Shown here one piece after another: positions 1-64,000 of a stretch of DNA of 64,000 nt (positions are counted from its first letter, which is position 1; every line of letters starts with the position of its first letter). Location of the stretch: contig NZ_JASOKT010000003.1 of NCBI RefSeq assembly GCF_030216305.1, forward strand, positions 62,001 to 126,000, in the 5' to 3' direction. Below the pieces are notes generated by a model that saw only the letters and a list, made by a program, of their open reading frames with translations, made no database searches and had not been told where the DNA came from. Position numbers and translations under genes: made by a program. The DNA comes from Actinotignum timonense (lineage in GTDB: Bacteria > Actinomycetota > Actinomycetes > Actinomycetales > Actinomycetaceae).

Positions 1-624
1 GCAGCGGAGAGTCTCAAACTCCTGTCCTCACGGCGTATTCCTGTTGTGCTTTTTGATCATCCAGCCTTGGAAGACGGGATGAGCGCGGTGTCAGTTGATG
101 ACACTCGCGGCGCAGAAATCGCTATCGAGCACCTGCACAGCTTAGGTCATCGACACATCGGATTTATTAATGGATCTGCTCGGGTACGCCAGGCTCAGGC
201 TCGACGCGTAGGAGTAGAGCGTTCGGCGCGTGCTTCGCATAATGAACTCACCCTCACGGAAGTACACGCCGCTCGCTTCGATGCCGCCAGTGGTGAAAAG
301 GCTATGCATGAGCTGTTGACATCTCATCCCGAAATAACAGGGGTCTTTTGTGCGAATGATTCCTTAGCCATCGGCGCTATGCGAGCTGCACGCCAACGGA
401 ATCTAGGTATTCCGCAGGATATATCGATTGTTGGTTTTGACGATATTGATGTGGCGCGAGAACTTATTACACCCCTCACTACAGTCCGCCAGCCGATGAC
501 AGAACTAGGAACCACAGCGGCGCAATTACTTCTGGAACAGCCGGCACATGCTCAAGATATTGCATTTGTCCCGGAGCTTATTGTTCGCGAATCAACCGCG
601 CCACCGCGGTCCTGGCGTATATAG
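1..624 (+). CDS. LacI-family transcriptional regulator, C-terminal part (cut by window edge)
   Basis: The reading frame is open from base 1, so the N-terminal helix-turn-helix lies outside the window. What remains is the periplasmic-binding-protein-like effector domain of LacI/GalR repressors. Family hallmarks are visible: the segment HLHSLGHRHIGFING, the segment GVFCANDSLAIGAM, SIVGFDDIDVAR near the end, and the closing LIVRESTAPP. The gene runs tail-to-tail into rhaD with a 2-bp gap, and it sits beside a rhamnose operon whose promoter region holds a LacI-type palindrome. I infer that it represses this locus with rhamnose or a rhamnoside as inducer. The family call is firm; the effector is inference. 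Confidence 0.93.
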   Translation, partial: AAESLKLLSSRRIPVVLFDHPALEDGMSAVSVDDTRGAEIAIEHLHSLGHRHIGFINGSARVRQAQARRVGVERSARASHNELTLTEVHAARFDAASGEKAMHELLTSHPEITGVFCANDSLAIGAMRAARQRNLGIPQDISIVGFDDIDVARELITPLTTVRQPMTELGTTAAQLLLEQPAHAQDIAFVPELIVRESTAPPRSWRI

Positions 625-626
625 CT

Positions 627-1442
627 TTAGTACAGCGAGGTTTGTACCCCAAAATCGGCTATAACGGCACGAAGTTCGTCTTCTGTGAGTCCCTCGCCGG
701 AATTACCCATCGTGCGGTTGCGATATTCATACATGGCACCAGCTTCGGCATATTCCATCTTGTCCACCGCATCGAGAGCACCGGTATCGGAGCGCACCAT
801 AATGCCGTGCTTAGACCACACGACGATGCGATGATCCTTCAACGCCGCAACGTTATTTTCCTGCAATTCATTCGATCCGGGAACCATAAATTCCAGTACA
901 GCGACACCATCGGGAAGCTGAACAATCGTTTCGGGTTCCCAGCGCAGAATTGCGTGATTGAAATCCTTCGTGTTCCGCAATTCCTTAATATGAGAGAGCG
1001 CAACCAAATAAGGGGGCTGTGCGTGGATAAGTACCTGGAAAGGAACCTGCCGATCCCGTACCTGGCTTTCGTGTACCGCTAGATGCGAGTTGAATTCGCT
1101 TGTTGGTTTCGTGAACTGTCGCTCGGGATGCGTCCACCACGTCCCGGTTGCCCCTCCTTCGTCGATAACAAAAGCGGATACCGCGGCGAGGGGATTTACT
1201 TCAATTTCCCGCAGTCGCACCCCGGATCCCGTGACAAATACCGTGTGACCTGCCAAACCCCGCACCGACCACGGGAGTGAAACTCCGGCGGTTTTCTCGG
1301 GAAAAACACTATCGAGGGGAAGTTGTTCCCGGGTAGCAACAGAAATATTTCCCGCACCTGCTTCGCATGCTGCGAGATGATCAAGGCGGGCACCCGCTTC
1401 GCCCATCTGAGTGAAAATATCAGAGATTGTTAGAGCGCTCAT
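627..1442 (-). CDS. rhaD: Rhamnulose-1-phosphate aldolase
   Basis: This class II (zinc) aldolase of 271 residues should split L-rhamnulose-1-phosphate into dihydroxyacetone phosphate and L-lactaldehyde in the cytoplasm. The length matches E. coli RhaD (about 274). The substrate-site Glu is seen in PTSEFNSHL (E116), one zinc His at H140 in LIHAQPPYL, and another at H212 in WSKHGIMV. The usual HxH pair reads H-A-Q here, so the second zinc His is replaced by Gln. It is the last gene of the rhamnose operon, 74 bp after rhaB. No lactaldehyde dehydrogenase or reductase is found in the window. Confidence 0.9.
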   Translation of the reverse strand: MSALTISDIFTQMGEAGARLDHLAACEAGAGNISVATREQLPLDSVFPEKTAGVSLPWSVRGLAGHTVFVTGSGVRLREIEVNPLAAVSAFVIDEGGATGTWWTHPERQFTKPTSEFNSHLAVHESQVRDRQVPFQVLIHAQPPYLVALSHIKELRNTKDFNHAILRWEPETIVQLPDGVAVLEFMVPGSNELQENNVAALKDHRIVVWSKHGIMVRSDTGALDAVDKMEYAEAGAMYEYRNRTMGNSGEGLTEDELRAVIADFGVQTSLY

Positions 1443-1516
1443 GCGCTGCTCCTTTCATCAAGAGTTCGCCATGACTGGCAAGGGAAGGGATAGGGGCTTC
1501 TGCGCCCCACAACGAC

Positions 1517-3067
1517 TTAGAGGAAATGATGGGTGAATACCCTCCTTTCCGCCGAGCGCCATTCCTCCACAGAGCTTTCTGGTTCAAAATGAATGAGGTC
1601 GAAAGAAGACCGCACGATGTTACGCAGTTCGGAAAGGTCCTCACCTACATCCCCGTGAGCACGAGCCTGAATAAGAAGGTTTCCGGTTGCCGTTGCCTCC
1701 ACGGGCCCAGCGGTTACCGGACATCCACAAGCATCCGCCGTAAGTTGGCACAATAGCGTATTTTTGATACCTCCCCCCACCATGGTCACCGAAGATATAT
1801 CGACATTCGCGAGGGCCGCGGCTTCCTTTACCGCACGGGCATGGGCAAGAGCCAGAGAATCCACCACGCAACGAGCAATTTCCGCGGGAGTTTCCGGAAC
1901 GGGCTGATCACTAAGCTGAGCCAGCTCTTGAATTCGCTGGCACATATCACCCGGATGGGTAAAAACGGGATGGTTAATATCGATGACGGTACGCAGAGCC
2001 GGAGCCGAACGTGCTGCCTCACTTAACTTATCCACCGTGAGATCCGGGTGGTACTCGCGTAGCTGCGCGAGACATCCATTGAACACCCACATACCCATAA
2101 TGTTCTTGAGGTAGCGAACCGTTCCATCGACACCCAGTTCATTCGTGAAATTAGCCTTGCGCGAGGCTTCTGTTACGACAGGAGAATCCAGTTCTACTCC
2201 CACCAGCGACCAGGTACCGCAAGAAATATACGCGCTCCTCTCAATGAGAGGAGCGGCAATAACCGCCGATGCAGTATCGTGGCTCGCCACGTTAATGATG
2301 CGAGCTGGACTAGCTGTTGTTCCGAGCTGCGCCACGTCCTGATTGAGGTATCCCAAGCAGTTCCCGGCCTGCACCAGATCAGGAAGTTTTACGCCTAGAT
2401 CCTGACCCACCGCCTTCCCCATCCGTTCGATCACACTGGAGTTCCACGTGCGATGCACCGGATCGATAAGGCCCGTTGTCGACGCATTTGTTAGTTCCGC
2501 CGCCATCACACCGCACAAAAGAAAATTCAGCAGATCGGGAAGAAGGAGGATCTTTTCAGCAACAGCTAACTCCGCCCGTCGAGCTTCATTCTTTCCGTCG
2601 GCTAGAAGTTGAAAAATTGTGTTGAAAGTTTGCATTTGCAAACCTGTAACCTGGTACAGCTCTTGCGCACCCACAGTGCGAACAAACTCCCCGGCAACGC
2701 CTTCGGTGCGTTGGTCGCGATATGAGCGGATCGCGCCGAGGACTTCACCCTCAGCAACGAAACCATAATCAACACCCCAGGTGTCTACACCGATAGATGC
2801 CACATCGGTGTTTTCTAGAGTGCGGAGCGCCAACACTGTCTTCTGCCATAATCGTGGAAGATCCCAGTGAATAGCTGGCACTCTCCCTGTATCGCTAAGC
2901 GGCCTCGCTCCTGCTGCGTCGTCGTGTTTCCCGTAACGCGGGAACTGGATCGGCGCATGCGAGAAACGGGCAATTTCCCGGCTCTGCACAACCGAATCAA
3001 CCACCCGTCCCGCAACAACGCGACCGGATGAGGCACCTAAATCAACAGCAACTAGCGCACCCATCAT
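1517..3067 (-). CDS. rhaB: L-rhamnulokinase
   Basis: This FGGY-family kinase (516 residues) phosphorylates L-rhamnulose with ATP to give rhamnulose-1-phosphate. The N-terminal phosphate-binding loop reads AVDLGASSGRVV, and the sugar-site segment SIGVDTWGVDYGFV is typical of RhaB. The C-terminal ATP-site glycines are in TMVGGGIKNTLLCQ. The frame stays open 153 bp further upstream, but that would overlap rhaI. The chosen ATG has a GAGGAGG-type ribosome site just ahead; a second ATG follows immediately and could be used instead. The gene lies between rhaI (35-bp gap) and rhaD and acts between them in the pathway. Confidence 0.93.
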   Translation of the reverse strand: MMGALVAVDLGASSGRVVAGRVVDSVVQSREIARFSHAPIQFPRYGKHDDAAGARPLSDTGRVPAIHWDLPRLWQKTVLALRTLENTDVASIGVDTWGVDYGFVAEGEVLGAIRSYRDQRTEGVAGEFVRTVGAQELYQVTGLQMQTFNTIFQLLADGKNEARRAELAVAEKILLLPDLLNFLLCGVMAAELTNASTTGLIDPVHRTWNSSVIERMGKAVGQDLGVKLPDLVQAGNCLGYLNQDVAQLGTTASPARIINVASHDTASAVIAAPLIERSAYISCGTWSLVGVELDSPVVTEASRKANFTNELGVDGTVRYLKNIMGMWVFNGCLAQLREYHPDLTVDKLSEAARSAPALRTVIDINHPVFTHPGDMCQRIQELAQLSDQPVPETPAEIARCVVDSLALAHARAVKEAAALANVDISSVTMVGGGIKNTLLCQLTADACGCPVTAGPVEATATGNLLIQARAHGDVGEDLSELRNIVRSSFDLIHFEPESSVEEWRSAERRVFTHHFL

Positions 3068-3102
3068 GCGTACCTTATTCTTTCCTCCTCGCCTCAGTAT
3101 CT

Positions 3103-4281
3103 TTAAGCACCCCAACTCATGGCAGTGCCACCGGTGCGTTCGGAACGAATCTTGTCCAGATATCCGGACTCCTGGAATGCTTCGTAGGGCCGCGCGGGCA
3201 ATCCACGCTCCTCTCGCCATTCTTCGAGCAAGGGGCGAACATCGGTCGAGAAAGCGTCCATAAGAACCCTGTTCCCGGCAAGCACATCATCGCTGCACTG
3301 TGCGGCAGCGAGTTCCTCCGGATCAATGAGAAGAGCCTTTGCTACTGCTTCCTGCACATTGGTTGCAGACAGAATCTCACCCGGAATTTTCTCCTCGAGA
3401 TTGTGGCATTGATCCAGCATAAAGTTGACCTCCGCTGCCGGATCAAAACCGCCCCCGGAAACGATCTCCCACACGATACGGAAAAGCTGGAAAGGATCCG
3501 CTGCTCCAACAATGAGATCATCATCAGCGTAGAAACGGGAATTAAAATCAAAAGCACCAAGGCGCCCGCGCCGCAAAAGTTGCGCCACGATAAATTCGAT
3601 ATTTGTTCCCGGAGCGTGGTGCCCCGTATCAAGCACCACCTTCGCACGTTCACCCAGGTCAACACAGTGAACCAGAGCTGTGCCCCAGTCAGGAACATCC
3701 GTGTGATAGAAAGCCGGCTCGAAGAATTTATATTCGAGTACCAGGCGCTGATCCTCATCCAATTCGTTGTAAATACGTTGCAACGACTCAGCGAGGCGGT
3801 CTTGGCGAGCCCGGATGGAATCCTGGCCCGGATAGTTCGTTCCGTCTGCTAGCCAAATCTTTAAATCCCGTGAACCTGTTTGCCGCATAATATCGATGCA
3901 GGCAATGTGATGCGCAATCGCTTTCTCGCGTACCTTCGGATCCGGATTGCATAGCGATCCCAGCTTGTAGTCCTCGTCCTGGAATACATTCGAATTGATC
4001 GTCCCAAGCTCCACACCTTCACTTTCCGCAAAGGCCCGCAACTCAGAGAAATCATCGACCATATCCCAGGGAATATGGAGAGAGACCCACGGGGTCACTC
4101 CGGTCATCTTGTGAACCTGCGCCGCATCCGCAATTTTTTCAAAAGGCGTACGGGGAGTTCCCGCGGTTCCAAATACCCTGAATCTTGTTCCGGAATTTCC
4201 AAAAGCCCACGAGGGCAACTCAATAGAGAGCTGATCCAGAATAGCGCGACTACCCGCGGTCATATTATCGAGATGTAGCAT
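3103..4281 (-). CDS. rhaI: L-rhamnose isomerase, Gram-positive/Pseudomonas type
   Basis: This TIM-barrel sugar isomerase (392 residues) converts L-rhamnose to L-rhamnulose with divalent metal. It belongs to the xylose-isomerase-like branch (RhaI), not the E. coli RhaA branch. Metal-site and barrel segments include TPWVSLHIPWDMVDDF, LEYKFFEPAFYHTDV, VVLDTGHHAPGTNIEF and GAFDFNSRFYADDDL. It starts 26 bp after the rhamnosidase gene and ends 35 bp before rhaB, so it is the third gene of the operon. A 10-bp palindrome, TAAGCGCTTA, covers the end of the preceding gene at 4301-4310; whether it is an internal operator is unknown. Confidence 0.9.
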   Translation of the reverse strand: MLHLDNMTAGSRAILDQLSIELPSWAFGNSGTRFRVFGTAGTPRTPFEKIADAAQVHKMTGVTPWVSLHIPWDMVDDFSELRAFAESEGVELGTINSNVFQDEDYKLGSLCNPDPKVREKAIAHHIACIDIMRQTGSRDLKIWLADGTNYPGQDSIRARQDRLAESLQRIYNELDEDQRLVLEYKFFEPAFYHTDVPDWGTALVHCVDLGERAKVVLDTGHHAPGTNIEFIVAQLLRRGRLGAFDFNSRFYADDDLIVGAADPFQLFRIVWEIVSGGGFDPAAEVNFMLDQCHNLEEKIPGEILSATNVQEAVAKALLIDPEELAAAQCSDDVLAGNRVLMDAFSTDVRPLLEEWREERGLPARPYEAFQESGYLDKIRSERTGGTAMSWGA

Positions 4282-4307
4282 GTCTACCTTTCCAACGCCT
4301 TAAGCGC

Positions 4308-6572
4308 TTAGTTACTCAAGTTCGTGGAGATATCAAAAGTTCCGCTAACGGTGTGGGTATCTCCATTGGGGAGAAGAAGTTCTGCTTCGCGCGGCACCTC
4401 TCCGGTAACGCGCAGCACACTTTCTTCCAGAGACCATTCCAGAAACACCAGCCCGTGAGGTGTTGTTACGTGCCCAGAAGCCCGCGTGAGGGAGCCACCC
4501 GGCTGAGGCTTCAGAAGGATTGCTTCGTACCCAGGCCGCGCAGCATTGATACCAAGAACGGTCCGGTACACCCAATCGATAACCGCACCCAGGGCGTAAT
4601 GATTGAAAGAAGTCATACCACCGGGATTTACCGTTCCGTCGGGAAGCATGGAATCCCAGCGCTCCCATACCGTTGTCGCACCCATGGTGATGGGATATCC
4701 CCACGAGGGGCACTTCGTTTGCTCGATCAAGCGATACGCAGCATCGAGGTGCCCGGTTTCCGTCAATGCATCACAAATTTCAGGGGTACCCGCGAACCCG
4801 GTTCCTATGAGGTAATCATTTTCCGCTACCAAATCGGCTAGGTACTGACCGGCTTGGTTCTTCTCTTCCTCTTCGAGAAGCCCGGTATTGATCGCGAGTG
4901 CGTATGCGGTTTGCGAATGGGAGGCCAGCCGGCCTTCCGTATCTGACTCCTGATCAAGGTAGCGATTGCGGAATGCCTTGCGGCACGCTGCAGCCCACTC
5001 CCGAATCTCTTTTTCGACATCCTTACCGAGTATCTCCGCGATGTCCGCGGCCCTCGTGAGGCACCGAACGACGTATGCATTCGCCACCAACTGCGGATCA
5101 GTCTGACCATCTTGGGGAGCATCAGCCGGAGCCGTGGGATCTAACCAGTCTCCTAGCTGGAAAGCTTCCAGCCACAAACCGTCCGCACCTGCTAGCTCAT
5201 GGAGGTCTCGAGCCCAGCTCCACACGAGTTCCCAATGCCGCTCAAGATAAGAAATATCTCCTGTTGCTTGATACAGATTCCACGGGAGCAGAATTACGAC
5301 GTCATCCCATACCGAAGCCGGATCTTCCACTTTCCAGAAGAAGGGGGCAGGCACCCACGGCACATACCAAGGAATCACTCCGAATTCGCGATACTCTGTT
5401 TCCACATCACAGAGCCAATCGGATAAAAAGTCCGCGCAATCCCCAAGGGTCAGGGCAGTAGGCCCGAATACCTGAATATCTCCGGTCCATCCCATCCGCT
5501 CGTCACGTTGCGGGCAGTCGGTAGGAAGTCCCACGAAGTTCGAGCGCATGGACCACTGCACGTTGGAGTGCAATTGGTTGAGAATTGGATTGGAGCACTC
5601 GAAACTTGAGGTCATATTGATAGGGGTGCGAATAACTTGGAGCCGGAGAGTCGTAAGATCCACCGAGCCTTCTGGGTCCGTTATTTCGATATAGCGGAAC
5701 CCGTGCACCGTAAATCGTGGTTCGTAACGACGGCGCCCTCGTCCAGCACCGGTGAATTCATCGATGGAATGTGCTTCACGCAGGGTTCGTGTGTAAATTC
5801 GCCCTTCTTGCAGCACTTCTGCGTGGCGAATAGTTACTGTCACACCCTCGGGAATATCTGCCTCGAACGATACCCGCCCCGCAGCGTTCTGCCCGAAGTC
5901 CACCAAAATAACATCATCTAGTCGCGTGATTTTTTGTGGTTCCAGAGTCTCCATTGCGGTGATTTCTCGCCACGGAACGAAAACTGGTTCCTCACTCACT
6001 GAAAGGGCTGTGACGTTCTTCCACACCGTTCCTGGATCTGCCTGGGCGCTCGGCAAAACATCGCAACGTTCGTCGTAGTGTTCCCCTCCGTAGAGTTCTG
6101 CGCGTACCCGTGGAGAACGGATGCATTTCCACGATTCATCACTGGAAATAACCTCGTGCGAACCATCGGCATACTCGATATCCAGATGGAGGAAAGCTGC
6201 CACATCTTCTCCGTAGAGGTTAACGTTGCCGCCATCGAAGCCGAAACGGCCGCGCCACCACCCATCTGCCACATCAAGGTCAAGAACAACGGCACTACCC
6301 GCCTCCACGGACGCGAAAGAATGAGTAACGTCCAGGCAGGCAATGGGCATCCGGTGCCGGTAGCTCATCCATCCGGGAAGAAGTGTTTGCTCGTGAGCCA
6401 GCACACCGTTGACGTACATGTCCACAATCCCGTGAGCGGAGAGGTAAGCGGTTGCTTGACGCACCGGTCCCGCGGTAATAACGGTTCGGCGGAGACGCCA
6501 TGATCCTTGTTCTGGCCCCGGATCTTCCGTGGGGCTAATCCACTGCCCTTTCAGTTGAGTGAGGTCCTGCAT
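4308..6572 (-). CDS. GH78 alpha-L-rhamnosidase, cytoplasmic
   Basis: This 754-residue glycoside hydrolase removes terminal alpha-L-rhamnose from rhamnosides. The order is an N-terminal carbohydrate-binding beta domain (about 1-190), a second beta domain (about 195-315), the (alpha/alpha)6 catalytic barrel (about 320-665) and a C-terminal beta domain. The GH78 acid-base motif is clear as TDCPQRDERMGWTGD (E358 the likely acid), with TTVWERWDSM and GGMTSFNHYALGAV further on. There is no signal peptide, so the substrate must be imported before hydrolysis. Its ATG overlaps the stop codon of the upstream transporter as TAATG, which implies translational coupling. It releases rhamnose for the three genes that follow. 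Confidence 0.92.
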   Translation of the reverse strand: MQDLTQLKGQWISPTEDPGPEQGSWRLRRTVITAGPVRQATAYLSAHGIVDMYVNGVLAHEQTLLPGWMSYRHRMPIACLDVTHSFASVEAGSAVVLDLDVADGWWRGRFGFDGGNVNLYGEDVAAFLHLDIEYADGSHEVISSDESWKCIRSPRVRAELYGGEHYDERCDVLPSAQADPGTVWKNVTALSVSEEPVFVPWREITAMETLEPQKITRLDDVILVDFGQNAAGRVSFEADIPEGVTVTIRHAEVLQEGRIYTRTLREAHSIDEFTGAGRGRRRYEPRFTVHGFRYIEITDPEGSVDLTTLRLQVIRTPINMTSSFECSNPILNQLHSNVQWSMRSNFVGLPTDCPQRDERMGWTGDIQVFGPTALTLGDCADFLSDWLCDVETEYREFGVIPWYVPWVPAPFFWKVEDPASVWDDVVILLPWNLYQATGDISYLERHWELVWSWARDLHELAGADGLWLEAFQLGDWLDPTAPADAPQDGQTDPQLVANAYVVRCLTRAADIAEILGKDVEKEIREWAAACRKAFRNRYLDQESDTEGRLASHSQTAYALAINTGLLEEEEKNQAGQYLADLVAENDYLIGTGFAGTPEICDALTETGHLDAAYRLIEQTKCPSWGYPITMGATTVWERWDSMLPDGTVNPGGMTSFNHYALGAVIDWVYRTVLGINAARPGYEAILLKPQPGGSLTRASGHVTTPHGLVFLEWSLEESVLRVTGEVPREAELLLPNGDTHTVSGTFDISTNLSN

Positions 6573-7831
6573 TAGGAATCCTTCCGTACCGCTCCCTCGG
6601 TCGGAGCAATGAAATCGGGAGCCTTACGAGTACGTCCGAGCCAGAACACACCGATGAGAACGGCAATAATCTGGAGCACAACGATGAAGATGTAGAGAAC
6701 ACGCGGTCCGGCATCCAGAATCACCGGAGTCCACAGCGCTACCACTGCGGCGACAATTCGAGTGAAGGCAGTGGTAATACCTTGCGCCGTCGAACGAAGG
6801 AGGGTGGGGAAGAGTTCCTGAGACCATACCTTCCACATCGGCTCACCGGCGATAGCACCGCCAATCGCATAAACAATGGCGAGCGTAATGAGGACCCAGG
6901 GCTGGAAGCCGAAGATAATAGGCAGCGACCATGCTGCGATAGCGAGCACACCGGCACCGGCAAAGAGCGGCATGCGGTACTTGGTGTCCACGAAACGCAT
7001 AAGGAAGAACGTGGCTACCACGGACACACCCACACCGATGAGCCCCACCAGCGAAGCGGTACGAACCGTGGATCCGGCGACATTCACCCAGATGTAGGTC
7101 GAGAACTGGCCGTTAGTATTAGCGGCAACGTTCGCCAAGGCATAGAAGAGTCCGGTGCCGATGAGGGGAAGCAGGTAACGCCCGGTGAAAAGTTCACGCA
7201 GCTGCATCTTTTGGGGTTCAACACTTCCCTTGCCGGAATGCGCCTGGACCCAAGCCTGCGATTCGGGAAGAGTCGCGCGCAAAATCAGCACGATAACAGC
7301 GACGATAGCTAGGTGCGCATAGAGAATCTGGCCGCCCGTGCGCCCCATATTTCCGACCACAGCGCCAATGCCCATCGCGGCAAGCATGCCGCCCATCCAG
7401 AGCAGGTGGGAGAAAGTAATCATCTTCCCCTTATGGCTAGGCGGTGCCTCCTCTGAGATCATCGCCAAGGAAACCGGAAGATCAGCGCCTACCGCAAAAC
7501 CGAGAGCTGGGATGAGGGCATAGAGAATTCCCGGGCCTCCCGCGAAAACCATCCCGGCTGCCGCGAGCGCGTAAAGAATCATGGTGACGGTGAAAACGTG
7601 GCGTCGCCCGAAACGGTCACCCATGCGCCCGCCGACGATTGCACCCGCGGCAATCCCGAGGGTCAGAAGTGCCGAGTAATGCCCAATGGCGTGAGAGCTC
7701 AAACCGAGGGCATCCTGGTAAAGCACAAGCGCCGTTCCCGTGGACACAATCGCCGCAGCGTCAAGATATGACGCCATGCCTGCAATAGTCGCCACCCACC
7801 ACGGGTTGACTTTTTTGCGTTGCAGATTCAT
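6572..7831 (-). CDS. MFS transporter, putative rhamnose/rhamnoside importer
   Basis: This 12-helix major facilitator (419 residues from the chosen start) resembles the sugar or aromatic-acid porter groups. The loop signature GGRMGDRFGRRHVF after helix 2 is canonical, and the matching loop LMRFVDTKYRMP follows helix 8. The ATG at 7831 was chosen because GGAGG lies about 6 bp upstream; the open frame extends further but without a ribosome site. It is the first gene of the rhamnose operon and shares one base with the GH78 gene. With a cytoplasmic rhamnosidase next door, import of intact rhamnosides is the likely role. The substrate is inference. Confidence 0.85.
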   Translation of the reverse strand: MNLQRKKVNPWWVATIAGMASYLDAAAIVSTGTALVLYQDALGLSSHAIGHYSALLTLGIAAGAIVGGRMGDRFGRRHVFTVTMILYALAAAGMVFAGGPGILYALIPALGFAVGADLPVSLAMISEEAPPSHKGKMITFSHLLWMGGMLAAMGIGAVVGNMGRTGGQILYAHLAIVAVIVLILRATLPESQAWVQAHSGKGSVEPQKMQLRELFTGRYLLPLIGTGLFYALANVAANTNGQFSTYIWVNVAGSTVRTASLVGLIGVGVSVVATFFLMRFVDTKYRMPLFAGAGVLAIAAWSLPIIFGFQPWVLITLAIVYAIGGAIAGEPMWKVWSQELFPTLLRSTAQGITTAFTRIVAAVVALWTPVILDAGPRVLYIFIVVLQIIAVLIGVFWLGRTRKAPDFIAPTEGAVRKDS

Positions 7832-7944
7832 TTTTCCTCCTTCGCAGCCACTCTGCTGCGTCAGGCGTATTCCTTGCCATGACAACTTGGTTTTTACGTC
7901 TCTTACGCCGGTCATGCGCATCTGCACGCTCTACCTTGTGCGTA

Positions 7945-7958
7945 TTGAAACGTTTCAA
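7945..7958. promoter_or_regulatory. LacI-type operator, perfect 14-bp palindrome
   Basis: TTGAAACGTTTCAA is a perfect inverted repeat with the central CG typical of LacI/GalR operators. It lies in the 271-bp gap between the divergent rhamnose operon and the GH3 gene, so one repressor could control both. The LacI-type gene at the left edge of the window is the likely partner. A TTGACT hexamer at 7965-7970 is close enough for overlap with a plus-strand promoter, but no convincing -10 box follows it. Confidence 0.7.
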
Positions 7959-8102
7959 GTAGTATTGACTATAGGAGCTCGCAGCTCTGGTGTCAACATT
8001 GCGAAAGTATCTCGATAATGTAGAAAATACGGCAGGCACCACAGAGTACTGGCACAACGCTCCCGGACGACACCCTTACAACGACGTAGAAAGGCCAACA
8101 CC

Positions 8103-10310
8103 ATGACAGAGAAACCACAGCAAACCCAGCACACCTCCACCCTCCTCACCGGCGGCAAAGATTTCTGGCACACCCACGAAAACGAGCACGGGCATGCGAT
8201 TATGGTCTCGGATGGCCCGCACGGCTTGCGGGTCCAACCCGGCGAGGGCGATCACCTCGGCTCGGGCGCCTCGCTGCCGGCCACGTGCTTCCCACCCGCC
8301 GTGGCCCTCGGTTCCACGTGGAACCCGGAGGCGGCGCGCGCCGTGGGAACCGCGATTGCGGAGGAGGCGCGGGCGCAGGGTGTCGGCGTCGTTCTTGGGC
8401 CCGGAATTAATATCAAACGTGACCCGCGCTGCGGCCGTAACTTCGAGTATTTCAGCGAGGATCCTTTCCTCACCGCGTCCATGGCAACGGCCTACGTGAG
8501 CGGCGTGCAAAGCCGCGGCGTGGGGACCTCGCTCAAGCATTTCGCCGCGAATAACCAAGAAACGGACCGGATGCGCCGCGATTCCCAGGTGGACGAACGC
8601 ACCCTGCGCGAAATCTACCTGCGCGCTTTCGAAAAGGTGGTCAAGGAAGCCGCCCCGTGGACGATTATGTGTTCCTACAATTCCCTCAACGGCACGCTCG
8701 TTTCCGAAAACCGCTGGCTGCTTACCACGGTGCTGCGCGAGGAATGGGGTTATGAGGGCGTGGTTGTGTCCGATTGGGGTGCGGTGCGCGACCGCCGCGC
8801 CGCGCTGCGGGCCGGGCTCGACCTGGAAATGCCCGCGCATCGCATCCACGAAAAGGAAACCCTCGCCGCGCTGGAGGCCGGCGAGCTGGAGCCGAGCGCG
8901 GTGGAAACCGCCGCCGCGCGCGTGAGTGCGCTGATCGAAAAAGCACCGCGCGAGCGCGGGGAAGATTTTGATGCCGCGGCCCACCACGACCTGGCCCGCG
9001 AAGTTGCGGAACAGTCTGTGGTTCTACTTAAGAACGACGGCGCACTTCCCCTCCGCACCGATGCCAGCATCGCGGTATTCGGTGAATTCGCCCACCGTCC
9101 GCGCTACCAGGGCGCTGGATCGAGCCTGGTCAACCCCACCCGGGTCGCCACGGCCTGGGATGCCATCCAGGCGCTCGCCCCGCAGGCGACCTACGCCCCG
9201 CTGGATGAGTCGCAACTGGAGCAGGCGCGTGATGCCAGCGTGTGCCTGGCTTTCCTCGGCCTGGGCGAAGCCGAAGAATCGGAAGGCTACGATCGCAGCA
9301 CGATCAGTATTCCGGCCGCGCAGCTGGAGTTCCTTGATCGCTTGCTGGAGGTGAATCCGAATGTCGTCGTCGTGCTAACGAATGGGGCGGCCGTGACGAT
9401 TCCCTTCGCGGATAAAGTTCCCGCCATTCTGGAAACCTGGGTCCTCGGCCAGGCCGGCGGCGAGGCTATCGCCAATATTATTTTCGGGAAGGCGAACCCC
9501 TCCGGGAAGCTCACCGAAACGATTCCGCTGCGCCTGGAGGACTGCCCCTCCTACCCGCATTTCCCGGGCGACCGCTCCGGGGTGCGCTACGGCGAAGGGC
9601 TTTTTGTGGGGTATCGCGGTTTCGATGCGCGGGCGCTGGACGTGGCTTTCCCCTTCGGGCACGGCCTGAGCTACACCACTTTCGACTACAGCGATCTGGA
9701 AGTCGAAGCTGCCGGCAATGATATTCGGGTGAGCTTCACGGTCCGCAATACCGGGCCGGTGGCGGGGCGTGAAGTCGCCCAGGTGTATGTATCGGTGCCC
9801 GATTCCTGCGTGGTGCGAGTGCCGCGCGAACTCAAGGGTTTTGCCGGGGTGGAGCTCGCGCCCGGGGAGGCTCGCGCGGTTTCTATCACGGTGAGCGCCG
9901 CCGATCTGGCCTATTGGTCCGTGGAACACGGCGCCTTCCTGGTGGAAAAGGGCACCTACCGGATTTCGGTAGGGGCCTCCAGCCGCGATCTGCCGCTGGT
10001 TGCCGAGGTGGAGCTAGCCGGCAATGAGCCGCCGGTCCGCCTCACGCTGCTCTCCACGGTCAACGAAACCCTGGCGGTTCCCGGCGGGCGTGCCATTATC
10101 GAGGACTTCGTGCGCGGCGCTTTCGATAGCGGTGACCTTGGTGTGGATATGCTCGCGCTCATGGGCGACGCCCCGCTCAGCGCCATCGCGGGATTCCGCG
10201 GCGCTGACCCGGCCGAACTCAAGGCCCGCCTCGCGGAGTTGAACGGCGGCGGTGACAACTGCGGTAACGACGGCCGTAACGACGGCGCCGCCGCGCCCGC
10301 GGGGAGCTAA
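8103..10310 (+). CDS. GH3 beta-glucosidase
   Basis: This 735-residue family 3 glycoside hydrolase is likely a beta-glucosidase that hydrolyses aryl- or disaccharide beta-glucosides in the cytoplasm, since no signal peptide is seen. The (beta/alpha)8 domain holds SDGPHGLR, the KHFAANNQE substrate motif (about 145) and the nucleophile in VVVSDWGAV (D224). The alpha/beta sandwich begins near EQSVVLLKNDGALPL, and a fibronectin-III-like domain follows (NTGPVAGREVAQVYV). The far C-terminus is Gly/Asn-rich and repetitive. A GAAAGG ribosome site precedes the ATG. Paired with the divergent rhamnosidase it could strip rhamnosyl-glucosides such as rutinose. By eye it is more GC-rich than the rhamnose operon. 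Confidence 0.93.
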   Translation: MTEKPQQTQHTSTLLTGGKDFWHTHENEHGHAIMVSDGPHGLRVQPGEGDHLGSGASLPATCFPPAVALGSTWNPEAARAVGTAIAEEARAQGVGVVLGPGINIKRDPRCGRNFEYFSEDPFLTASMATAYVSGVQSRGVGTSLKHFAANNQETDRMRRDSQVDERTLREIYLRAFEKVVKEAAPWTIMCSYNSLNGTLVSENRWLLTTVLREEWGYEGVVVSDWGAVRDRRAALRAGLDLEMPAHRIHEKETLAALEAGELEPSAVETAAARVSALIEKAPRERGEDFDAAAHHDLAREVAEQSVVLLKNDGALPLRTDASIAVFGEFAHRPRYQGAGSSLVNPTRVATAWDAIQALAPQATYAPLDESQLEQARDASVCLAFLGLGEAEESEGYDRSTISIPAAQLEFLDRLLEVNPNVVVVLTNGAAVTIPFADKVPAILETWVLGQAGGEAIANIIFGKANPSGKLTETIPLRLEDCPSYPHFPGDRSGVRYGEGLFVGYRGFDARALDVAFPFGHGLSYTTFDYSDLEVEAAGNDIRVSFTVRNTGPVAGREVAQVYVSVPDSCVVRVPRELKGFAGVELAPGEARAVSITVSAADLAYWSVEHGAFLVEKGTYRISVGASSRDLPLVAEVELAGNEPPVRLTLLSTVNETLAVPGGRAIIEDFVRGAFDSGDLGVDMLALMGDAPLSAIAGFRGADPAELKARLAELNGGGDNCGNDGRNDGAAAPAGS

Positions 10311-10422
10311 ACGCCGACGCTCACTTTTCCTCCCGGACGCTGGGCCGCGGCGGCGCGGGGATGTGCCGCTTATCGCGCTCACCCCGCGCTCCGCGCTCAT
10401 CGCGCGCGCCCGGTTCGCCTCG

Positions 10423-11760
10423 CTATTCCCGCGCGCCCCGCGCGCCCTGGCTCAGCGTCCCGCTGAGGAGGAGCACCGTGATGCCAGCGAAAGGCACCAC
10501 GCACAGGCCGATACGCAGCCCAAACGTATCGGCCACCATCCCCACAATCGGCGGAGACACCAGGAAACCGATGCGCATAAGCCAGGAAATCGCGGTCAGG
10601 CCCGTGCCCGGCTTGAGGCCAGGAAGTTCGTCGGCTTGCTGGATCGCGGCCGGCACCAGCGTGGCCGAACCAAACCCGGCCACCGCGAAACCGGCAATCG
10701 TGCCCAGCACGCTCGGGAACAGCAGCGCCAGCCCCATCCCCGCGGTAATGAGCGCCGCCCCGCCCTGAGCCACGGTGCGCCGCCCGAAGCGATCCACCAG
10801 CCCATCGCCCAGCAGCCGCCCCACAAATTGCGAGCCGACCAAACCCACATAACCCGCGGCAGCCAACCCGCCCGCGGCGCCGAGCTGCCCCACGTACAGA
10901 GTCGCCCAACTCGACCCGGCATCCTCGATGAGCCCGCCCATCGTGGCAATGAGCACCAGCGCACCCAGCATCGCCACGGTTCGAAGCGTGAGAGGCCCCG
11001 CAGTCCCGGACGGCGCGCTTGACCCGGTGGGCTCGGCTTCTTGCGGAGCCGTAGTGAGATTCGACGACGCCGCCACTTCCCCCGCATCGCCTACCCCGCC
11101 ACCAACGTGACCTGCGGTAGTACCGCTTGGCCCGGGGTCTGCGGCGTCGTTCCCAGGTAAACAGAAGCGCCGGGCCACCAGCGCAACCACGGCCCACAGT
11201 ATTCCGGAGAGCACCATATGCGTGGGCACCGATAATCCGATCCCGATCGCGGCGGCGGACATGAGCCCGCCGCTCATCGCGCCCACGGACCAGGTGGCGT
11301 GGAAGGTGTTAATAATTGAGCGCCCGTAATGGCGCTGGACCCGCAGGCCGTGCGCGTTTTGGCCAACGTCCGTGGCGGCATCGCAGGCGCCGCCGAGGAA
11401 CATGCCGGCCGCGAAGAAGATTCCCGTGGGGCCCACGCCCGCCATAATGAGGCCGAGGGCGGTGAGCAGCGTGCCGGCCACCGCCACCGGCGCGGAGCCG
11501 AATTTGCGAATGAGCGGCGCGGCGAATATACCTGCGATGATGCCGCCGGCCGGGAAGGCCGCGAGCGCGAGGCCGTACACGGCGTTGTCGAGCTCGTGGA
11601 TCCGCTTGAGTTCGGGGAAGCGCGGCACGATATTGGCGAAAATGGCGCCGTTAGTGAAGAAGAGCGCGCTCACCGCCAGGCGGGCATGGTGCAATTGGGT
11701 GGCGGTGTAGTGGCGCGAACTCGGCGGGCGCCGGCGGCGGGAAACGTGCTGCGTTGTCAC
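10423..11760 (-). CDS. MFS transporter (12 helices), substrate unknown
   Basis: This 445-residue major facilitator has no N-terminal export signal beyond helix 1. Its loop signature is degenerate after helix 2 (APLIRKFGSAP) but clear after helix 8 (GDGLVDRFGRRTVAQ). A Gly/Ala/Ser-rich loop of about 60 residues separates the two six-helix halves. It resembles the YbjJ/FucP-like sugar or drug porters, but I cannot name a substrate. The start is GTG, with AAGGAT upstream. It is convergent with the GH3 gene (112-bp gap, no clear terminator) and lies downstream of the nucleoside operon terminator, so it is probably transcribed alone. Confidence 0.82.
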   Translation of the reverse strand: MTTQHVSRRRRPPSSRHYTATQLHHARLAVSALFFTNGAIFANIVPRFPELKRIHELDNAVYGLALAAFPAGGIIAGIFAAPLIRKFGSAPVAVAGTLLTALGLIMAGVGPTGIFFAAGMFLGGACDAATDVGQNAHGLRVQRHYGRSIINTFHATWSVGAMSGGLMSAAAIGIGLSVPTHMVLSGILWAVVALVARRFCLPGNDAADPGPSGTTAGHVGGGVGDAGEVAASSNLTTAPQEAEPTGSSAPSGTAGPLTLRTVAMLGALVLIATMGGLIEDAGSSWATLYVGQLGAAGGLAAAGYVGLVGSQFVGRLLGDGLVDRFGRRTVAQGGAALITAGMGLALLFPSVLGTIAGFAVAGFGSATLVPAAIQQADELPGLKPGTGLTAISWLMRIGFLVSPPIVGMVADTFGLRIGLCVVPFAGITVLLLSGTLSQGARGARE

Positions 11761-11865
11761 AACTATCCTTTGCGTGCGGATCTTTTGCGTGCGGTGTTAA
11801 CGCTTCCACCCTACCGAGAAAAGCGGGGCCGCGGGCTCGCTGCAACGTGCATAACTGCACGGCAG

Positions 11866-11910
11866 AAAAACCCGCGGGCAGCGCTCAGGAAGAACGCCAC
11901 CCGCGGGTTT
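11866..11910 (-). terminator. Rho-independent terminator of the nucleoside operon
   Basis: AAACCCGCGGG at 11868-11878 pairs with CCCGCGGGTTT at 11900-11910. Read on the minus strand the stem is followed by a run of five T. It lies 31 bp after the stop codon of the MFS gene that closes the operon. Confidence 0.7.
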
Positions 11911-11940
11911 ACTACCCGGCCGCAGCCCGGGAAAGCCGGC

Positions 11941-13410
11941 CTAGATCTTCTCACCTCCGGTCGTTTCCTGGGCCGGCAGCGCCAGGGAAATTGCGAAGGC
12001 GATCACCGCGCAGACCAAACCAACAATCGCAGCCTGCGAGTACCCGGCGGTGATATCGCCGGCCACCGCATTGCGGGCCACGAAGGAGGCCATTACCCCG
12101 GTACCCACGCCCGCGCCCAGGTTGAAGGCCGCGGAGGTTAGGCCCGGGAGCACCCCCGGCCGGGTGGGCGAAGCGTAGAGCACGCCCATGGCATTGAGGG
12201 TGGTATTGGACATCGCGGTGTAGGTGGCGCCCATGAGGAAGGCCAGGGTGAAGAGCACCCAGCGATTCTCGAAGCCGAAAACCACCACCCCGGTGATGAG
12301 CACGATGCTGCCCAGCAGGCCGGCACGTAGGATCGCGCGGTAGCCCAGCCGCGGGGCGTACTTGCCCACGAAGGGTGCCAGCAGCCAGCCCAGCAGTGAG
12401 AAAGGCGTGAGGTAGAGCAGCGCGGATTCCGTACCGCCCATACCCAGGCCGTTCTCCGCGTCCTGGGATACCGCCGGGATAAGGTACATAAGCACCGAGA
12501 AAGCGGAAGCCAGGGTGAAGAAGGCCGTGCCGGTCACGCCCCAGGTTTGGCGTTTGACCAGCTCGTTGAGCGGAACCAGCGGATCAGATACCCCGCGCTC
12601 CACCAGCACGAAGGCCACCGCCAGCACCACCGCCGCGATAATCGCGGCAATGGTCCAGGTGTTCCCCCAGCCCAGCGAACCGAAGCCGAAGGTGAGCGCC
12701 ATATTCGCCGACCATAGCGAGCCGGTCAGGGTCATCGCCCCGCCCCAGTCCATGCGGCTGGCCGCCGGAACTCGAGTTTCCGGCACCCAGGCCACCACGC
12801 AAATGAGAGCCAGGACTTCCAGAGCCAGGATCGTCCAGAAAATTCCCTTGTAGCCGGCGTGATCCACGATGACCCCGCCCAGCAGGGTGTCGATCCCGGC
12901 CACCCCGGAATTAATCGCGGCAACCAACCCGATATAGAAACCGTATTTCTTCGGGTGGAGGATGGCGCGCAGCGTGAGGTTACCCAGCGCGAACGTGGCT
13001 CCGCAGAAGCCTTGGAGGAAGCGCCCCACCATGAGCATGGCCACGCTGCTGGTCACCAGCACCAGCACCGTTCCCACCACCATAAAACTCACGGAAATCA
13101 GCAGGGTCACGCGCCGCCCGATTTTATCGGCGAGCGGCGGGAAGAAAATCGCGAGCGCCGCTGCCACCGCGAGGAATACCGTGGAGCTCCAGCCAATCAC
13201 CCCGGAATTGGTATTGAGGGCGCTGGCCATATCGCCGATGGCCGGCGCCAGCATCGTGGCGTTGAGCTGGAAACTTGCGATGACCAGCATGAGTGCGGTG
13301 AGCACCAGCTTCGGGTTAATCGCGCGGTTGCCGGCGGCACGCACCGTGGTCCCCTCAATATATTCGGAGGGGAGTTCCCTTGGGGGTTGTTCCCTCGAGA
13401 GTTCAGCCAT
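11941..13410 (-). CDS. MFS transporter of the nucleoside operon
   Basis: This major facilitator (489 residues) resembles the 14-helix DHA2-like group. Loop signatures are FFPPLADKIGRRVTLL and MVGRFLQGFCGATFALG. The ATG at 13410 was chosen because GGAG lies 6 bp upstream; an in-frame GTG 15 bp earlier is itself part of that ribosome site. It is the last gene of the operon with PfkB kinase, DeoC-like aldolase and nucleoside hydrolase, 41 bp after the hydrolase. I infer nucleoside import. DHA2 relatives are often drug exporters, so the direction and substrate are uncertain. Confidence 0.83.
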   Translation of the reverse strand: MAELSREQPPRELPSEYIEGTTVRAAGNRAINPKLVLTALMLVIASFQLNATMLAPAIGDMASALNTNSGVIGWSSTVFLAVAAALAIFFPPLADKIGRRVTLLISVSFMVVGTVLVLVTSSVAMLMVGRFLQGFCGATFALGNLTLRAILHPKKYGFYIGLVAAINSGVAGIDTLLGGVIVDHAGYKGIFWTILALEVLALICVVAWVPETRVPAASRMDWGGAMTLTGSLWSANMALTFGFGSLGWGNTWTIAAIIAAVVLAVAFVLVERGVSDPLVPLNELVKRQTWGVTGTAFFTLASAFSVLMYLIPAVSQDAENGLGMGGTESALLYLTPFSLLGWLLAPFVGKYAPRLGYRAILRAGLLGSIVLITGVVVFGFENRWVLFTLAFLMGATYTAMSNTTLNAMGVLYASPTRPGVLPGLTSAAFNLGAGVGTGVMASFVARNAVAGDITAGYSQAAIVGLVCAVIAFAISLALPAQETTGGEKI

Positions 13411-13451
13411 GGAATTCTCCTTCACAGATGATGAATCGATATCCGGCAGAA

Positions 13452-14426
13452 CTACGCGAGGCCCGCGAAGGGCTGATTCGGGGTGGTTTCCAGCGCGAGC
13501 AAAGCATCCAGGCGCGCGAAGAACGCCTTTTTATCGGCTTCTTCCACCACGTACGCATTCGCGGGGAGCGGGAATTTCTCCCAGGCCATGGCTGAGTACC
13601 CCCGGGTGAGCTCCGAACCGGTTTCAATATCCACCCGGTAGCGGTTTTCGCTGAGGATAAGTTCCGGATGCAGGAGGGTGGCCACCGTCATGGAATCGGG
13701 ATGTGTGGAGCCATCCACCCCCACCGATTCGTTGAAGTCCAGGGTGGTATCGCAGACCTTCTTGAAGAACTTCGCGAGGGTCGTATCCTTATCGGCCAGC
13801 GCATTGTATTCCGCGCGGGTGATCGTGGCATCACGCAACGTGATGGGATCCCAGGTCACCACGTGAATATCTTCGAAGCCGGCCGTGAATACAATTTGGG
13901 CGGCTTCCGGATCCACGTAGAAATTAAATTCGGCCGCGGAAATCGTATTTCCACGGCCGTTATTGGATCCACCCATAATGTAGAGGCTCTTGACGTTCTT
14001 CACGAAGTTACGGTCTTTGACCACCGCGGTCGCGATATTCGTGAGTGGCCCGATGGCCACCACGCTCACTTCACCCGGTTGGGCAGCTGTGATGCGCAGA
14101 AGAGCGTCTACGGCGTGCTCGTCCTCCACGTGCGTCGTCGTAAAATCAATACTCAAACCGCCGGTGCCGTCACCGTGGACGTCCTCCGCGGACACCCATT
14201 CGCGCAACATCGGCTGCGAGCAACCCACGTGAATGGGGACCGCGCCGAGCTTCCCGGCAGCGTTGAGCGTCATCTGCGCATTTTTGATCTGCCGCTCAAA
14301 ACCAACATTTCCGGCCACCATGGTGATGGCCCGCAAATCAGCCCGCTCATCGAGAAGGCCGAATAGAATCGCCACGCAATCGTCCTGCGCGGTATCGGTA
14401 TCGAGGATAAAAGGTACCTTCGTCAT
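13452..14426 (-). CDS. Nucleoside hydrolase (IUNH family)
   Basis: This 324-residue enzyme should hydrolyse the N-glycosidic bond of ribonucleosides to give free base and ribose. The N-terminal calcium-binding aspartate cluster reads ILDTDTAQDDCVAI, a variant of DTDPGxDD. AIGPLTNIA, YIMGG and AEFNFYVDPEAA are family signatures. It lacks a signal peptide. It lies 8 bp after the DeoC-like gene and has an AGGAG ribosome site. With a sugar kinase and an importer in the same operon it fits a nucleoside salvage or catabolic unit. Base preference cannot be read from sequence. Confidence 0.9.
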   Translation of the reverse strand: MTKVPFILDTDTAQDDCVAILFGLLDERADLRAITMVAGNVGFERQIKNAQMTLNAAGKLGAVPIHVGCSQPMLREWVSAEDVHGDGTGGLSIDFTTTHVEDEHAVDALLRITAAQPGEVSVVAIGPLTNIATAVVKDRNFVKNVKSLYIMGGSNNGRGNTISAAEFNFYVDPEAAQIVFTAGFEDIHVVTWDPITLRDATITRAEYNALADKDTTLAKFFKKVCDTTLDFNESVGVDGSTHPDSMTVATLLHPELILSENRYRVDIETGSELTRGYSAMAWEKFPLPANAYVVEEADKKAFFARLDALLALETTPNQPFAGLA

Positions 14427-14434
14427 GAGTGCTC

Positions 14435-15139
14435 CTAGTAACTTTCGTGGCCGTTTTCCCCGGTCACAATGGCAACCGAGTTCGAGGATCCCACCAGGGC
14501 CGCTCCGGCCCGGATCAACGATAGTGCGTGGTCAAAGGTGGAGATGCCGCCCGACCCCTTGATGAGAACGCCCGCGGGCGCCAGGCTTTTCAGGAACTTA
14601 ATCGATTCAACGCTCGCCTTTTCTACCGAACCGGAGGAGGCATTTTTGAGGTATTTCGCGCCGGCTTCCACGGAGAGTTCCACCGCGGCGCGGCGTTCGG
14701 CCTCGGTGAGGAGCGGCAGTTCGAGCATCACTTTAACGGGCACGCCCGCGGCGACGACGCCGGCAATATCCTCGCGGAACCTGTCATATTCGCCGTCCTT
14801 GAGCCACCCGATCTGCACCCCGATATCAATTTGGGTGGCGCCGGCCTTCACCAGCGCTTCGGCTTCCGCGGCTTTCCCGGCCGAGGTCATCACCCCGGTG
14901 GTCGGGAAATCAAGCGCGGAGGCCACCTCGATCCCGGTACCCTCCAGCACCTTCGCGGTAATGGGCACCTGGGATCCGGCGACCATCGCCGCGTTGAATC
15001 CATATTCAATGGCCTGCTCCGCGTGCCGGATCGATTCGGCCCGCGTGGTTCCGATCTTAATGAGTGTGTGTTGAATATACGGGGCTAAATCGCGCGGATT
15101 CGTAATATCTTCCGGCGCGATACGCGTGGGTTTTTCCAT
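14435..15139 (-). CDS. Divergent DeoC-like (deoxyribose-phosphate aldolase family) aldolase
   Basis: This 234-residue TIM-barrel aldolase keeps the Schiff-base Lys in AKYLKNASSG, the second Lys in VLIKGSGGIST, and the Asp in TQIDIGVQIG. It departs from standard DeoC elsewhere: DHTLLKP-like text reads QHTLIKIGTT, the KTSTGF motif reads KNASSGSV, and KASGGIRT reads KGSGGIST. The catalytic triad is therefore intact while the phosphate and sugar pocket has changed. It follows the PfkB kinase by 23 bp. It may cleave a phosphorylated sugar other than 2-deoxyribose-5-phosphate, perhaps one made by that kinase. The family is firm; the substrate is open. Confidence 0.8.
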   Translation of the reverse strand: MEKPTRIAPEDITNPRDLAPYIQHTLIKIGTTRAESIRHAEQAIEYGFNAAMVAGSQVPITAKVLEGTGIEVASALDFPTTGVMTSAGKAAEAEALVKAGATQIDIGVQIGWLKDGEYDRFREDIAGVVAAGVPVKVMLELPLLTEAERRAAVELSVEAGAKYLKNASSGSVEKASVESIKFLKSLAPAGVLIKGSGGISTFDHALSLIRAGAALVGSSNSVAIVTGENGHESY

Positions 15140-15162
15140 TATTTATCCTTCCGTTCGGATTG

Positions 15163-16128
15163 TTATGAGTTACGTGGAAGTACGACGGCGCAGCGCTCGG
15201 CACCGAAGCGGGTGTGAAGATCATCAATGCTGGGTATACCCGGCAGCACTCCTTCCGCTTCTACGGTAAGCGCGCCAGCGCAATTCGCGAAGCGAGCCGC
15301 CTCCGCGGGCCTTGCCCCGCAGGTGAGGGCCGCCGCGAGCGCCGCGTTCGTAGCATCGCCAGCCCCGGTGGTATCCACAACAGCGCGGGGCGTCTCAGCT
15401 GGGATTTTCTGCGGCTGGCCCCCGCTTTCGCACACATAGCAGCCCTCCGCTCCGTGGGTGAGCACCACGGTGCACTCCAGAGCTTGGGCGATACGCGCGG
15501 CTTTTTCTTGGGGTGGTAGGGCCGCGAGCGCGGCGGCGTCGTCGTTCCCCAACATCTGCAAGAGGGCGAGCGCTTCCGTTTCGTTCGGCGTGATCACGTC
15601 TACCTGGCGTAACACGTGTTCGGGCAGGCGCGGCACCGGGGCCGGGTTGAGGATGACGCGCGCCCCGGCCGCGCGCCCGAAGGTGATCGCGCGCGCTACG
15701 CTGGGCGCGGGGATCTCGCAGGAAATAAGGACGGTATCCGCGCTTTCAAATATGGCGGCGTGCGCGCCGATATCTGCCGGGCTGAGCTGGTCTAAAACCC
15801 CGTTGGCAAGGATAATGCGATTTTCTCCGGTGGCGTCCGTGATAATCGCACCGACCATGGTGACGCCTTCTTTGGTGACGACGGCGGAGGCGTCCACGCC
15901 CTCGGCCGCCCACATCTCACGCGCGGCGTGGGCGTACCAATCCGAGCCGACGGCGGTGAGTAAGCTGACCGGGATTCCCAGCCGAGCCACCCCGACTGCC
16001 TGGTTGGATGCTTTGCCGCCGTGTTCCTGGCTGAAGCGCGCCCCGGAGATGGTTTCTCCATCCGCGGGCGGGCGCTCGGTGAAAAATGACAGGCCGACGC
16101 CGTAGCCGCCGACAACAAGTATTCGCAT
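15163..16128 (-). CDS. PfkB-family sugar kinase, ribokinase-like
   Basis: This 321-residue kinase has both PfkB signatures: HGGKASNQAVGVARLG near the N-terminus (ribokinases usually GGKGANQA) and VVDTTGAGDATNAALA with the catalytic Asp near the C-terminus. The lid strand and sugar-binding Asp region fit ribokinase. It likely phosphorylates ribose or a related pentose released by the nucleoside hydrolase. It is the first gene of the operon with AAGGGGGAG before its ATG. A HutC-type operator lies about 50 bp upstream. Fructokinase or another pentose kinase is possible. Confidence 0.85.
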   Translation of the reverse strand: MRILVVGGYGVGLSFFTERPPADGETISGARFSQEHGGKASNQAVGVARLGIPVSLLTAVGSDWYAHAAREMWAAEGVDASAVVTKEGVTMVGAIITDATGENRIILANGVLDQLSPADIGAHAAIFESADTVLISCEIPAPSVARAITFGRAAGARVILNPAPVPRLPEHVLRQVDVITPNETEALALLQMLGNDDAAALAALPPQEKAARIAQALECTVVLTHGAEGCYVCESGGQPQKIPAETPRAVVDTTGAGDATNAALAAALTCGARPAEAARFANCAGALTVEAEGVLPGIPSIDDLHTRFGAERCAVVLPRNS

Positions 16129-16177
16129 TGCTCCCCCTTGAACTCGTGCGTTAAGGCGAGAGTAGCAGTGTGAACAA

Positions 16178-16185
16178 GTATATAC
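16178..16185. promoter_or_regulatory. Candidate GntR/HutC-type operator
   Basis: GTATATAC is a perfect palindrome matching the published HutC-subfamily half-site pattern GT-N-TA-N-AC. It lies upstream of the PfkB gene and downstream of the GntR regulator gene, where the operon promoter should be. Flanking ACAAGTA units repeat on both sides. Confidence 0.5.
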
Positions 16186-16317
16186 AAGTAGGTACAGCTA
16201 GTGGACAGGTTATGCGGCGCGCGGGCGGCCGGCCGTGGGTTCGGGGGTGACCACGCGACAACGGGACGCGCCGCAACGGGACGCGCCGCAACGGGCACCC
16301 CGGAAAGCGCGCAGCCT

Positions 16318-17085
16318 TTACGAGGGCAGCGGGGTGCGGTGCACGATGGAGTGAATCCGCAGGCGGTCCGGGCGGATCCAGATGCGCGAGGTTTCTACCG
16401 GGCGGTCGGAGGCATCGTAGGTGACCTGCTTCATGTCGATGAGCGGGAAGCCGTGCGGAACGGCGAGGATGCGCGCGAGGTTGCGGTCCGCCCCGACGGC
16501 GGAGATAGTGCGGCTGCCGTGGGAGAGGGCGATGCCGAGGTCGTTTTCCAGGGTGCCGAAAAGGGAATTTGCCTCGTAATCCTGTTTGACGAGGACGGCG
16601 CGTTCCGCGCAGAGCGGGGGGAGGATCACCCAATTATCGAGGAGGGTGATGGAGCCTTCGGCGTCGCCGCGCATGCGGCGCAGGTGGAAAATGTTGCCGT
16701 CTACTCCCAGAGCGGCGGCAATCGGGGGCGGGGCGGGGATGACTTCCTGGGCGAGCACCCGGGTGGTGTAGTCGATGCCGCGCTGCTCGAGTTCTTCGGC
16801 GAGGGTGGTGAGGGAGGAGGTGAGTGGCGAGCGCACAATATCGTGGGCGATGAAGGTGCCGCGCCCGCGCACTCGCACCAGCAGACCTTCGTCGATGAGC
16901 TGGTCCACGGCTTTGCGCAGGGTCCCTCGGGCCACATTGAGCTGTTCGGCGAGGGTGATTTCCATGGGGAGCTGGTCGCCGCGCCGCCACGCGCCGGTGC
17001 TTACTTGTTCACGCATCCAGGTGGCGAGCTGCCGAAAAATCGGAGTGGGGGCATTGCGGTCAAGGCCCGGGGACTCGGTGTGCAT
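16318..17085 (-). CDS. GntR-family regulator, HutC subfamily (UTRA domain)
   Basis: This 255-residue regulator has a winged helix at about 10-80 (FRQLATWMREQV, QLPMEITLAEQLNVARGT, GLLVRVRGRGTFIA) and a UTRA effector domain at about 95-245 that includes RTISAVGADRNLARILAV. It lies directly upstream of the PfkB-aldolase-hydrolase-transporter operon on the same strand, with a 189-bp gap holding a GT-N-TA-N-AC palindrome. It probably controls that operon in response to a sugar phosphate or nucleoside. A GAGG ribosome site precedes the ATG. Confidence 0.9.
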   Translation of the reverse strand: MHTESPGLDRNAPTPIFRQLATWMREQVSTGAWRRGDQLPMEITLAEQLNVARGTLRKAVDQLIDEGLLVRVRGRGTFIAHDIVRSPLTSSLTTLAEELEQRGIDYTTRVLAQEVIPAPPPIAAALGVDGNIFHLRRMRGDAEGSITLLDNWVILPPLCAERAVLVKQDYEANSLFGTLENDLGIALSHGSRTISAVGADRNLARILAVPHGFPLIDMKQVTYDASDRPVETSRIWIRPDRLRIHSIVHRTPLPS

Positions 17086-17114
17086 GGTTCCTCACCATCG
17101 CTTCCTGGACGTCT

Positions 17115-17136
17115 ATGTTCGGATACATGTTCGGAT
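17115..17136. repeat. Tandem 10-bp repeat upstream of the GntR gene
   Basis: ATGTTCGGAT occurs at 17115-17124 and again at 17127-17136, a 12-bp period, 30 bp upstream of the gntR start. It could be an autoregulatory site. The rest of the gap up to 17378 is GC-rich, with weakly repeated GGGACGCGAGG and GGATTCGG text and no recognisable gene. Confidence 0.4.
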
Positions 17137-17378
17137 TCGGGCTGCTTTGCCCGGCATCTCTAGGGTACCGCGCGGCCTGGGAGGGCGCTGGAAAGCGCCT
17201 GATGGTGGGCTGGCGGGGCGGGAGTGCGCCGGGACGCGAGGCTTGGGCATATTCGGGACGCGAGGTGCGGGTGCGGGTGGATTCGGAACACGAGGTCCGG
17301 GCGGCGCCGGAGACGGCATGTTCTTTCCGAGCTGTACCTCGCATGTACCACAAACGCAGTACGTTCCCCCCACCGCCT

Positions 17379-18638
17379 TCACACGCCGAGGTTTCCGAAG
17401 GCCACCACGTGCACGCCATCGGGGCGGGTGTAACTCAGACCCGATCCGGTCACCACCACGAGGAGCGGATCCGGACTTTTCACATAACGCTGCGCGAACC
17501 GCTGCAGATTTGTGGCTGCTCCATCAATAATGCTCGGAACCGAGCCGAGTTTCACTTCGACCAGCACCGTTCGCCCACCAATATCCAGGATGGCATCCAC
17601 TTCCAGCCCGTCAGCGCTGCGGCCGTGATAAATATCGGTACGAGCCAGGTAGCGCAGATCGTGCACAACCTGGGATTCGAAAAGCTGCCCGAGAAACTCC
17701 AGGTCGTCCAGGAGTTCGCGCTCGCTCGCGTGCAATGCGGCAGCGGCAAGCGCCGGATCGGCCAGGTGGTGCTTGGGCGCTTCTCGGAGCGGCGCTGCGG
17801 AGCGGAGGTGCGCACGCCAGGCTGGCTGCGGCGTCGTAATAAAAATTCGCTGCAAAGAATCGAGGTAATCACGCACCGAATCGCGCGCCAGGCCGGTATC
17901 GCGCGCCAGCGCGCTGACGGACATTTCCGTTGCGGTTCCGCGCGCGAGGGAGGTGAGGAGGGCCGCGACGCGCTGCGGGTCGCGATACGTATTGTCCGGA
18001 ATTCTAATGTCGACAGCGCAGACGGTCTTCAGATAATCACGATTATTAGCACGGGCTTGTTCCGTGCTGAGCTCAAGGTTGCCCGGCCAGCCCCCGTGCG
18101 CGATGCGCTGGGCGATATCGGGGACGGTGAGCGAGGAGGAGGCCGGAGTTATCGCAGCTCCGGGCGGTAATTGCGCGAGCTTACGCAGGGAGACGGCGCT
18201 ATCGCTGTGCCCGGTTTCCGCGAAGGTCATGGTTCCCATCACGAGGCGCGCGAACCGCCCCGCGCCGCTGTGGCGGGCGGCGCCCTCGCCGGGAGCGGTG
18301 GAACCGGTAAAAATGAACTGGCCCGGGCGGTGGCGCCGATCAATCTCATGCCGGGCCAAATCCCATAGCACCGGGTAAACCTGCCATTCGTCCACGAGCC
18401 GCGGGGTATCGCCCTCGAGGACGAGCTGCGGCAGTACCGCTAATTGCTGTTCGAGCTGCGGATCAATATCCGCCTGGATCGCACTCTTGGCATACCGGCG
18501 AGCCGTTTCCGTTTTCCCACATCCCTTAGGCCCGGTCACGAGCACACCGCCGGCGCGCGCCAGGGCCTCCTCCAGCTCGCTATCGGCCAGCCGAGGGCGG
18601 TAGGAGATGCTTTCCTGAGCCATATCGCCTGCTTTCAT
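17379..18638 (-). CDS. AAA ATPase with DUF4143 C-terminal domain
   Basis: This 419-residue protein has a Walker A loop GVLVTGPKGCGKTETA (about 30-45), a Walker B-like LVDEWQVYP, an arginine-sensor region FIFTGSTAPGEG, and a C-terminal DUF4143 nuclease-like fold. The segment GLEVDAILDIGGRTVLVEVKLG carries the D-x(n)-E-x-K pattern of PD-(D/E)XK enzymes. Members are common in accessory DNA and of unknown function. A second ATG lies five codons in. The coding region starts 31 bp from a five-copy 23-bp repeat array, and the patch runs on to tRNA-Ala, which suggests acquisition. Confidence 0.85.
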   Translation of the reverse strand: MKAGDMAQESISYRPRLADSELEEALARAGGVLVTGPKGCGKTETARRYAKSAIQADIDPQLEQQLAVLPQLVLEGDTPRLVDEWQVYPVLWDLARHEIDRRHRPGQFIFTGSTAPGEGAARHSGAGRFARLVMGTMTFAETGHSDSAVSLRKLAQLPPGAAITPASSSLTVPDIAQRIAHGGWPGNLELSTEQARANNRDYLKTVCAVDIRIPDNTYRDPQRVAALLTSLARGTATEMSVSALARDTGLARDSVRDYLDSLQRIFITTPQPAWRAHLRSAAPLREAPKHHLADPALAAAALHASERELLDDLEFLGQLFESQVVHDLRYLARTDIYHGRSADGLEVDAILDIGGRTVLVEVKLGSVPSIIDGAATNLQRFAQRYVKSPDPLLVVVTGSGLSYTRPDGVHVVAFGNLGV

Positions 18639-18668
18639 TTTCCCTGATATCTCGTGCTTTTGGGGCGG

Positions 18669-18783
18669 AGTCGCCAGTTTGTGGACCGTATAGTCGTCAG
18701 TTTATCGGAAATCGAGTCGTCAGTTTGTGGGGATTCCAGTCGTCAGTTTGTGGGCGATGCAGTAGACAGTTTGTAGCGCGCGA
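18669..18783. repeat. Five iteron-like direct repeats with exact 23-bp period
   Basis: The 16-bp unit AGTCGTCAGTTTGTGG, or a variant, starts at 18669, 18692, 18715, 18738 and 18761, always 23 bp apart. The 7-bp spacers differ. Copies 3 and 4 match the unit exactly; copies 1, 2 and 5 vary. The array lies just upstream of the DUF4143 ATPase start. It could be a regulator-binding array, an iteron block, or the multi-repeat end of an IS21-type insertion element. Confidence 0.75.
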
Positions 18784-18896
18784 GCGACTTCGTTGAAGAA
18801 ATTATTGATACGGAACTCTATCGGCAGGCGCGGGAGCAAGACGACGGAATTCGGTATTCCATGGACGAGGTCATGCGTATAGCCGCAGAGGATTGA
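18777..18896 (+). pseudogene. C-terminal remnant of a small gene, possibly a Phd/RelB-type antitoxin
   Basis: An open frame ends in TGA at 18894-18896 and encodes about 39 residues, including VEEIIDTELYRQAREQDDG and then IRYSMDEVMRIAAED. This acidic tail resembles the C-terminus of Phd- or RelB-like antitoxins. The frame has no start: going upstream it meets a TAG at 18774-18776, inside the last copy of the 23-bp repeat array. The gene therefore seems truncated where the repeats begin. No toxin partner is recognised downstream. The family call is weak. Confidence 0.35.
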
Positions 18897-18907
18897 ACCG
18901 ATACCGT

Positions 18908-18928
18908 CTGACTAAATGAGCCAAGTCA
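18908..18928. repeat. 21-bp repeat, copy 1 (inverted relative to 30341-30361)
   Basis: The 21 bases here are the exact reverse complement of 30341-30361 in the oriC flank. The core reads GACTAAATGAGCCAAGTC, with GACT and AGTC ends forming an imperfect inverted repeat. It lies 11 bp after the broken antitoxin-like frame. Confidence 0.65.
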
Positions 18929-19139
18929 GGAAGGGGCAGATAAGCGGACTAATGGTGTAACTATGCCCTCAGCTTATGGTCAACTGTTCACTATCGGCTG
19001 GAAAATATGTCAAGCGTGGATGTCACCACCTCAAACAATTCCCGCAGTCTTTCCTAATTGCGCTCTACGACAATCCGCCATATCATTTGAATCAGGATAG
19101 ATTTTTCGCTTGAATCCATAGGGAACTCCTATCCATCAG

Positions 19140-19169
19140 AGACACCCGGTGTTAGCCCACCGGGTGTCT
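19140..19169. terminator. Strong hairpin, probable terminator
   Basis: AGACACCCGGTG at 19140-19151 pairs perfectly with CACCGGGTGTCT at 19158-19169 around a six-base loop. No T run follows on either strand. It may stop transcription leaving tRNA-Ala on the minus strand or mark an element end. Confidence 0.5.
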
Positions 19170-19318
19170 CGCATGTAGCGCGGGTTAAGGGTTAATAGAC
19201 AAAGTAGTTGCTAATGGCGGCGTGTCGTTGGCTTGGATCCAGCCTGGACCCGCACGAACCTGGTTCGCAAACGAAGTGCGAGGGAGAGCACCGTTTGCAC
19301 CCGATTTCGTGTCTCTAA

Positions 19319-19645
19319 CGCGCACTTGACGGATCCGATGGTTCGAAATGCGCACTTTAGCGCCTCTGCCCACTCCGCCGACCGTGGCGCGCTTACACAG
19401 ACCAGGAGCAGCACTATTCCGGCCCTTTACGTGCGTCGATACACTGTTGACTTTGCTCGGATTTCCCGTAGGATTGCTCGCGAAGACCCCGGAACGATCA
19501 CCAGCCTCGGCTGAATCGCCGGGGTTACGTTTATCCTGAATGGGCCTCGAGCTTCCGGCTTCACAGAATGTACATTTCGGATCTAACGAGCCGCAAAATG
19601 TACGCCACGAACATAAAAACCGCGGAAAACTGTCACCCACGTACA
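19319..19645. repeat. Diverged REP-like repeats
   Basis: A unit near 19319-19359 (from CGCGCACTTGACGG to TCGAAATGCGCACTTT) and the reverse complement of 19566-19606 align well: both end in TCGAAATG(C/T)(G/A)CA(C/T)T after a (C/T)ACNTT--GCGG-type start. A third partial copy with GTACATTTTGC lies at about 19640. They resemble the repeated extragenic palindromic sequences found in actinobacteria. Confidence 0.4.
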
Positions 19646-19814
19646 TTTTGCTGACGGGACTGGCAAGGCAGTCATGCCGGCAGGCCGCCGCCTTCCAGCA
19701 CCAGCGGCGTGGCCGCACCAAAGTGTGCATAAGACACCCAAAATCAGAAGAAAACGGTGCTCATACGCACACTATGCGGGCGGGCTAAAGACCAAGCGTG
19801 AAAGGAAAATCTGG

Positions 19815-19887
19815 TGGAGCTAAGGGGACTCGAACCCCTAACCCCCTGCTTGCAAAGCAGGTGCGCTACCAATTGCGCCATAGCCCC
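19815..19887 (-). tRNA. tRNA-Ala (anticodon TGC)
   Basis: A 73-nt cloverleaf on the minus strand. The acceptor strand GGGGCTA pairs with TAGCTCC, the anticodon arm reads CTGCTTTGCAAGCAG with TGC in the loop, and the T arm holds GGTTCGAGTCC. The discriminator is A; CCA is not encoded. The order gyrA, DUF3566, tRNA-Ile, tRNA-Ala is standard in actinobacteria. Accessory sequence begins past its 3' end. Confidence 0.97.
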
Positions 19888-20012
19888 TAAGATTCCGGCG
19901 CGGGATCCGGAACGTGGTGCCAACGAGAATGCTCATCCATCACGTGCACGAGGGCAGCGACAGCACAACATCCAGCAGCAAGCGAACCGAGGAAGAAACC
20001 AACCCGTTTCAT
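19887..20012 (-). CDS. 41-residue membrane miniprotein, divergent DLW-39-like
   Basis: ATG at 20010-20012 follows a strong GAGGAGG ribosome site and opens a 41-codon frame. The protein starts MKRVGFFLGSLAAGCCAVAA, a single hydrophobic helix, and ends in a short tail with SRWHHVPDPAPES. Size, position between tRNA-Ile and tRNA-Ala downstream of gyrA, and the helix-plus-Trp-plus-DPxP tail recall the actinobacterial DLW-39 small proteins, but the D-L-W triplet itself is absent. The last base of its TAG stop is also the first base of tRNA-Ala. Its function is unknown; the DLW-39 link is inference from location and shape. Confidence 0.7.
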   Translation of the reverse strand: MKRVGFFLGSLAAGCCAVAALVHVMDEHSRWHHVPDPAPES

Positions 20013-20029
20013 AACCCTCCTCGTAACCG

Positions 20030-20103
20030 TGGGCCTAGATGGACTCGAACCATCGACCTCAGTCTTATCAGGACTGCGCTCTAACCAACTGAGCTATAGG
20101 CCC
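20030..20103 (-). tRNA. tRNA-Ile (anticodon GAT)
   Basis: A 74-nt cloverleaf on the minus strand. The acceptor strand GGGCCTA pairs with TAGGCCC, the D arm holds AGCTCAGTTGGTTAGAGC, the anticodon loop is CTGATAA with GAT, and the T arm holds GGTTCGAGTCC. The discriminator is A. It lies upstream of the miniprotein gene and tRNA-Ala on the same strand, so the three may share one transcript. Confidence 0.97.
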
Positions 20104-20175
20104 GGTGACCACATGAGTTTACACCGGCGAGCCGCCGTTTCCAAATCGTTTCGCTTGCGGTTCGCGTCACACTTG

Positions 20176-20865
20176 TCAGCTCAGCCGCAGCAGCCGGCGC
20201 AGCGGCACCCCGAGCCAGGGAGTCACCAGGCGGATGGCCGGGCCGGTAAGCACCGCCGCCGCCAGGGTACCTTCGCGCACGCCCACGAGCTCCCCGAGCA
20301 CCGCGAACGACAATGCGGTGGCCAGAGCAACCAGGGCGGCGTCGTTATAGACCTTGATGGCACCGAAATTAGTCCAGCGATGCACACCGAAGCGGCGCAC
20401 TGTTTTTCGGTAGATCGCGATGACCACGCCTTCGCCGGCGTTGACGACCGCCCCGGAGCTCACTTCCACGCAGATTCCCACCGCGAGCACCGCTACCCCG
20501 CCTAGGCACAGCAGCCACTGCTGGGTGTAGCTCGCATACGTGATCGGGCCGAGGATCGCGCCGGCCGCGTCGATGCCGGTCGCCATGAGCAGGGCCATCG
20601 GTAATTGCAGAAATTCCAGCGGCGGGAATTCGCGGCGCAGCAAAGCCAGCTGGATCGCGATGAAGACCACGTGCATGCACCCGGTCAGGGTGCCCACCGA
20701 GATCGGCGTCATGCGCGAAACCACGTAAGGGAGCGAAGAAATTGGCGAGGTACCCAGGTCGGAGGCAATAGCCAGCTGAATACCGAAGCCCATAATGAAC
20801 AGGCCTAGGGCCAGCACCAGGTAGCGGATAACCCACAGCCACCACGGGGCGAGCGCCCTACTCAT
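20176..20865 (-). CDS. YczE/YyaS/YitT-family integral membrane protein
   Basis: This 229-residue protein has about six hydrophobic helices and the family signature SDLGTSPISSLPYVVS after helix 1, plus the AVVNAGEGVVIAIYRK segment later. Members lie in the cytoplasmic membrane and have no proven transport substrate. Its ATG overlaps the end of the DUF3566 gene by 8 bp, so the two are probably translated together. It separates DUF3566 from tRNA-Ile, where many relatives have no gene. Confidence 0.8.
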   Translation of the reverse strand: MSRALAPWWLWVIRYLVLALGLFIMGFGIQLAIASDLGTSPISSLPYVVSRMTPISVGTLTGCMHVVFIAIQLALLRREFPPLEFLQLPMALLMATGIDAAGAILGPITYASYTQQWLLCLGGVAVLAVGICVEVSSGAVVNAGEGVVIAIYRKTVRRFGVHRWTNFGAIKVYNDAALVALATALSFAVLGELVGVREGTLAAAVLTGPAIRLVTPWLGVPLRRLLRLS

Positions 20866-21523
20866 CGGTGACTGTCAAGCGCAGTCCTCCCACCAGAGCC
20901 GCGAAGAGGTTATAGATCAGCGCCGCGATCGCGGAGAGCGCGGTCAGAAGCACAATATGAATAATCCCCACCAGCACGGCGAAAGCCATCCAGCGGCCAA
21001 ATTCCATGTATTCGCCCACTCGCAGCAATTCTTCATTGCCGAGGGTCTCAAATAGATCCGACATCTGGGAGAACACGTGCATGCCGTCCAGCACGAACCA
21101 GATGAGCATCATCGCGATCACGATCATCACGCCAATCGCCACGGACAGCAGGAAGCCGATTTTCATGGCGGACATCGGCTCCACCTTGGCGATGGTCATC
21201 CGGATCCGGCGAATGCCCACGGTTTGCTTCGCGGGAGCAGCACCTTCCGGGGCGGAAACCCGCGAGTAAGCGCTGGCCCGATGCCCGGTAGCTGCCCCGC
21301 CCGCGGCCGGGCCAGCTGATCCGCTGGCGGCCCGTGCCGGGGCGCCAGCGGCGCCGTCGTACTGCATAGCTGAATGCGCCGGCACGGAAGCAGTAGAAGC
21401 AGCCGGACCGGTGTGGCCCTCCGCTGCCGCGGGCATGGCCCCGCGCACCCGGGTTGCCTCCAGCCCCGCGCCCTCACGCCCGCGGCCGGGCCCGCGTTCC
21501 GGAGTGTGTTGTGTATCTGTCAT
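20858..21523 (-). CDS. DUF3566 transmembrane protein
   Basis: This 221-residue protein has a long Ala/Gly/Pro-rich disordered N-terminus (about 1-100), then the DUF3566 domain starting RRIRMTIAKVEPMSAMKIGF with two transmembrane helices at about 122-148 and 177-203. The family is confined to actinobacteria and almost always follows gyrA; its role is unknown. It starts 1 bp after the gyrA stop codon, with its ribosome site inside gyrA. Confidence 0.9.
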   Translation of the reverse strand: MTDTQHTPERGPGRGREGAGLEATRVRGAMPAAAEGHTGPAASTASVPAHSAMQYDGAAGAPARAASGSAGPAAGGAATGHRASAYSRVSAPEGAAPAKQTVGIRRIRMTIAKVEPMSAMKIGFLLSVAIGVMIVIAMMLIWFVLDGMHVFSQMSDLFETLGNEELLRVGEYMEFGRWMAFAVLVGIIHIVLLTALSAIAALIYNLFAALVGGLRLTVTDE

Positions 21524-21524
21524 C

Positions 21525-24149
21525 TCAGTTCTCCAAGGTTTCAGCGGCCGGTTCTGTAGATTCCGTAACTTCCGCAGCTGCCGGAGGTTCCGTCACCTCA
21601 GCAGCTTCCGAAGCTTCCGCGGATGCCTCCGCTGCCGGCTGCTCGCCTCCGGCGGGGACCTCTTCTTCGATCTCCACCTCAGCATTACGCGCGACAGCAA
21701 TAATTCTGTCACCCTTATCGGGCCGCACGAAAGTAACGCCCTGGGTGTTGCGGCCGGTGAGCGACACTTCATCAACCGCGGCGCGCATCACCTTGCCCGA
21801 TTCCATAATAGCGAGCACTTCGTCACCGCTGGACACCATGAGCGCGCCCACCAGATCCCCGCGGGCCTCGGTCAGCTTCGCCACCTTAATACCCATGCCG
21901 GCACGCCCCTGCACCCGGTATTCATCCGCGCTGGTCCGCTTGGCAAAGCCCTGTTCGGTCATCACGAATACCTGGGAGTCATCATGCACAACGTCCATGG
22001 TCAGCAAAGAATCATCCCCGCGGAATTTCATACCCGTCACGCCGGAAGCCGCCCGGCCCATCGGCCGCAACGCTTCCGCATCCGCGGTGAACCGCAAAGA
22101 CATCCCGTGGCGGGAGACGAGCAGCAGGTCATCGGCCTCATCCACGAGGGAAGCGGCCACCACCTCATCGCTGGACCCATCCGCCAGCTCGCGCAGCTTA
22201 ATCGCAATCAAACCGCCCGAGCGCGGAGAATCGTAATCCTGGAGCGGGGTCTTCTTCACCAGCCCAGACTTCGTGGCGAGCACCAGGTACTTCGCGTCCT
22301 CGTAACTGCGGATCGAACGCACCGCCGCTATCGTTTCCCCAGGCTGGAAGGCCAGCAGATTCGCCACGTGCTGGCCCTTCGCATCGCGCCCGCCTTCGGG
22401 AAGCTCGTAACCCTTGAGGCGGTACACCCGCCCCAGGTTCGTGAAGAACAAATGCCAATCGTGGGTGGAGGCAATCCCAAAGTGATCGACCACATCGTCC
22501 ACGCGCAGCGAGGCCCCGCGGATCCCCTTGCCGCCGCGGTGTTGGGCGCGGTATTCACTCACCTTGGTGCGCTTGACGTAACCCGAGCGCGTGACCGTAA
22601 CCACCACGTCCTCTTCGGGGATGAGGTCTTCCACGCTCATCTCCCCGTCGTAAGGAAGGATGGTGGTGCGCCGCTCATCACCGTACTTATCGGTAATGGC
22701 CTGGAGTTCTTCGGAAATAATGGAGCGCTGGCGATCCTCGGAAGCCAGAATCCCGCGGTAATCCTCCACGAGGGCCCGCTTTTCTTCGTATTCATCCAGG
22801 ATCTTCTGGCGCTCCAGGGCGGCCAGGCGGCGCAGCTGCATTTCCAGAATCGCATTGGCCTGGTCCTCATCAATATCGAGGAGTTCCATGAGGCCGGTGC
22901 GGGCCACATCCACCGTGGCCGACGCCCGAATCAGCGCAATAACTTCATCGAGGGCATCGAGGGCCTTGAGGTAGCCCTCCAGAATATGCATGCGCTTGAG
23001 CGCCTCGTTGAGGCGGTATTCGGTGCGCCGGCGGATCACGTCCATCTGATGCGCAACCCAGTGCCGCACGAAACCGTCCAGGGAAAGCGTGCGCGGCACC
23101 CCGTCCACCAGCGCCAACATATTCGCAGGGAAATTATTTTGCAGTTGCGTATGCTTGTAAAGATTATTGAGGACCACCTTCGGTACCGCGTCACGTTTAA
23201 GAACGACGACGATCCGCTGGCCGGCCCGCCCGGAGGTCTCATCACGAATATCAGCAATGCCCGGGAGGCGGCCATCCTTGATGCCCTCCACCATTTTGTC
23301 CAGCAGCCGATCCGGATTGACCTGGTAAGGCAGATCGGTGATGACCAGGCAGGTGCGGCCCCCGATCTCATCGACTTCCACCACGGCGCGCTGGGTGATG
23401 GACCCGCGCCCGGTCCGGTAGGCATCCTCGATACCGCGGGTTCCCAGGATCGTTGCCCCGGTGGGGAAATCCGGGCCCTTGATACGGCGCATGAGCTCGC
23501 CCAGGAGTTCTTCCCGGGAGGTATCCGGGTGGGCGAGGTACCACTGCACGCCGTCATTCACTTCGCGCAGGTTATGCGGGGGGATGCGGGTGGCCATACC
23601 CACCGCGATACCTTCGGAGCCGTTGACTAGCAGATTCGGGAATCGGGAGGTGAGGATGGTCGGTTCCATGAGCGAGCCATCGTAATTCGGCTCGAAATCA
23701 ACTGTATTTTCCTTGATATCCCGCACCATTTCCAGGGCGAGGGGAGCCATGCGCGCTTCCGTGTAGCGCGGGGCGGCCGCCCCCAGATCACCGGAGGTAC
23801 CGAAGTTACCCTGGCCGGAAACCAGCGGGTAGCGCATGGACCAGGGTTGGGCCAGGCGCACCATCGTGTCATAAATCGCGGCGTCGCCGTGGGGGTGGTA
23901 ATGCCCCATAACATCGCCCACGATTTTCGCTGACTTGGAGAAGGAGGAATCTGGCCGGTATCCGCCGTCGTACATCGCGTAGATAACGCGCCGATGCACG
24001 GGCTTGAGGCCGTCGCGCACGTCCGGCAGCGCGCGACCCACAATAACGGACATGGCGTAATCGAGGTAGGAACTCTCCATTTCGCGCTGGAGATCCACCT
24101 CCATAATCGCGCCGTGATTATACGTGGACGTCGTTTCGCTTTCGCTCAT
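21525..24149 (-). CDS. gyrA: DNA gyrase subunit A
   Basis: This 874-residue subunit cuts and rejoins DNA in the A2B2 gyrase that introduces negative supercoils. The catalytic tyrosine is Y129 in [11 protein letters not shown]. The quinolone-determining region reads [16 protein letters not shown] with Ala at position 90 and Asp at 94, as in mycobacteria. The C-terminal beta-pinwheel holds the GyrA box [13 protein letters not shown]. The tail beyond about 815 is Ala/Glu-rich. It follows gyrB by 14 bp. Length is normal, with no intein. Confidence 0.98.
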
Positions 24150-24163
24150 AATGATGACAAATC

Positions 24164-26311
24164 CTAGATATCGAGGAAGCGCACGTCGTGCGCATTACGT
24201 TGAATGAAGCCGCGGCGAGAATCCACATCTTCGCCCATAAGAACACTGAAGGTTTCATCTGTTGCGGCGGCCTCCCCGATGGAGACCTGCTTGAGGGTGC
24301 GGAATTCCGGATTCATGGTGGTATCCCACAGTTCCTCCGCGTTCATTTCACCCAGACCCTTGTAGCGCTGGATGCGCTGGGATTCTTCGCGGGGTAGCCG
24401 CCAGCCGTTGGCTTTGCCTTCTTCGAGCACCTCATCGCGTTCCCGATCCGAGAACACGTAGGAATGGGGGGCGTTCGTCCACTTGATGCGGTAGAGCGGG
24501 GGCATGGCCAGGAAGACGTGCCCGGCTTCGATCAGCGGGCGCATATAGCGGTACACCAAGGTGAGCAGGAGGGTCGCGATATGCGAGCCGTCCACATCCG
24601 CATCGGCCATGAAAATGATCTTGTGGTAGCGCAGCTTATCGATATCGAATTCATCGCCGATGCCGGTGCCGAAAGCGGTGATGAGCGATTGGATGGTATC
24701 CGAGGAAAGTGCCCGATCCAGGCGGGCCTTTTCCACGTTGAGGATCTTGCCGCGGATGGGCATAATCGCCTGGTGCTCCGGATCGCGCCCGTTCACCGCG
24801 CTACCGCCGGCGGAATCACCCTCCACGATGAAAATTTCGCATTCCTCGGGTTTATTCGAGGTGCAATCCTTGAGCTTGCCGGGCATGGAAGCTGATTCCA
24901 GCACGGATTTGCGGCGGGTGGCTTCCCGGGCTTTGCGGGCCGCGGCGCGCGCGGCAAAAGCCTGGGTGCCCTTGCGGATAATTTCTTTGGCATCCGCGGG
25001 GTGGGAATCAAGCCAGTCGCTGAGCTGGGTGTACATCTGCTGCTGCACGAAAGTGCGCGCTTCGGTATTCCCGAGCTTGGTTTTGGTCTGGCCTTCAAAC
25101 TGGGGGTTGCCCAATTTCACGGAGATCACCGCGGTGAGGCCTTCGCGCACATCATCACCGGAAAGATTCGGGTCTTTATCTTTGAGGAGCCCGTGTTCGC
25201 GCGCGTACTTATTGATTACCGAGGTGAGGGCGGAGCGGAAGCCTTCTTCGTGCATCCCGCCTTCGGTGGTGTTAATGGTATTCGCGAAGGTATTGACCGA
25301 TTCGGAGTAGGCCGAGGTCCACTGCATGGCCACTTCTACTTCGATCTGCTTCTCATCATCTTCGGCTTCGAAGTAGATGATGTCGTTATTGATGATGTCC
25401 GATTTCTTCATCGAGTTGAGGAATTTGACGTAGTCAAGCAGCCCGCCGGAATAGCAATAGGACACTTCGCGCTTGGCCGGGACCTCCGCGGCGGTTTCGC
25501 CTTCCGCCCCGGTGACTTCATCGCCTTCCGAGGTAGCAGAGCGGCGCTCATCAATAAGGTTGATACGCAGGTTCTTATTGAGGAAAGCCATCTGGTGGAA
25601 ACGCTTACGCAGCGTTTCGAAATCATAATCCGTGGTTTCGAAAATATCCGGATTGGCCCAGAAAGTTTGGGTGGTTCCCGTTTCGGTGGTTTCTTCCCCG
25701 CGTTCCAGCTCCCGGGTGGGTACCCCGTTTTCGTAGGCGATGCGCCATACGTAGCCATCGCGTTTGACGATGGTTTCCATCCGGGTGGAGAGCGCATTCA
25801 CCACGGACACACCCACGCCGTGCAGGCCGCCGGACACCGCGTAGCCGCCCTGGCCGAATTTACCGCCGGCGTGCAGCACGGTCATCACAACTTCCACCGC
25901 GGGGCGCCCTTCGGTGGGATGCATATCCACGGGAATACCACGCCCGTTATCTTCCACGCGCACCCCGCCATCTTCACGCAGAGTCACCGTGATGGTATCC
26001 GCGTAGCCGGCCAGCGCCTCATCGACCGAATTATCTACAACTTCGTAGACCAGGTGGTGCAGGCCGCGCTCCCCGGTGGAGCCGATATACATACCGGGGC
26101 GCTTGCGCACCGCCTCCAGACCTTCGAGGACGGTAATATTCGATGCGTCATAGGACTGATCGGGGGATACTTCGCCGACGTGATGCACAGGGCTCTGCGG
26201 GGCCGGGTTTTGCGGGGCCGAATTCTGCTGGGCCGAATTCTGCTCCGGCTGCGAGGCCGGGTTTTGTTCCGGCTGCTGCACCGGTTCGGGATGACTCGTT
26301 GTTTCCGACAC
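24164..26311 (-). CDS. gyrB: DNA gyrase subunit B
   Basis: This 715-residue subunit supplies ATPase and TOPRIM activities of gyrase. A 45-residue Gln/Pro-rich N-terminal extension (repeats of QNPAPQ/EQNSA type) precedes the GHKL ATPase ([39 protein letters not shown]). The TOPRIM metal motifs are [16 protein letters not shown] and [11 protein letters not shown]. The Lys that usually follows GGSA is Val here. A segment near 285 ([16 protein letters not shown]) is an acidic insertion. It is transcribed with gyrA. Confidence 0.98.
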
Positions 26312-26450
26312 GCGCGGAACACTCCTTCAGGCTAACTCTCAAAAATGGGCCTCTCCCGCATTGACCGCCGTTCTGGTAGGTACCTACGCTGGAGAGTCCC
26401 TCGTCTATTCTAGCCTATAAGCAGCTACGAAACTGAGACGGAGGACCGCT

Positions 26451-26831
26451 GTGCTGGAGATGTCCGAGCAAGAATTCGAGGAGGCGGTGGCCGATGCCAT
26501 CGATCTGCTGCCCGAAGCTTTCCTCGCCTCCCTTCCCAATGTGGTGTTTTTGGTGGAGGAGGAGCCCGAACCCGATATGCTCCGCCCGGAAGATTACGAT
26601 GAGGACGGCCTGCCCGCGGTACTCGGTTTTTACGACGGGGTAGCGCTCACCGAGCGCGGCGATGATGCCGGTTTACTTCCCGACCGCATCTTTATTTTCC
26701 GCGGCCCGCTCATGCGCTGGTGCGAAACACGCGAAGAATTGGTGGAGGAAATCGGGGTCACCATTATTCACGAGGTCGGGCATTTTTACGGTTTGGACGA
26801 CGACGCCCTGCACGCCCTGGGCTGGGAATAG
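26451..26831 (+). CDS. Zincin-like metallopeptidase family protein
   Basis: This 126-residue protein belongs to the small zinc-peptidase-like family often found near actinobacterial gyrase or housekeeping genes. It has the HExxH motif in TIIHEVGHFYGLDDD near the C-terminus and an acidic N-terminal half. The GTG at 26451 was chosen because GGAGG lies 6 bp upstream; an ATG follows three codons later. It is divergent from gyrB (139-bp gap) and convergent with dciA. Substrate is unknown. Confidence 0.85.
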   Translation: MLEMSEQEFEEAVADAIDLLPEAFLASLPNVVFLVEEEPEPDMLRPEDYDEDGLPAVLGFYDGVALTERGDDAGLLPDRIFIFRGPLMRWCETREELVEEIGVTIIHEVGHFYGLDDDALHALGWE

Positions 26832-26850
26832 CCAACATCGGTGCGCCGGG

Positions 26851-27441
26851 CTAGCCGTAGGTATCGCGGGGTCCGCGGCCAGGAACCGAGAGCGGGCCGT
26901 GCTTCCAGCTGGGCCGATGCGGGCCCAAAATCACAATCTCCTTGACAATCCCCTCCCCTATTTCGGCGGCTATCCGCCCGGAAAGGGTAGCGAGGAGCGC
27001 GCGCATCTGAGTTTTCCATGAGGTAGAGGAGGCGCGCAGGGTGAGGACGCCGTCGTCGGAAAAATCTTCAATACGGCAGTGCCGCGCTACATTCGGTCCC
27101 ACAATCGCATCCCAGCGCGCGGAAACGGAGGCGATATCGAGGTGGCTTTGCCAGCCGCGGTCGCGGATGGTGCGGGCCAGGAGTTCACCGATCGGATGCG
27201 GGTCGCGCCAGGAGGGCCGAGCCCCGGAACCCACATCGCCCCAGCCCGGGCCGGGGCTGGCCACCGGGTTACCAATGCGATCAGCAGCGCCGTTTTCGCC
27301 GGGCGCGCCCGCACCGCTCGCCGCTAGGTAGCGGGGCGCGGCGGCAGGGCGGCGAGTGCGCACATCCCCGCGCCGAAACGCCGCTTCCCGGGCGGCATCC
27401 AGGGCGTGGAGCGCGAAAAGATCGCCGGCATCACGCGCCAT
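26851..27441 (-). CDS. dciA: DUF721 protein, DciA-like helicase loader
   Basis: This 196-residue protein carries a DUF721 domain at about 83-185: IGELLARTIRDRGWQSHLDI, the WDAIVGPNVARHC motif, and LTLRASSTSWKTQMRALL. DciA proteins load the replicative helicase DnaB in bacteria lacking DnaC or DnaI. The Gly/Ala/Pro-rich N-terminal 80 residues look disordered. Its start overlaps the 3' end of recF by 11 bp, and it sits in the classic recF-DUF721-gyrB slot. dnaB itself lies 35 kb away in this window. Confidence 0.87.
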   Translation of the reverse strand: MARDAGDLFALHALDAAREAAFRRGDVRTRRPAAAPRYLAASGAGAPGENGAADRIGNPVASPGPGWGDVGSGARPSWRDPHPIGELLARTIRDRGWQSHLDIASVSARWDAIVGPNVARHCRIEDFSDDGVLTLRASSTSWKTQMRALLATLSGRIAAEIGEGIVKEIVILGPHRPSWKHGPLSVPGRGPRDTYG

Positions 27442-28720
27442 TGCCGGCCTCCTTGGTAATGGCGCTGCCGGAAGCTTCTTCCGTTATCGCGCTGCCGCGA
27501 TCTTCTTCGGTAACCGCACCATCGCGAACCTCCCCGGTAATACTGCCGGCCGCGATATGGAGGCGGTCCCCGCGCAGGCTTTCGGGCAGGTCATCACCCA
27601 CCGCGGCGGTCACAATCACCTGCTCGGCGCCGGCCACCAGCTCGGCCAGGCGCTCCCGGCGCCGAGCATCGAGTTCAGCAAAAACATCGTCGAGGAGGAG
27701 GATGGGTTCGCCATCTTCACTCAGTAATTTCCAGCAGGCCAGGCGCAGCGCGAGGGCGAAACTCCAGCTTTCCCCGTGGCTGGCATAGCCTTTGGCCGGC
27801 AGAGTACCCAAAGATAAGCGCAGGTCATCACGGTGCGGGCCCACCAGGTTCACGCCGCGCTCAATTTCTTGATCCCGGCGTTCATCCAGCTGGGAGCGCA
27901 GCAGAGCCCGGGCGGTTTCCACATCCCGCAGTGCTTCTTCGTGGGAGGTGACGGCGTGGCAGCTGGCAGCGTCGTCGTTTAAAAGCGCGGCGGCATCGGG
28001 CAGGCTGAAGGTGCCGCGCCACGCATTCGCCGCGTAATCGAGGCGGGCGTGCCCGCGGTTGCCGGAGACCACGTTGTACATCTCCGTGACGTACGGGCGC
28101 AGCCGCGCCACCAATTCGGCGCGGGCGGCCACGATCTGGGCGGCAAGCGCGGCTAGCTGCTCGTCCCACACATCAATCGCGGCGTGATCCACGGCTTTCC
28201 CGCGGCGGCGCGCAGCCCCGGCTGTTTTGAGGAGGGCGGCGCGCTGGCGGATCACCCGCTCGTATTCGCTTTTCACAGAAGCGAGCCGCGGGCGCAGCTG
28301 CACCATAAGGTCGTCCAAGAAAGCGCGCCGGACCGCCGGTTCGCCGCGCACAAGAGCCAAATCTTCGGGCGCGAAAAGCACCGCGCGAATCGTGCCCAGA
28401 ATTTCTATCGGGCGCACGTTTCCGCGATTGAGCCGAGCCCGGTTAGCACGCCCGGCATAAATTTCGACTTCGACGGTGGTGGGCGATTCGCCGCGCAGCA
28501 CTCGGGCCTGCACCACGCCGGCGGCCGCGCCCTGGCGGATCAGCGCATTATCGGAGGAGACCCGGTGGGAGGTGAGGGTGGCCAGGTAGCCGATGGCCTC
28601 CACCAGATTGGTTTTCCCCTGGCCGTTTTCGCCCACGAGGATGGTCACCCCGGGGCGGAAACGCGCCACTTCACGCCGGTAATTGCGAAAATCCGCCAGC
28701 GCTAAGTCAGAGATGTACAC
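27431..28720 (-). CDS. recF: DNA replication and repair protein RecF
   Basis: This 429-residue SMC-like ATPase helps load RecA at gaps. Walker A is ILVGENGQGKTNLVEA, the signature region is in SHGESWSFALALRLA, and Walker B reads PILLLDDVFAELDARR. The tail beyond about 390 is an imperfect repeat of GSAITEEA/GSAITKEA-type units that is not part of the normal family length. It lies 13 bp after dnaN and overlaps dciA. Confidence 0.97.
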   Translation of the reverse strand: MYISDLALADFRNYRREVARFRPGVTILVGENGQGKTNLVEAIGYLATLTSHRVSSDNALIRQGAAAGVVQARVLRGESPTTVEVEIYAGRANRARLNRGNVRPIEILGTIRAVLFAPEDLALVRGEPAVRRAFLDDLMVQLRPRLASVKSEYERVIRQRAALLKTAGAARRRGKAVDHAAIDVWDEQLAALAAQIVAARAELVARLRPYVTEMYNVVSGNRGHARLDYAANAWRGTFSLPDAAALLNDDAASCHAVTSHEEALRDVETARALLRSQLDERRDQEIERGVNLVGPHRDDLRLSLGTLPAKGYASHGESWSFALALRLACWKLLSEDGEPILLLDDVFAELDARRRERLAELVAGAEQVIVTAAVGDDLPESLRGDRLHIAAGSITGEVRDGAVTEEDRGSAITEEASGSAITKEAGNGA

Positions 28721-28733
28721 TCACACCCGCGCC

Positions 28734-29864
28734 TTAGGAGTAGGTGCGAATCGGCATGAGGAGGAGGCGGAACTCATCCGTATCGGAGCCGGTTTCTTCG
28801 GGCTGGCCAGTAATAACCGCCGGTTTCGTGGGGCTGGTGAAGGACAGGCGCACGAAAGGCGTATCCACCGCGGTCAGGCCGTCTTGCAGGTAGGCCGGGT
28901 TGAAAGCCATCGCGATATCTTCCCCGGTGAGGGTGGCCGGCAGGGCTTCACTGGTTTGCGCCGAATCGTTTTGACCGGCGTCCAAAACCACACTGCCTTC
29001 GCTGAAGCTCAGGCGCACCGCACTATTTTTTTCGACGACGAGCCGCGCACGCTTGATGGCATCGAGCAGCATAAGGCGATCAATTACGGCGTACCCATTG
29101 ACGGTATCCGGGAAGAGGGCCCGCACCTGCGGGTAATCCCCGTCGATGAGGCGGGCCACGTTCTGGCGATCCGCGGCGCGGAAACCGATGAGGCCGGTAC
29201 GGCCGGTGGTATCCAGGGTCATGCGCACATTACCCACCGAGCCGAGGGACTTGGCGATATCGGACAGGCGGCTGGCCCGCACCAGGATGCGCGCGGAAAT
29301 CTGCGGATCTTCCGGTTCCCAGGTGAGGTTGGCGATGGCCAGGCGGTAGCGGTCCGTTGCCATGAGCGCAATATTTTCACCGTTGATTTCGATGCAGACC
29401 GAGACGAGAAGCGGGAGGGTGTCATCGGTGGAGGCGGCGGTGACGGCCTGGGCCACCGCGTGCTGCCAGGCCGCGCCGTCCACCACGCCGGAAACCCCAT
29501 CGAGAGGCGGGGCGGCCGGGTAATCTTCCAGCGGCATCGAGGTCATCACCATGCGCGAGGAACCGCATTGCAGATCGAGTTTGGTGCCTTCAACCGTGAG
29601 GTCAATGGGCTTATTGGGCAGGGCGCGGGCGTATTCAGCCAGCAGGCGCCCATGCACCAAAATGGTTCCAGCTTCTTCCACATCCCCCGTGATTTCGGCA
29701 TAGGAAGAAATATCGGGATCGTAGGAGGAAAGCGCAATGACACCGGTGTCTTTGGCTTCGATTTTGATCCCGGAGAGGATGGGCAGCGAAGGGCGGGTGG
29801 GGATAGTGCGTGCCGTCCACGAGACGGCGTCCGCGAAGACATCGTGTTCAATCCGCAATTTCAC
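28734..29864 (-). CDS. dnaN: DNA polymerase III beta subunit (sliding clamp)
   Basis: This 376-residue protein forms the ring clamp tethering the replicative polymerase. The start was set at GTG 29864, which gives the usual MKLRIEHDVFADAVSW N-terminus and has GGGAGGAAGG about 6 bp upstream; the frame is open eight codons further. Three clamp domains of about 125 residues each follow, and the end EFRLLLMPIRTYS is the conserved clamp C-terminus. It faces oriC and is transcribed away from it with recF and dciA. Confidence 0.97.
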   Translation of the reverse strand: MKLRIEHDVFADAVSWTARTIPTRPSLPILSGIKIEAKDTGVIALSSYDPDISSYAEITGDVEEAGTILVHGRLLAEYARALPNKPIDLTVEGTKLDLQCGSSRMVMTSMPLEDYPAAPPLDGVSGVVDGAAWQHAVAQAVTAASTDDTLPLLVSVCIEINGENIALMATDRYRLAIANLTWEPEDPQISARILVRASRLSDIAKSLGSVGNVRMTLDTTGRTGLIGFRAADRQNVARLIDGDYPQVRALFPDTVNGYAVIDRLMLLDAIKRARLVVEKNSAVRLSFSEGSVVLDAGQNDSAQTSEALPATLTGEDIAMAFNPAYLQDGLTAVDTPFVRLSFTSPTKPAVITGQPEETGSDTDEFRLLLMPIRTYS

Positions 29865-30531
29865 AGCGAACCTTCCTCCCAATAACAAGAAACGTCTAGG
29901 GCTACTTTACGCGAGGGAGGGCCCGGAAGGAAAAGAATTTAGCGGCTTTGTAATTACACCAGTGTAATTTACGGGGTGCGGGTGCACCGGCCCTCGGCGA
30001 CCGTTTGTTGTTCATGCGGGTGTTAATAGGTAGTGGTAGTAGTAGGTGCTGTGGACACTGTGGAAATGTGTTCGAAACGGCGTGAGCATGCGGATCTGGG
30101 CTGTGGATGAGCCTGTGGACGGTGCTGTGGATAATATCGGTTTTCGGGGGATGAGACACTTTGGGCTTTCGGCTATCCACCGCTAGATCTCGCCGATCCG
30201 CTTAATTTACGCCCGTGTCCACAGCTTATCCGCAAGCCCTGTGGATAGCGTTCGCGCAGGTAGTGTGGGTGAGGAAACGGGGCGGTTTGTGAGGCGGGCT
30301 GTGAGGCGCACGTGACATAGACGTGCCGGACTTGAAACATGACTTGGCTCATTTAGTCAGGTTTTTGGGAGCGGGCGCGCTGGAGCGGTGGAGGAAAACG
30401 CGGGAAAGCGCTGGAATAAGCCGAAAAGTCGCTTCGACGGTGGAGTGCGCTTAGTCAGGTGGCTGCGTCGTCGTACTAAAGTCGCACTAAACGTGCCGCA
30501 CGGACGAAACGCGAGTTACAAAGTTACAGAG
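29865..30531. other. Chromosome replication origin oriC (dnaN-dnaA gap)
   Basis: This 667-bp gap holds a cluster of DnaA-box 9-mers in about 200 bp: TGTGGACAC 30050, TGTGGAAAT 30059, TGTGGATGA 30102, TGTGGACGG 30114, perfect TGTGGATAA 30126, CTATCCACC 30173, GTGTCCACA 30215, TTATCCGCA 30226 and TGTGGATAG 30240. The AT-rich stretch near 29935-29972 is a candidate unwinding element. Position between dnaA and dnaN matches oriC of Streptomyces and Mycobacterium. The dnaA-proximal 200 bp hold a 21-bp repeat (30341-30361) and TTAGTCAGG/ACTAAA text of unknown role. Confidence 0.87.
30341..30361. repeat. 21-bp repeat, copy 2, in the oriC flank
   Basis: Exact reverse complement of 18908-18928. The core is GACTTGGCTCATTTAGTC. 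It lies between the DnaA-box cluster and the dnaA stop codon. A related TTAGTCAGGTGGCT lies near 30452. Confidence 0.65.
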
Positions 30532-32220
30532 CTACTCCGCCTGGCTGGCGGCCTGCTTAATACGCACGGAGAGCTCGGAGACCTGGTTATAGGTGGTCTG
30601 CCGCTCGGCCATCTGCTTATCGATTTTGCGATACGCGTGCATGACGGTGGTGTGATCGCGCCCGCCGAAAAGCGAACCGATCTTCGGGAGGGACAGATCC
30701 GTCATTTCCCGGCACAGGTACATGGCGATCTGGCGCGCGGTCACCGGAATCCGGGAACGATCCGCGCTGGTCAGGTCATCAATCGTGATGGAGAAGTAAT
30801 TCGCGGTCTGCGCCATGATGAGGCTCGGTTTAATATCCACCGAATCCGGATTGGTGATGAGATCCTTGAGAACCATCTCGGAGAGCGTAAGCGAAACCGG
30901 CTGCTTAGACAAATCCGCGAAGGCGGTGACCCGCCGCAGCGCCCCTTCCATTTCACGCACATTCGTGGTCATATGCGTGGCGATATATTCATGCACCTCG
31001 CGCGGCACACTAATGCCATCCACATGCGCTTTCTTCTCCAGAATGGCGATACGAGTTTCCAGATTCGGGCGGTCAATACTGGCCACCACCCCGGAATTGA
31101 AACGCGAGAGCATCCGCTCTTCAAAACCATTGAGCAGATTCGGCGCCACATCGGAGGTAATAACAATCTGCTTATTGGAATTCGTCAGGGCGTTGAACGT
31201 GTGGAAGAACTCCTCCACGGTGGTATCACGCCCGCCAATGAACTGGATATCGTCGATCAGCAAAATATCGACTTTGCGGAAAGAATCCTTGAATTCACTC
31301 TGCCGCCCGTCACGCACCGCGTTAATAAAAGCGTTGGTGAACTCTTCGGCGCTGATATAGCGCACGTGAATATTCGGGTAGAGCGAAATCGCATAATTCC
31401 CAATCGCGTGCATAAGATGCGTTTTCCCCATCCCGGAATCCGAGTAGAGAAACAGCGGATTATAGGTAGTCCCGGGCGCTTCCGAGACCGCTAGCGAGGT
31501 CGCAGTCGGAAAACGATTCGAATCCCCAATCACGAAATTATCGAAAGTGTATTTCGGGTTGAGCCCGGCGGCCGTAGACATCGCCGCAAACGACGGATCG
31601 GCCGAATTCCCGTAAATCTTTTCTTCCCCGGAAGCCATCGTTTGGGTGGCGAGCGAGGTCGGCGCGGTTGTTTCAACCGGCGCGGTTGCATGTGGTGCCG
31701 GCACGTGCGGTGCCGGTGTATGTGGCGCGCTTGCGTGGCTGGTATTGAGGGCCGACGGCGCAGCTGGGGCCACCGGCTCGCCCGGCGCATCAGGGAAAGC
31801 TCCCGGTTCCTCCAGGGTGAAATCCCGGTAGGTGGCGGACTTATTCCATTCCGAATCCGGGGAGAGCGCGGTGGGAGTTTCCGCCCGGCGCGGAGCCGGA
31901 GCAGCCTCAACGGGCCGAGATTCGCGGCGCTCAGCAGCCGGGAGCGGGGATTCATTCACGCTCGGATCAATGGAAATCACCAGGCGAATGCTGTGGCCCA
32001 GAATATTGGAGAGCGCCCCGGTCATGAGATCGGCAACGTGTTCCTCGATCCAGTTCTTCACGAACTCGGATCCCACCACGATCATAAAAATGTCCTCGGC
32101 GGTGGCCAGCGGGTGGGCCATGCGCACAAAGGCGGATTGCGAATCGGAGAGATCGCCCTGCATACGCAGCAATTCCAAGGCAGCAAGCCAAGCATCGCGC
32201 GCGGGGTTCATCTCCGCCAT
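30532..32220 (-). CDS. dnaA: Chromosomal replication initiator protein DnaA
   Basis: This 562-residue initiator binds DnaA boxes and melts oriC. Domain I is at about 1-85, a long Pro/Ala/Thr-rich domain II linker (about 95-205, with repeated APHTPAPHVPAPHA) follows, then the AAA+ domain with Walker A LYSDSGMGKTHLMHAIG (Met where Leu is usual) and Walker B ILLIDDIQFIGGRD, and domain IV with the DNA signature GGRDHTTVMHAYRKI. AGGAGG lies 5 bp before the ATG. DnaA-type boxes occur upstream as well as in oriC, so autoregulation is likely. Confidence 0.98.
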   Translation of the reverse strand: MAEMNPARDAWLAALELLRMQGDLSDSQSAFVRMAHPLATAEDIFMIVVGSEFVKNWIEEHVADLMTGALSNILGHSIRLVISIDPSVNESPLPAAERRESRPVEAAPAPRRAETPTALSPDSEWNKSATYRDFTLEEPGAFPDAPGEPVAPAAPSALNTSHASAPHTPAPHVPAPHATAPVETTAPTSLATQTMASGEEKIYGNSADPSFAAMSTAAGLNPKYTFDNFVIGDSNRFPTATSLAVSEAPGTTYNPLFLYSDSGMGKTHLMHAIGNYAISLYPNIHVRYISAEEFTNAFINAVRDGRQSEFKDSFRKVDILLIDDIQFIGGRDTTVEEFFHTFNALTNSNKQIVITSDVAPNLLNGFEERMLSRFNSGVVASIDRPNLETRIAILEKKAHVDGISVPREVHEYIATHMTTNVREMEGALRRVTAFADLSKQPVSLTLSEMVLKDLITNPDSVDIKPSLIMAQTANYFSITIDDLTSADRSRIPVTARQIAMYLCREMTDLSLPKIGSLFGGRDHTTVMHAYRKIDKQMAERQTTYNQVSELSVRIKQAASQAE

Positions 32221-32701
32221 GACATCCTCCTGAGGACTCTTTCAAGAAAAAAGGGGGCGAGCCTCGCAGCCAGGTGATCCGAGCGCCGTTGATGATCACG
32301 ACTGTAAGTTTCACGGTATCTGGTGAGGCCATGCCCTATCTGTCTGCCTATCGTAGGTGAATGACGCGCAACACGCTAACGAGTTATCCACAGGCTTCTC
32401 CACACCTGTGGAAATTACATCTCTGTTATTCACAGGTCACTTGCGCGCTGTGGAGCCTTAAAAACCTATCCTCAGATTTTTCCACAGATGTGTATAGGTC
32501 GAAAAAATTGCTTTGGTACGTGTTTTCTCACAGTGATCATCCTTGAGATAACGGTCACCGCGCGCTAAAAACCTTTGACTCACCGGCCTGATCTCGCGTA
32601 AAGTCATCTAGTCCATGCGTGGTTCAGCCGCGCGTCATTTGTCAAGAAGGGCCGCCACCGCTTGTGGATAAGCCCGTCAATATCTAGTGGAGGGGATCAC
32701 C
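32221..32701. promoter_or_regulatory. dnaA-rpmH divergent promoter region with DnaA boxes
   Basis: This 481-bp gap carries DnaA-box-like 9-mers: perfect TTATCCACA 32384-32392, TGTGGAAAT 32407, TTATTCACA 32426, TGTGGAGCC 32449 and TTTTCCACA 32478, in an AT-rich setting. It may be a second origin sub-region, as in bipartite origins, or the dnaA autoregulatory region. No gene is seen. Confidence 0.65.
32575..32604 (+). promoter_or_regulatory. Probable housekeeping promoter of rpmH-rnpA
   Basis: TTGACT at 32575-32580 and TAAAGT at 32599-32604 are separated by 18 bp. Transcription would start about 90 bp before rpmH. Confidence 0.6.
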
Positions 32702-32842
32702 GTGGTTAAGCGGACTTTCCAGCCGAATAATCGCCGTCGCGCTAAGGTACACGGTTTCCGCAAGCGCATGTCGACCCGCGCGGGTCGCGCTGTTCTGGCA
32801 GCTCGCCGTCGCAAGGGTCGCGCCAAGATTTCGGCTCAGTAA
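32702..32842 (+). CDS. rpmH: 50S ribosomal protein L34
   Basis: This 46-residue basic ribosomal protein begins [19 protein letters not shown] and ends [13 protein letters not shown], a full-length L34. The start is GTG at 32702, preceded by GGAGGGG at the normal distance. Its TAA is followed directly by the rnpA ATG. The rpmH-rnpA-yidD-yidC order facing dnaA is nearly universal in bacteria. Confidence 0.97.
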
Positions 32843-33292
32843 ATGCTTCCAGCCGTTCACCGCATGCGGAGTTCGGCGGATTTCGACTCGGCCTTTTCCG
32901 GAGCGCGCGGCTCTGCCCGGCGCGTCCAAGTCATCCTCGGCTCCCAGTCGGAATCGACCCTAACCGGCCCTCACCCTGTGCGGGTCGGTTTTGTCGTATC
33001 CAAAGCTGTGGGAAATTCCGTGGTGCGGCATCGGGTATACCGGCAACTGCGCCACCTCATGCGTGCGCGCCTAAGTTTTTTCGACGACGGCGATCTCGTC
33101 GTCGTTCGAGCTTTTCCCGCCGCGGCGGGAAGCAGCAGCGCGCAACTCGGTGAGGACCTGGACCGCGCGCTAGCCAAGGCACGGGCGCAAGCAGCGCGCA
33201 CGCACGAAACACGTGGGCACCAAAGCGCGGATCTAGCAGGGCATACGCAAACAGCACGCAAGCAAGAAACGCGGGCGGTGAACGCGTCATGA
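32843..33292 (+). CDS. rnpA: Ribonuclease P protein component
   Basis: This 149-residue basic subunit supports the RNase P RNA in tRNA 5' maturation. The signature helix reads SKAVGNSVVRHRVYRQLRHL, the actinobacterial version of the RNR motif. The C-terminal 40 residues (AARTHETRGHQSADLA and on) extend beyond the usual fold and look disordered. The gene abuts rpmH and shares an ATGA overlap with yidD. Confidence 0.93.
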   Translation: MLPAVHRMRSSADFDSAFSGARGSARRVQVILGSQSESTLTGPHPVRVGFVVSKAVGNSVVRHRVYRQLRHLMRARLSFFDDGDLVVVRAFPAAAGSSSAQLGEDLDRALAKARAQAARTHETRGHQSADLAGHTQTARKQETRAVNAS

Positions 33293-33666
33293 CGCAAACG
33301 CCGGCAAGCGGACAACCGGAACGGCACGGCAAAGAAAGCATGCTGGTGCGGGCGGTGCGCTGGTACCAACGCACAATCTCAGCCGCGCGCCCGCCGCGAT
33401 GCCGCTACGCACCGAGCTGTTCGGCCTATGCGATACAAGCCATACAGATTCACGGGACCGGCAAAGGTACACTTTTAACCGTGTGGCGCTTGCTACGGTG
33501 CAACCCGCTGACGAAGGGCGGCGTAGACAGAGTGCCACCGCCGGGTCAGTGGCCAAGCAAACCATTGGACCAAGATGAGCTTCTCGAGCTTTACGCCAAA
33601 GAAGACGCCTTAGACGATACGAACAACGCTACGGGCAATCCCAAGCGGGAACACCCAGCAGCGTGA
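33289..33666 (+). CDS. yidD: Membrane protein insertion efficiency factor YidD
   Basis: This 125-residue protein assists YidC-dependent membrane insertion. The diagnostic motifs are PPRCRYAPSCSAYAIQAI and LLRCNPLTKGGVD. The 45-residue acidic C-terminal tail is longer than in most members. It overlaps rnpA by 4 bp and is followed by yidC after 11 bp. Confidence 0.95.
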   Translation: MTQTPASGQPERHGKESMLVRAVRWYQRTISAARPPRCRYAPSCSAYAIQAIQIHGTGKGTLLTVWRLLRCNPLTKGGVDRVPPPGQWPSKPLDQDELLELYAKEDALDDTNNATGNPKREHPAA

Positions 33667-33677
33667 GGAGAAACTAA

Positions 33678-34805
33678 GTGGATACAATTCTCGCTCCGTT
33701 TATGTGGGCGGTCTCGTGGGTGATGTACGGCATCCACGAAGGACTCGTACTCCTGGGAATGAACCAGGGCGCCGGGCCGGCGTGGGTCTGCGCCATTATC
33801 GGCTTGACCATTGTGGTTCGTCTGCTCATCTTGCCGCTGTATAACCGGCAGATTCGCGCTTCGCGGGCAATGCAGGTGCTGCAACCCGATATCCAGAAGC
33901 TGCAGAAGAAGTACAAGGGGAAGCGCGACCAGGTGTCCATGCAGCGCCAGCAGGAAGAACTGCAGGCGCTTTACCGCAAACACGGGGCCTCCCCCATGGC
34001 ATCCTGCTGGCCGATGCTGGTGCAGATGCCGATTCTCTTCTCCCTGTACCGGGTGCTGATTAACTTCCCCTCCATCGCTAATGGTAAGCGCGGGCCCATT
34101 GGGCCGATCACCCAGCCGGTGGCGCAGTCCTTTGAGGAGACCACCTTCTTTGGCGCTCCCATGTCGGCCACCATTTCAACCGCGGGCCAATTTGCCAATG
34201 CCACGCAGGTACGGATTGTCGCCGTCGTTCTGGTGATCATCATGATCCTCAGTATGTTCTGGACGCAGCGTCAGCTCATGACGAAGAATATGCCGGAACA
34301 GAAGGATCCGAATAACGCGGCCCTGCGCATGCAGCGCATGATGCTTTACGGCATGCCGCTGATCTATGTGTTCTCCGGCGCGGTGTTCCCGGTGGGTGTG
34401 CTCATCTACTGGTGCGCCGGCAACCTGTGGAATATGGGTCAGCAGAGCTGGTTCATTCGCCATAATCCCACGCCCGGTTCGCGTGCCTATATTGAGCGGG
34501 AAAAGCGGATCCTGGAAAAGCGCAAGCGCAAGGGTCTCACCGATGAGGAAATTGCCGAACTGGAAGCTGAGGAGCAGAAGGGCGGCCAGCGTTACCAGCC
34601 GATGAGCAAGGAACGCGCGAAAAAAGCCGGGCTGAGTCCGGATGCTTATATGCCGCGCCCCGCGGATGAGGACGAGGACGATAAGCCCGTCGTCGGCAAA
34701 GATGGTTTGACGGATGAAGAACGCGCCCGTAAGCGCTACGAACGCCGCCAGGCCGAACGGGCTCGGGCCCGCGCCAAGAAGAATAAGAAAAACCGAGGGA
34801 AATAA
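33678..34805 (+). CDS. yidC: Membrane protein insertase YidC
   Basis: This 375-residue polytopic insertase works with or without SecYEG. The actinobacterial short form lacks the large periplasmic domain. Hydrophobic helices begin near IIGLTIVVRLLILPLYNRQI (with the positively charged groove Arg), then SPMASCWPMLVQMPILFSLY, ATQVRIVAVVLVIIMILSMF and MPLIYVFSGAVFPVGVLIYW. The tail from about 285 is highly charged and ends in a Lys/Arg-rich stretch suited to ribosome contact. The start is GTG with GAGGAG upstream. Confidence 0.95.
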   Translation: MDTILAPFMWAVSWVMYGIHEGLVLLGMNQGAGPAWVCAIIGLTIVVRLLILPLYNRQIRASRAMQVLQPDIQKLQKKYKGKRDQVSMQRQQEELQALYRKHGASPMASCWPMLVQMPILFSLYRVLINFPSIANGKRGPIGPITQPVAQSFEETTFFGAPMSATISTAGQFANATQVRIVAVVLVIIMILSMFWTQRQLMTKNMPEQKDPNNAALRMQRMMLYGMPLIYVFSGAVFPVGVLIYWCAGNLWNMGQQSWFIRHNPTPGSRAYIEREKRILEKRKRKGLTDEEIAELEAEEQKGGQRYQPMSKERAKKAGLSPDAYMPRPADEDEDDKPVVGKDGLTDEERARKRYERRQAERARARAKKNKKNRGK

Positions 34806-34917
34806 CACCCGGCTACCGGCGTAGAACAAGCTAAACTTAGTCAAAGAAAAGGAACGGACGGGTTGCGCAAAATCTTGGCAGCCCCAGAAGGGGATCCCCC
34901 GGATACCAGGAGAAAGA

Positions 34918-35418
34918 ATGAGCGAAACGTCTGAGGATATTAAGAAGCTTGATCGCGAAGGCGATATTGCGGCTGACTACCTCGAAGAACTGCTGGATAT
35001 TGCTGATCTCGACGGCGATATTGATATCTCGATTGACGAAGATCGTGCCACGATCGCCATTGTCACCGAGGGTGAAGCCGATGAGCGGCTGCGCCGCCTG
35101 GTGGGCCGGCACGGTGCCACTCTCAACGCGCTCCAGGATCTGACCCGCCTCGCGGTTCAGGAAAAGACCGGGGAACGCTCGCGGCTCATGCTGGATATTG
35201 CGGGTTATCGCGATGAACGGCGCGCCAAGATTGAGGAAATTGCCGCGGAAGCGATCCGCGAGGTGCAGGAAACTGGCGATGAAATTGAGCTGGATCCCAT
35301 GAATCCCTTTGAGCGTAAGGTTGTGCACGACGCCGCTGCCGCCGCCGGGCTCGTTTCTGATTCCGAAGGTGTGGGTGCCGGGCGTCACGTGGTCATCAAG
35401 CCCGCGGACGAAGACTAA
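34918..35418 (+). CDS. jag: Jag/KhpB RNA-binding protein (KH and R3H domains)
   Basis: This 166-residue protein has a KH-type fold (VGRHGATLNALQDLTRLAVQ) and an R3H domain (MNPFERKVVHDAAAAAGL, GRHVVIKP). It lacks the N-terminal Jag domain seen in Firmicutes, as is usual in actinobacteria. KhpB homologues bind RNA and affect cell division and envelope synthesis. It sits between yidC and rsmG as expected. Confidence 0.9.
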   Translation: MSETSEDIKKLDREGDIAADYLEELLDIADLDGDIDISIDEDRATIAIVTEGEADERLRRLVGRHGATLNALQDLTRLAVQEKTGERSRLMLDIAGYRDERRAKIEEIAAEAIREVQETGDEIELDPMNPFERKVVHDAAAAAGLVSDSEGVGAGRHVVIKPADED

Positions 35419-35439
35419 GGCGAGGATTAATACGCATAT

Positions 35440-36090
35440 ATGGCGGAAGAACATCCTGTGATCGAGGTTCCTCCTGCCGCCGGTGCCGAGCATTTCGGCA
35501 CGGCGACATGGGGAACCTTGCTTCATTTTGCGCGCCTGCTCGAAGAAGAAGGCGAGGTGCGCGGGCTTGTGGGGCCGCGCGAACTGGGCCGCTTGTGGTC
35601 CCGGCACCTGCTCAATTCCCTCGCTATTGAGGAGTTCATTCCGGCGAACGCCACGGTGGGCGATGTGGGTTCCGGTGCCGGTTTTCCCGGAATTGTGTTG
35701 GCGATTGTGCGGCCGGACGTGACCGTGACCCTGATCGAATCCATGGAGCGGCGCACCGAATGGCTGCGCTACGCGGTGGGCGAGCTGGGCTTGCAGAACG
35801 TGAAGGTGCGGACCGCCCGCGCAGAACAGTTGAAAGGTCGGTTTGCGGCGGATATTGTGACCGCCCGTGCCGTCGCGGCACTTAAGAAATTACTGCCGTG
35901 GACGATGCCGCTGGTCAAACCTGGCGGACGCCTGGTCGCCCTTAAGGGCGAGCGTGCCGCCCAAGAAATTAACGACGCCGCAGCGCAGTTGCAGCGTTAC
36001 GGCGCTGCGGAGGTTGCGGTTCATACTGTGGTGCCCTTCGGAACAGACGAGGCTACTCGAGTGGTCGAGGTGGTCAAGAAGGTTTCGTAG
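35440..36090 (+). CDS. rsmG: 16S rRNA (guanine-N7) methyltransferase RsmG
   Basis: This 216-residue SAM-dependent enzyme methylates G527 of 16S rRNA (E. coli numbering). It shows RHLLNSLAIEEFI, the SAM-binding GDVGSGAGFPGIVLAI, LIESMERRTEWL and the late motif IVTARAVAALKKLL. Loss of rsmG gives low-level streptomycin resistance in other bacteria. It is 21 bp after jag and precedes parA after a 269-bp regulatory gap. Confidence 0.95.
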   Translation: MAEEHPVIEVPPAAGAEHFGTATWGTLLHFARLLEEEGEVRGLVGPRELGRLWSRHLLNSLAIEEFIPANATVGDVGSGAGFPGIVLAIVRPDVTVTLIESMERRTEWLRYAVGELGLQNVKVRTARAEQLKGRFAADIVTARAVAALKKLLPWTMPLVKPGGRLVALKGERAAQEINDAAAQLQRYGAAEVAVHTVVPFGTDEATRVVEVVKKVS

Positions 36091-36243
36091 CTCAGGCGGG
36101 CGTGTTGCTGGGTTGATGGGTTACTGGGCTTGAGAACTTGGTTGTTCACGACGTAGTTTTCCGGGGCTTAGTTGTGAGGCCCGGTTTTATAAGGGATGTG
36201 TGCTGGATTTATACGGGACGTGTTCTGATTCGGCCAGGTCTAT

Positions 36244-36257
36244 CGAACATACGTTCG
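36244..36257. promoter_or_regulatory. LexA (SOS) box upstream of parA
   Basis: CGAACATACGTTCG fits the actinobacterial SOS consensus CGAAC-N4-GTTCG exactly. It lies about 100 bp before the parA start, in the expected promoter zone. Confidence 0.65.
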
Positions 36258-36271
36258 TGATGTGTGGCGCT

Positions 36272-36280
36272 TGTGGATAA
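36272..36280 (+). promoter_or_regulatory. Perfect DnaA box upstream of parA
   Basis: TGTGGATAA, the consensus DnaA box in inverted orientation, lies 14 bp after the LexA box and 79 bp before parA. Confidence 0.6.
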
Positions 36281-36359
36281 CGCGCGTGATGCAGATGACG
36301 GCGGCGCAGAGACGGCCTGATACCGGCTAGAATGTTCTGAGGTAAGGAGGGCGTTATTT

Positions 36360-37301
36360 ATGAGTGATCCCCGTAAAAAAGTTGGACGTCGTGCTGCGCC
36401 GAGTTCGGCACCTTCGCCTGCACCACAGGATCGGGACACTCCGATCGCCCGCGAACTTCGGGAGGATTTTAAGCGCCTCAAGAAGGTCAAGGCGAGTAAA
36501 TTCCAGAAGCCGGAACATACCCGCGTTGTTGCAGTGACGAATCAAAAGGGTGGCGTCGGTAAAACCACCACTGCTGTGAATATGGCTGCTGCCCTTGCTC
36601 TCAACGGAATGCGGGTCTTGCTGGTCGATGCGGATGCGCAGGGGAATGCCTCCACTGGCTTAGGTATTAGCCCACAGGAAGAACGCAACGACGTTTATGA
36701 AGTTTTTAAAGGCGAAGCACGGCTCGAGGATGTTCTTATTCAGCTCGAGGATATTCCGAATCTCTACGTGGCTCCGTCGAGTATTACTTTGGCAGCCGTT
36801 GACTTTGAATTAGGCCAGGTGCCAGGGCGTTATTCTATTTTGCGCGACGCGATCCGGGAAACAATGGATAGTTTCGCGGCGCAGGGCAAGGCTTTTGACT
36901 TTGTATTTATTGATTGCCCGCCGAGTATGGCGCTGTTGCCAGTGAGTGCGCTGGTGGCTGCTGATGAGGTGCTGGTACCGATTCAGGCGGAATTTTATGC
37001 GCTCCAGGGTGTGGCTCAATTAGTGCAGACGGTTGAGGATGTGCGCTCATCTCGGAATGAGAAGCTACATATCTCGGCGTTTATTGTGACGATGGTGGAT
37101 ACCCGCACAAATCTGGCGAAGGATGTATCCGAGGAAGTGCGTTCGCACTTCGGTGACCGGGTGCTTCATACGGAGATTCCTCGGTCCGTGGCCGCTGCGG
37201 AAGCGCCGTCCTTCGGGAAGAGTGTACTCACCCACGATCCCCGAAATCGTGCCGCTATTGCCTATCTTGCGGCAGCAAAAGAATTTTCAGCTCTCTCATA
37301 G
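36360..37301 (+). CDS. parA: Chromosome partitioning ATPase ParA
   Basis: This 313-residue Walker-type ATPase drives origin segregation with ParB-parS. A basic, Pro/Ala-rich N-terminal extension of about 52 residues precedes the deviant Walker A AVTNQKGGVGKTTTAVNMA; the switch region LLVDADAQGNASTGLG and FVFIDCPPSMALLPVSAL follow. The ATG has GTAAGGAGGG upstream. It lies 12 bp before parB. A SOS box and a DnaA box lie in its promoter region. By eye its codons are less GC-rich than in neighbouring genes. Confidence 0.95.
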   Translation: MSDPRKKVGRRAAPSSAPSPAPQDRDTPIARELREDFKRLKKVKASKFQKPEHTRVVAVTNQKGGVGKTTTAVNMAAALALNGMRVLLVDADAQGNASTGLGISPQEERNDVYEVFKGEARLEDVLIQLEDIPNLYVAPSSITLAAVDFELGQVPGRYSILRDAIRETMDSFAAQGKAFDFVFIDCPPSMALLPVSALVAADEVLVPIQAEFYALQGVAQLVQTVEDVRSSRNEKLHISAFIVTMVDTRTNLAKDVSEEVRSHFGDRVLHTEIPRSVAAAEAPSFGKSVLTHDPRNRAAIAYLAAAKEFSALS

Positions 37302-37313
37302 TTAGGATCCATC

Positions 37314-38705
37314 GTGGCAACTCGCAAACGGCGTGGTTTAGGCAGTGGACTCGGTGCCCTCATTCCACCGGAACAGGCAGAGAATACCGAAAGCCCTATT
37401 GATATCTTTTTCGGTACCGTGAAGAAGAAGGACTCGGGTTCGCGGGAGGCGGCGGGCTCACGGCAGCACGAAGATTCTCAACAGGACGAGGTTAACCCCC
37501 TAGATCTTGGATATGGCACGGCGGACGAGAATGTTTCACGTGAAACATCGGGTGGTTCTAAGCGTGTGGCTTCGAAACCATCGGGTGCTGCATCTAAGAA
37601 GAAGGTGGCCGGCAAGAAGACTCAGGTCAGTAATGGGCCGGTCGAGACCCCACATGGTGTAGTCGAATCACAGGGAGTGATAACTGGAGCGAAGGCTGTT
37701 GGAGCTGAGGGTACTAAGGTAACCGAGGAAACTCCCGTAGTTGAGGCTGACGCTGTTGCGGCGAGGACTTACGGTGTCGCGGGGACTGACGCAGCGGAGC
37801 CGAGCAATGTTTCACGTGAAACATCGGAAGATGACCTCGTTGCCGTGCCGGGTGCTACCTACGGCGAGATTGATGTCAATGTCATCGTTCCTAATCGAGC
37901 ACAGCCTCGTACCAATTTCGATGATGACGATTTAGAGGAACTCGCACAGTCCATTAAAGAAGTGGGTGTTCTTCAACCCATTGTTATTCGCCCACTTAGT
38001 GAGCCTTTGGATAACCATTCGGAGGCCCGATATGAACTCATTATGGGCGAGCGGCGCTGGCGTGCTACCCAACGGGCGGGCTTGACTCATATTCCCGCGA
38101 TTATTCGGCGCACTTCTGATGAAGATTTGCTCCGTGATGCCCTTCTTGAGAATCTGCATCGAGCTGATCTCAACCCGTTGGAAGAAGCAGCTGCCTATCA
38201 GCAGTTACTCGAGGACTTCCAATGCACACAAGATGAGCTGGCGAAGAGGATTGCTCGCTCACGCCCCCAGATCACTAACACCTTGCGACTTTTGAAACTT
38301 CCTGCCTTGGTGCAGCGCCGGGTGGCAGCGGGCGTGCTGTCGTCCGGGCACGCGCGTGCCTTGCTTGGTCTTGCCGACGCTGGTGCGATGGAGCGGCTGG
38401 CGCAGCGAATTGTGGCAGAAGGATTGTCCGTCCGAGCTGTTGAGGAGATCGTTGCTCTTGGCGATGAATCCACCCCAGCTTCTGTTCGCCGAGTTCGTGT
38501 GAAGCGCTATGAAAACGAATTGAGTTCGGTAGCAACGCAATTGGGCGACCGGCTCAATACTCGCGTGAAGGTTGATATGGGTCGCACGAAGGGCACTATG
38601 CGCATTGACTTCGGTTCACTTGAGGATCTCAATCGCATTTTGAGTGTGCTGGCGCCGGATGTTGCCGGTGTAGATATTCCTGAAGGAGAAACCGACAAAG
38701 AATAG
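37314..38705 (+). CDS. parB: Chromosome partitioning protein ParB
   Basis: This 463-residue CTP-dependent clamp binds parS. The N-terminal 180 residues form a long Lys/Gly/Glu/Ala-rich insert that most ParB proteins lack; it includes two copies of NVSRETS (residues 73-79 and 165-171), each encoded by a perfect parS site. The ParB/Spo0J CTPase domain follows ([38 protein letters not shown]), then the helix-turn-helix [20 protein letters not shown] and a C-terminal dimer domain. The start is GTG. A parS-containing hairpin follows the stop codon. Confidence 0.95.
37532..37547. promoter_or_regulatory. parS: parS site 1, inside parB
   Basis: Perfect 16-bp consensus TGTTTCACGTGAAACA. It encodes part of NVSRETS at ParB residues 73-79. 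Confidence 0.95.
37808..37823. promoter_or_regulatory. parS: parS site 2, inside parB
   Basis: Perfect consensus TGTTTCACGTGAAACA, read in the same frame as site 1 and again encoding NVSRETS (residues 165-171). Confidence 0.95.
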
Positions 38706-38724
38706 ACGGCAGATCTTTCTATAG

Positions 38725-38754
38725 GGGGCAATGTTTCACGTGAAACATTGCCCC
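38725..38754 (+). terminator. parB terminator built around parS site 3
   Basis: The 30 bp form one perfect palindrome: GGGGCA and TGCCCC arms extend the 18-bp parS core. GTTTTCTT follows on the plus strand, as in intrinsic terminators. It begins 19 bp after the parB stop codon. Confidence 0.7.
38732..38747. promoter_or_regulatory. parS: parS site 3, in the parB terminator
   Basis: Perfect consensus TGTTTCACGTGAAACA in the centre of the 30-bp palindrome. Confidence 0.95.
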
Positions 38755-38941
38755 GTTTTCTTATTCACACACAGGTCCTTTATGCGGGGTAGCTACTATC
38801 AGCCATGGCTGGAAAGTAATCGAGAAACTACGCATGACTCATGCAACTTTAGTGACCCAGTATGCGTAGGTTTATATAGGTTTGTGGAGTGATCTGAGCG
38901 CCGGTATGGTGCTGTTACAAATATTGGCGACGCTGTTGACG

Positions 38942-38984
38942 ACGGTCGAAAAGTAGCCCAGGACCAACGGTTGAAAAGTAGCCC
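38942..38984. repeat. Two-copy 18-bp repeat, possible IS21-type end remnant
   Basis: ACGGTCGAAAAGTAGCCC at 38942-38959 and ACGGTTGAAAAGTAGCCC at 38967-38984 have a 25-bp period and one mismatch. Multiple short repeats at element ends are typical of IS21-family elements, but no transposase remains. Confidence 0.5.
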
Positions 38985-39022
38985 GATGGAGAAGGACTGG
39001 ATAGAGGAATTCCACTGCAGGA

Positions 39023-39038
39023 TGTTTCACGTGAAACA
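39023..39038. promoter_or_regulatory. parS: parS site 4
   Basis: Perfect consensus, with CAGGA/TCCTG arms extending the palindrome to 26 bp (39018-39043). Confidence 0.95.
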
Positions 39039-39207
39039 TCCTGGCCAACAAATTACCTAGCTCGACTCATTGAGTTTTGAGCGAGTGCTGCAGCGAGACT
39101 GCATTGCGCGAAGGGTAGGTCGAATATACATTTTGCCAGCGGCAACGCGTCATTAATACCGCTCTAATCGAGCAATTGAACAGTGCTCCTAGCATTGCGG
39201 AAACGAA

Positions 39208-39241
39208 AGCGGGCAATGTTTCACGTGAAACATTGCCCGCT
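39208..39241 (-). terminator. ddl terminator built around parS site 5
   Basis: A perfect 34-bp palindrome (arms AGCGGGCAA and TTGCCCGCT around parS). On the minus strand TTTCGTTTCC follows. It begins 31 bp beyond the ddl stop codon. Confidence 0.55.
39217..39232. promoter_or_regulatory. parS: parS site 5
   Basis: Perfect consensus TGTTTCACGTGAAACA in the centre of the 34-bp palindrome. Confidence 0.95.
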
Positions 39242-39272
39242 GCTTGGAGACTTTCCTGGAGTTCCTATGCCG

Positions 39273-40265
39273 CTACTTCGCCATTTCAGGGAGGTCTTCC
39301 GGCTCGCTGACATCCCGATCCGCTGCGCGGTGCAGGATTTGCAGGTAGAGCGATTCGGGGCTGGTCCCATTCTCGCGCGCATATGCTTCAACAGCTTGGG
39401 GAAGCAGTGAAGTCTCCGTCATTCCCGGTGCGATATTCACATCGATGACATACGGAGTATCTTCTTTCACGATGAGGTCAATCCGGGAAACATCGCGAAG
39501 TCGGAGGGTGGTATGCGCCATGAGCGCGGCTTCGGTAACCCGTGCCTCTTCCTCATCGGAAAGACGAGCGGGTACATAGTACTTAGCGCGACCGGCGAAG
39601 TAGCGCGCGTCGTAATCATAAGGTCCATCGGTTTCGATTTCGACTGGAGGAAGCGCGATAGGCCCTTCCGGCCCGTCAATAACCGAAACGGAAACTTCCG
39701 TTCCATCGATAAAGGTTTCGACATGCGCTTCTTCCCCGTAGGCGAAGCAATCGACCATCGCCCGGGGGAGGTCCCCTGGCTTATCAACAATGGTCACACC
39801 CAGTGCTGACCCGCCCAAATTCGGCTTCACCACCAGCGGGAATTCATAGCGTTCCCCGAGAAGATCAAGAATGGGTGCGACCCCAACCTCGCGGAAAAGA
39901 GCTTCCGGGAAGCTGACCGACCACGGCACGGCAAGCCCGGCGTGGCGCAAAAGCGATTGTGCGACCGTTTTATTAGAAGCGATTCGCGCGGCGTTCGCCG
40001 TCGACCCTACAAAACGGTACCCGCTGAGAGAAAGCAGATCTTGAAGAGCTCCGTCTTCCCCGGTCGCGCCGTGCACCAACGGCCACACGACCGTAGGATT
40101 CATGGAGCTGAGGCGCTGAAGCAGGGTTGCATCAACATCGAGAACCTTGACCTGCGCGCCCGCTTCCCGCAGGAGTGTGGCGACCCGACGCCCCGAACTC
40201 AGCGACACATCGCGTTCGTGCGTGAGACCACCGGCAAGAATAGCAACGGTAAGAATATTGTCCAT
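39273..40265 (-). CDS. ddl: D-alanine-D-alanine ligase family protein
   Basis: This 330-residue ATP-grasp ligase should join two D-Ala for peptidoglycan. Motifs are AILAGGLTHERDVSLSSG, PLVHGATGEDGALQDLLS, FPLVVKPNLGGSALGVTI and YVIDVNIAPGMTETSLLP. They differ from textbook Ddl at several points: GGSALG where GSSxG is usual and DVNIAPGMT where EVNTxPGxT is usual. The ATG at 40265 has GGAGGG just upstream; the open frame nine codons longer has no ribosome site. It is convergent with parB. A related actinobacterial ligase with another acceptor cannot be excluded. Confidence 0.87.
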   Translation of the reverse strand: MDNILTVAILAGGLTHERDVSLSSGRRVATLLREAGAQVKVLDVDATLLQRLSSMNPTVVWPLVHGATGEDGALQDLLSLSGYRFVGSTANAARIASNKTVAQSLLRHAGLAVPWSVSFPEALFREVGVAPILDLLGERYEFPLVVKPNLGGSALGVTIVDKPGDLPRAMVDCFAYGEEAHVETFIDGTEVSVSVIDGPEGPIALPPVEIETDGPYDYDARYFAGRAKYYVPARLSDEEEARVTEAALMAHTTLRLRDVSRIDLIVKEDTPYVIDVNIAPGMTETSLLPQAVEAYARENGTSPESLYLQILHRAADRDVSEPEDLPEMAK

Positions 40266-40319
40266 TTTCCCTCCGGACTTCACTCTACTCATCAGTGATG
40301 AGAACCGATAGCAATCGAA

Positions 40320-41603
40320 TTACTTCGTTGCCTGTGGCGAGGAATCATCCACGCCGAACATCTGGACTAAATCATTTTCTTGGCTAATAACTTCGCCAAG
40401 CCTGCGCACGCCCTCGGTAATGCGTTCCGGGGTGGGATAGCAGAAGGACAGGCGCATATGGTCGCTACCCTGGCCGTCGGCAAAGAAAGCAGTGCCGGAA
40501 ACATACGCGACGAGGTTCTTCACCGCGCGGGGAAGCATTTCATGCGCATTGAGGCCGCCGGGCAGTTTGACCCAGGTATAGAAGCCACCGCGCGGCTTAT
40601 TCCACGTGCACATGGGCATGTATTTTTCGAGCGCGGCCTGCATAGCCTGCCCCCGCTCGGCGTACATGCCGCGGTATTCCTTGACCTGCTGATACCAGTC
40701 ATAGGTTCGCAAATACTCGGCGATAGCGAGCTGGCCGAAGGTGGTTGGACACAGGATCGCATTTTCCGCGGCGAGGGTGAGACGCGCGCTGAGCGCGGCC
40801 GGGGCCAACGCCCAACCCACCCGGAACCCAGGCGCGAAGGTCTTGGAGAAAGATCCCAGGTATACAACACCATCCGGGTTGAAGGTCTGGATGGCGGGAA
40901 TCGGATCGCCGTCAAAACCAAGCAGACCATAGGGATTATCTTCCACGATAAGAACATGGTGTTTATCGCAGATCTCGGCAATGCGCCGGCGGCGTTCCTC
41001 AGATTGGCTCACGCCGGCTGGGTTATGGAAATTGGGGATGGTGTACAGGAATTTGATGGGCTTCCCGACGGCTTCCAAATCCTTGATGGTTTCCTCAAGC
41101 TGTTCCGGAATCAGGCCGTTGGCATCCATCTCCACGTGCACCACATGGGCTTGGTAGGCCCGGAAAGTTCCCAGCGCCCCAACATAGGAAGGAGCTTCGG
41201 CAATAACAACATCGCCCGGGTTAATGAAAATTTGGGAAACAAGATCGAGAGCCTGCTGGCTGCCGGTCGTAATATTGATATCGTCCGGATGGGCGCGAAT
41301 ACCTTCGGGCCGCATGACCTCCACGATCATTTCGCGGAGCTCTTCAGTGCCCTGGCCACCGCCGTACTGTAGCATCTTGGCGCCGTTATTCCGGATGAGC
41401 CGCGCGGTCATCTCCGCGAGGAAGTCCAGAGGTAGCCCGCTAATATTAGGCATTCCGCCTGCAAGAGACACAACTTCAGGGCGATTTGCAACTGCGAAAA
41501 GCTGACGAACCTCAGATTGCTTCATTCCTAAAGCTCGATCAGCATAGACATTGTACCATGGATCAAGTCTGGTAAATCCGGGACCGGCGTGCTGCTCGCC
41601 CAT
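40320..41603 (-). CDS. PLP-dependent aminotransferase, class I/II (AAA/LysN-like)
   Basis: This 427-residue fold-type I enzyme has the PLP Lys in YLGSFSKTFAPGFRVGWA, the aspartate region VLIVEDNPYGLLGFDG, the NxxG element PNFHNPAGVSQSEERRR, and the substrate Arg in HMRLSFCYPTPERI. There is no GntR domain, so it is a plain aminotransferase of the group that includes 2-aminoadipate and aromatic aminotransferases. The substrate cannot be read. A GGAG ribosome site precedes the ATG. It lies 54 bp upstream of ddl on the same strand. Confidence 0.88.
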   Translation of the reverse strand: MGEQHAGPGFTRLDPWYNVYADRALGMKQSEVRQLFAVANRPEVVSLAGGMPNISGLPLDFLAEMTARLIRNNGAKMLQYGGGQGTEELREMIVEVMRPEGIRAHPDDINITTGSQQALDLVSQIFINPGDVVIAEAPSYVGALGTFRAYQAHVVHVEMDANGLIPEQLEETIKDLEAVGKPIKFLYTIPNFHNPAGVSQSEERRRRIAEICDKHHVLIVEDNPYGLLGFDGDPIPAIQTFNPDGVVYLGSFSKTFAPGFRVGWALAPAALSARLTLAAENAILCPTTFGQLAIAEYLRTYDWYQQVKEYRGMYAERGQAMQAALEKYMPMCTWNKPRGGFYTWVKLPGGLNAHEMLPRAVKNLVAYVSGTAFFADGQGSDHMRLSFCYPTPERITEGVRRLGEVISQENDLVQMFGVDDSSPQATK

Positions 41604-41832
41604 ACGTTCTCCTTCTCTTTTAACACACTAAGTGTGCCACGCTCGGGGCCGTGATAAAACAATCTCCGCTGGTGTGCTTTGTGCATCACTCAATCGCGGG
41701 GCAGCCACGGGATGGCCACAAGACAACCACGGGACTACCGCGGAGCTACCGTAGAACTATCGCCGGCCCGGACGTGTGAGTCCTATGGGGTAGTAGCGTA
41801 CCCGCAAAGAAAGGCCCGTGTCAGCACTGCGT

Positions 41833-42528
41833 TTATTCGGAAGCCGAGAGTTTCCCGAGTTTCCCGAGTTTCTCGACTTTCGCAAGTTTCGCGAGGCGGG
41901 GGAGCTGGTCCAGGAGTTTAGCGCGAATTTCAAGTTTGGGAACCAGCCCCGCGAACCGCGCATATTCCTTGCCCTGGTAGACAAGGAGCAGGGTCGGCAG
42001 CCATTCGAGCCGCGGGATAACAGAAGCGACTTCCTCCCACGGATTCGACGCGTGCGTTTCAGGAACGGCATCGTTCGTGGGGCCAGAATCCGAAGCGCCA
42101 GTATCAGTGGCGCGAGCATCGGTAAAGTCGGCTTTCGCGGGATCCCCATTCGCGTGCCCACAATCCGCCGGCTCATCTTCCGCGGGATCGATATCTCCAT
42201 AACCCAGAGCGTGCTGAATTGCGTGGGTTACTTGCGCGGAGAGCTCGGAAAAATCGATCTGATGTTCCGGAAGGCCACCGGGCAGAATGTGCTGGGTCTC
42301 GGCATCCGCTCCGGTAGCAGCGGTGGTTTCGGAGTTGCGCCGCGGGCCCACGGGTGGCTGAGTGAGAACGTCCAGGTTGACGCACCATGCGTCGAAGCTT
42401 ACGTCCGGTATTAAACGATGAAGGTCGACGACGCTCTCCTCGAAAATTACGCGCATTGGCCGATCATAGGGAACCCACGAAGCTGTATAGAGCAGCAAAG
42501 TTGGAACCATAGGTCGATACGTGGCCAT
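41833..42528 (-). CDS. Thioredoxin-like protein without the CxxC, with a long insert
   Basis: This 231-residue protein reads as a split thioredoxin fold. The first half (about 8-55) has TLLLYTASWVPYDRPM, where thioredoxins have WCGPC: the active-site cysteines are replaced (V-P-Y-D). A Gly/Ala/Asp-rich insert of about 110 residues follows. The second half (about 168-208) has EWLPTLLLVYQGKEYARFAG with the cis-Pro intact. The tail is a Leu/Lys repeat (LAKLAKVEKLGKLGKL). The ATG at 42528 has GGAGG upstream. It lies downstream of trxB, the usual place of trxA, but a terminator-like hairpin separates them. A redox role is unlikely as it stands. Confidence 0.78.
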   Translation of the reverse strand: MATYRPMVPTLLLYTASWVPYDRPMRVIFEESVVDLHRLIPDVSFDAWCVNLDVLTQPPVGPRRNSETTAATGADAETQHILPGGLPEHQIDFSELSAQVTHAIQHALGYGDIDPAEDEPADCGHANGDPAKADFTDARATDTGASDSGPTNDAVPETHASNPWEEVASVIPRLEWLPTLLLVYQGKEYARFAGLVPKLEIRAKLLDQLPRLAKLAKVEKLGKLGKLSASE

Positions 42529-42580
42529 GGCACCTCCTTCCGGCCGGGCGGGTGGAACCTTAGCAACCATCCTAAACGCG

Positions 42581-42617
42581 AACCGGCGAGGCGGATTTCT
42601 GATCCACCTCGCCGGTT
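42581..42617. terminator. Hairpin between trxB and the thioredoxin-like gene
   Basis: AACCGGCGAGG at 42581-42591 pairs with CCTCGCCGGTT at 42607-42617, with further pairing inside. TTTTC follows on the plus strand; only a weak T tract follows on the minus strand, the direction of trxB. Confidence 0.6.
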
Positions 42618-42649
42618 TTCTAAATAAATAAGCAGTACCCCGCGCTGAA

Positions 42650-43624
42650 TTACGCAGCGCTCCCACCTGCGGCAGCCTGCTGAGCTGCGAGGTTTTCAAG
42701 GTAGCGTTCTGCATCGAGAGCCGCCCGGCACCCGGTGCCAGCTGCGGAAATAGCCTGGCGGTAGTACCGATCCACGACATCCCCGCAGGCGAAAACTCCG
42801 GGAATCGAGGTTTCGGTGTGCGGGTGGTTCACGACGATATAGCCGCCGTCGTCCAATTTAAGCTGTCCCCCAAGAATTTCCGTACGCGGGAGGTGACCGA
42901 TGGCCACGAAAAGGCCGGTCACATCGAGGTTCGAATCTTCCCCGGTCACGTTGTTGTGGAGGGTGAGCGCGTTCATGGAACCGCCGTCTTCCCCGCGAAT
43001 ATCGGTGATTTCGCTGTTCCAGTGCATGACGATCTTGGGGTCGGCCAGGAGGCGATCCGCCATGATCTTCGAGGCGCGCAGCTCATCGCGCCGGTGGATC
43101 ACGTGTACCTTGGTCGCGAAGCGGGTGAGGAAGAGGGCGTCTGTGACGGCGCTATCCCCGCCGCCCACCACGGCGATTTCCTGATTCTTGAAGAAGAAGC
43201 CATCGCAGGTGGCGCAGTAGGAAACCCCGCGGGAGGCGAACATGGTCTCGCCATCCAGACCGAGCTTCTTGTAGGCCGACCCGAGAGCCAAGATGACCGT
43301 GCGGGCCCGGAATTCGGATTCATCGGTGCGCACGATCTTGACATCGCCGTTCAGGTCCATGGAGAGGGCGTCGTCGTACTCCATTTCGGCACCGAACTTT
43401 TCGGCCTGCTGCTGCATATTGGCCATGAGGTCGGGCCCGAAAATCCCATCTGGGAAGCCGGGGTAGTTTTCCACCTCGGTGGTGGTCATGAGTGCGCCAC
43501 CGGCATCGATGGCGCCGCCGATCACCAGCGGCTTGAGGCCCGCGCGTGCGGTGTACAGCGCGGCGGTCCAGCCTGCCGGCCCCGATCCGACGATGATGAC
43601 GTCACGAATATCGCTCTCGGTCAT
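42650..43624 (-). CDS. trxB: Thioredoxin reductase
   Basis: This 324-residue flavoprotein uses NADPH to reduce thioredoxin. It has the FAD site IIVGSGPAGWTAALYTARAG, the redox centre VSYCATCDGFFF, the NADPH site IAVVGGGDSAVTDALFL, and the late FAD motif GVFACGDVVDRYYRQ. ATG 43624 was chosen for its GGAG site; a longer open frame upstream lacks one. The thioredoxin-like gene downstream has lost its cysteines, so the real partner must be encoded elsewhere. Confidence 0.95.
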   Translation of the reverse strand: MTESDIRDVIIVGSGPAGWTAALYTARAGLKPLVIGGAIDAGGALMTTTEVENYPGFPDGIFGPDLMANMQQQAEKFGAEMEYDDALSMDLNGDVKIVRTDESEFRARTVILALGSAYKKLGLDGETMFASRGVSYCATCDGFFFKNQEIAVVGGGDSAVTDALFLTRFATKVHVIHRRDELRASKIMADRLLADPKIVMHWNSEITDIRGEDGGSMNALTLHNNVTGEDSNLDVTGLFVAIGHLPRTEILGGQLKLDDGGYIVVNHPHTETSIPGVFACGDVVDRYYRQAISAAGTGCRAALDAERYLENLAAQQAAAGGSAA

Positions 43625-43776
43625 ATTTCTCCTGTGTTCTTGTGAGTGAGCGTGCCGCGTTGCGCGAGCACACCGCTCCCCATCGGGCACATCATTGGAT
43701 ACAACGTCCCGGGGTGCATGGCTATTCCCAGCTGTCTGTCAACGCTGTCTGTCAACGCTGTCGATACAGCCCGTCT

Positions 43777-45092
43777 GTAAACACCGTTTATTTCACGGTG
43801 ATCTCAGAAATCTGCAATTTGAACTGCCCAGCTGCATTCTTCGGCAATTCAGTGAACCACAACACCACGTGATCACTGTTTACTGGTGTTGGTGCAGTAA
43901 GCGTTGTTTTCGCGCTCATCGGGCCTTCGGTCACCACGGTGCCACCGCTGGGTTGATCCGCGGTGGTATCACGCCACTGCACATTCCCGCCCTGGCCGCT
44001 CAGCTGCAAGGTCACTTCCTTGACGGTGGAAGGCTTCGCCAAGCGCAGCTCAATCCCGACACCGTCCTTGAGCAGGCCGAACTTCGGATTGCGCAGGTAT
44101 TCCCAACTGGCCCATTCCGTTGCCGGATTCTTGTCGATGGCCAGCGGGAGCGTCTTCGGATAATCCTCGTCTGCCTCGCTCTTCTGCGGGTTGAGAAGAT
44201 TCGCCGAAACGATCTGCGGAGTGGCGGAGCTGGGCGTGGGCGCTGCACTCGCTCCCGGCTGGGCACCCGGGCCTTCCGAACCCGGCGCATCGGCCGAGGC
44301 AGAAGGCGCAGCGGAAATCACCGGCGGGCGGGTGGACACGTCCGTGGGCCGGAAGAATGTGGTCACCGCGAAATACAAAGCCACTGCGACCAGGCCAATG
44401 GCGCCCGCAACGATGAGCTTGGAGGAATCGAAAATGCGCGATCCGAGGGCCCGCCCGTTTTCCTCATCGGCGATAATCGGCCGCGAAGGAGCGGGCGGCC
44501 GAGTGGCCGGCTTGCGATCCCCGCGGGTGCGGGCAGCGACTTTCGCCGGAGCGGAACTCGCGCGCGCAGCCGCCGAAACCGAGTGAATACGTGACGCTGC
44601 CTGAGGTGCTGCGGGCGCGGGAGCTGTGGGCACGGGAGTGGCGGCTGCGGGAACGGCCGATGCAGCAGCTCCGGCCGCGGCGGCGGACTTATTCGCTCGC
44701 TCAGATTGGCCGGCGTCTTCCTCATCGCCGACGTTCATAATAGAACGCCGCTGCGGGCTCGCCCCGCTGTGAACACTGTTTATCGCAACCGTGGGAGCGG
44801 AATCGCGCTCGCGTTCCGCTGCGGCGGCTTCGCGTTCTGCGCTTTCGTGCCGAGCGGCTTCGCGTTCAGCAGCGGCACGCGCGGCGGCCTCATGTTCCGC
44901 CGCCTCACGTTCGCATTCTTCCAGCTCACGTTCCGCTTCGCGTAGCGAGGGGAAATGCGGCTGGAACCGCGGAGTTGCGGCATCCTGAGCGACGACGCCG
45001 CCACCGGCAGCATGACCACTGTGGCTATCGATGTTGATCGCGGGAGTTTCTTCAGTCTTGGTTTCACCACGATCGGCGTAAACAGTGTTTAC
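43777..45092. repeat. Four scattered copies of a GTAAACA-N-TGTTTAC palindrome
   Basis: A perfect 15-bp palindrome GTAAACAGTGTTTAC lies at 45078-45092. Variants with two mismatches lie at 44769-44783 (GTGAACACTGTTTAT), 43869-43883 (GTGATCACTGTTTAC) and 43777-43791 (GTAAACACCGTTTAT). The last spans the stop codon of the pseudokinase gene. The three inside the gene are read in the same frame, giving VNTV, INSV and VNSD. Confidence 0.55.
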
Positions 45093-46433
45093 TTCCGTTT
45101 CCTCGATGGGGGAATCCGGCGCTGAAGATTGCTCGGCATGAAGCTCCGATCCGGCTGGGGAGCTGGCCTCGGAATCCCGCTCGGTTTCCTCCTCATCGCG
45201 GAATTCCTCCGGGGAGACCCACTGCGGGTGGAGCTCTACTTCCGGAGCTGCGGTAATACCTAATTCGGTATCAACGTCGCCTTCGAAATTCGCCCCGGAT
45301 ACGCCCTCAGGATCCAATTCTTGGGATCCAATAGCGGAGGAGGCCGATGCGGCTGAAGGAGCCGCGGGAGTCTCATCAGCTTCGGACGTTTCATCGGCTT
45401 CGACTGGCTTACCAGGATCATCGGATCTCTCGCCGGTTTTGGAAGCCTCGCCAGAGTCACCAGATTCGCCCGGCCCGCCGAAGTCCCCAGCTTCACCAGC
45501 CTCACTCAACTCCGCCGCCTCGCCGGATGCACTGGTGGCAGCTGCGGCGTCGTCGTGCTCAGAATCTTCGGCGCCGAAGGAAACGTGACTGGAACCCAAG
45601 GTGACGCGGCCAATCGCGCCCCCGCGCACGTGCCCGCCCAGCGGGTCGAAACCGAAACGGGAATCCCCGCCGCCGGGCAGCTGCGGCGCTACCAGCACCG
45701 GATCGGGGAATTCCCGCAGGTCAGGCCGGTTGAACGGCACGAGGCTGCGCAATACCTCCCCGGGGGAAAGCAAGCGCTCCGGGGAAAGCGTGCGCCGGAA
45801 AACCTCCCGAATATCATCGGGCAGCGAATCATCGCGCGCCAGCGCCTCGAGGGTGGTCTCATCCGCCTGGGCGCCCTCAAGCAGGGTCGCCAGGAACAGC
45901 ACCAGGTCCGCGGCCTCGGCGTTATTGAGGCTGGCCGGATCGTATTCATCCGTGCGCGCACCGGCCAGAGCTGCGTCAATACCGATGCCGTCCAGGTACA
46001 CATCCCCGGCGTCGCCCACCCGCACCCGCGAGGGCGTAATACGCAAATGCCGCATACCGCGCCCGGAAACCTGGGTGAGAATCGCGGCGAGCTCGCACAC
46101 CACAGCTTTGGCCTGCTCGGGCGCGAAACCCTCCCCGTGCACGTACCCGGTGAGCGAGGTACCCAACGGAATCTCGCTCACCACGAAATTTTCGCCGACG
46201 GAGAGCGTGCGCACGATATGCGCGTCGTCGAGCAACCCGGTGCGCCGCGCCGCGTCCAGCGCATCCGCGCGCGTGGGAATATCCCCGATGAGCAGCACCC
46301 GCACCGCGGTGCCGAGCGCGTCATCCACGGCGTACCACTGCTCGGTACCCGCAATATCGAGTTGCTCCTCGTACAAATTCTCCAGGCGGTAGCGACCGGC
46401 GAGAGTCATGCCCCTGGTTCCGATGGCGCTCAC
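43788..46433 (-). CDS. Pseudokinase-type membrane protein (MurJ C-terminal-module homologue without MurJ)
   Basis: This 881-residue protein has a degenerate protein-kinase fold at about 8-255: MTLAGRYRLENLYEEQ opens it, but the HRD/HxN region reads MRHLRITPSRVRVG and no DFG Asp is evident. A disordered Glu/Ala/Ser-rich stretch follows (about 290-660), then one transmembrane helix (about 673-694, IVAGAIGLVAVALYFAV) and an extracellular beta-sandwich (about 740-881) like discoidin/galactose-binding domains. The layout matches the part of mycobacterial MviN (Rv3910) that follows the 14-helix MurJ flippase, but here no MurJ helices exist. GTG start with GGAGG upstream. The DUF6049 gene is 36 bp away. 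Confidence 0.78.
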   Translation of the reverse strand: MSAIGTRGMTLAGRYRLENLYEEQLDIAGTEQWYAVDDALGTAVRVLLIGDIPTRADALDAARRTGLLDDAHIVRTLSVGENFVVSEIPLGTSLTGYVHGEGFAPEQAKAVVCELAAILTQVSGRGMRHLRITPSRVRVGDAGDVYLDGIGIDAALAGARTDEYDPASLNNAEAADLVLFLATLLEGAQADETTLEALARDDSLPDDIREVFRRTLSPERLLSPGEVLRSLVPFNRPDLREFPDPVLVAPQLPGGGDSRFGFDPLGGHVRGGAIGRVTLGSSHVSFGAEDSEHDDAAAATSASGEAAELSEAGEAGDFGGPGESGDSGEASKTGERSDDPGKPVEADETSEADETPAAPSAASASSAIGSQELDPEGVSGANFEGDVDTELGITAAPEVELHPQWVSPEEFRDEEETERDSEASSPAGSELHAEQSSAPDSPIEETEVNTVYADRGETKTEETPAINIDSHSGHAAGGGVVAQDAATPRFQPHFPSLREAERELEECEREAAEHEAAARAAAEREAARHESAEREAAAAERERDSAPTVAINSVHSGASPQRRSIMNVGDEEDAGQSERANKSAAAAGAAASAVPAAATPVPTAPAPAAPQAASRIHSVSAAARASSAPAKVAARTRGDRKPATRPPAPSRPIIADEENGRALGSRIFDSSKLIVAGAIGLVAVALYFAVTTFFRPTDVSTRPPVISAAPSASADAPGSEGPGAQPGASAAPTPSSATPQIVSANLLNPQKSEADEDYPKTLPLAIDKNPATEWASWEYLRNPKFGLLKDGVGIELRLAKPSTVKEVTLQLSGQGGNVQWRDTTADQPSGGTVVTEGPMSAKTTLTAPTPVNSDHVVLWFTELPKNAAGQFKLQISEITVK

Positions 46434-46469
46434 AGTTCCTCCTTGCCGTGCCTCGCGGCCACATTACTC

Positions 46470-49019
46470 CTATGGTATTTCGTGTTCCTCGCGCAGTTTA
46501 TCGACGGCGCGCGGCCCGGCTTCTTCCGCCGCGCTAGCCTCACGTAAATTGTGGAGATGTTTTTCAGGGTCGACGCCGCCCGAACGCCGCCCGCTACGCA
46601 GGCTGCGTGCGATCCCACCGAGCAAGAGCACCCCGAGGAGTGTGCCAATAATATACGTTCCCGTGGTTTCCCAGCCGGCGCGCACCCGCACATTAATATC
46701 TTGCACCGCGCCGATCGCGGTGCCCACCGGGTCGGTGACCGCGGCCGTCACCGTGACATTCCCCGAGCCGGATGCCTGCACCGGCACCGCCACTGTGACG
46801 GAGGTGGCCGGCGGGATCGTTGCCGCAACGGGATCGGAGGGCACAATGCGGAAATCTTCGGCGCGCAATTCCACTACCGCGCCCACCGGAACGGGCAGCG
46901 AATTATGCACGTGCACGGGCAAATCCGCGTTTTCCGAAATGATGTTAATCGTGGAGGAGGGCTGCACCGTGACGGCACCGGCCATCTCCTCGGCGAGCTG
47001 CGTGAGCTGCGCGGATAGCTCCTCACGCTGCGCGTGGTGGTCGCGGAGCGCCACCCCCGCCAGTTGCGCGGCGTGATGGGTGACCGGCCCGGTGATACTA
47101 GCGGGTGCCGGGGTAAGAGCAGCGGTGGTGGAAATTGTGGTGACATGCGCATCGCCCCGGGCGACCATTGCCGCGGAAATCTCCCCGGGAAGCACGCGTT
47201 CCTCGGGAAGCTGGGCACACCCGGCCGCGGGCGCGTCAAGAAGATCCCCGGCCGCGGTGGGTGCCAACCACGGCGCACTCGTGAGCGCCCCGAGCGCGGC
47301 CCCGATATCGCGATCCGGCAGCGCCCCGGCCCGGGCTAGCGCCCCGCTTTCCGGCCGATCCACCAGCACTACCTGGGCGCGCGGCGCGGCGGGCAGTTCC
47401 CGGTAGGTGGCGGCCGACAGCGCGAGAGCTGTTTGGCGGGCGTCGATAGCGGAGAGCCGGCTCCCGGCAGCTTCCGGCAAACCTTCCCCACCCCCGGAGG
47501 CCAGCACATTTGCCTCATCCGAACTGGGCAAATAGCCCTGCACCAGGGCGGAGAGCACGCCGTCCGCGCGCAGCGCCGCGGCTTCATCCGCATCGGCGGT
47601 TTCGTTTGCATCGCCCGCGGCATCGTTTGCGCCGGCCGCGCCGCTCGCGGCACCCGCCCCGGACTCCTCCGCATCACCGCGAGCCTCGCTCAGCGAACAC
47701 GTATCACTCCCGTCCGCGGCGAGCGGAATATTCACCCGCCCGCTCGGGCTGAGCCAGGAGGCGTGCGCCGCATCCACATCGGTGGTGATGAGCGCCGCGG
47801 CCCCCGCATCGCGCAGCGCCCGCGCGGTGGCCCGATCCACCCCCAGCGCCGTGACCGCAATATCGGAACGCGCCGCAAATCCGGAAGTCTGCGCCGCCTG
47901 CACCGCATCCTGCCGCGCCAGAGCGAGCTTATCCGCGCGCCCCGCATGGGTGAGCGCCGCGGCATCCACGTCCGCCCCCAAACCGAAGAACACGCTGGTC
48001 TCGGCCGCGGACGCAAAAGTTTGCAACGCGGCCCGCTCCGGATCACCCGCGATGAGCAGCGGATCAACGGCCGCGCTTACCCCCGGGTGCGCAAAATAGT
48101 TCAAAGTCTGCAAGCGATGGGGCAACTGCCCGGCCTCCGCCGCGGAACCCGAAGGCGAAGAGGGAGCCGAAGCCGTGGGCGTTTTATTCGGGGCCGACGG
48201 CGCAGCCGGGGAACTCGCCCCCTGCGAAACCGACGGCGCGGCTGGCGCGGCGCTCGCCGCCGGGTCGGCAGCGGACGTGGCGCTCGGCGTGGGCGTGCTT
48301 GCCGAAGCTGAAGCCGGAGCCGGCACCGCGGCCGGCGGCTGCGGGCTGGCCGAGGGCGCGGTGAGGCTGGTGTAGACCTGCTCCTCGAGGGCCGGGGCAC
48401 TGCTCACATCGCTCAGGGAGCGCGTGATCGGCACAATTGCGCTGATGGGGGCTGGCGCGGCGTCGTCGCCCGGAGCAGTGACAATAAAACTACGGTCCGT
48501 GGCAGTTTCCCCGTCCACCACGGCACTCACCTGGACCCCGCGCGGCCCCCACTCGGCGGGAATCCGCTCCCGCGGAATCGAAAAGGTGACGCGGGTGGAA
48601 GTGCCCGGCGCAATATCCGCATCCGGGGTGAGGGTGTCATACAGGGCCAGGCCGGCGGGTTCCGCGCGCATGAAGCTGAGCACCGCGCTGCGCGAGGACG
48701 GTACGTAGCGCTGGATATAGAGCGAGACCGAATTGAGATGGCGGGTTTCCGTGGTGGAATTCGTCACGGTGGCGGTGAGGGTGAGGGTAGCGTCCGCGCC
48801 GAGCACCGGGGCGCCCACGTCCACGATCTCAACGCTGGGTGCGGCGGCCGGGCGCGCGGGAAGAACCTGACCCGGAAGAGCGTGCACGGGCGAATGTTGC
48901 GCGGGCGAATGTTGCGCGGGAAGCGCCTGCGCGGCTAAACCTTGCGCACCCGCCAACCCAATAGCACCCAGCGGCACCCAGGCCGCCACGGCCCCGGCAA
49001 GCGCGCCCCGCCACATCAT
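46470..49019 (-). CDS. DUF6049-family secreted/membrane protein
   Basis: This 849-residue protein has a signal peptide-like N-terminus (AVAAWVPLGAIGLAGAQGLA), an AQHSPAQHSP repeat after it, a long extracellular part with beta-rich ends and a disordered Pro/Ala/Ser middle (about 225-310), and one C-terminal transmembrane helix in TYIIGTLLGVLLLGGIARSL with a short cytoplasmic tail. It is the counterpart of Rv3909, the neighbour of MviN in mycobacteria. Its ATG overlaps the Nudix stop codon, so translation is probably coupled. Function is unknown; cell-envelope work is likely by context. Confidence 0.82.
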   Translation of the reverse strand: MMWRGALAGAVAAWVPLGAIGLAGAQGLAAQALPAQHSPAQHSPVHALPGQVLPARPAAAPSVEIVDVGAPVLGADATLTLTATVTNSTTETRHLNSVSLYIQRYVPSSRSAVLSFMRAEPAGLALYDTLTPDADIAPGTSTRVTFSIPRERIPAEWGPRGVQVSAVVDGETATDRSFIVTAPGDDAAPAPISAIVPITRSLSDVSSAPALEEQVYTSLTAPSASPQPPAAVPAPASASASTPTPSATSAADPAASAAPAAPSVSQGASSPAAPSAPNKTPTASAPSSPSGSAAEAGQLPHRLQTLNYFAHPGVSAAVDPLLIAGDPERAALQTFASAAETSVFFGLGADVDAAALTHAGRADKLALARQDAVQAAQTSGFAARSDIAVTALGVDRATARALRDAGAAALITTDVDAAHASWLSPSGRVNIPLAADGSDTCSLSEARGDAEESGAGAASGAAGANDAAGDANETADADEAAALRADGVLSALVQGYLPSSDEANVLASGGGEGLPEAAGSRLSAIDARQTALALSAATYRELPAAPRAQVVLVDRPESGALARAGALPDRDIGAALGALTSAPWLAPTAAGDLLDAPAAGCAQLPEERVLPGEISAAMVARGDAHVTTISTTAALTPAPASITGPVTHHAAQLAGVALRDHHAQREELSAQLTQLAEEMAGAVTVQPSSTINIISENADLPVHVHNSLPVPVGAVVELRAEDFRIVPSDPVAATIPPATSVTVAVPVQASGSGNVTVTAAVTDPVGTAIGAVQDINVRVRAGWETTGTYIIGTLLGVLLLGGIARSLRSGRRSGGVDPEKHLHNLREASAAEEAGPRAVDKLREEHEIP

Positions 49020-49555
49020 TCCTCCCCCGCGAGAATCGCGCGGGCCGAGGCCACGATACGGCGTTCATTGGGATAGGCGAGGCGGGAGGCTACCCGATCC
49101 AGGCGCACCCACTCGGCCTTTTCCGCTTCGTGATCCGGGTCGTTATCAACAGTGATATGCCCGGACATCCCCTCCAATAAAAAGTGGTGCACAACTTTAT
49201 GGACGCGGTGGTTGGTGCCGGAGAACCAGTAATCAATAGTGGCCAAATGCATGAGCACCCGCCCGGTAATCCCGGTTTCCTCCGCGATTTCCCGCACGGC
49301 GGCTTCTTCGGGTGTTTCATTACCTTCCAGGTGCCCCTTGGGCAGGCACCACTCCAGCCGCCCGCCGCGGTTGCGCCGCGCGATCACCGCCACGTAGGCC
49401 TTCCCGCCGCGCACCCCGATCACAATTCCCCCGGCACTCGTTTCGTTCACCACCGGAAGAGAGTGGCGCCGCGCAGAAGCCTGGTGCACGGCAGCGGCGC
49501 GCCTCCAGGATCTACGGCCCCCGAACTTGGAGGGCAACGGTGCTGACTTCGACAT
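49016..49555 (-). CDS. Nudix hydrolase (MutT4-like)
   Basis: This 179-residue enzyme has a full Nudix box, GHLEGNETPEEAAVREIAEE followed by TGI, in a fold starting ETSAGGIVIGVRGGKAYVAV. WCLPKGHLEG resembles MutT1/MutT4-type proteins that hydrolyse nucleoside polyphosphates. A basic N-terminal stretch (GGRRSWRRAAAVHQASARRH) precedes the domain. ATG 49555 was chosen for its AGAGG; an upstream frame exists but would overlap the divergent CCA-adding enzyme region. It corresponds to Rv3908. Confidence 0.88.
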   Translation of the reverse strand: MSKSAPLPSKFGGRRSWRRAAAVHQASARRHSLPVVNETSAGGIVIGVRGGKAYVAVIARRNRGGRLEWCLPKGHLEGNETPEEAAVREIAEETGITGRVLMHLATIDYWFSGTNHRVHKVVHHFLLEGMSGHITVDNDPDHEAEKAEWVRLDRVASRLAYPNERRIVASARAILAGEE

Positions 49556-49591
49556 ACCTCTAACACTACAACTAACGGTCAGGGCCCCCAG

Positions 49592-51085
49592 ATGTGGCAA
49601 CCTTTAAGGGTGACCACTTCTCAACAGACTCCGAAGACTCCAACAACGGACGATATGCCTCCGGGCCAGCGCCGCGCCCTCCTGCTCCTGGCAGGCCAGC
49701 GCGCCCTGGCGAATATCCCGGACGACATCTTGCAACTAGCTTCTATCTTCTCAGATCACGGCGAAGAATTGGCCCTCGTGGGCGGCCCGGTTCGCGATGC
49801 CTTCCTCGGCGCCCCCATTCACGACTTCGATTTGACCACCTCCGCCCGCCCGGAAACCACCGAAAAACTCCTCGCCCAGTGGGGAACCACCTGGGATATC
49901 GGGCGGGAATTTGGCACGGTGGGGGCGCGGCGCGGTGACGTCGTCGTCGAAGTAACAACGTACCGCTCCGATACGTACACCATCGGTTCGCGCAAACCCG
50001 ATGTGGATTTTGGTGACAACCTCGAAGGTGACCTCACCCGGCGCGATTTCACCGTGAACGCGATGGCGGTGCGCCTGCCCAGCCTCGAACTGGTGGACCC
50101 GTGCGGCGGGGTGGATGACCTCCTCGCCGGGCAGCTGCGCACGCCGGTGACCGCGGCGCAGTCCTTCGATGACGATCCGCTGCGGATCATGCGGGCCGCG
50201 CGTTTCGCCGCGCAGCTGCGTTTCGATGTGGCTCCCGATGTGCTGCGGGCCATGGCCGATTACGCCGAGCGCTTGGAGATCGTCTCCCAGGAACGCATCC
50301 GCGCCGAACTGGAACGCCTCATGACCGCGCCCGCCCCGCGCCGCGGCATTGAGCTGCTGGTGTACACCGGGGTGGCCGAGCGCGTGCTGCCGGAAATCGC
50401 GGCGCTCACCGATACCGTGGACGCCCAGCACCGCCACAAGGACGTGTACCAGCACACCCTCCAGGTGGTTGATAACGCCATCGCGCTGGAGGATGAGGAG
50501 GTGCCCGGCCCGGATCTTATTTTGCGCCTGGCCGCGCTTTTCCACGATATCGGCAAGCCGGCCACCCGCCGTTTCGAAAGCGACGGTTCGGTCACGTTCC
50601 GCCACCACGATGTGGTGGGCGCGAAAATGACGCGCGCGCGCATGCGTGAACTGCGTTTTGATAAAACGACGACGAAAAGCGTGGCGCGGCTGGTCGAGCT
50701 GCACCTGCGGGCTTTCGGATTTGGCGAACACGACTGGACCGATAGCGCGGTACGGCGGTTCGTGCGCGATGCCGGGGAGCTCCTCCCGCGCCTGCTGCGC
50801 CTCATCCGCGCCGATATCACCTCCCAGAACCGGCGGCGGGTGGCGCGCCTGCACGCCGCGAATGACGAACTGGAACGCCGCATTATCGAGCTGCGCGAAC
50901 GCGAGGAACTCGAGGCGGTGCGCCCCGATATTGACGGCACCCGCATTATGGAGCTGCTCGGCCTTGAGCCTGGCCCGCAGGTGGGCAAAGCCCGCCAGTA
51001 CCTGCTCTCCCTGCGCCTGGACGAAGGCCCGCTGGGTGTGGAGGAAGCCGAAAAGCGCCTGCTGGAATGGTGGGACGCCCAGTGA
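49592..51085 (+). CDS. CCA tRNA nucleotidyltransferase
   Basis: This 497-residue enzyme adds or repairs the CCA end of tRNAs, which the tRNA genes here do not encode. The head has ELALVGGPVRDAFLG and the catalytic DFDLTTSARPE, then RRDFTVNAMAVRL and DPLRIMRAARFAAQLRF. An HD domain follows with LAALFHDIGKPATRRF, as usual in actinobacteria. The ATG at 49592 has no good ribosome site; a GTG at 49610 and an ATG at 49655 are alternatives. It is divergent from the Nudix gene. Confidence 0.93.
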   Translation: MWQPLRVTTSQQTPKTPTTDDMPPGQRRALLLLAGQRALANIPDDILQLASIFSDHGEELALVGGPVRDAFLGAPIHDFDLTTSARPETTEKLLAQWGTTWDIGREFGTVGARRGDVVVEVTTYRSDTYTIGSRKPDVDFGDNLEGDLTRRDFTVNAMAVRLPSLELVDPCGGVDDLLAGQLRTPVTAAQSFDDDPLRIMRAARFAAQLRFDVAPDVLRAMADYAERLEIVSQERIRAELERLMTAPAPRRGIELLVYTGVAERVLPEIAALTDTVDAQHRHKDVYQHTLQVVDNAIALEDEEVPGPDLILRLAALFHDIGKPATRRFESDGSVTFRHHDVVGAKMTRARMRELRFDKTTTKSVARLVELHLRAFGFGEHDWTDSAVRRFVRDAGELLPRLLRLIRADITSQNRRRVARLHAANDELERRIIELREREELEAVRPDIDGTRIMELLGLEPGPQVGKARQYLLSLRLDEGPLGVEEAEKRLLEWWDAQ

Positions 51086-52380
51086 AACTCGTTGGCGATC
51101 TGCGCTCCCTGGCCCGCTCGCGGGGCTTCCTCAAGCTGCTCTCGGTCCGGCTCGTCACCCAGTGCGGGGACGGCATGTTCCAAATCGGCCTGGCCTCGCT
51201 TTTCTTCTTCAACCCGGCCGCGAGCGCGGATGTGCACGGGGTGGCGCTGTCCCTCGTGGTGCTGCTGCTGCCCTTCTCCCTGGTGGGGCCTTTTACCGGT
51301 CCCTTTATTGACCGGTGGCGCCGCCGCCAAATCCTGGTGTACGGCAACCAGATCCGGGCCGCCCTCACGGCGGCGCTGGTGGTGACCACACTGGCGAATA
51401 TCGTGTGGCTGACCTACGTGCTAGCCCTCGTGACCCTCGGGCTCAACCGGATTCTGCTGGCCTGCATGAGCGCGGGGCTGCCGAATGTGGTGGAGTCGCG
51501 CGAGCGGCTCCTGGTGGCGAATTCCCTGGTGCCGACCCTCGGGGGTGCCTCCACCGCGCTGGGCGCGATTCTCGCCTTCTTCCTGCGGCTGGCCCTGCCC
51601 GGGGAGGAGATGCAAAAAGTGGGGGCGCTGGTGTGTGCGCTGGCGCTCTACCTGGGCGGATCGGGGGTGGCGAGCCTGTTGGGGCGCGACGAGTTAGGCC
51701 CGCATACCCGCCCGCGCGGTTCGTTCGGCACCGCGCTGCTGGCGGCGGCGCGCGATCTGGTGGCGGCGCTACGCTACCTCATTGCCCGGCGCACCCCGGC
51801 CGCGGCCCTCACCACCATGTCCCTGCACCGTTTCGTATACGGAATGCAGCTCATCACCATCGTGCTGGCAGGCCGCAACCTCTACGCCGACCCGGCCAAT
51901 GCCGACGCCGGCATCGCCTATTTCGGGATGCTGCTGGGCATGATGGTGCTCGGGCACGGGGTGTCGATCATCCTCACGCCCCTCGCCCACGAGCGCATGA
52001 GCCCGAGCTGGTGGGTGGTATGCGCGCTGGTGGGCGGCACCGCCGGGCAGGCAATTATCGCGGCCACCACGAATCTGACCTGGGTGATGGCCGGGCTCTT
52101 TATTTTCGGGATCGGGGTGCAGGGCGCCAAAATCGCGGTGGATACCATCGTGCAATCCGATACCGTGGATGAGTTCCGCGGCCGCGCCTTCTCCATTTAC
52201 GACGTGCTTTTCAATATCTCGGAATGCATCGCCGCCGGGGTGGCGATTCTGGTGCTACCGACCATCGGGTGGTCGCGCGAAGTACAGCTCGCCCTCATCG
52301 TGATGGTGTGGTGCGTGGCCGGAGCGTACGCGCTGTTCGTGCGCGCCAGCGGCGGGCGGCCCGCTCCGGTCACGCCCTAG
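51067..52380 (+). CDS. MFS transporter, substrate unknown
   Basis: This membrane protein of up to 437 residues has about ten to twelve helices and the first-loop signature GPFIDRWRRRQILVYG. It overlaps the 3' end of the CCA-adding gene. A GTG at 51082 that overlaps the upstream stop as GTGA may be the true start instead of ATG 51067. It resembles the MFS_3 branch (enterobactin or lysophospholipid exporters), but this does not fix a substrate. Confidence 0.8.
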   Translation: MVGRPVKLVGDLRSLARSRGFLKLLSVRLVTQCGDGMFQIGLASLFFFNPAASADVHGVALSLVVLLLPFSLVGPFTGPFIDRWRRRQILVYGNQIRAALTAALVVTTLANIVWLTYVLALVTLGLNRILLACMSAGLPNVVESRERLLVANSLVPTLGGASTALGAILAFFLRLALPGEEMQKVGALVCALALYLGGSGVASLLGRDELGPHTRPRGSFGTALLAAARDLVAALRYLIARRTPAAALTTMSLHRFVYGMQLITIVLAGRNLYADPANADAGIAYFGMLLGMMVLGHGVSIILTPLAHERMSPSWWVVCALVGGTAGQAIIAATTNLTWVMAGLFIFGIGVQGAKIAVDTIVQSDTVDEFRGRAFSIYDVLFNISECIAAGVAILVLPTIGWSREVQLALIVMVWCVAGAYALFVRASGGRPAPVTP

Positions 52381-52597
52381 CCGCGGCTGTTCCGCGCTAA
52401 CTGCGGTGGTTCCGTTCTAGCTGCCGCAGTTTCGCCCTGGCCGCCGCGTTTGTGGTACGACGCCGCCACCGCGGCCCGCGTGCTCCTTTCCCCGCGGGGC
52501 GCGGGAATCCGTGCGGAGCGCGGAAAACTGGCAAGATAAGAGGTAAATGACCCGGCGCGCATTCGCCACCGGGACTCCCACCAGGACGGAGGATCCT

Positions 52598-54007
52598 ATG
52601 GCCGCCACTCGACCAGGTGATATTCCACGTGATCGCATTGCCCAGGCTATTAACACCCTGCCCACTCAGGTTGCGGGCTCCCGGGCGGGTAGCGATAGCG
52701 GCGGCGAGGAGAGCGCGGGAGGGGCGGCGTCGTCGGCCTTGGGTAAGGCAAGCGATGCGGAACATTCCGGTGGCGGTGAACACGGCGGCTCTGGCAACTC
52801 GGAGGCCAGCCGCGGCGCGGATTCAAGTAGCGGCGGGGATTTCGGGGTGAAGCTGCTGCACGCGGCGGCGCTCCTCACGATCGTATGCGTGGGCCTCTAC
52901 CTCATTCACGATTTTGTGGGGCCGGTGTTCCTGGCCCTCACCCTGGTGCTGACGGTGCGCCCGGTGCATCGCCTGCTGCTGCGCCATCACGTGCCGCGGT
53001 GGCTGTCCGGAACGCTGACCGTCTCCATTATTGTGGTGGTGCTCCTCGCGGTGGTGGGTTTGACGGCGTGGTCGCTGGCCGGGCTGCCGCGCACCCTCAT
53101 GAGCTACGAAGATAAATTCACCAAGCTCTTCCAGGACACCATGACCTGGCTGGAAAGCCTGGGGCTGAGCACCGATCAGCTCAGCCAGCGCCTGGGTGAC
53201 GTGCTCAATATGGACACGATTATTTCGCTGCTCAGCCAGGCATCCGGGGCGCTCATGAGCGTGGGGAGCCTCATGTTTGTGCTGGCGCTCGCGATTTTCT
53301 TCATCACCATTGACACTCTGTCCGTGCCGGCGCGTGCCCATATTGTGCGTGATCACGATCCGGACCTCTACCGTGCCCTGGCCTCCTTCGAGGGGCGGGT
53401 GCGCCAATACTGGCTGGTGGCCACGCTTTTCGGGTTGCTGGTCTCCACCCTCAATTATTTCGTAATGATGTGGCTGGGCATTCCGCTGGCGCTGGCCTGG
53501 GCGCTGTGGACCTTCGTCACCAATTACATTCCGAATATTGGTTTTATCCTCGGCGTGATCCCGCCGGCGCTTATGGGGCTGGTGGATAGCGGGCCGGCTA
53601 CCGCGCTGTGGATTCTGGTGATTTTCACTTTCCTCAACGTCACGATTCAGGGCGTGCTGCAGCCGAAGATCGTGGGAGATGCGGTGGGCTTGTCCACCAC
53701 CGTCACGTTCCTATCGCTGCTGTTCTGGGCGGTGGTGCTCGGGCCGCTCGGAACTATTCTTGCTGTTCCGCTCACCCTGTTTGTCAAGGCGATTTTCGTG
53801 GATTCGTCGTCGCGTTCGCGCTGGGTGGAGGCTTTCCTGGTGCCCGAATCGAATGCGAAAACCCGGGCGGAACGCGGCATTTACGATCTTGATGAGCCGG
53901 TGCGGGAGATCTACCGGGATTTCACCTCGCGGGATTCCGAGGTGCGGACCAAGATGCGTGACCTGCGGAAGATTTCGCGGCGTCGTAAGAAAGGGATCCG
54001 CGGGTAG
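52598..54007 (+). CDS. AI-2E family permease
   Basis: This 469-residue membrane protein of the PF01594 family has a Gly/Ser-rich N-terminus (about 1-80), then eight predicted helices including GVKLLHAAALLTIVCVGLYL, VSIIVVVLLAVVGLTAWSLA and PNIGFILGVIPPALMGLVDS. Family signatures are NYIPNIGFILGVIPP and QPKIVGDAVGLSTTVTFLSL. Members include TqsA and sodium/proton antiporters, so autoinducer-2 export is only one possibility. ATG 52598 has GGAGG 5 bp upstream; the frame is open 17 codons earlier. Confidence 0.9.
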   Translation: MAATRPGDIPRDRIAQAINTLPTQVAGSRAGSDSGGEESAGGAASSALGKASDAEHSGGGEHGGSGNSEASRGADSSSGGDFGVKLLHAAALLTIVCVGLYLIHDFVGPVFLALTLVLTVRPVHRLLLRHHVPRWLSGTLTVSIIVVVLLAVVGLTAWSLAGLPRTLMSYEDKFTKLFQDTMTWLESLGLSTDQLSQRLGDVLNMDTIISLLSQASGALMSVGSLMFVLALAIFFITIDTLSVPARAHIVRDHDPDLYRALASFEGRVRQYWLVATLFGLLVSTLNYFVMMWLGIPLALAWALWTFVTNYIPNIGFILGVIPPALMGLVDSGPATALWILVIFTFLNVTIQGVLQPKIVGDAVGLSTTVTFLSLLFWAVVLGPLGTILAVPLTLFVKAIFVDSSSRSRWVEAFLVPESNAKTRAERGIYDLDEPVREIYRDFTSRDSEVRTKMRDLRKISRRRKKGIRG

Positions 54008-54178
54008 CTGCGGCTCCGGCGCCGCGCAACTGCGCTTCGGCGCGGGGCGGCGCGGTTCGCCGCAGGGGCGGCGGGCCGCAAGCGCCGCGGGTAGCTTGGA
54101 CCACGCGGGTTAGCCACGAGCGCGTGACCTGAGGCAGACTAGATACGCGGCGCGACCACGCGCCGGTAGGGAGTAACG

Positions 54179-56473
54179 ATGGCTGGAACGCGAACGGGTC
54201 GGACACAGAAAGGGCGCGCACGCACGCAAGCGGGGCGCAACGCCGCTCCCGCGGGGCGCGCCGGCGCGCGTCAGACCGAGGCACGCCGGGGCGGAACGCG
54301 GCAGGGCGGAACGCGGCAGGGCGGAACGCGCCGCAAGCGCTCGATATGGAATTACCCGCGCCGCGGCAAAGGGCCGATTCACCGCTGGATTCCCTCGTGG
54401 CGTTTCGTGCTCGGGCTCTTCTTCACCCTGGGCTTCGGCGGGTTGGTTGCCCTGGTGACCCTCTACATTTTCCTGCCCGTGCCCAGCCCCGATGACGTTG
54501 CGACCGCGGAAAAAACCACTCTCTACTACCGCGATGGCAGCACCGAATTGGGCAGCATGTACGAGGTGAACCGCACTCCGGTCCCCCTGGAAACCCTGCC
54601 GGATTACGTGGGGAATGCGGTGGTTGCTTCCGAAGACCGCACGTTCTACTCCAATTCCGGGATTGACCTGGGTGGCATCGCGCGCGCCGTCGTTAATAAT
54701 ATTCGCGGCGGGGCGCGGCAGGGCGGCTCCACCCTCACCCAGCAGTACGTCGAAAATTACTACCTGGGCACCACCACCGATTACATCGGCAAGGTGAAAG
54801 AAGCCGTGCTCGCGGTCAAGGTGGACCGCAACTCCTCCAAACAGGACATTCTGGAAAACTACCTCAATACCATTTACTTCGGGCGCGGGGCCTACGGGAT
54901 TGAAAGCGCGGCCCAGAACTACTTCGGGATTCCCGCCGCGCAACTGAGCCTGGACCAGGCCGCGCTGCTCACCGCGGTTATTCCGGCGCCTTCCGCCTGG
55001 GATCCGGCGGTGGATCCGGAGCGGGCCGCGCAGCGCTTCGACCGGGTTATTAACCGCATGCTTGAGGACGGCTATATCACCGCCGAGCAGGCCGCGGCCG
55101 CCACCATGCCCGCAACCATCGAGTACGTTGCCGCCAAACAATTCAGCGGCACGAACGGGTATCTTTTGGCCGCTGCCCAGCAGGAGCTTATCGCCACGGA
55201 GAAGTTTACCGAGGACAGCCTCAACCGGGGCGGCTATACGATTGTCACCACAATTGACCCGACCATGCAGCAGGCCGCGGTCGACGTCGTCAATGCGCTC
55301 CCCAAGGACCGCCCGGAGAATAATTACGTGGGCATGCTGTCCGCGGATCCTTCCACCGGCGGTATTTACGCGATGTACGCCGGCGCGGACTACCAGGAAC
55401 GCCAGCGCAATACCGTCACGCAGGATCGCGCCCAGGCCGGATCAACCTTCAAACCCTTCGGCGCGCTCGCGGCCCTCAAGCAGGGCAAATCCATCGACGG
55501 CACCTACTACAATTCCCCCGCGGAACTAAAAATTGGCGATATCACCATCAGTAATTTCGACGACGCCAATATGGGCACGATCAATATGCGTACCGCTACC
55601 GCGAACTCGGTGAATACTTACTATGCGCAGCTCAACGAGGAAGTGGGGCCGCGCAATACCCGCGCCGCCGCGATTGAGGCCGGGATCCCGGAAACTACGC
55701 CGGGCCTGGATAATTCCCTCACGAATGTGCTCGGTTCGGCTTCGCCTACCAATAAGGAGCTCACCCAGGCCTTCGCCGGTTTCGCCAACCGCGGGGTGAG
55801 TGTGCCCCTGCATCTGGTCAGCGAGGTGCGCGACGCGCAGGGCACCGTGGTGTACCGCGCGGATACCGCCGGCAAGCGGGTGCTCGATCAGCGCGTTGCC
55901 GATAACCTCAACGAGCTGCTCCAGGAGCCCACCGGCCCGCGCGGGACCGCGGATCGGGCCGGGCGGCTCGGCTTCCAGGTGGCCGGGAAAACCGGCACCT
56001 CCACGGACCTGAAATCCGCGTGGTTCGTGGGCTACAACCCGAAGATTATTACCACGGTGAATATGTTCCAGATCGGGCCGAACGGTGAGGAAGAATCGCT
56101 GGGCGGCTGGGGTGCCTACCCGTGGGGTATCGGCGGAAACGGCTACCCGGTGGATATGTGGGTGGACTTCATGAAGGCCGTGACGGGCGAGATGGATCTG
56201 CCGAAGTTCCCCGAACCGGAACTAATTGGGGACAAGCGCCCCAGCTACCGCCCCACGCGCCCCGAACCGGTGGAAGAAGTAACGACGACGCCAGAACCGA
56301 GCGCGGAGCCTACCGAGCAGCCAGCGCCGGCCACCCAGGAGCCGGAGCCCGAACCGAGCGCAACAGTGCCCCCGGAGCTGCAGCCCACCCGGATGCCCGC
56401 CCCGCCCACGGAAACCATCCCGCTGCCCACCGAGCCGGCCGAACGCGAGCGCGTTCCCGGTGCTGTTGGTTAG
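54179..56473 (+). CDS. Class A penicillin-binding protein (GT51 transglycosylase plus transpeptidase)
   Basis: This 764-residue enzyme polymerises and cross-links peptidoglycan. A basic cytoplasmic tail with GGTRQ repeats (residues 38-50) is followed by one helix (about 75-99). The GT51 domain has ASEDRTFYSNSGIDLGG (catalytic E152), GGSTLTQQYVENYYLG and YFGRGAYGIESAAQNYFG. The transpeptidase has all three motifs: S422-T-F-K, S477-V-N and K604-T-G-T. The last 80 residues are Pro/Glu/Thr-rich. It is transcribed alone, with no clear terminator after it. Confidence 0.95.
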   Translation: MAGTRTGRTQKGRARTQAGRNAAPAGRAGARQTEARRGGTRQGGTRQGGTRRKRSIWNYPRRGKGPIHRWIPSWRFVLGLFFTLGFGGLVALVTLYIFLPVPSPDDVATAEKTTLYYRDGSTELGSMYEVNRTPVPLETLPDYVGNAVVASEDRTFYSNSGIDLGGIARAVVNNIRGGARQGGSTLTQQYVENYYLGTTTDYIGKVKEAVLAVKVDRNSSKQDILENYLNTIYFGRGAYGIESAAQNYFGIPAAQLSLDQAALLTAVIPAPSAWDPAVDPERAAQRFDRVINRMLEDGYITAEQAAAATMPATIEYVAAKQFSGTNGYLLAAAQQELIATEKFTEDSLNRGGYTIVTTIDPTMQQAAVDVVNALPKDRPENNYVGMLSADPSTGGIYAMYAGADYQERQRNTVTQDRAQAGSTFKPFGALAALKQGKSIDGTYYNSPAELKIGDITISNFDDANMGTINMRTATANSVNTYYAQLNEEVGPRNTRAAAIEAGIPETTPGLDNSLTNVLGSASPTNKELTQAFAGFANRGVSVPLHLVSEVRDAQGTVVYRADTAGKRVLDQRVADNLNELLQEPTGPRGTADRAGRLGFQVAGKTGTSTDLKSAWFVGYNPKIITTVNMFQIGPNGEEESLGGWGAYPWGIGGNGYPVDMWVDFMKAVTGEMDLPKFPEPELIGDKRPSYRPTRPEPVEEVTTTPEPSAEPTEQPAPATQEPEPEPSATVPPELQPTRMPAPPTETIPLPTEPAERERVPGAVG

Positions 56474-56542
56474 GAGCGGGCTAGTGGGCTAGGTTGCTCC
56501 GCACTCTCGAAGTGTGAGCCACCCGCGTTTTAGACTGGATCC

Positions 56543-57616
56543 ATGAAGATCTATCCCTTCTGGGCGCGGGAAAGCGCCCCGGTATCTACCACCTCGGGGC
56601 CGGCCACGGTGGCGCAATGGGGCTGGTCCGCGAACTCGGAAGAGGAAGCGCACAAAGTCGCGCGGGCGCGGCTGCATCGCCTTGTCGATCGCATTGCCGA
56701 ACTCGGTCATTTTCCGCGCGAACGCCAAGCCCGCGCGGAATACTACCCGGGCACCCCGCTGCGCGAAGAAATCCTCGCCGTGCTCAGCGAAACGAACGGC
56801 ACTCCCACCTGCGCTATCACCCGGAACCGCTACGGAGCCGAAGTCCTCAACACCGCCGATATCCTCATCGCGGACGTGGACGTTCCCGAATTAGAAGAAG
56901 CGGCCCGCGCGGGAGGCTCCCGTAAGCCCGGCTCCGGCAAGCCCGGTTTTTTCGCTCGACTTTTCGGTTTCGGCGCGAAGAAGCAGGAGCGGCCCGCCGG
57001 CTCCGCTTTCGATCCCGCACCGGCACCGGCCCGCACACCGGAACCCGCGTCGCCCGCCGCACCCGCACCGGCACCGGATCCTGCCTCCATCCCGGGGCTC
57101 ATCACCGAAACGGCGCCGGTGCGCCAGTACATGATCGAAGCCGAGCTCATCGCCTTTGACCGCATCGAACACTTCGCGCGTCTCAATGCGGCCTGGCCGA
57201 TTTTCGTTTACCGCACCTTCAAAGGCTTCCGCGTTATCGTGGCGGTCGAGGGCATCGCCGCGGACTCCGGGGAAGCGCAGATGATCCTCAACCAGCTCGG
57301 TTCCGACCCGCTCTATATGCGCCTGTGCCGGGTGTACGAATCCTACCGGGCGCGCCTCACCGCCAAACCCTGGCGAGTCGGGATGGCGGCGCCGACCGTG
57401 CGCTGGCCCGAGTACGATGCGTCGTCGGCGCTATGCGATCCGGTTGCGCGCGAGAAAATGCAACAGTGGTTGGCGCAGTACTACGACGCTCGCGCCGGCC
57501 ACGCCACCACGCGCTTCCTTGCTGCGTTCGGGCCCGCTCCTACCGGGCGTGCCGCCCAGGTGGTGGAGCTGCACGCGCGCGTGACCGGAGCGGAGTCCGG
57601 CCTGCCGCTTGCCTAA
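56543..57616 (+). CDS. Conserved protein of unknown function with DxD motif
   Basis: This 357-residue protein has no named domain that I can assign. The N-terminal part (1-118) ends in NRYGAEVLNTADILIADVDV with an acidic DxD (D111, D113). A Pro/Ala linker (about 120-195) with GFFARLFGFGAKK follows. The C-terminal part has IFVYRTFKGFRVIVAVEG, DPLYMRLCRVYESYRARL and TAKPWRVGM. Similar text (YRT-G-R plus DPLY-RLC-RARLTPKPWR) recurs in unnamed proteins of many phyla. The order DxD then a basic core recalls archaeo-eukaryotic primase folds, but that is speculation. It starts 69 bp after the penicillin-binding protein gene. Confidence 0.82.
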   Translation: MKIYPFWARESAPVSTTSGPATVAQWGWSANSEEEAHKVARARLHRLVDRIAELGHFPRERQARAEYYPGTPLREEILAVLSETNGTPTCAITRNRYGAEVLNTADILIADVDVPELEEAARAGGSRKPGSGKPGFFARLFGFGAKKQERPAGSAFDPAPAPARTPEPASPAAPAPAPDPASIPGLITETAPVRQYMIEAELIAFDRIEHFARLNAAWPIFVYRTFKGFRVIVAVEGIAADSGEAQMILNQLGSDPLYMRLCRVYESYRARLTAKPWRVGMAAPTVRWPEYDASSALCDPVAREKMQQWLAQYYDARAGHATTRFLAAFGPAPTGRAAQVVELHARVTGAESGLPLA

Positions 57617-57663
57617 GTTGGGCTCGTGCTGCCTGGCCTCTGCCACTTGCGTAAGACGGTGAC

Positions 57664-58335
57664 CTAGAGCTGGAGGGTGCCCGCCCACTGGTTGGCGACG
57701 GTATCGAGGTAGCCGAGGTGGTCGTCGAAGAGGCCGGCGTACCTTTCGGTCATCTCCAGGGTGATGGTTCCCACCAGTTCCGTCCACGCGCGGATCACGG
57801 AGACGATGAGGCCGTCGGGCAGTTCGCCCAGTTCCGCGTCGAGGGAACCGAAGGTCATGCGGATCCGCCACAGGTCCACCCCGAGCGCGCGGGTTTCCGG
57901 GCCGGTCAGGGCTTTATTGCGCCCGCCTTTGGCGATGCGAGCCAATTCGAGGGGCACGCGCAGGGCGGCGGCCGTGGTCATTTCCGGATTGGAAAAATCA
58001 ATGGCGCTGGCACCGTAAATAAGCGAGAAGCGATTCGGGTAATCGAGGGCCCAGGTGTGGGCGGCGCGCCAGGCCGCCACCCAGCGTTCCCGCCCCGATA
58101 TTTTCTGGTCTGCTGCCCGGCGCATTGCCCCGGCCAGGTCACGGTAGGATTCGGCCGCCAGCGCGGTGAGGAGTTCTTCGCGGGAGCGCACGTGGCGGTA
58201 GGGAGCACCCGGGGAAAGCTCAAGGGAGCGAGCAATCGCGCGCATAGAAAGCTGTTCGGCACCGGCGCGGTCAAGCTGCGCGCGGGCCGCATCCAGCAGC
58301 TTTTCCCGCGTGGTGGGTGCTTCACCTTCACTCAT
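57664..58335 (-). CDS. TetR/AcrR-family regulator with WHG-type C-terminal domain
   Basis: This 223-residue regulator has the TetR helix-turn-helix at about 10-55 (TREKLLDAARAQLDRAGAEQ, MRAIARSLELSPGAPYRHV) and a C-terminal ligand domain with HTWALDYPNRFSLIYGASA typical of the WHG branch. It is convergent with the DxD protein and about 300 bp from rpsF. No obvious target operon lies next to it. A MATE exporter is nearby but unlinked by strand or spacing. Confidence 0.88.
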   Translation of the reverse strand: MSEGEAPTTREKLLDAARAQLDRAGAEQLSMRAIARSLELSPGAPYRHVRSREELLTALAAESYRDLAGAMRRAADQKISGRERWVAAWRAAHTWALDYPNRFSLIYGASAIDFSNPEMTTAAALRVPLELARIAKGGRNKALTGPETRALGVDLWRIRMTFGSLDAELGELPDGLIVSVIRAWTELVGTITLEMTERYAGLFDDHLGYLDTVANQWAGTLQL

Positions 58336-58493
58336 AGCCCGCTCCTATGCTTGTGCCCGGTAGGCCGCCTCAATCGCGGTGGAGCGACCTGGGGAGCGAC
58401 CTAGAGAAAGTCTACCGGCCACCTCCCGGTTTCGGCCGGGATTCTCACGGAAATACGGGCGAAAAGGCGTGGGCCGCTCCATATTTAACCATC

Positions 58494-58634
58494 TGGAAAA
58501 CAGTGCCAGCACCGGCTAGACTGAGGGACTGACCTATCTGTTCGCGGGCGCAAGCATGCGAACGGGCGGGTCAACGCATAACCCTTCTGCCGCGGACGGA
58601 CCGCGGCCGTTTAGACCAGAGGAGGTGGGTAGAC
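58494..58634 (+). promoter_or_regulatory. rpsF promoter and structured leader, possible S6:S18 autoregulatory element
   Basis: TGGAAA at 58494-58499 and TAGACT at 58517-58522, 17 bp apart, form a likely promoter. The leader has two hairpins: GTTCGC (58540-58545) with GCGAAC (58558-58563), and GCCGCGG (58589-58595) with CCGCGGC (58601-58607) just before the GAGGAGGTGG ribosome site. Ribosomal S6:S18 complexes bind such rpsF leaders in many bacteria; I cannot confirm the conserved bulge here. Confidence 0.45.
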
Positions 58635-58925
58635 ATGCGTGAATACGAGATGATGATCATCCTTTCTCCGAACGTTGACGAACGTAATCTGTCGACCAAC
58701 GTTCAGAAGCTGCTCCAGGTTGTCCCCAATGAGGGCGGCGAACTGGAAAAGGTCGATATTTGGGGCCGCCGGAAGCTTGCTTATGACATTAACAAGCACT
58801 CGGAAGGCATTTACGTCGTCGTCGATATGAAGGCGACTCCCGCAACCGCCAGCGAACTTGACCGCCAGCTCAGCCTCAATGAGGATGTGCTCCGCATCAA
58901 GCTCCTGCGTCGCGACGAAAAGTAA
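58635..58925 (+). CDS. rpsF: 30S ribosomal protein S6
   Basis: This 96-residue small-subunit protein starts MREYEMMIILSPNVDERNLS and contains WGRRKLAYDINKHSEGIY, the signature of S6. It pairs with S18 on the platform of the 30S subunit. It heads the rpsF-ssb-rpsR-rplI operon, typical of actinobacteria, and has a strong GAGGAGG ribosome site. Confidence 0.97.
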   Translation: MREYEMMIILSPNVDERNLSTNVQKLLQVVPNEGGELEKVDIWGRRKLAYDINKHSEGIYVVVDMKATPATASELDRQLSLNEDVLRIKLLRRDEK

Positions 58926-58982
58926 ACGTACCACCAGCGTAAGAACCGAATCTGAGAAAACAACGGGGTAAAAGGAGCGATT

Positions 58983-59555
58983 ATGGCAAACGAACCGGTC
59001 ATTACGATCGTCGGCAACCTCACCGCCGATCCGGAAATGCGTTTCACGTCAGGTGGTGTGGCGGTCGCGAGCTTCACGGTTGCTTCCACCCCGCGCAAGC
59101 GCAATGCCCAAACTGACCAGTGGGAAGATGGCGAGCCAATGTTCGTGCGGTGCTCGGCGTGGCGTGACTACGCGGAGAATGTCGCCGAATCGCTGTCCAA
59201 GGGCATGCGCGTGCTGGTAACGGGCCGGCTCACGGTCAATCGTTACCAGACCCAGAACGGGGAACAGCGCGAAGGTCTGGAACTTCAGGTTGATGAAATT
59301 GGGCCCTCGCTGCGTTACGCGAAGGCTCAGGTTACGAAAACCAGCGGCGGCGGTAATTACAACCGCGGCAACCAGGGTGGCTACGGCCAGAACCCGGGCG
59401 GCCAGGGCGCGCCAGGCGGCCAGGGCGGGCAGGGCTCCTACGGGGGTCAGGCCAGCTACAACGCTCCGCAGGGCGGCTCGGCTTACGATCCGTGGAGCCA
59501 GCAGCCGCAAGCCCCGCAGGGCGGTTCCGCTTTCGACGATATGCCCCCGTTCTAA
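58983..59555 (+). CDS. ssb: Single-stranded DNA-binding protein
   Basis: This 190-residue protein has an OB fold ([40 protein letters not shown]) and a Gly/Gln/Ala-rich disordered linker (about 118-180) that ends in the protein-interaction tip DDMPPF. It binds single-stranded DNA as a tetramer in replication and repair. AAAGGAG lies before the ATG. It sits 57 bp after rpsF. Confidence 0.97.
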
Positions 59556-59716
59556 ATTTTCATCTAGATTTGCGTTCTAGATTTTCGGGACTACGCACAC
59601 ACCCATAAGTGACATTTTGACTCGGGCAACCGCCCCGCACCGCACCGCGCACTGTAACGCGCGGTATTCGCGGGAATTGCGCTAGGCACGAGTCGCAGCA
59701 ACATTAGGAGAAAACT

Positions 59717-59956
59717 ATGGCGAAGGGACATCTTCGCAAGCCGTTGAAGCGGAAGACCGCTCCGGTGAAGGCCATCAAGGTCGGCAATATTGACTACAAG
59801 GACACCGCTACGCTGCGCAAGTTCATTTCGGACCGCGGCAAGATCCGCGCCCGCCGCGTGACCGGTGTCAACGTTCAGGAGCAGCGCAAGATCGCCAAGG
59901 CGATTAAGAACGCCCGTGAGATGGCTCTGCTTCCCTACTCGAGCAACGCTCGCTAA
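59717..59956 (+). CDS. rpsR: 30S ribosomal protein S18, cysteine-free form
   Basis: This 79-residue protein begins [20 protein letters not shown] and ends [14 protein letters not shown]. It has no Cys at all, so it is the zinc-independent (C-minus) type, although it lies in the primary rpsF-ssb-rpsR-rplI operon. An AGGAG site precedes the ATG. The 161-bp gap before it shows only a TCTAGATTT repeat. Confidence 0.97.
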
Positions 59957-59967
59957 GGAGGCACATA

Positions 59968-60423
59968 ATGAAGCTCATTCTTACGCACGACGTCGAACGC
60001 CTCGGCACCGCCGGTGATGTTGTCACCGTCAAGGACGGCTACGGCCGTAACTACCTGCTGCCGCGCGGCTACGCCACTCCGTGGACCAAGGGCGCCCAGA
60101 AGCAGATCGACCAGATGGCCGAAGCGCGCCGCAAGCGCTCCATCACCGATCTGGAAGCCGCGCACGCGCTGCGCGATGCCCTCAACGAAGCCGTGGTGCA
60201 GGTGAAGAAGGCCGCCGGTGAAAACGGCCGCCTCTTCGGCGCGGTGACCTCCAAGGACATCGCCGAAGCCGCCACCGAAACCGTGGGCAAGCCGGTGGAC
60301 AAGCGTTGGATCACGCTTGCCTCCCCGATCAAGTCCCTGGGCAGCTACACCGCTAAGGTGCGGGTGCATGAGGATGTCACGGCATCCCTCCAGGTGGATG
60401 TGCTGCGCGCACCCAAGAAGTAA
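59968..60423 (+). CDS. rplI: 50S ribosomal protein L9
   Basis: This 151-residue protein has the N-terminal L9 signature GDVVTVKDGYGRNYLLPRGY, a long connecting helix, and the C-terminal domain with RLFGAVTSKDIAEA. It closes the ribosomal operon, 11 bp after rpsR, and is followed by a terminator shared with the convergent MATE gene. Confidence 0.97.
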   Translation: MKLILTHDVERLGTAGDVVTVKDGYGRNYLLPRGYATPWTKGAQKQIDQMAEARRKRSITDLEAAHALRDALNEAVVQVKKAAGENGRLFGAVTSKDIAEAATETVGKPVDKRWITLASPIKSLGSYTAKVRVHEDVTASLQVDVLRAPKK

Positions 60424-60451
60424 TAGCTGATAGCTAGTTCATCAGCACGCG

Positions 60452-60487
60452 AAGGCGGGGGAGAACCTTTATGGTCTCCCCCGCCTT
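60452..60487. terminator. Bidirectional terminator between rplI and the MATE gene
   Basis: AAGGCGGGGGAGA at 60452-60464 pairs perfectly with TCTCCCCCGCCTT at 60475-60487, with A and T flanks on each side. Confidence 0.8.
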
Positions 60488-60520
60488 TGTGCTGCCCGCG
60501 TTAGCTGCGGGGGCGCCGCA

Positions 60521-61891
60521 CTAGCTCCCCAGCTGCACCCACTTTTCCCCGCGTACCCGCAGGTACGTGGGCAGCGCGCGGGCGCTCATACACACCCCGG
60601 CATAGCCGATCCACAGCCAGATGAATCCCGTCTGCCCGGACGTCCATTCCAGCAGCCCGAGCACCATGGGCCCGTACAGGGCGAGGGGGATAAACATCAT
60701 CCACGCGAGGGTTTTAAGATCGCCCGCGCCAATGAGCACGCCGTCGAGAATAAATGCCACCGAGGCGATGGGGAAAAATACCGCAATGACGAGGAGGCCC
60801 CAGAAAGCCAGCCAGCGCACGTCCCCCGCGGTGCTCATGATCCGCACGATCAGCGGTGAGGTGAGAACAGTAGCCGCGCCCAGCACCGCGCCGACGCTCA
60901 TGCCGCGGCTCAGGCAGCGCCCGAGCACTGTTCGCAGGCGCGATTCGTCGCCGGCCCCGGAAGCTTGGCCCACGAGGATTTGCGCGGCCATGGCGAGGGC
61001 GTCCAGCCCGTAGGAGGCGAAATTCCAGATGGTCATGGTGATTTGGTTCGCGGCCAGCGCTTCAGTGCCGAGTTGGGTCGCCCCGGTTATTTGCAGCAGG
61101 ATCAGCACGCGCAGCACCGCGGAACGCACGATGAGGGGAACGGAATCGTGGAGGGCGCGTAGCACCCCCACTCCACGCGGAGCGAGCGGCGCGTGGTGCT
61201 CGCGCGCATGATGTACGACGACGCCGGTAAGGACCACACCCATGACCGTTTGCGCCGCCGCCGTACCTATTCCGGCTCCCGCCAGGCCCAGCCCGGCCGG
61301 GTAGATGAAAACGAAGTTGAGGGGGATATTGACGAGTGCCCCGAGCACCGAAACTTTGAAGGGTGTGGTGGTGTTCCCGAGCCCGCGCAGGGTTCCGGTG
61401 GCGGCCAGGACGACGAGCATGCCGGGCAGTCCCGCGGCGGAAAAACGCAGGTAGCGTGCACCTTCGGTGATAACGACTCCCTCCGCGCCGAAAAGCGCGA
61501 GGATGTGGGGTGCCCAGATAGCCAAGATCGCACCGAGTAGCAAGCCCAGCGTTCCGGCCAACCACAGGCCGTCCATGCCCTGGGAGAGGGCGGCTTTCAT
61601 GCGCCCGGCTCCCACGTAGCGGGCGGTGGCGGAGGTGGTGGCGTAGGCGAGGAAAATGCACAGCCCCACGAGGGTGGTGATGATGGTGGAAGCGAGGGCG
61701 AGGCCGGCGAGCGGCCCCGTGCCTAGGTGGCCCACCATCACGGTATCCGTGGCGACAAGGAGAGGCTCGGCCAGCAGGGAGCCGAGGGAGGGCAGGGCCA
61801 GGCGCGCGATCTCACGGTCAATGGCGTGCTTGGTAGTGGGGGTGTTGCGGTCTCCAGCGGGGCCGTCATGATGCTTCTCGGGTGTCGTCAC
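60521..61891 (-). CDS. MATE family efflux transporter, DinF-like
   Basis: This 456-residue protein has 12 helices in two MATE repeats. Repeat one opens with IDREIARLALPSLGSLLAEP and LLVATDTVMVGHLGTGPLAG; the second has AANQITMTIWNFASYGLDAL and AMAAQILVGQASGAGDES. It likely exports cationic or oxidative-stress compounds by sodium or proton antiport. The GTG at 61891 was chosen because upstream translation of the open frame is non-hydrophobic and runs into the DnaA-box region; no strong ribosome site is seen. No LexA box was found upstream despite the DinF likeness. Confidence 0.9.
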   Translation of the reverse strand: MTTPEKHHDGPAGDRNTPTTKHAIDREIARLALPSLGSLLAEPLLVATDTVMVGHLGTGPLAGLALASTIITTLVGLCIFLAYATTSATARYVGAGRMKAALSQGMDGLWLAGTLGLLLGAILAIWAPHILALFGAEGVVITEGARYLRFSAAGLPGMLVVLAATGTLRGLGNTTTPFKVSVLGALVNIPLNFVFIYPAGLGLAGAGIGTAAAQTVMGVVLTGVVVHHAREHHAPLAPRGVGVLRALHDSVPLIVRSAVLRVLILLQITGATQLGTEALAANQITMTIWNFASYGLDALAMAAQILVGQASGAGDESRLRTVLGRCLSRGMSVGAVLGAATVLTSPLIVRIMSTAGDVRWLAFWGLLVIAVFFPIASVAFILDGVLIGAGDLKTLAWMMFIPLALYGPMVLGLLEWTSGQTGFIWLWIGYAGVCMSARALPTYLRVRGEKWVQLGS

Positions 61892-62063
61892 GTCCGCTAG
61901 CTTAGCTGAGCCCGGGTGAGGTCGCCGGGCGCGGCGGTGCCAGGCAATGACGTCCGGCCCCGGCGGCCCGTAGCGGCCCCTCAACCCACGGCCACAACTA
62001 CTTGAGGAAAGCCTCAACGTGAGTGACGTCACGTAGTTAAGATGTGGAGAACTTTCCCGCAGA

Positions 62064-62199
62064 ATATCCACAGTTGTGGACAAACTTGGGGACGGGATGG
62101 CGGGGATTTCCCCCACTCCATCCACAGCTGTGGATGAATCTGGGCATAAATGGTAAACAATCCCCAAGCTATCCACAGCTTGTCCACCGGTTATGCACG
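62064..62199. promoter_or_regulatory. DnaA-box cluster upstream of dnaB
   Basis: Seven DnaA-box-like 9-mers lie in 136 bp: ATATCCACA 62064, TGTGGACAA 62075, CCATCCACA 62118, TGTGGATGA 62129, CTATCCACA 62169, TTGTCCACC 62180 and TTATGCACG 62191. The first four form two inverted pairs sharing a CAG/CTG centre. The rest of the 414-bp MATE-dnaB gap holds nothing recognisable. Confidence 0.65.
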
Positions 62200-62305
62200 G
62201 ATCCACCGGCGTGTTTACACATCCGCACAGGAGAATTAACTTGAAATTCACCTCGTAAACGCGTTACGAAAGCCAGTGGAGATCCATCGCCGAGAAAGGG
62301 AAACT

Positions 62306-63673
62306 ATGTCCGTCGTCAATAACGGTGCAAAGATGCAGGGGTCATCTTTCGAACGTACCCCTCCCCAAAACCTCTCGGCGGAACAATCTGTGTTGGGCGG
62401 GATGCTGCTCTCCAAAGATGCCATTGCTGATGTGGTGACCGTGCTGACCGCCGATGATTTTTACCATCCCTCAAATGCCACGGTCTTCACGGTTATCCTG
62501 GAGCTTTTCGGGCGCGGGGAGCCGGCCGATGCCATTACCGTGGGTGCGGAGCTGAAGAAACGCGGGGATCTTGAGCGGATCGGCGGGCTGCCGTATCTGC
62601 ACACCCTGGTTGCCTCGGTGCCCACGGCTGCGAATGCCGGTTATTACGCGAATATTGTGCGTGAACAATCGCAGCTGCGCGGCTTGGTGGAAGTGGGTAC
62701 TCGCATCGCCCAGCTCGGCTACACCACGGACGGTGCGGATGTTATGGGCCTCATTAATATGGCCCAATCGGAGGTGTTTTCCCTCGGGCAATCGCGCGAG
62801 GCCACGGATTACGCCACGATGGCGGAAATCGTTCCCGGGCTTTTGGATGAGCTGGAGAAGAACGCGGAACGTGCGGGCAAATTAGAGGGGGTGGCCACCG
62901 GGTTCATTGACCTGGACGCCAAGCTCAACGGCCTGCGTGCCGGCCAGATGATTATTGTGGCGGCCCGCCCGGGCGCTGGTAAGTCCACTCTGGCCATGGA
63001 TTTTTGCCGGCAGGCAGCCATCCATGATCACCAACCGGTGGTCTACTTCTCCCTGGAAATGAACCGCACGGAACTGTCCATGCGTTTGCTCGCTGCCGAA
63101 GCGGGAGTTTTCCAAGATCGCATGATTAAAGGTGAGATGACGCAGCAGGATTGGGATAGGGTCGCTGGCGCCGTCGAACGTATTTCTACCGCGCCGCTTA
63201 TTGTGGATGACTCGCCGAATCTCACCCTGCCGGAAATCCGCGCGAAATCGCGGCGTCTCAAGCAGCAGCACGATATTCAGATGATTGTGATCGACTACCT
63301 CCAGCTCTTGGCTTCGGCCGGGAAGGTTCCCGAATCGCGCCAGCAGGAAGTCTCAGAGTTTTCGCGTTCGATTAAGTTGCTCGCTAAGGAATTGGAAATT
63401 CCTATTATTGCGGTGGCGCAGCTCAACCGTGATTCGGAAAAGCGTAATGATAAGCGCCCCCAGGTGGCGGACCTGCGTGAATCGGGTTCGCTGGAGCAGG
63501 ATGCCGACGTCGTCCTTCTTATCCACCGCGATGATATGTACCATCAGGATTCGGAGAAGGCCGGTCTGGCGGAAGTCATTATTGGCAAGCAGCGTTCCGG
63601 GCCTACCGGCACCGTGGAAGTGGCTTTCCAGGGTCATTACGCGCGTTTCGCGAACCTCGCGGACAATAACTAA
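62306..63673 (+). CDS. dnaB: Replicative DNA helicase DnaB
   Basis: This 455-residue hexameric 5'-3' helicase has the N-terminal collar domain (PPQNLSAEQSVLGGMLLSKD), then the RecA-like motor with Walker A IIVAARPGAGKSTLAMDFC, FSLEMNRTELSMRLLAAEAG, Walker B QMIVIDYLQLL and the LRESGSLEQDADVVLLIHRD motif. There is no intein. ATG 62306 has GAAAGGG upstream; a GTG ten codons earlier is less likely. DnaA-type boxes lie in the promoter region. DciA at 26.9 kb is the expected loader. Confidence 0.97.
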   Translation: MSVVNNGAKMQGSSFERTPPQNLSAEQSVLGGMLLSKDAIADVVTVLTADDFYHPSNATVFTVILELFGRGEPADAITVGAELKKRGDLERIGGLPYLHTLVASVPTAANAGYYANIVREQSQLRGLVEVGTRIAQLGYTTDGADVMGLINMAQSEVFSLGQSREATDYATMAEIVPGLLDELEKNAERAGKLEGVATGFIDLDAKLNGLRAGQMIIVAARPGAGKSTLAMDFCRQAAIHDHQPVVYFSLEMNRTELSMRLLAAEAGVFQDRMIKGEMTQQDWDRVAGAVERISTAPLIVDDSPNLTLPEIRAKSRRLKQQHDIQMIVIDYLQLLASAGKVPESRQQEVSEFSRSIKLLAKELEIPIIAVAQLNRDSEKRNDKRPQVADLRESGSLEQDADVVLLIHRDDMYHQDSEKAGLAEVIIGKQRSGPTGTVEVAFQGHYARFANLADNN

Positions 63674-63681
63674 ACGCCAAA

Positions 63682-63759
63682 GAACTGCGGGGGTGGGCTG
63701 AACTGCGGGGGTGGGCTGAACCGCGGGGGTGCGCTGCCGATATGCAACGCACCCCCGCG
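63682..63759. repeat. Tandem 18-bp repeat and hairpin after dnaB
   Basis: Units of GAACTGCGGGGGTGGGCT type occur twice and once in altered form from about 63682. The last unit overlaps a 12-bp stem: CGCGGGGGTGCG at 63722-63733 pairs with CGCACCCCCGCG at 63748-63759. No T run follows, so it is not a standard terminator. Short GCCGGTA-type repeats follow to about 63830. Confidence 0.55.
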
Positions 63760-63867
63760 CAAAAATACTATTTTCTACCGCCGGTACTTTACTGCCGGTA
63801 ATTTACCGCCGGGCCCTACAGCCAGGCTCTAACGCCGGCGCTCTACCATCAGCACTCCGCCGTGGCT

Positions 63868-64000
63868 TTACGCCAACTCAAGGCTGTCCCGCACCGCGGC
63901 TAGCAGCCGGCAGACGCGCGCCTGCGGGAGCGGCTCGGAGGAGAGCTGGTTCTCCACGTAGGAGAAGGAGATGCCGGTGCTCGGGTCCGCGAAGGAAAGG
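63868..64000 (-). CDS. C-terminal end of a serine hydrolase (beta-lactamase class C-like), cut by window edge
   Basis: The last 43 residues of a minus-strand frame are visible, ending in TAA at 63868-63870. The text SFADPSTGISFSYVENQL followed by RLLAAVRDSLELA matches the C-terminus of class C beta-lactamase-type serine hydrolases (esterases or D-Ala peptidases). The active-site motifs lie outside the window. Confidence 0.7.
   Translation of the reverse strand, partial: LSFADPSTGISFSYVENQLSSEPLPQARVCRLLAAVRDSLELA

Follow-up and report, generated by a model that had tools for sequence, protein, structure and literature searches.

An MviN-type pseudokinase module separated from a relocated murJ and kept under strong selection in Actinotignum and related Actinomycetaceae

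The role of the MviN pseudokinase is unsettled: in the accessible text of one study the domain is dispensable in mycobacteria and apparently essential in Corynebacterium diphtheriae (PMC10166564). What becomes of such a domain when the flippase gene is no longer beside it? This question is raised by a stretch of 64,000 nucleotides of Actinotignum timonense (hereafter the window), in which a pseudokinase gene is found next to DUF6049 at a locus that usually carries murJ. A group of genomes with murJ gone from the locus and the pseudokinase intact is a natural experiment on this role.

The locus and its ancestral arrangement

Neither a MurJ profile nor the second MurJ paralogue, used as queries, matched any of the 347 open reading frames of at least 60 amino acids in the 64-kb window, in agreement with the initial annotation. 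A membrane protein at 60521-62251, considered as the missing MurJ, is a MATE transporter and was ruled out. The coordinates also confirmed the short spacing first noted between the pseudokinase gene and DUF6049 (Table 1). Across 18 measured pairs that lack murJ at this place, the two genes lie on the same strand and at most 140 bp apart, with an overlap in one pair.

Table 1. Features of the pseudokinase locus in window coordinates
Feature	Position	Strand	Basis
Stand-alone pseudokinase/one-helix/outer-domain protein, 881 aa	43788..46433	-	PDB profile search and predicted model
Pseudokinase domain, residues 1-250, without beta-3 Lys and without HRD Asp	45684..46433	-	alignment and model
Linker, residues 253-669, largely disordered apart from one long helix at 497-544	44427..45677	-	model
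Linker motif DxELGI...PxW, residues 388-405	45219..45272	-	alignment; pattern defined post hoc
Single membrane helix, residues 670-693	44355..44426	-	hydrophobic-segment prediction and model
Outer CBM32/discoidin-like domain, residues 735-881	43791..44231	-	fold
Gap between DUF6049 and pseudokinase gene, 36 bp; murJ position in most relatives outside the group	46434..46469	.	
DUF6049 gene (PF19516)	46470..49019	-	
trxB, thioredoxin reductase	42650..43690	-	
Nudix gene	49016..49600	-	
pcnA-like poly(A) polymerase/tRNA nucleotidyltransferase family gene	49592..51085	+	

We then compared the locus across the order and the family. The sample of the order comprised 59 genomes, 54 of them outside the Actinomycetaceae. 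DUF6049 is present in 48 of those 54, and in all 48 it has murJ within 1.1 kb, on the same strand in 44 and convergently in four, all from family f12. Within the Actinomycetaceae (61 genomes, MurJ in 61 and DUF6049 in 60, G035 lacking it), murJ lies within 0.9 kb of DUF6049 in 33 genomes and apart from it in 27. The adjacent arrangement is ancestral and the separated one derived. A separate murJ as the ancestral state, which would have undercut the initial annotation, is contradicted by this comparison. Among the 27 genomes with separated genes, 24 make up the window's group (19 present in the tree; G005, G030, G040, G054 and G058 placed by genus), and G029 and G020+G049 are other cases. The window's group, 24 of the 61 Actinomycetaceae genomes, shares the separated state, so this genome does not stand alone in it; the absence of MurJ from the locus stood, with this correction.

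Fused MurJ-kinase-outer domain proteins are found in several Actinomycetaceae, which to our knowledge are without arabinogalactan. We take Schaalia odontolytica to belong to the same family as the window organism. In strain XH001 of this species, the MurJ-like first half of APY09_02725 is free of transposon insertions and the rest takes insertions (PMC12369343). Unlike in the window, MurJ and the second half form one gene there; the accessible text of that study does not name the second half, which would be the pseudokinase module. Because fused proteins occur in several Actinomycetaceae, the statement that the extended MviN pseudokinase is restricted to arabinogalactan-bearing organisms, as worded in the accessible part of PMC10166564, looks too narrow. 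A kinase-like gene unfused to MurJ is itself already on record: in other actinobacteria, according to the legend of S6 Fig in the same paper, a short mviN is followed immediately by a separate "protein kinase family" gene. There, however, the gene is next to mviN, and the unusual part of the present locus is that murJ is no longer adjacent. No published report of this arrangement was found in the accessible open-access literature on MurJ/MviN, the pseudokinase, DUF6049 and Actinotignum.

A stand-alone pseudokinase under strong constraint

The predicted model and a profile search of the PDB supported the reading of the window gene as a pseudokinase with one helix and an outer domain. Residues 1-255 were modelled as a kinase fold, and the protein has the protein kinase fold expected of an MviN-type (ActPs3) pseudokinase. 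The beta-3 Lys and the HRD Asp are missing in 18 of 18 aligned stand-alone proteins, and the DFG Asp position is still D in 17 of them. The profile search matched the Rv3910 pseudokinase (E ~3e-9), which points to kinship, although active kinases outscored it (4.6e-13 vs 3.2e-9). When the PDB was searched with the window protein alone, no kinase match was significant (best kinase E 0.22); Rv3910 was not among the 50 matches listed by VIA-align for the full model, and neither Pfam nor NCBIfam models assigned the window protein to a family. A large protein search, scoring the 7999 candidates with most shared words, gave 26 matches and recovered stand-alone homologues of 496-568 aa (P0012-P0025), two of which, P0012 and P0013, aligned poorly and were taken out of the alignment for the second fold prediction.

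Exactly one hydrophobic membrane segment was predicted in each of the 18 stand-alone proteins, which are therefore not flippases. The outer domain has a CBM32/F5-8 type C (discoidin-like) fold; by sequence, Pfam models recognised no family in the window protein, and with E up to 0.01 allowed, PF00754 matched one of the 18 proteins in the alignment. Two linker patterns, both defined post hoc, were seen. The DxELGI...PxW type occurs in 10 of 18 aligned proteins and may be a docking site. The other, T-x-[VI]-[FI], occurs in 7 of 18 stand-alone proteins, the window protein not among them, and is only a hint of a phospho-Thr motif; its count of 0 of 19 in fused proteins is an unfair comparison, the scanned stretch being 34 residues in many of these.

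Mycobacterium tuberculosis MviN (Rv3910; PDB 3OTV, 3OUK, 3UQC, 3OUN; ActPs3) shares the kinase fold devoid of catalytic residues, the membrane helix and a carbohydrate-binding-like outer domain, as described in the accessible text of PMC12599244 and PMC6656915. In mycobacterial MviN, however, MurJ is part of the same polypeptide, whereas the window protein has no MurJ half, murJ lying at another locus, and its linker is long, at about 400 residues. The DUF6049 neighbour is also shared if Rv3909 is, as we assume, a DUF6049 protein.

We further asked whether the gene is maintained. Within the window's group, all 23 testable genomes have retained both the kinase and the outer domain, the contig of G007 ending at this point. 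The search covered 57 loci in all and recovered the outer domain in 54 of them and the kinase in 41; two of the 16 loci without a kinase are contig ends (G007 and G036), and the G006 gene is only 218 aa long, so that its kinase is truly gone. Outside the window's group the kinase part went unrecognised in 14 of the 57 loci, contig ends apart, and it is therefore dispensable in some lineages. The dN/dS of residues 1-245 of the window protein was 0 against G018, 0.014 against G047 and 0.012 against A. schaalii; within the genus the linker gave 0.26-0.30, and the relocated murJ gave 0.046 (G018 vs G047). Against the more distant G037 and G002, residues 1-245 gave 0.26 and 0.23 with dS saturated. 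The absence of the enzyme-bearing half might suggest a decaying relic of the fusion, but a kinase-part dN/dS of about 0.01 within Actinotignum and the retention of both domains throughout the group make this scarcely credible.

The relocated murJ and its history

The initial annotation had proposed either that murJ moved or that the lineage uses another lipid II flippase. Over the stretch corresponding to window positions 29890-64000, the A. timonense genome G001 matches the window in nine aligned blocks, eight at 94.8-98.1% identity and one at 89.7%. This genome encodes MurJ at C1:1968386 (PF03023, 225.8 bits), a locus other than that of DUF6049; the protein is just below the TIGR01695 cut-off (235.3 vs 235.55) and well above that of Pfam. 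MurJ is present in 61 of 61 Actinomycetaceae genomes, and Amj was found in none of the eight genomes searched. With MurJ elsewhere in G001 and Amj absent, we conclude that murJ moved. A replacement of the true MurJ by Amj or by the second MurJ-family paralogue is very improbable: such a second gene does exist in G001 (C1:1654891, 144.6 bits), and nothing else favors the idea, but first-type MurJ is found in G001 and throughout the window's group, and the Amj search argues against the other candidate. The first proposal thus held and the second fell. In the window's own strain, murJ presumably occupies the same position as in these near-identical relatives.

At its new location in G001, murJ lies between a FemAB gene (FemA 1lrz, E 1.4e-31) and an ATP-grasp ligase gene, and the same arrangement is found in G018 and G047, which are Actinotignum like the window. 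An ATP-grasp match within 5 kb of murJ was found in 16 of the 24 genomes of the group (the distance in G040, G054 and G058 by coordinates only), compared with 0 of the 37 other family genomes, one of which, G016, has no ATP-grasp match at all; in the remaining 8 of 24, murJ is not near an ATP-grasp gene. FemAB is also near in 15 of those 16, the exception being G022. In G051 the ATP-grasp gene and FemAB (in two frames) sit together and murJ is absent there, which may mean that the two ligase genes were in place before murJ arrived. These ligases probably build the peptidoglycan cross-bridge. The peptidoglycan of A. schaalii is given as A5alpha, L-Lys-L-Lys-D-Glu, in the accessible text of PMC5720513, a cross-bridge that would be consistent with FemAB adding lysine and the ATP-grasp enzyme ligating D-Glu.

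MurJ and locus trees were built for 48 of the 61 family genomes (omitting G005, G009, G015, G023, G030, G034, G038, G040, G043, G045, G054, G058 and G059), the MurJ tree with 48 first-type and 12 second-type genes. The 19 separated murJ form one clade (100/99) nested in the adjacent ones, with the fused G051 as sister. In the locus tree (Nudix, trxB and DUF6049 pieces; 48 genomes), G022, which is separated, and G051, which is fused, are sisters (100/100) from one genus, and they are also paired in the tree of pseudokinase pieces (27 rows; 100/100). The MurJ data reject this pair (AU, p 0.0068), as the G022 murJ groups with the relocated ones. Conversely, the locus tree rejects keeping the 19 separated genomes as one clade (p 6.4e-5), and the idea that 19 species of one clade go back to a single, simple relocation was dropped, although the MurJ tree supports that clade. 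In the genus of G022 and G051, murJ lies beside DUF6049 in five of six genomes, and G022 is the first branch in a tree of a subset (24 genomes; 23 in the locus tree there, G036 being dropped for too few genes). Among genera that still have the old arrangement, the closest is represented by G117-G119, where a single open frame of 1101-1126 aa spans MurJ, the kinase and the outer domain; this frame is interrupted in G051 and G116, after or within the kinase part, perhaps by sequencing error.

On the simplest reading of these trees, murJ would have been duplicated in the common ancestor and the fused gene would have lost its MurJ half independently in G022 and in the rest, with the duplicate lost in the other five genomes of the G022/G051 genus. 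Alternatively, the relocated murJ may have spread horizontally, with the G022 lineage as recipient or donor, and have displaced the fused copy with no ancestral duplication. Transfer would explain why G022 joins the fused G051 by its locus genes and pseudokinase pieces, yet joins the relocated genes by its murJ. The same trees are, however, expected from duplication and later losses, and the G022 murJ lies 2.2 kb from its own ATP-grasp gene, like 15 others; we consider transfer unlikely. Under duplication and transfer alike, the gene trees indicate that the pseudokinase half came to stand alone on at least two occasions.

Possible partners and meaning of the freed pseudokinase

Altogether, the gene likely derives from a MurJ-pseudokinase-TM-CBM32 fusion of which the MurJ half is gone and the C-terminal half is left, and its product would work in trans as a non-catalytic scaffold. 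A murJ copy, presumably arising by duplication, would have become established elsewhere in one part of the Actinomycetaceae, mostly beside ATP-grasp and usually FemAB genes, and the MurJ half would then have been lost from the old fused gene. The pseudokinase half would have remained downstream of DUF6049, encoding a membrane protein with a single pass. Its cytoplasmic part could be phosphorylated by a PknB-type kinase and recruit FhaA, and its outer domain could bind wall sugars as a sensor, by which peptidoglycan synthesis would be restrained or placed. This scaffold role is drawn by analogy with Mycobacterium, where, in the accessible text of PMC12599244 and PMC6180346, PknB phosphorylates the pseudokinase domain, which binds FhaA and keeps peptidoglycan synthesis in check. 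All 61 family genomes encode FhaA_N, and the G001 FhaA has FhaA_N plus FHA. A motif scan of the linkers of 18 proteins yielded no FhaA docking site or phosphosite beyond the candidate patterns described above.

DUF6049 stays beside the pseudokinase and is therefore a second candidate partner. In a two-hybrid screen, Mycobacterium Rv3909 and MviN were both partners of MmpL3, according to the accessible text of PMC6656915. The freed pseudokinase might no longer serve MurJ at all and instead form, with DUF6049, an envelope sensor independent of MurJ. The close pairing of the two genes after murJ left speaks for this, but neighbourhood alone may be inertia, G035 has a MurJ-kinase fusion without detectable DUF6049, and the fused Mycobacterium domain acts on wall synthesis via FhaA in the accessible part of PMC12599244; we find the proposal rather doubtful. 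A tentative possibility combines both partners: DUF6049 and the pseudokinase-CBM32 protein would be a two-part envelope sensor independent of MurJ, the link to MurJ in the fused proteins of mycobacteria and Actinomyces-like genomes would be secondary, and the freed sensor of the Actinotignum group would act in trans via FhaA, with MurJ tied to the cross-bridge ligases.

What is new here is an MviN-type pseudokinase module separated from a relocated murJ and kept under strong selection. The place of MurJ next to probable cross-bridge ligases also hints that assembly of the lipid II bridge and flipping are connected. Because murJ has left the locus and the pseudokinase is nevertheless under very strong constraint, its function here needs no covalent linkage to MurJ, which suggests that the regulator can work untied from the transporter. 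As a stand-alone gene, this regulator is open to deletion or tagging with no essential gene affected, and FhaA and DUF6049 are indicated as its candidate partners.

Composition of the pseudokinase module

The outer domain was found in 54 of the 57 loci searched, against 41 of 57 for the kinase, making it the more constant of the module's parts. At one Actinomycetaceae locus (G006), murJ is still in place and the adjoining short gene encodes only a membrane helix and the outer domain, without a kinase. The linker of the window protein (residues 253-669) carries a conserved motif, DxELGI...PxW, in otherwise disordered and fast-changing surroundings. This motif, a pattern picked after looking, occurs in 10 of the 18 aligned stand-alone pseudokinase proteins, compared with 0.2 expected from shuffles.

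Features discussed, with their coordinates
Feature	Location	Strand	Details
Gene next to in-place murJ, G006	L033 7916-8572		218 aa
Assembly gap and repeated murJ 5' piece, A. timonense	G001:C1:1968402-1971551 (L001/L004)
CRISPR-Cas-like genes, A. timonense	L009 3-4104		Cas1-like, Cas3-like
Second-type murJ, G029	G029:C1:773500-777000 (L088)		open frames 379, 245, 237 aa
Fused genes split by frame change	L015 (G051), L112 (G116)
FemAB gene split by frame change	L099 (G051)
DxELGI...PxW motif	window 45219-45272
MATE-family transporter	window 60521-62251	-	MurJ score 27.1

Orientation, surroundings and integrity of murJ

In four genomes of another family of the order (G072, G087, G101 and G115), DUF6049 and murJ still adjoin, with murJ inverted so that the pair is convergent. 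Close to the relocated murJ of the A. timonense assembly are genes that, judged by eye, resemble CRISPR-Cas genes. This assembly also has a gap and a repeated 5' piece of murJ, which appear to be artefacts of assembly.

In one genus, five genomes carry the murJ-pseudokinase fusion, and in two of them a frame change splits the fused gene. The FemAB gene of one of these two, G051, is split in this way as well; sequencing error or decay may account for the splits. The MurJ-family paralogue of G029 gave three short matches and, judging from its open frames, may be broken.

A MATE-family transporter resembling MurJ

The window also encodes a MATE-family protein that scores slightly below the MurJ cut-off of 27.4, and its gene is readily mistaken for MurJ.
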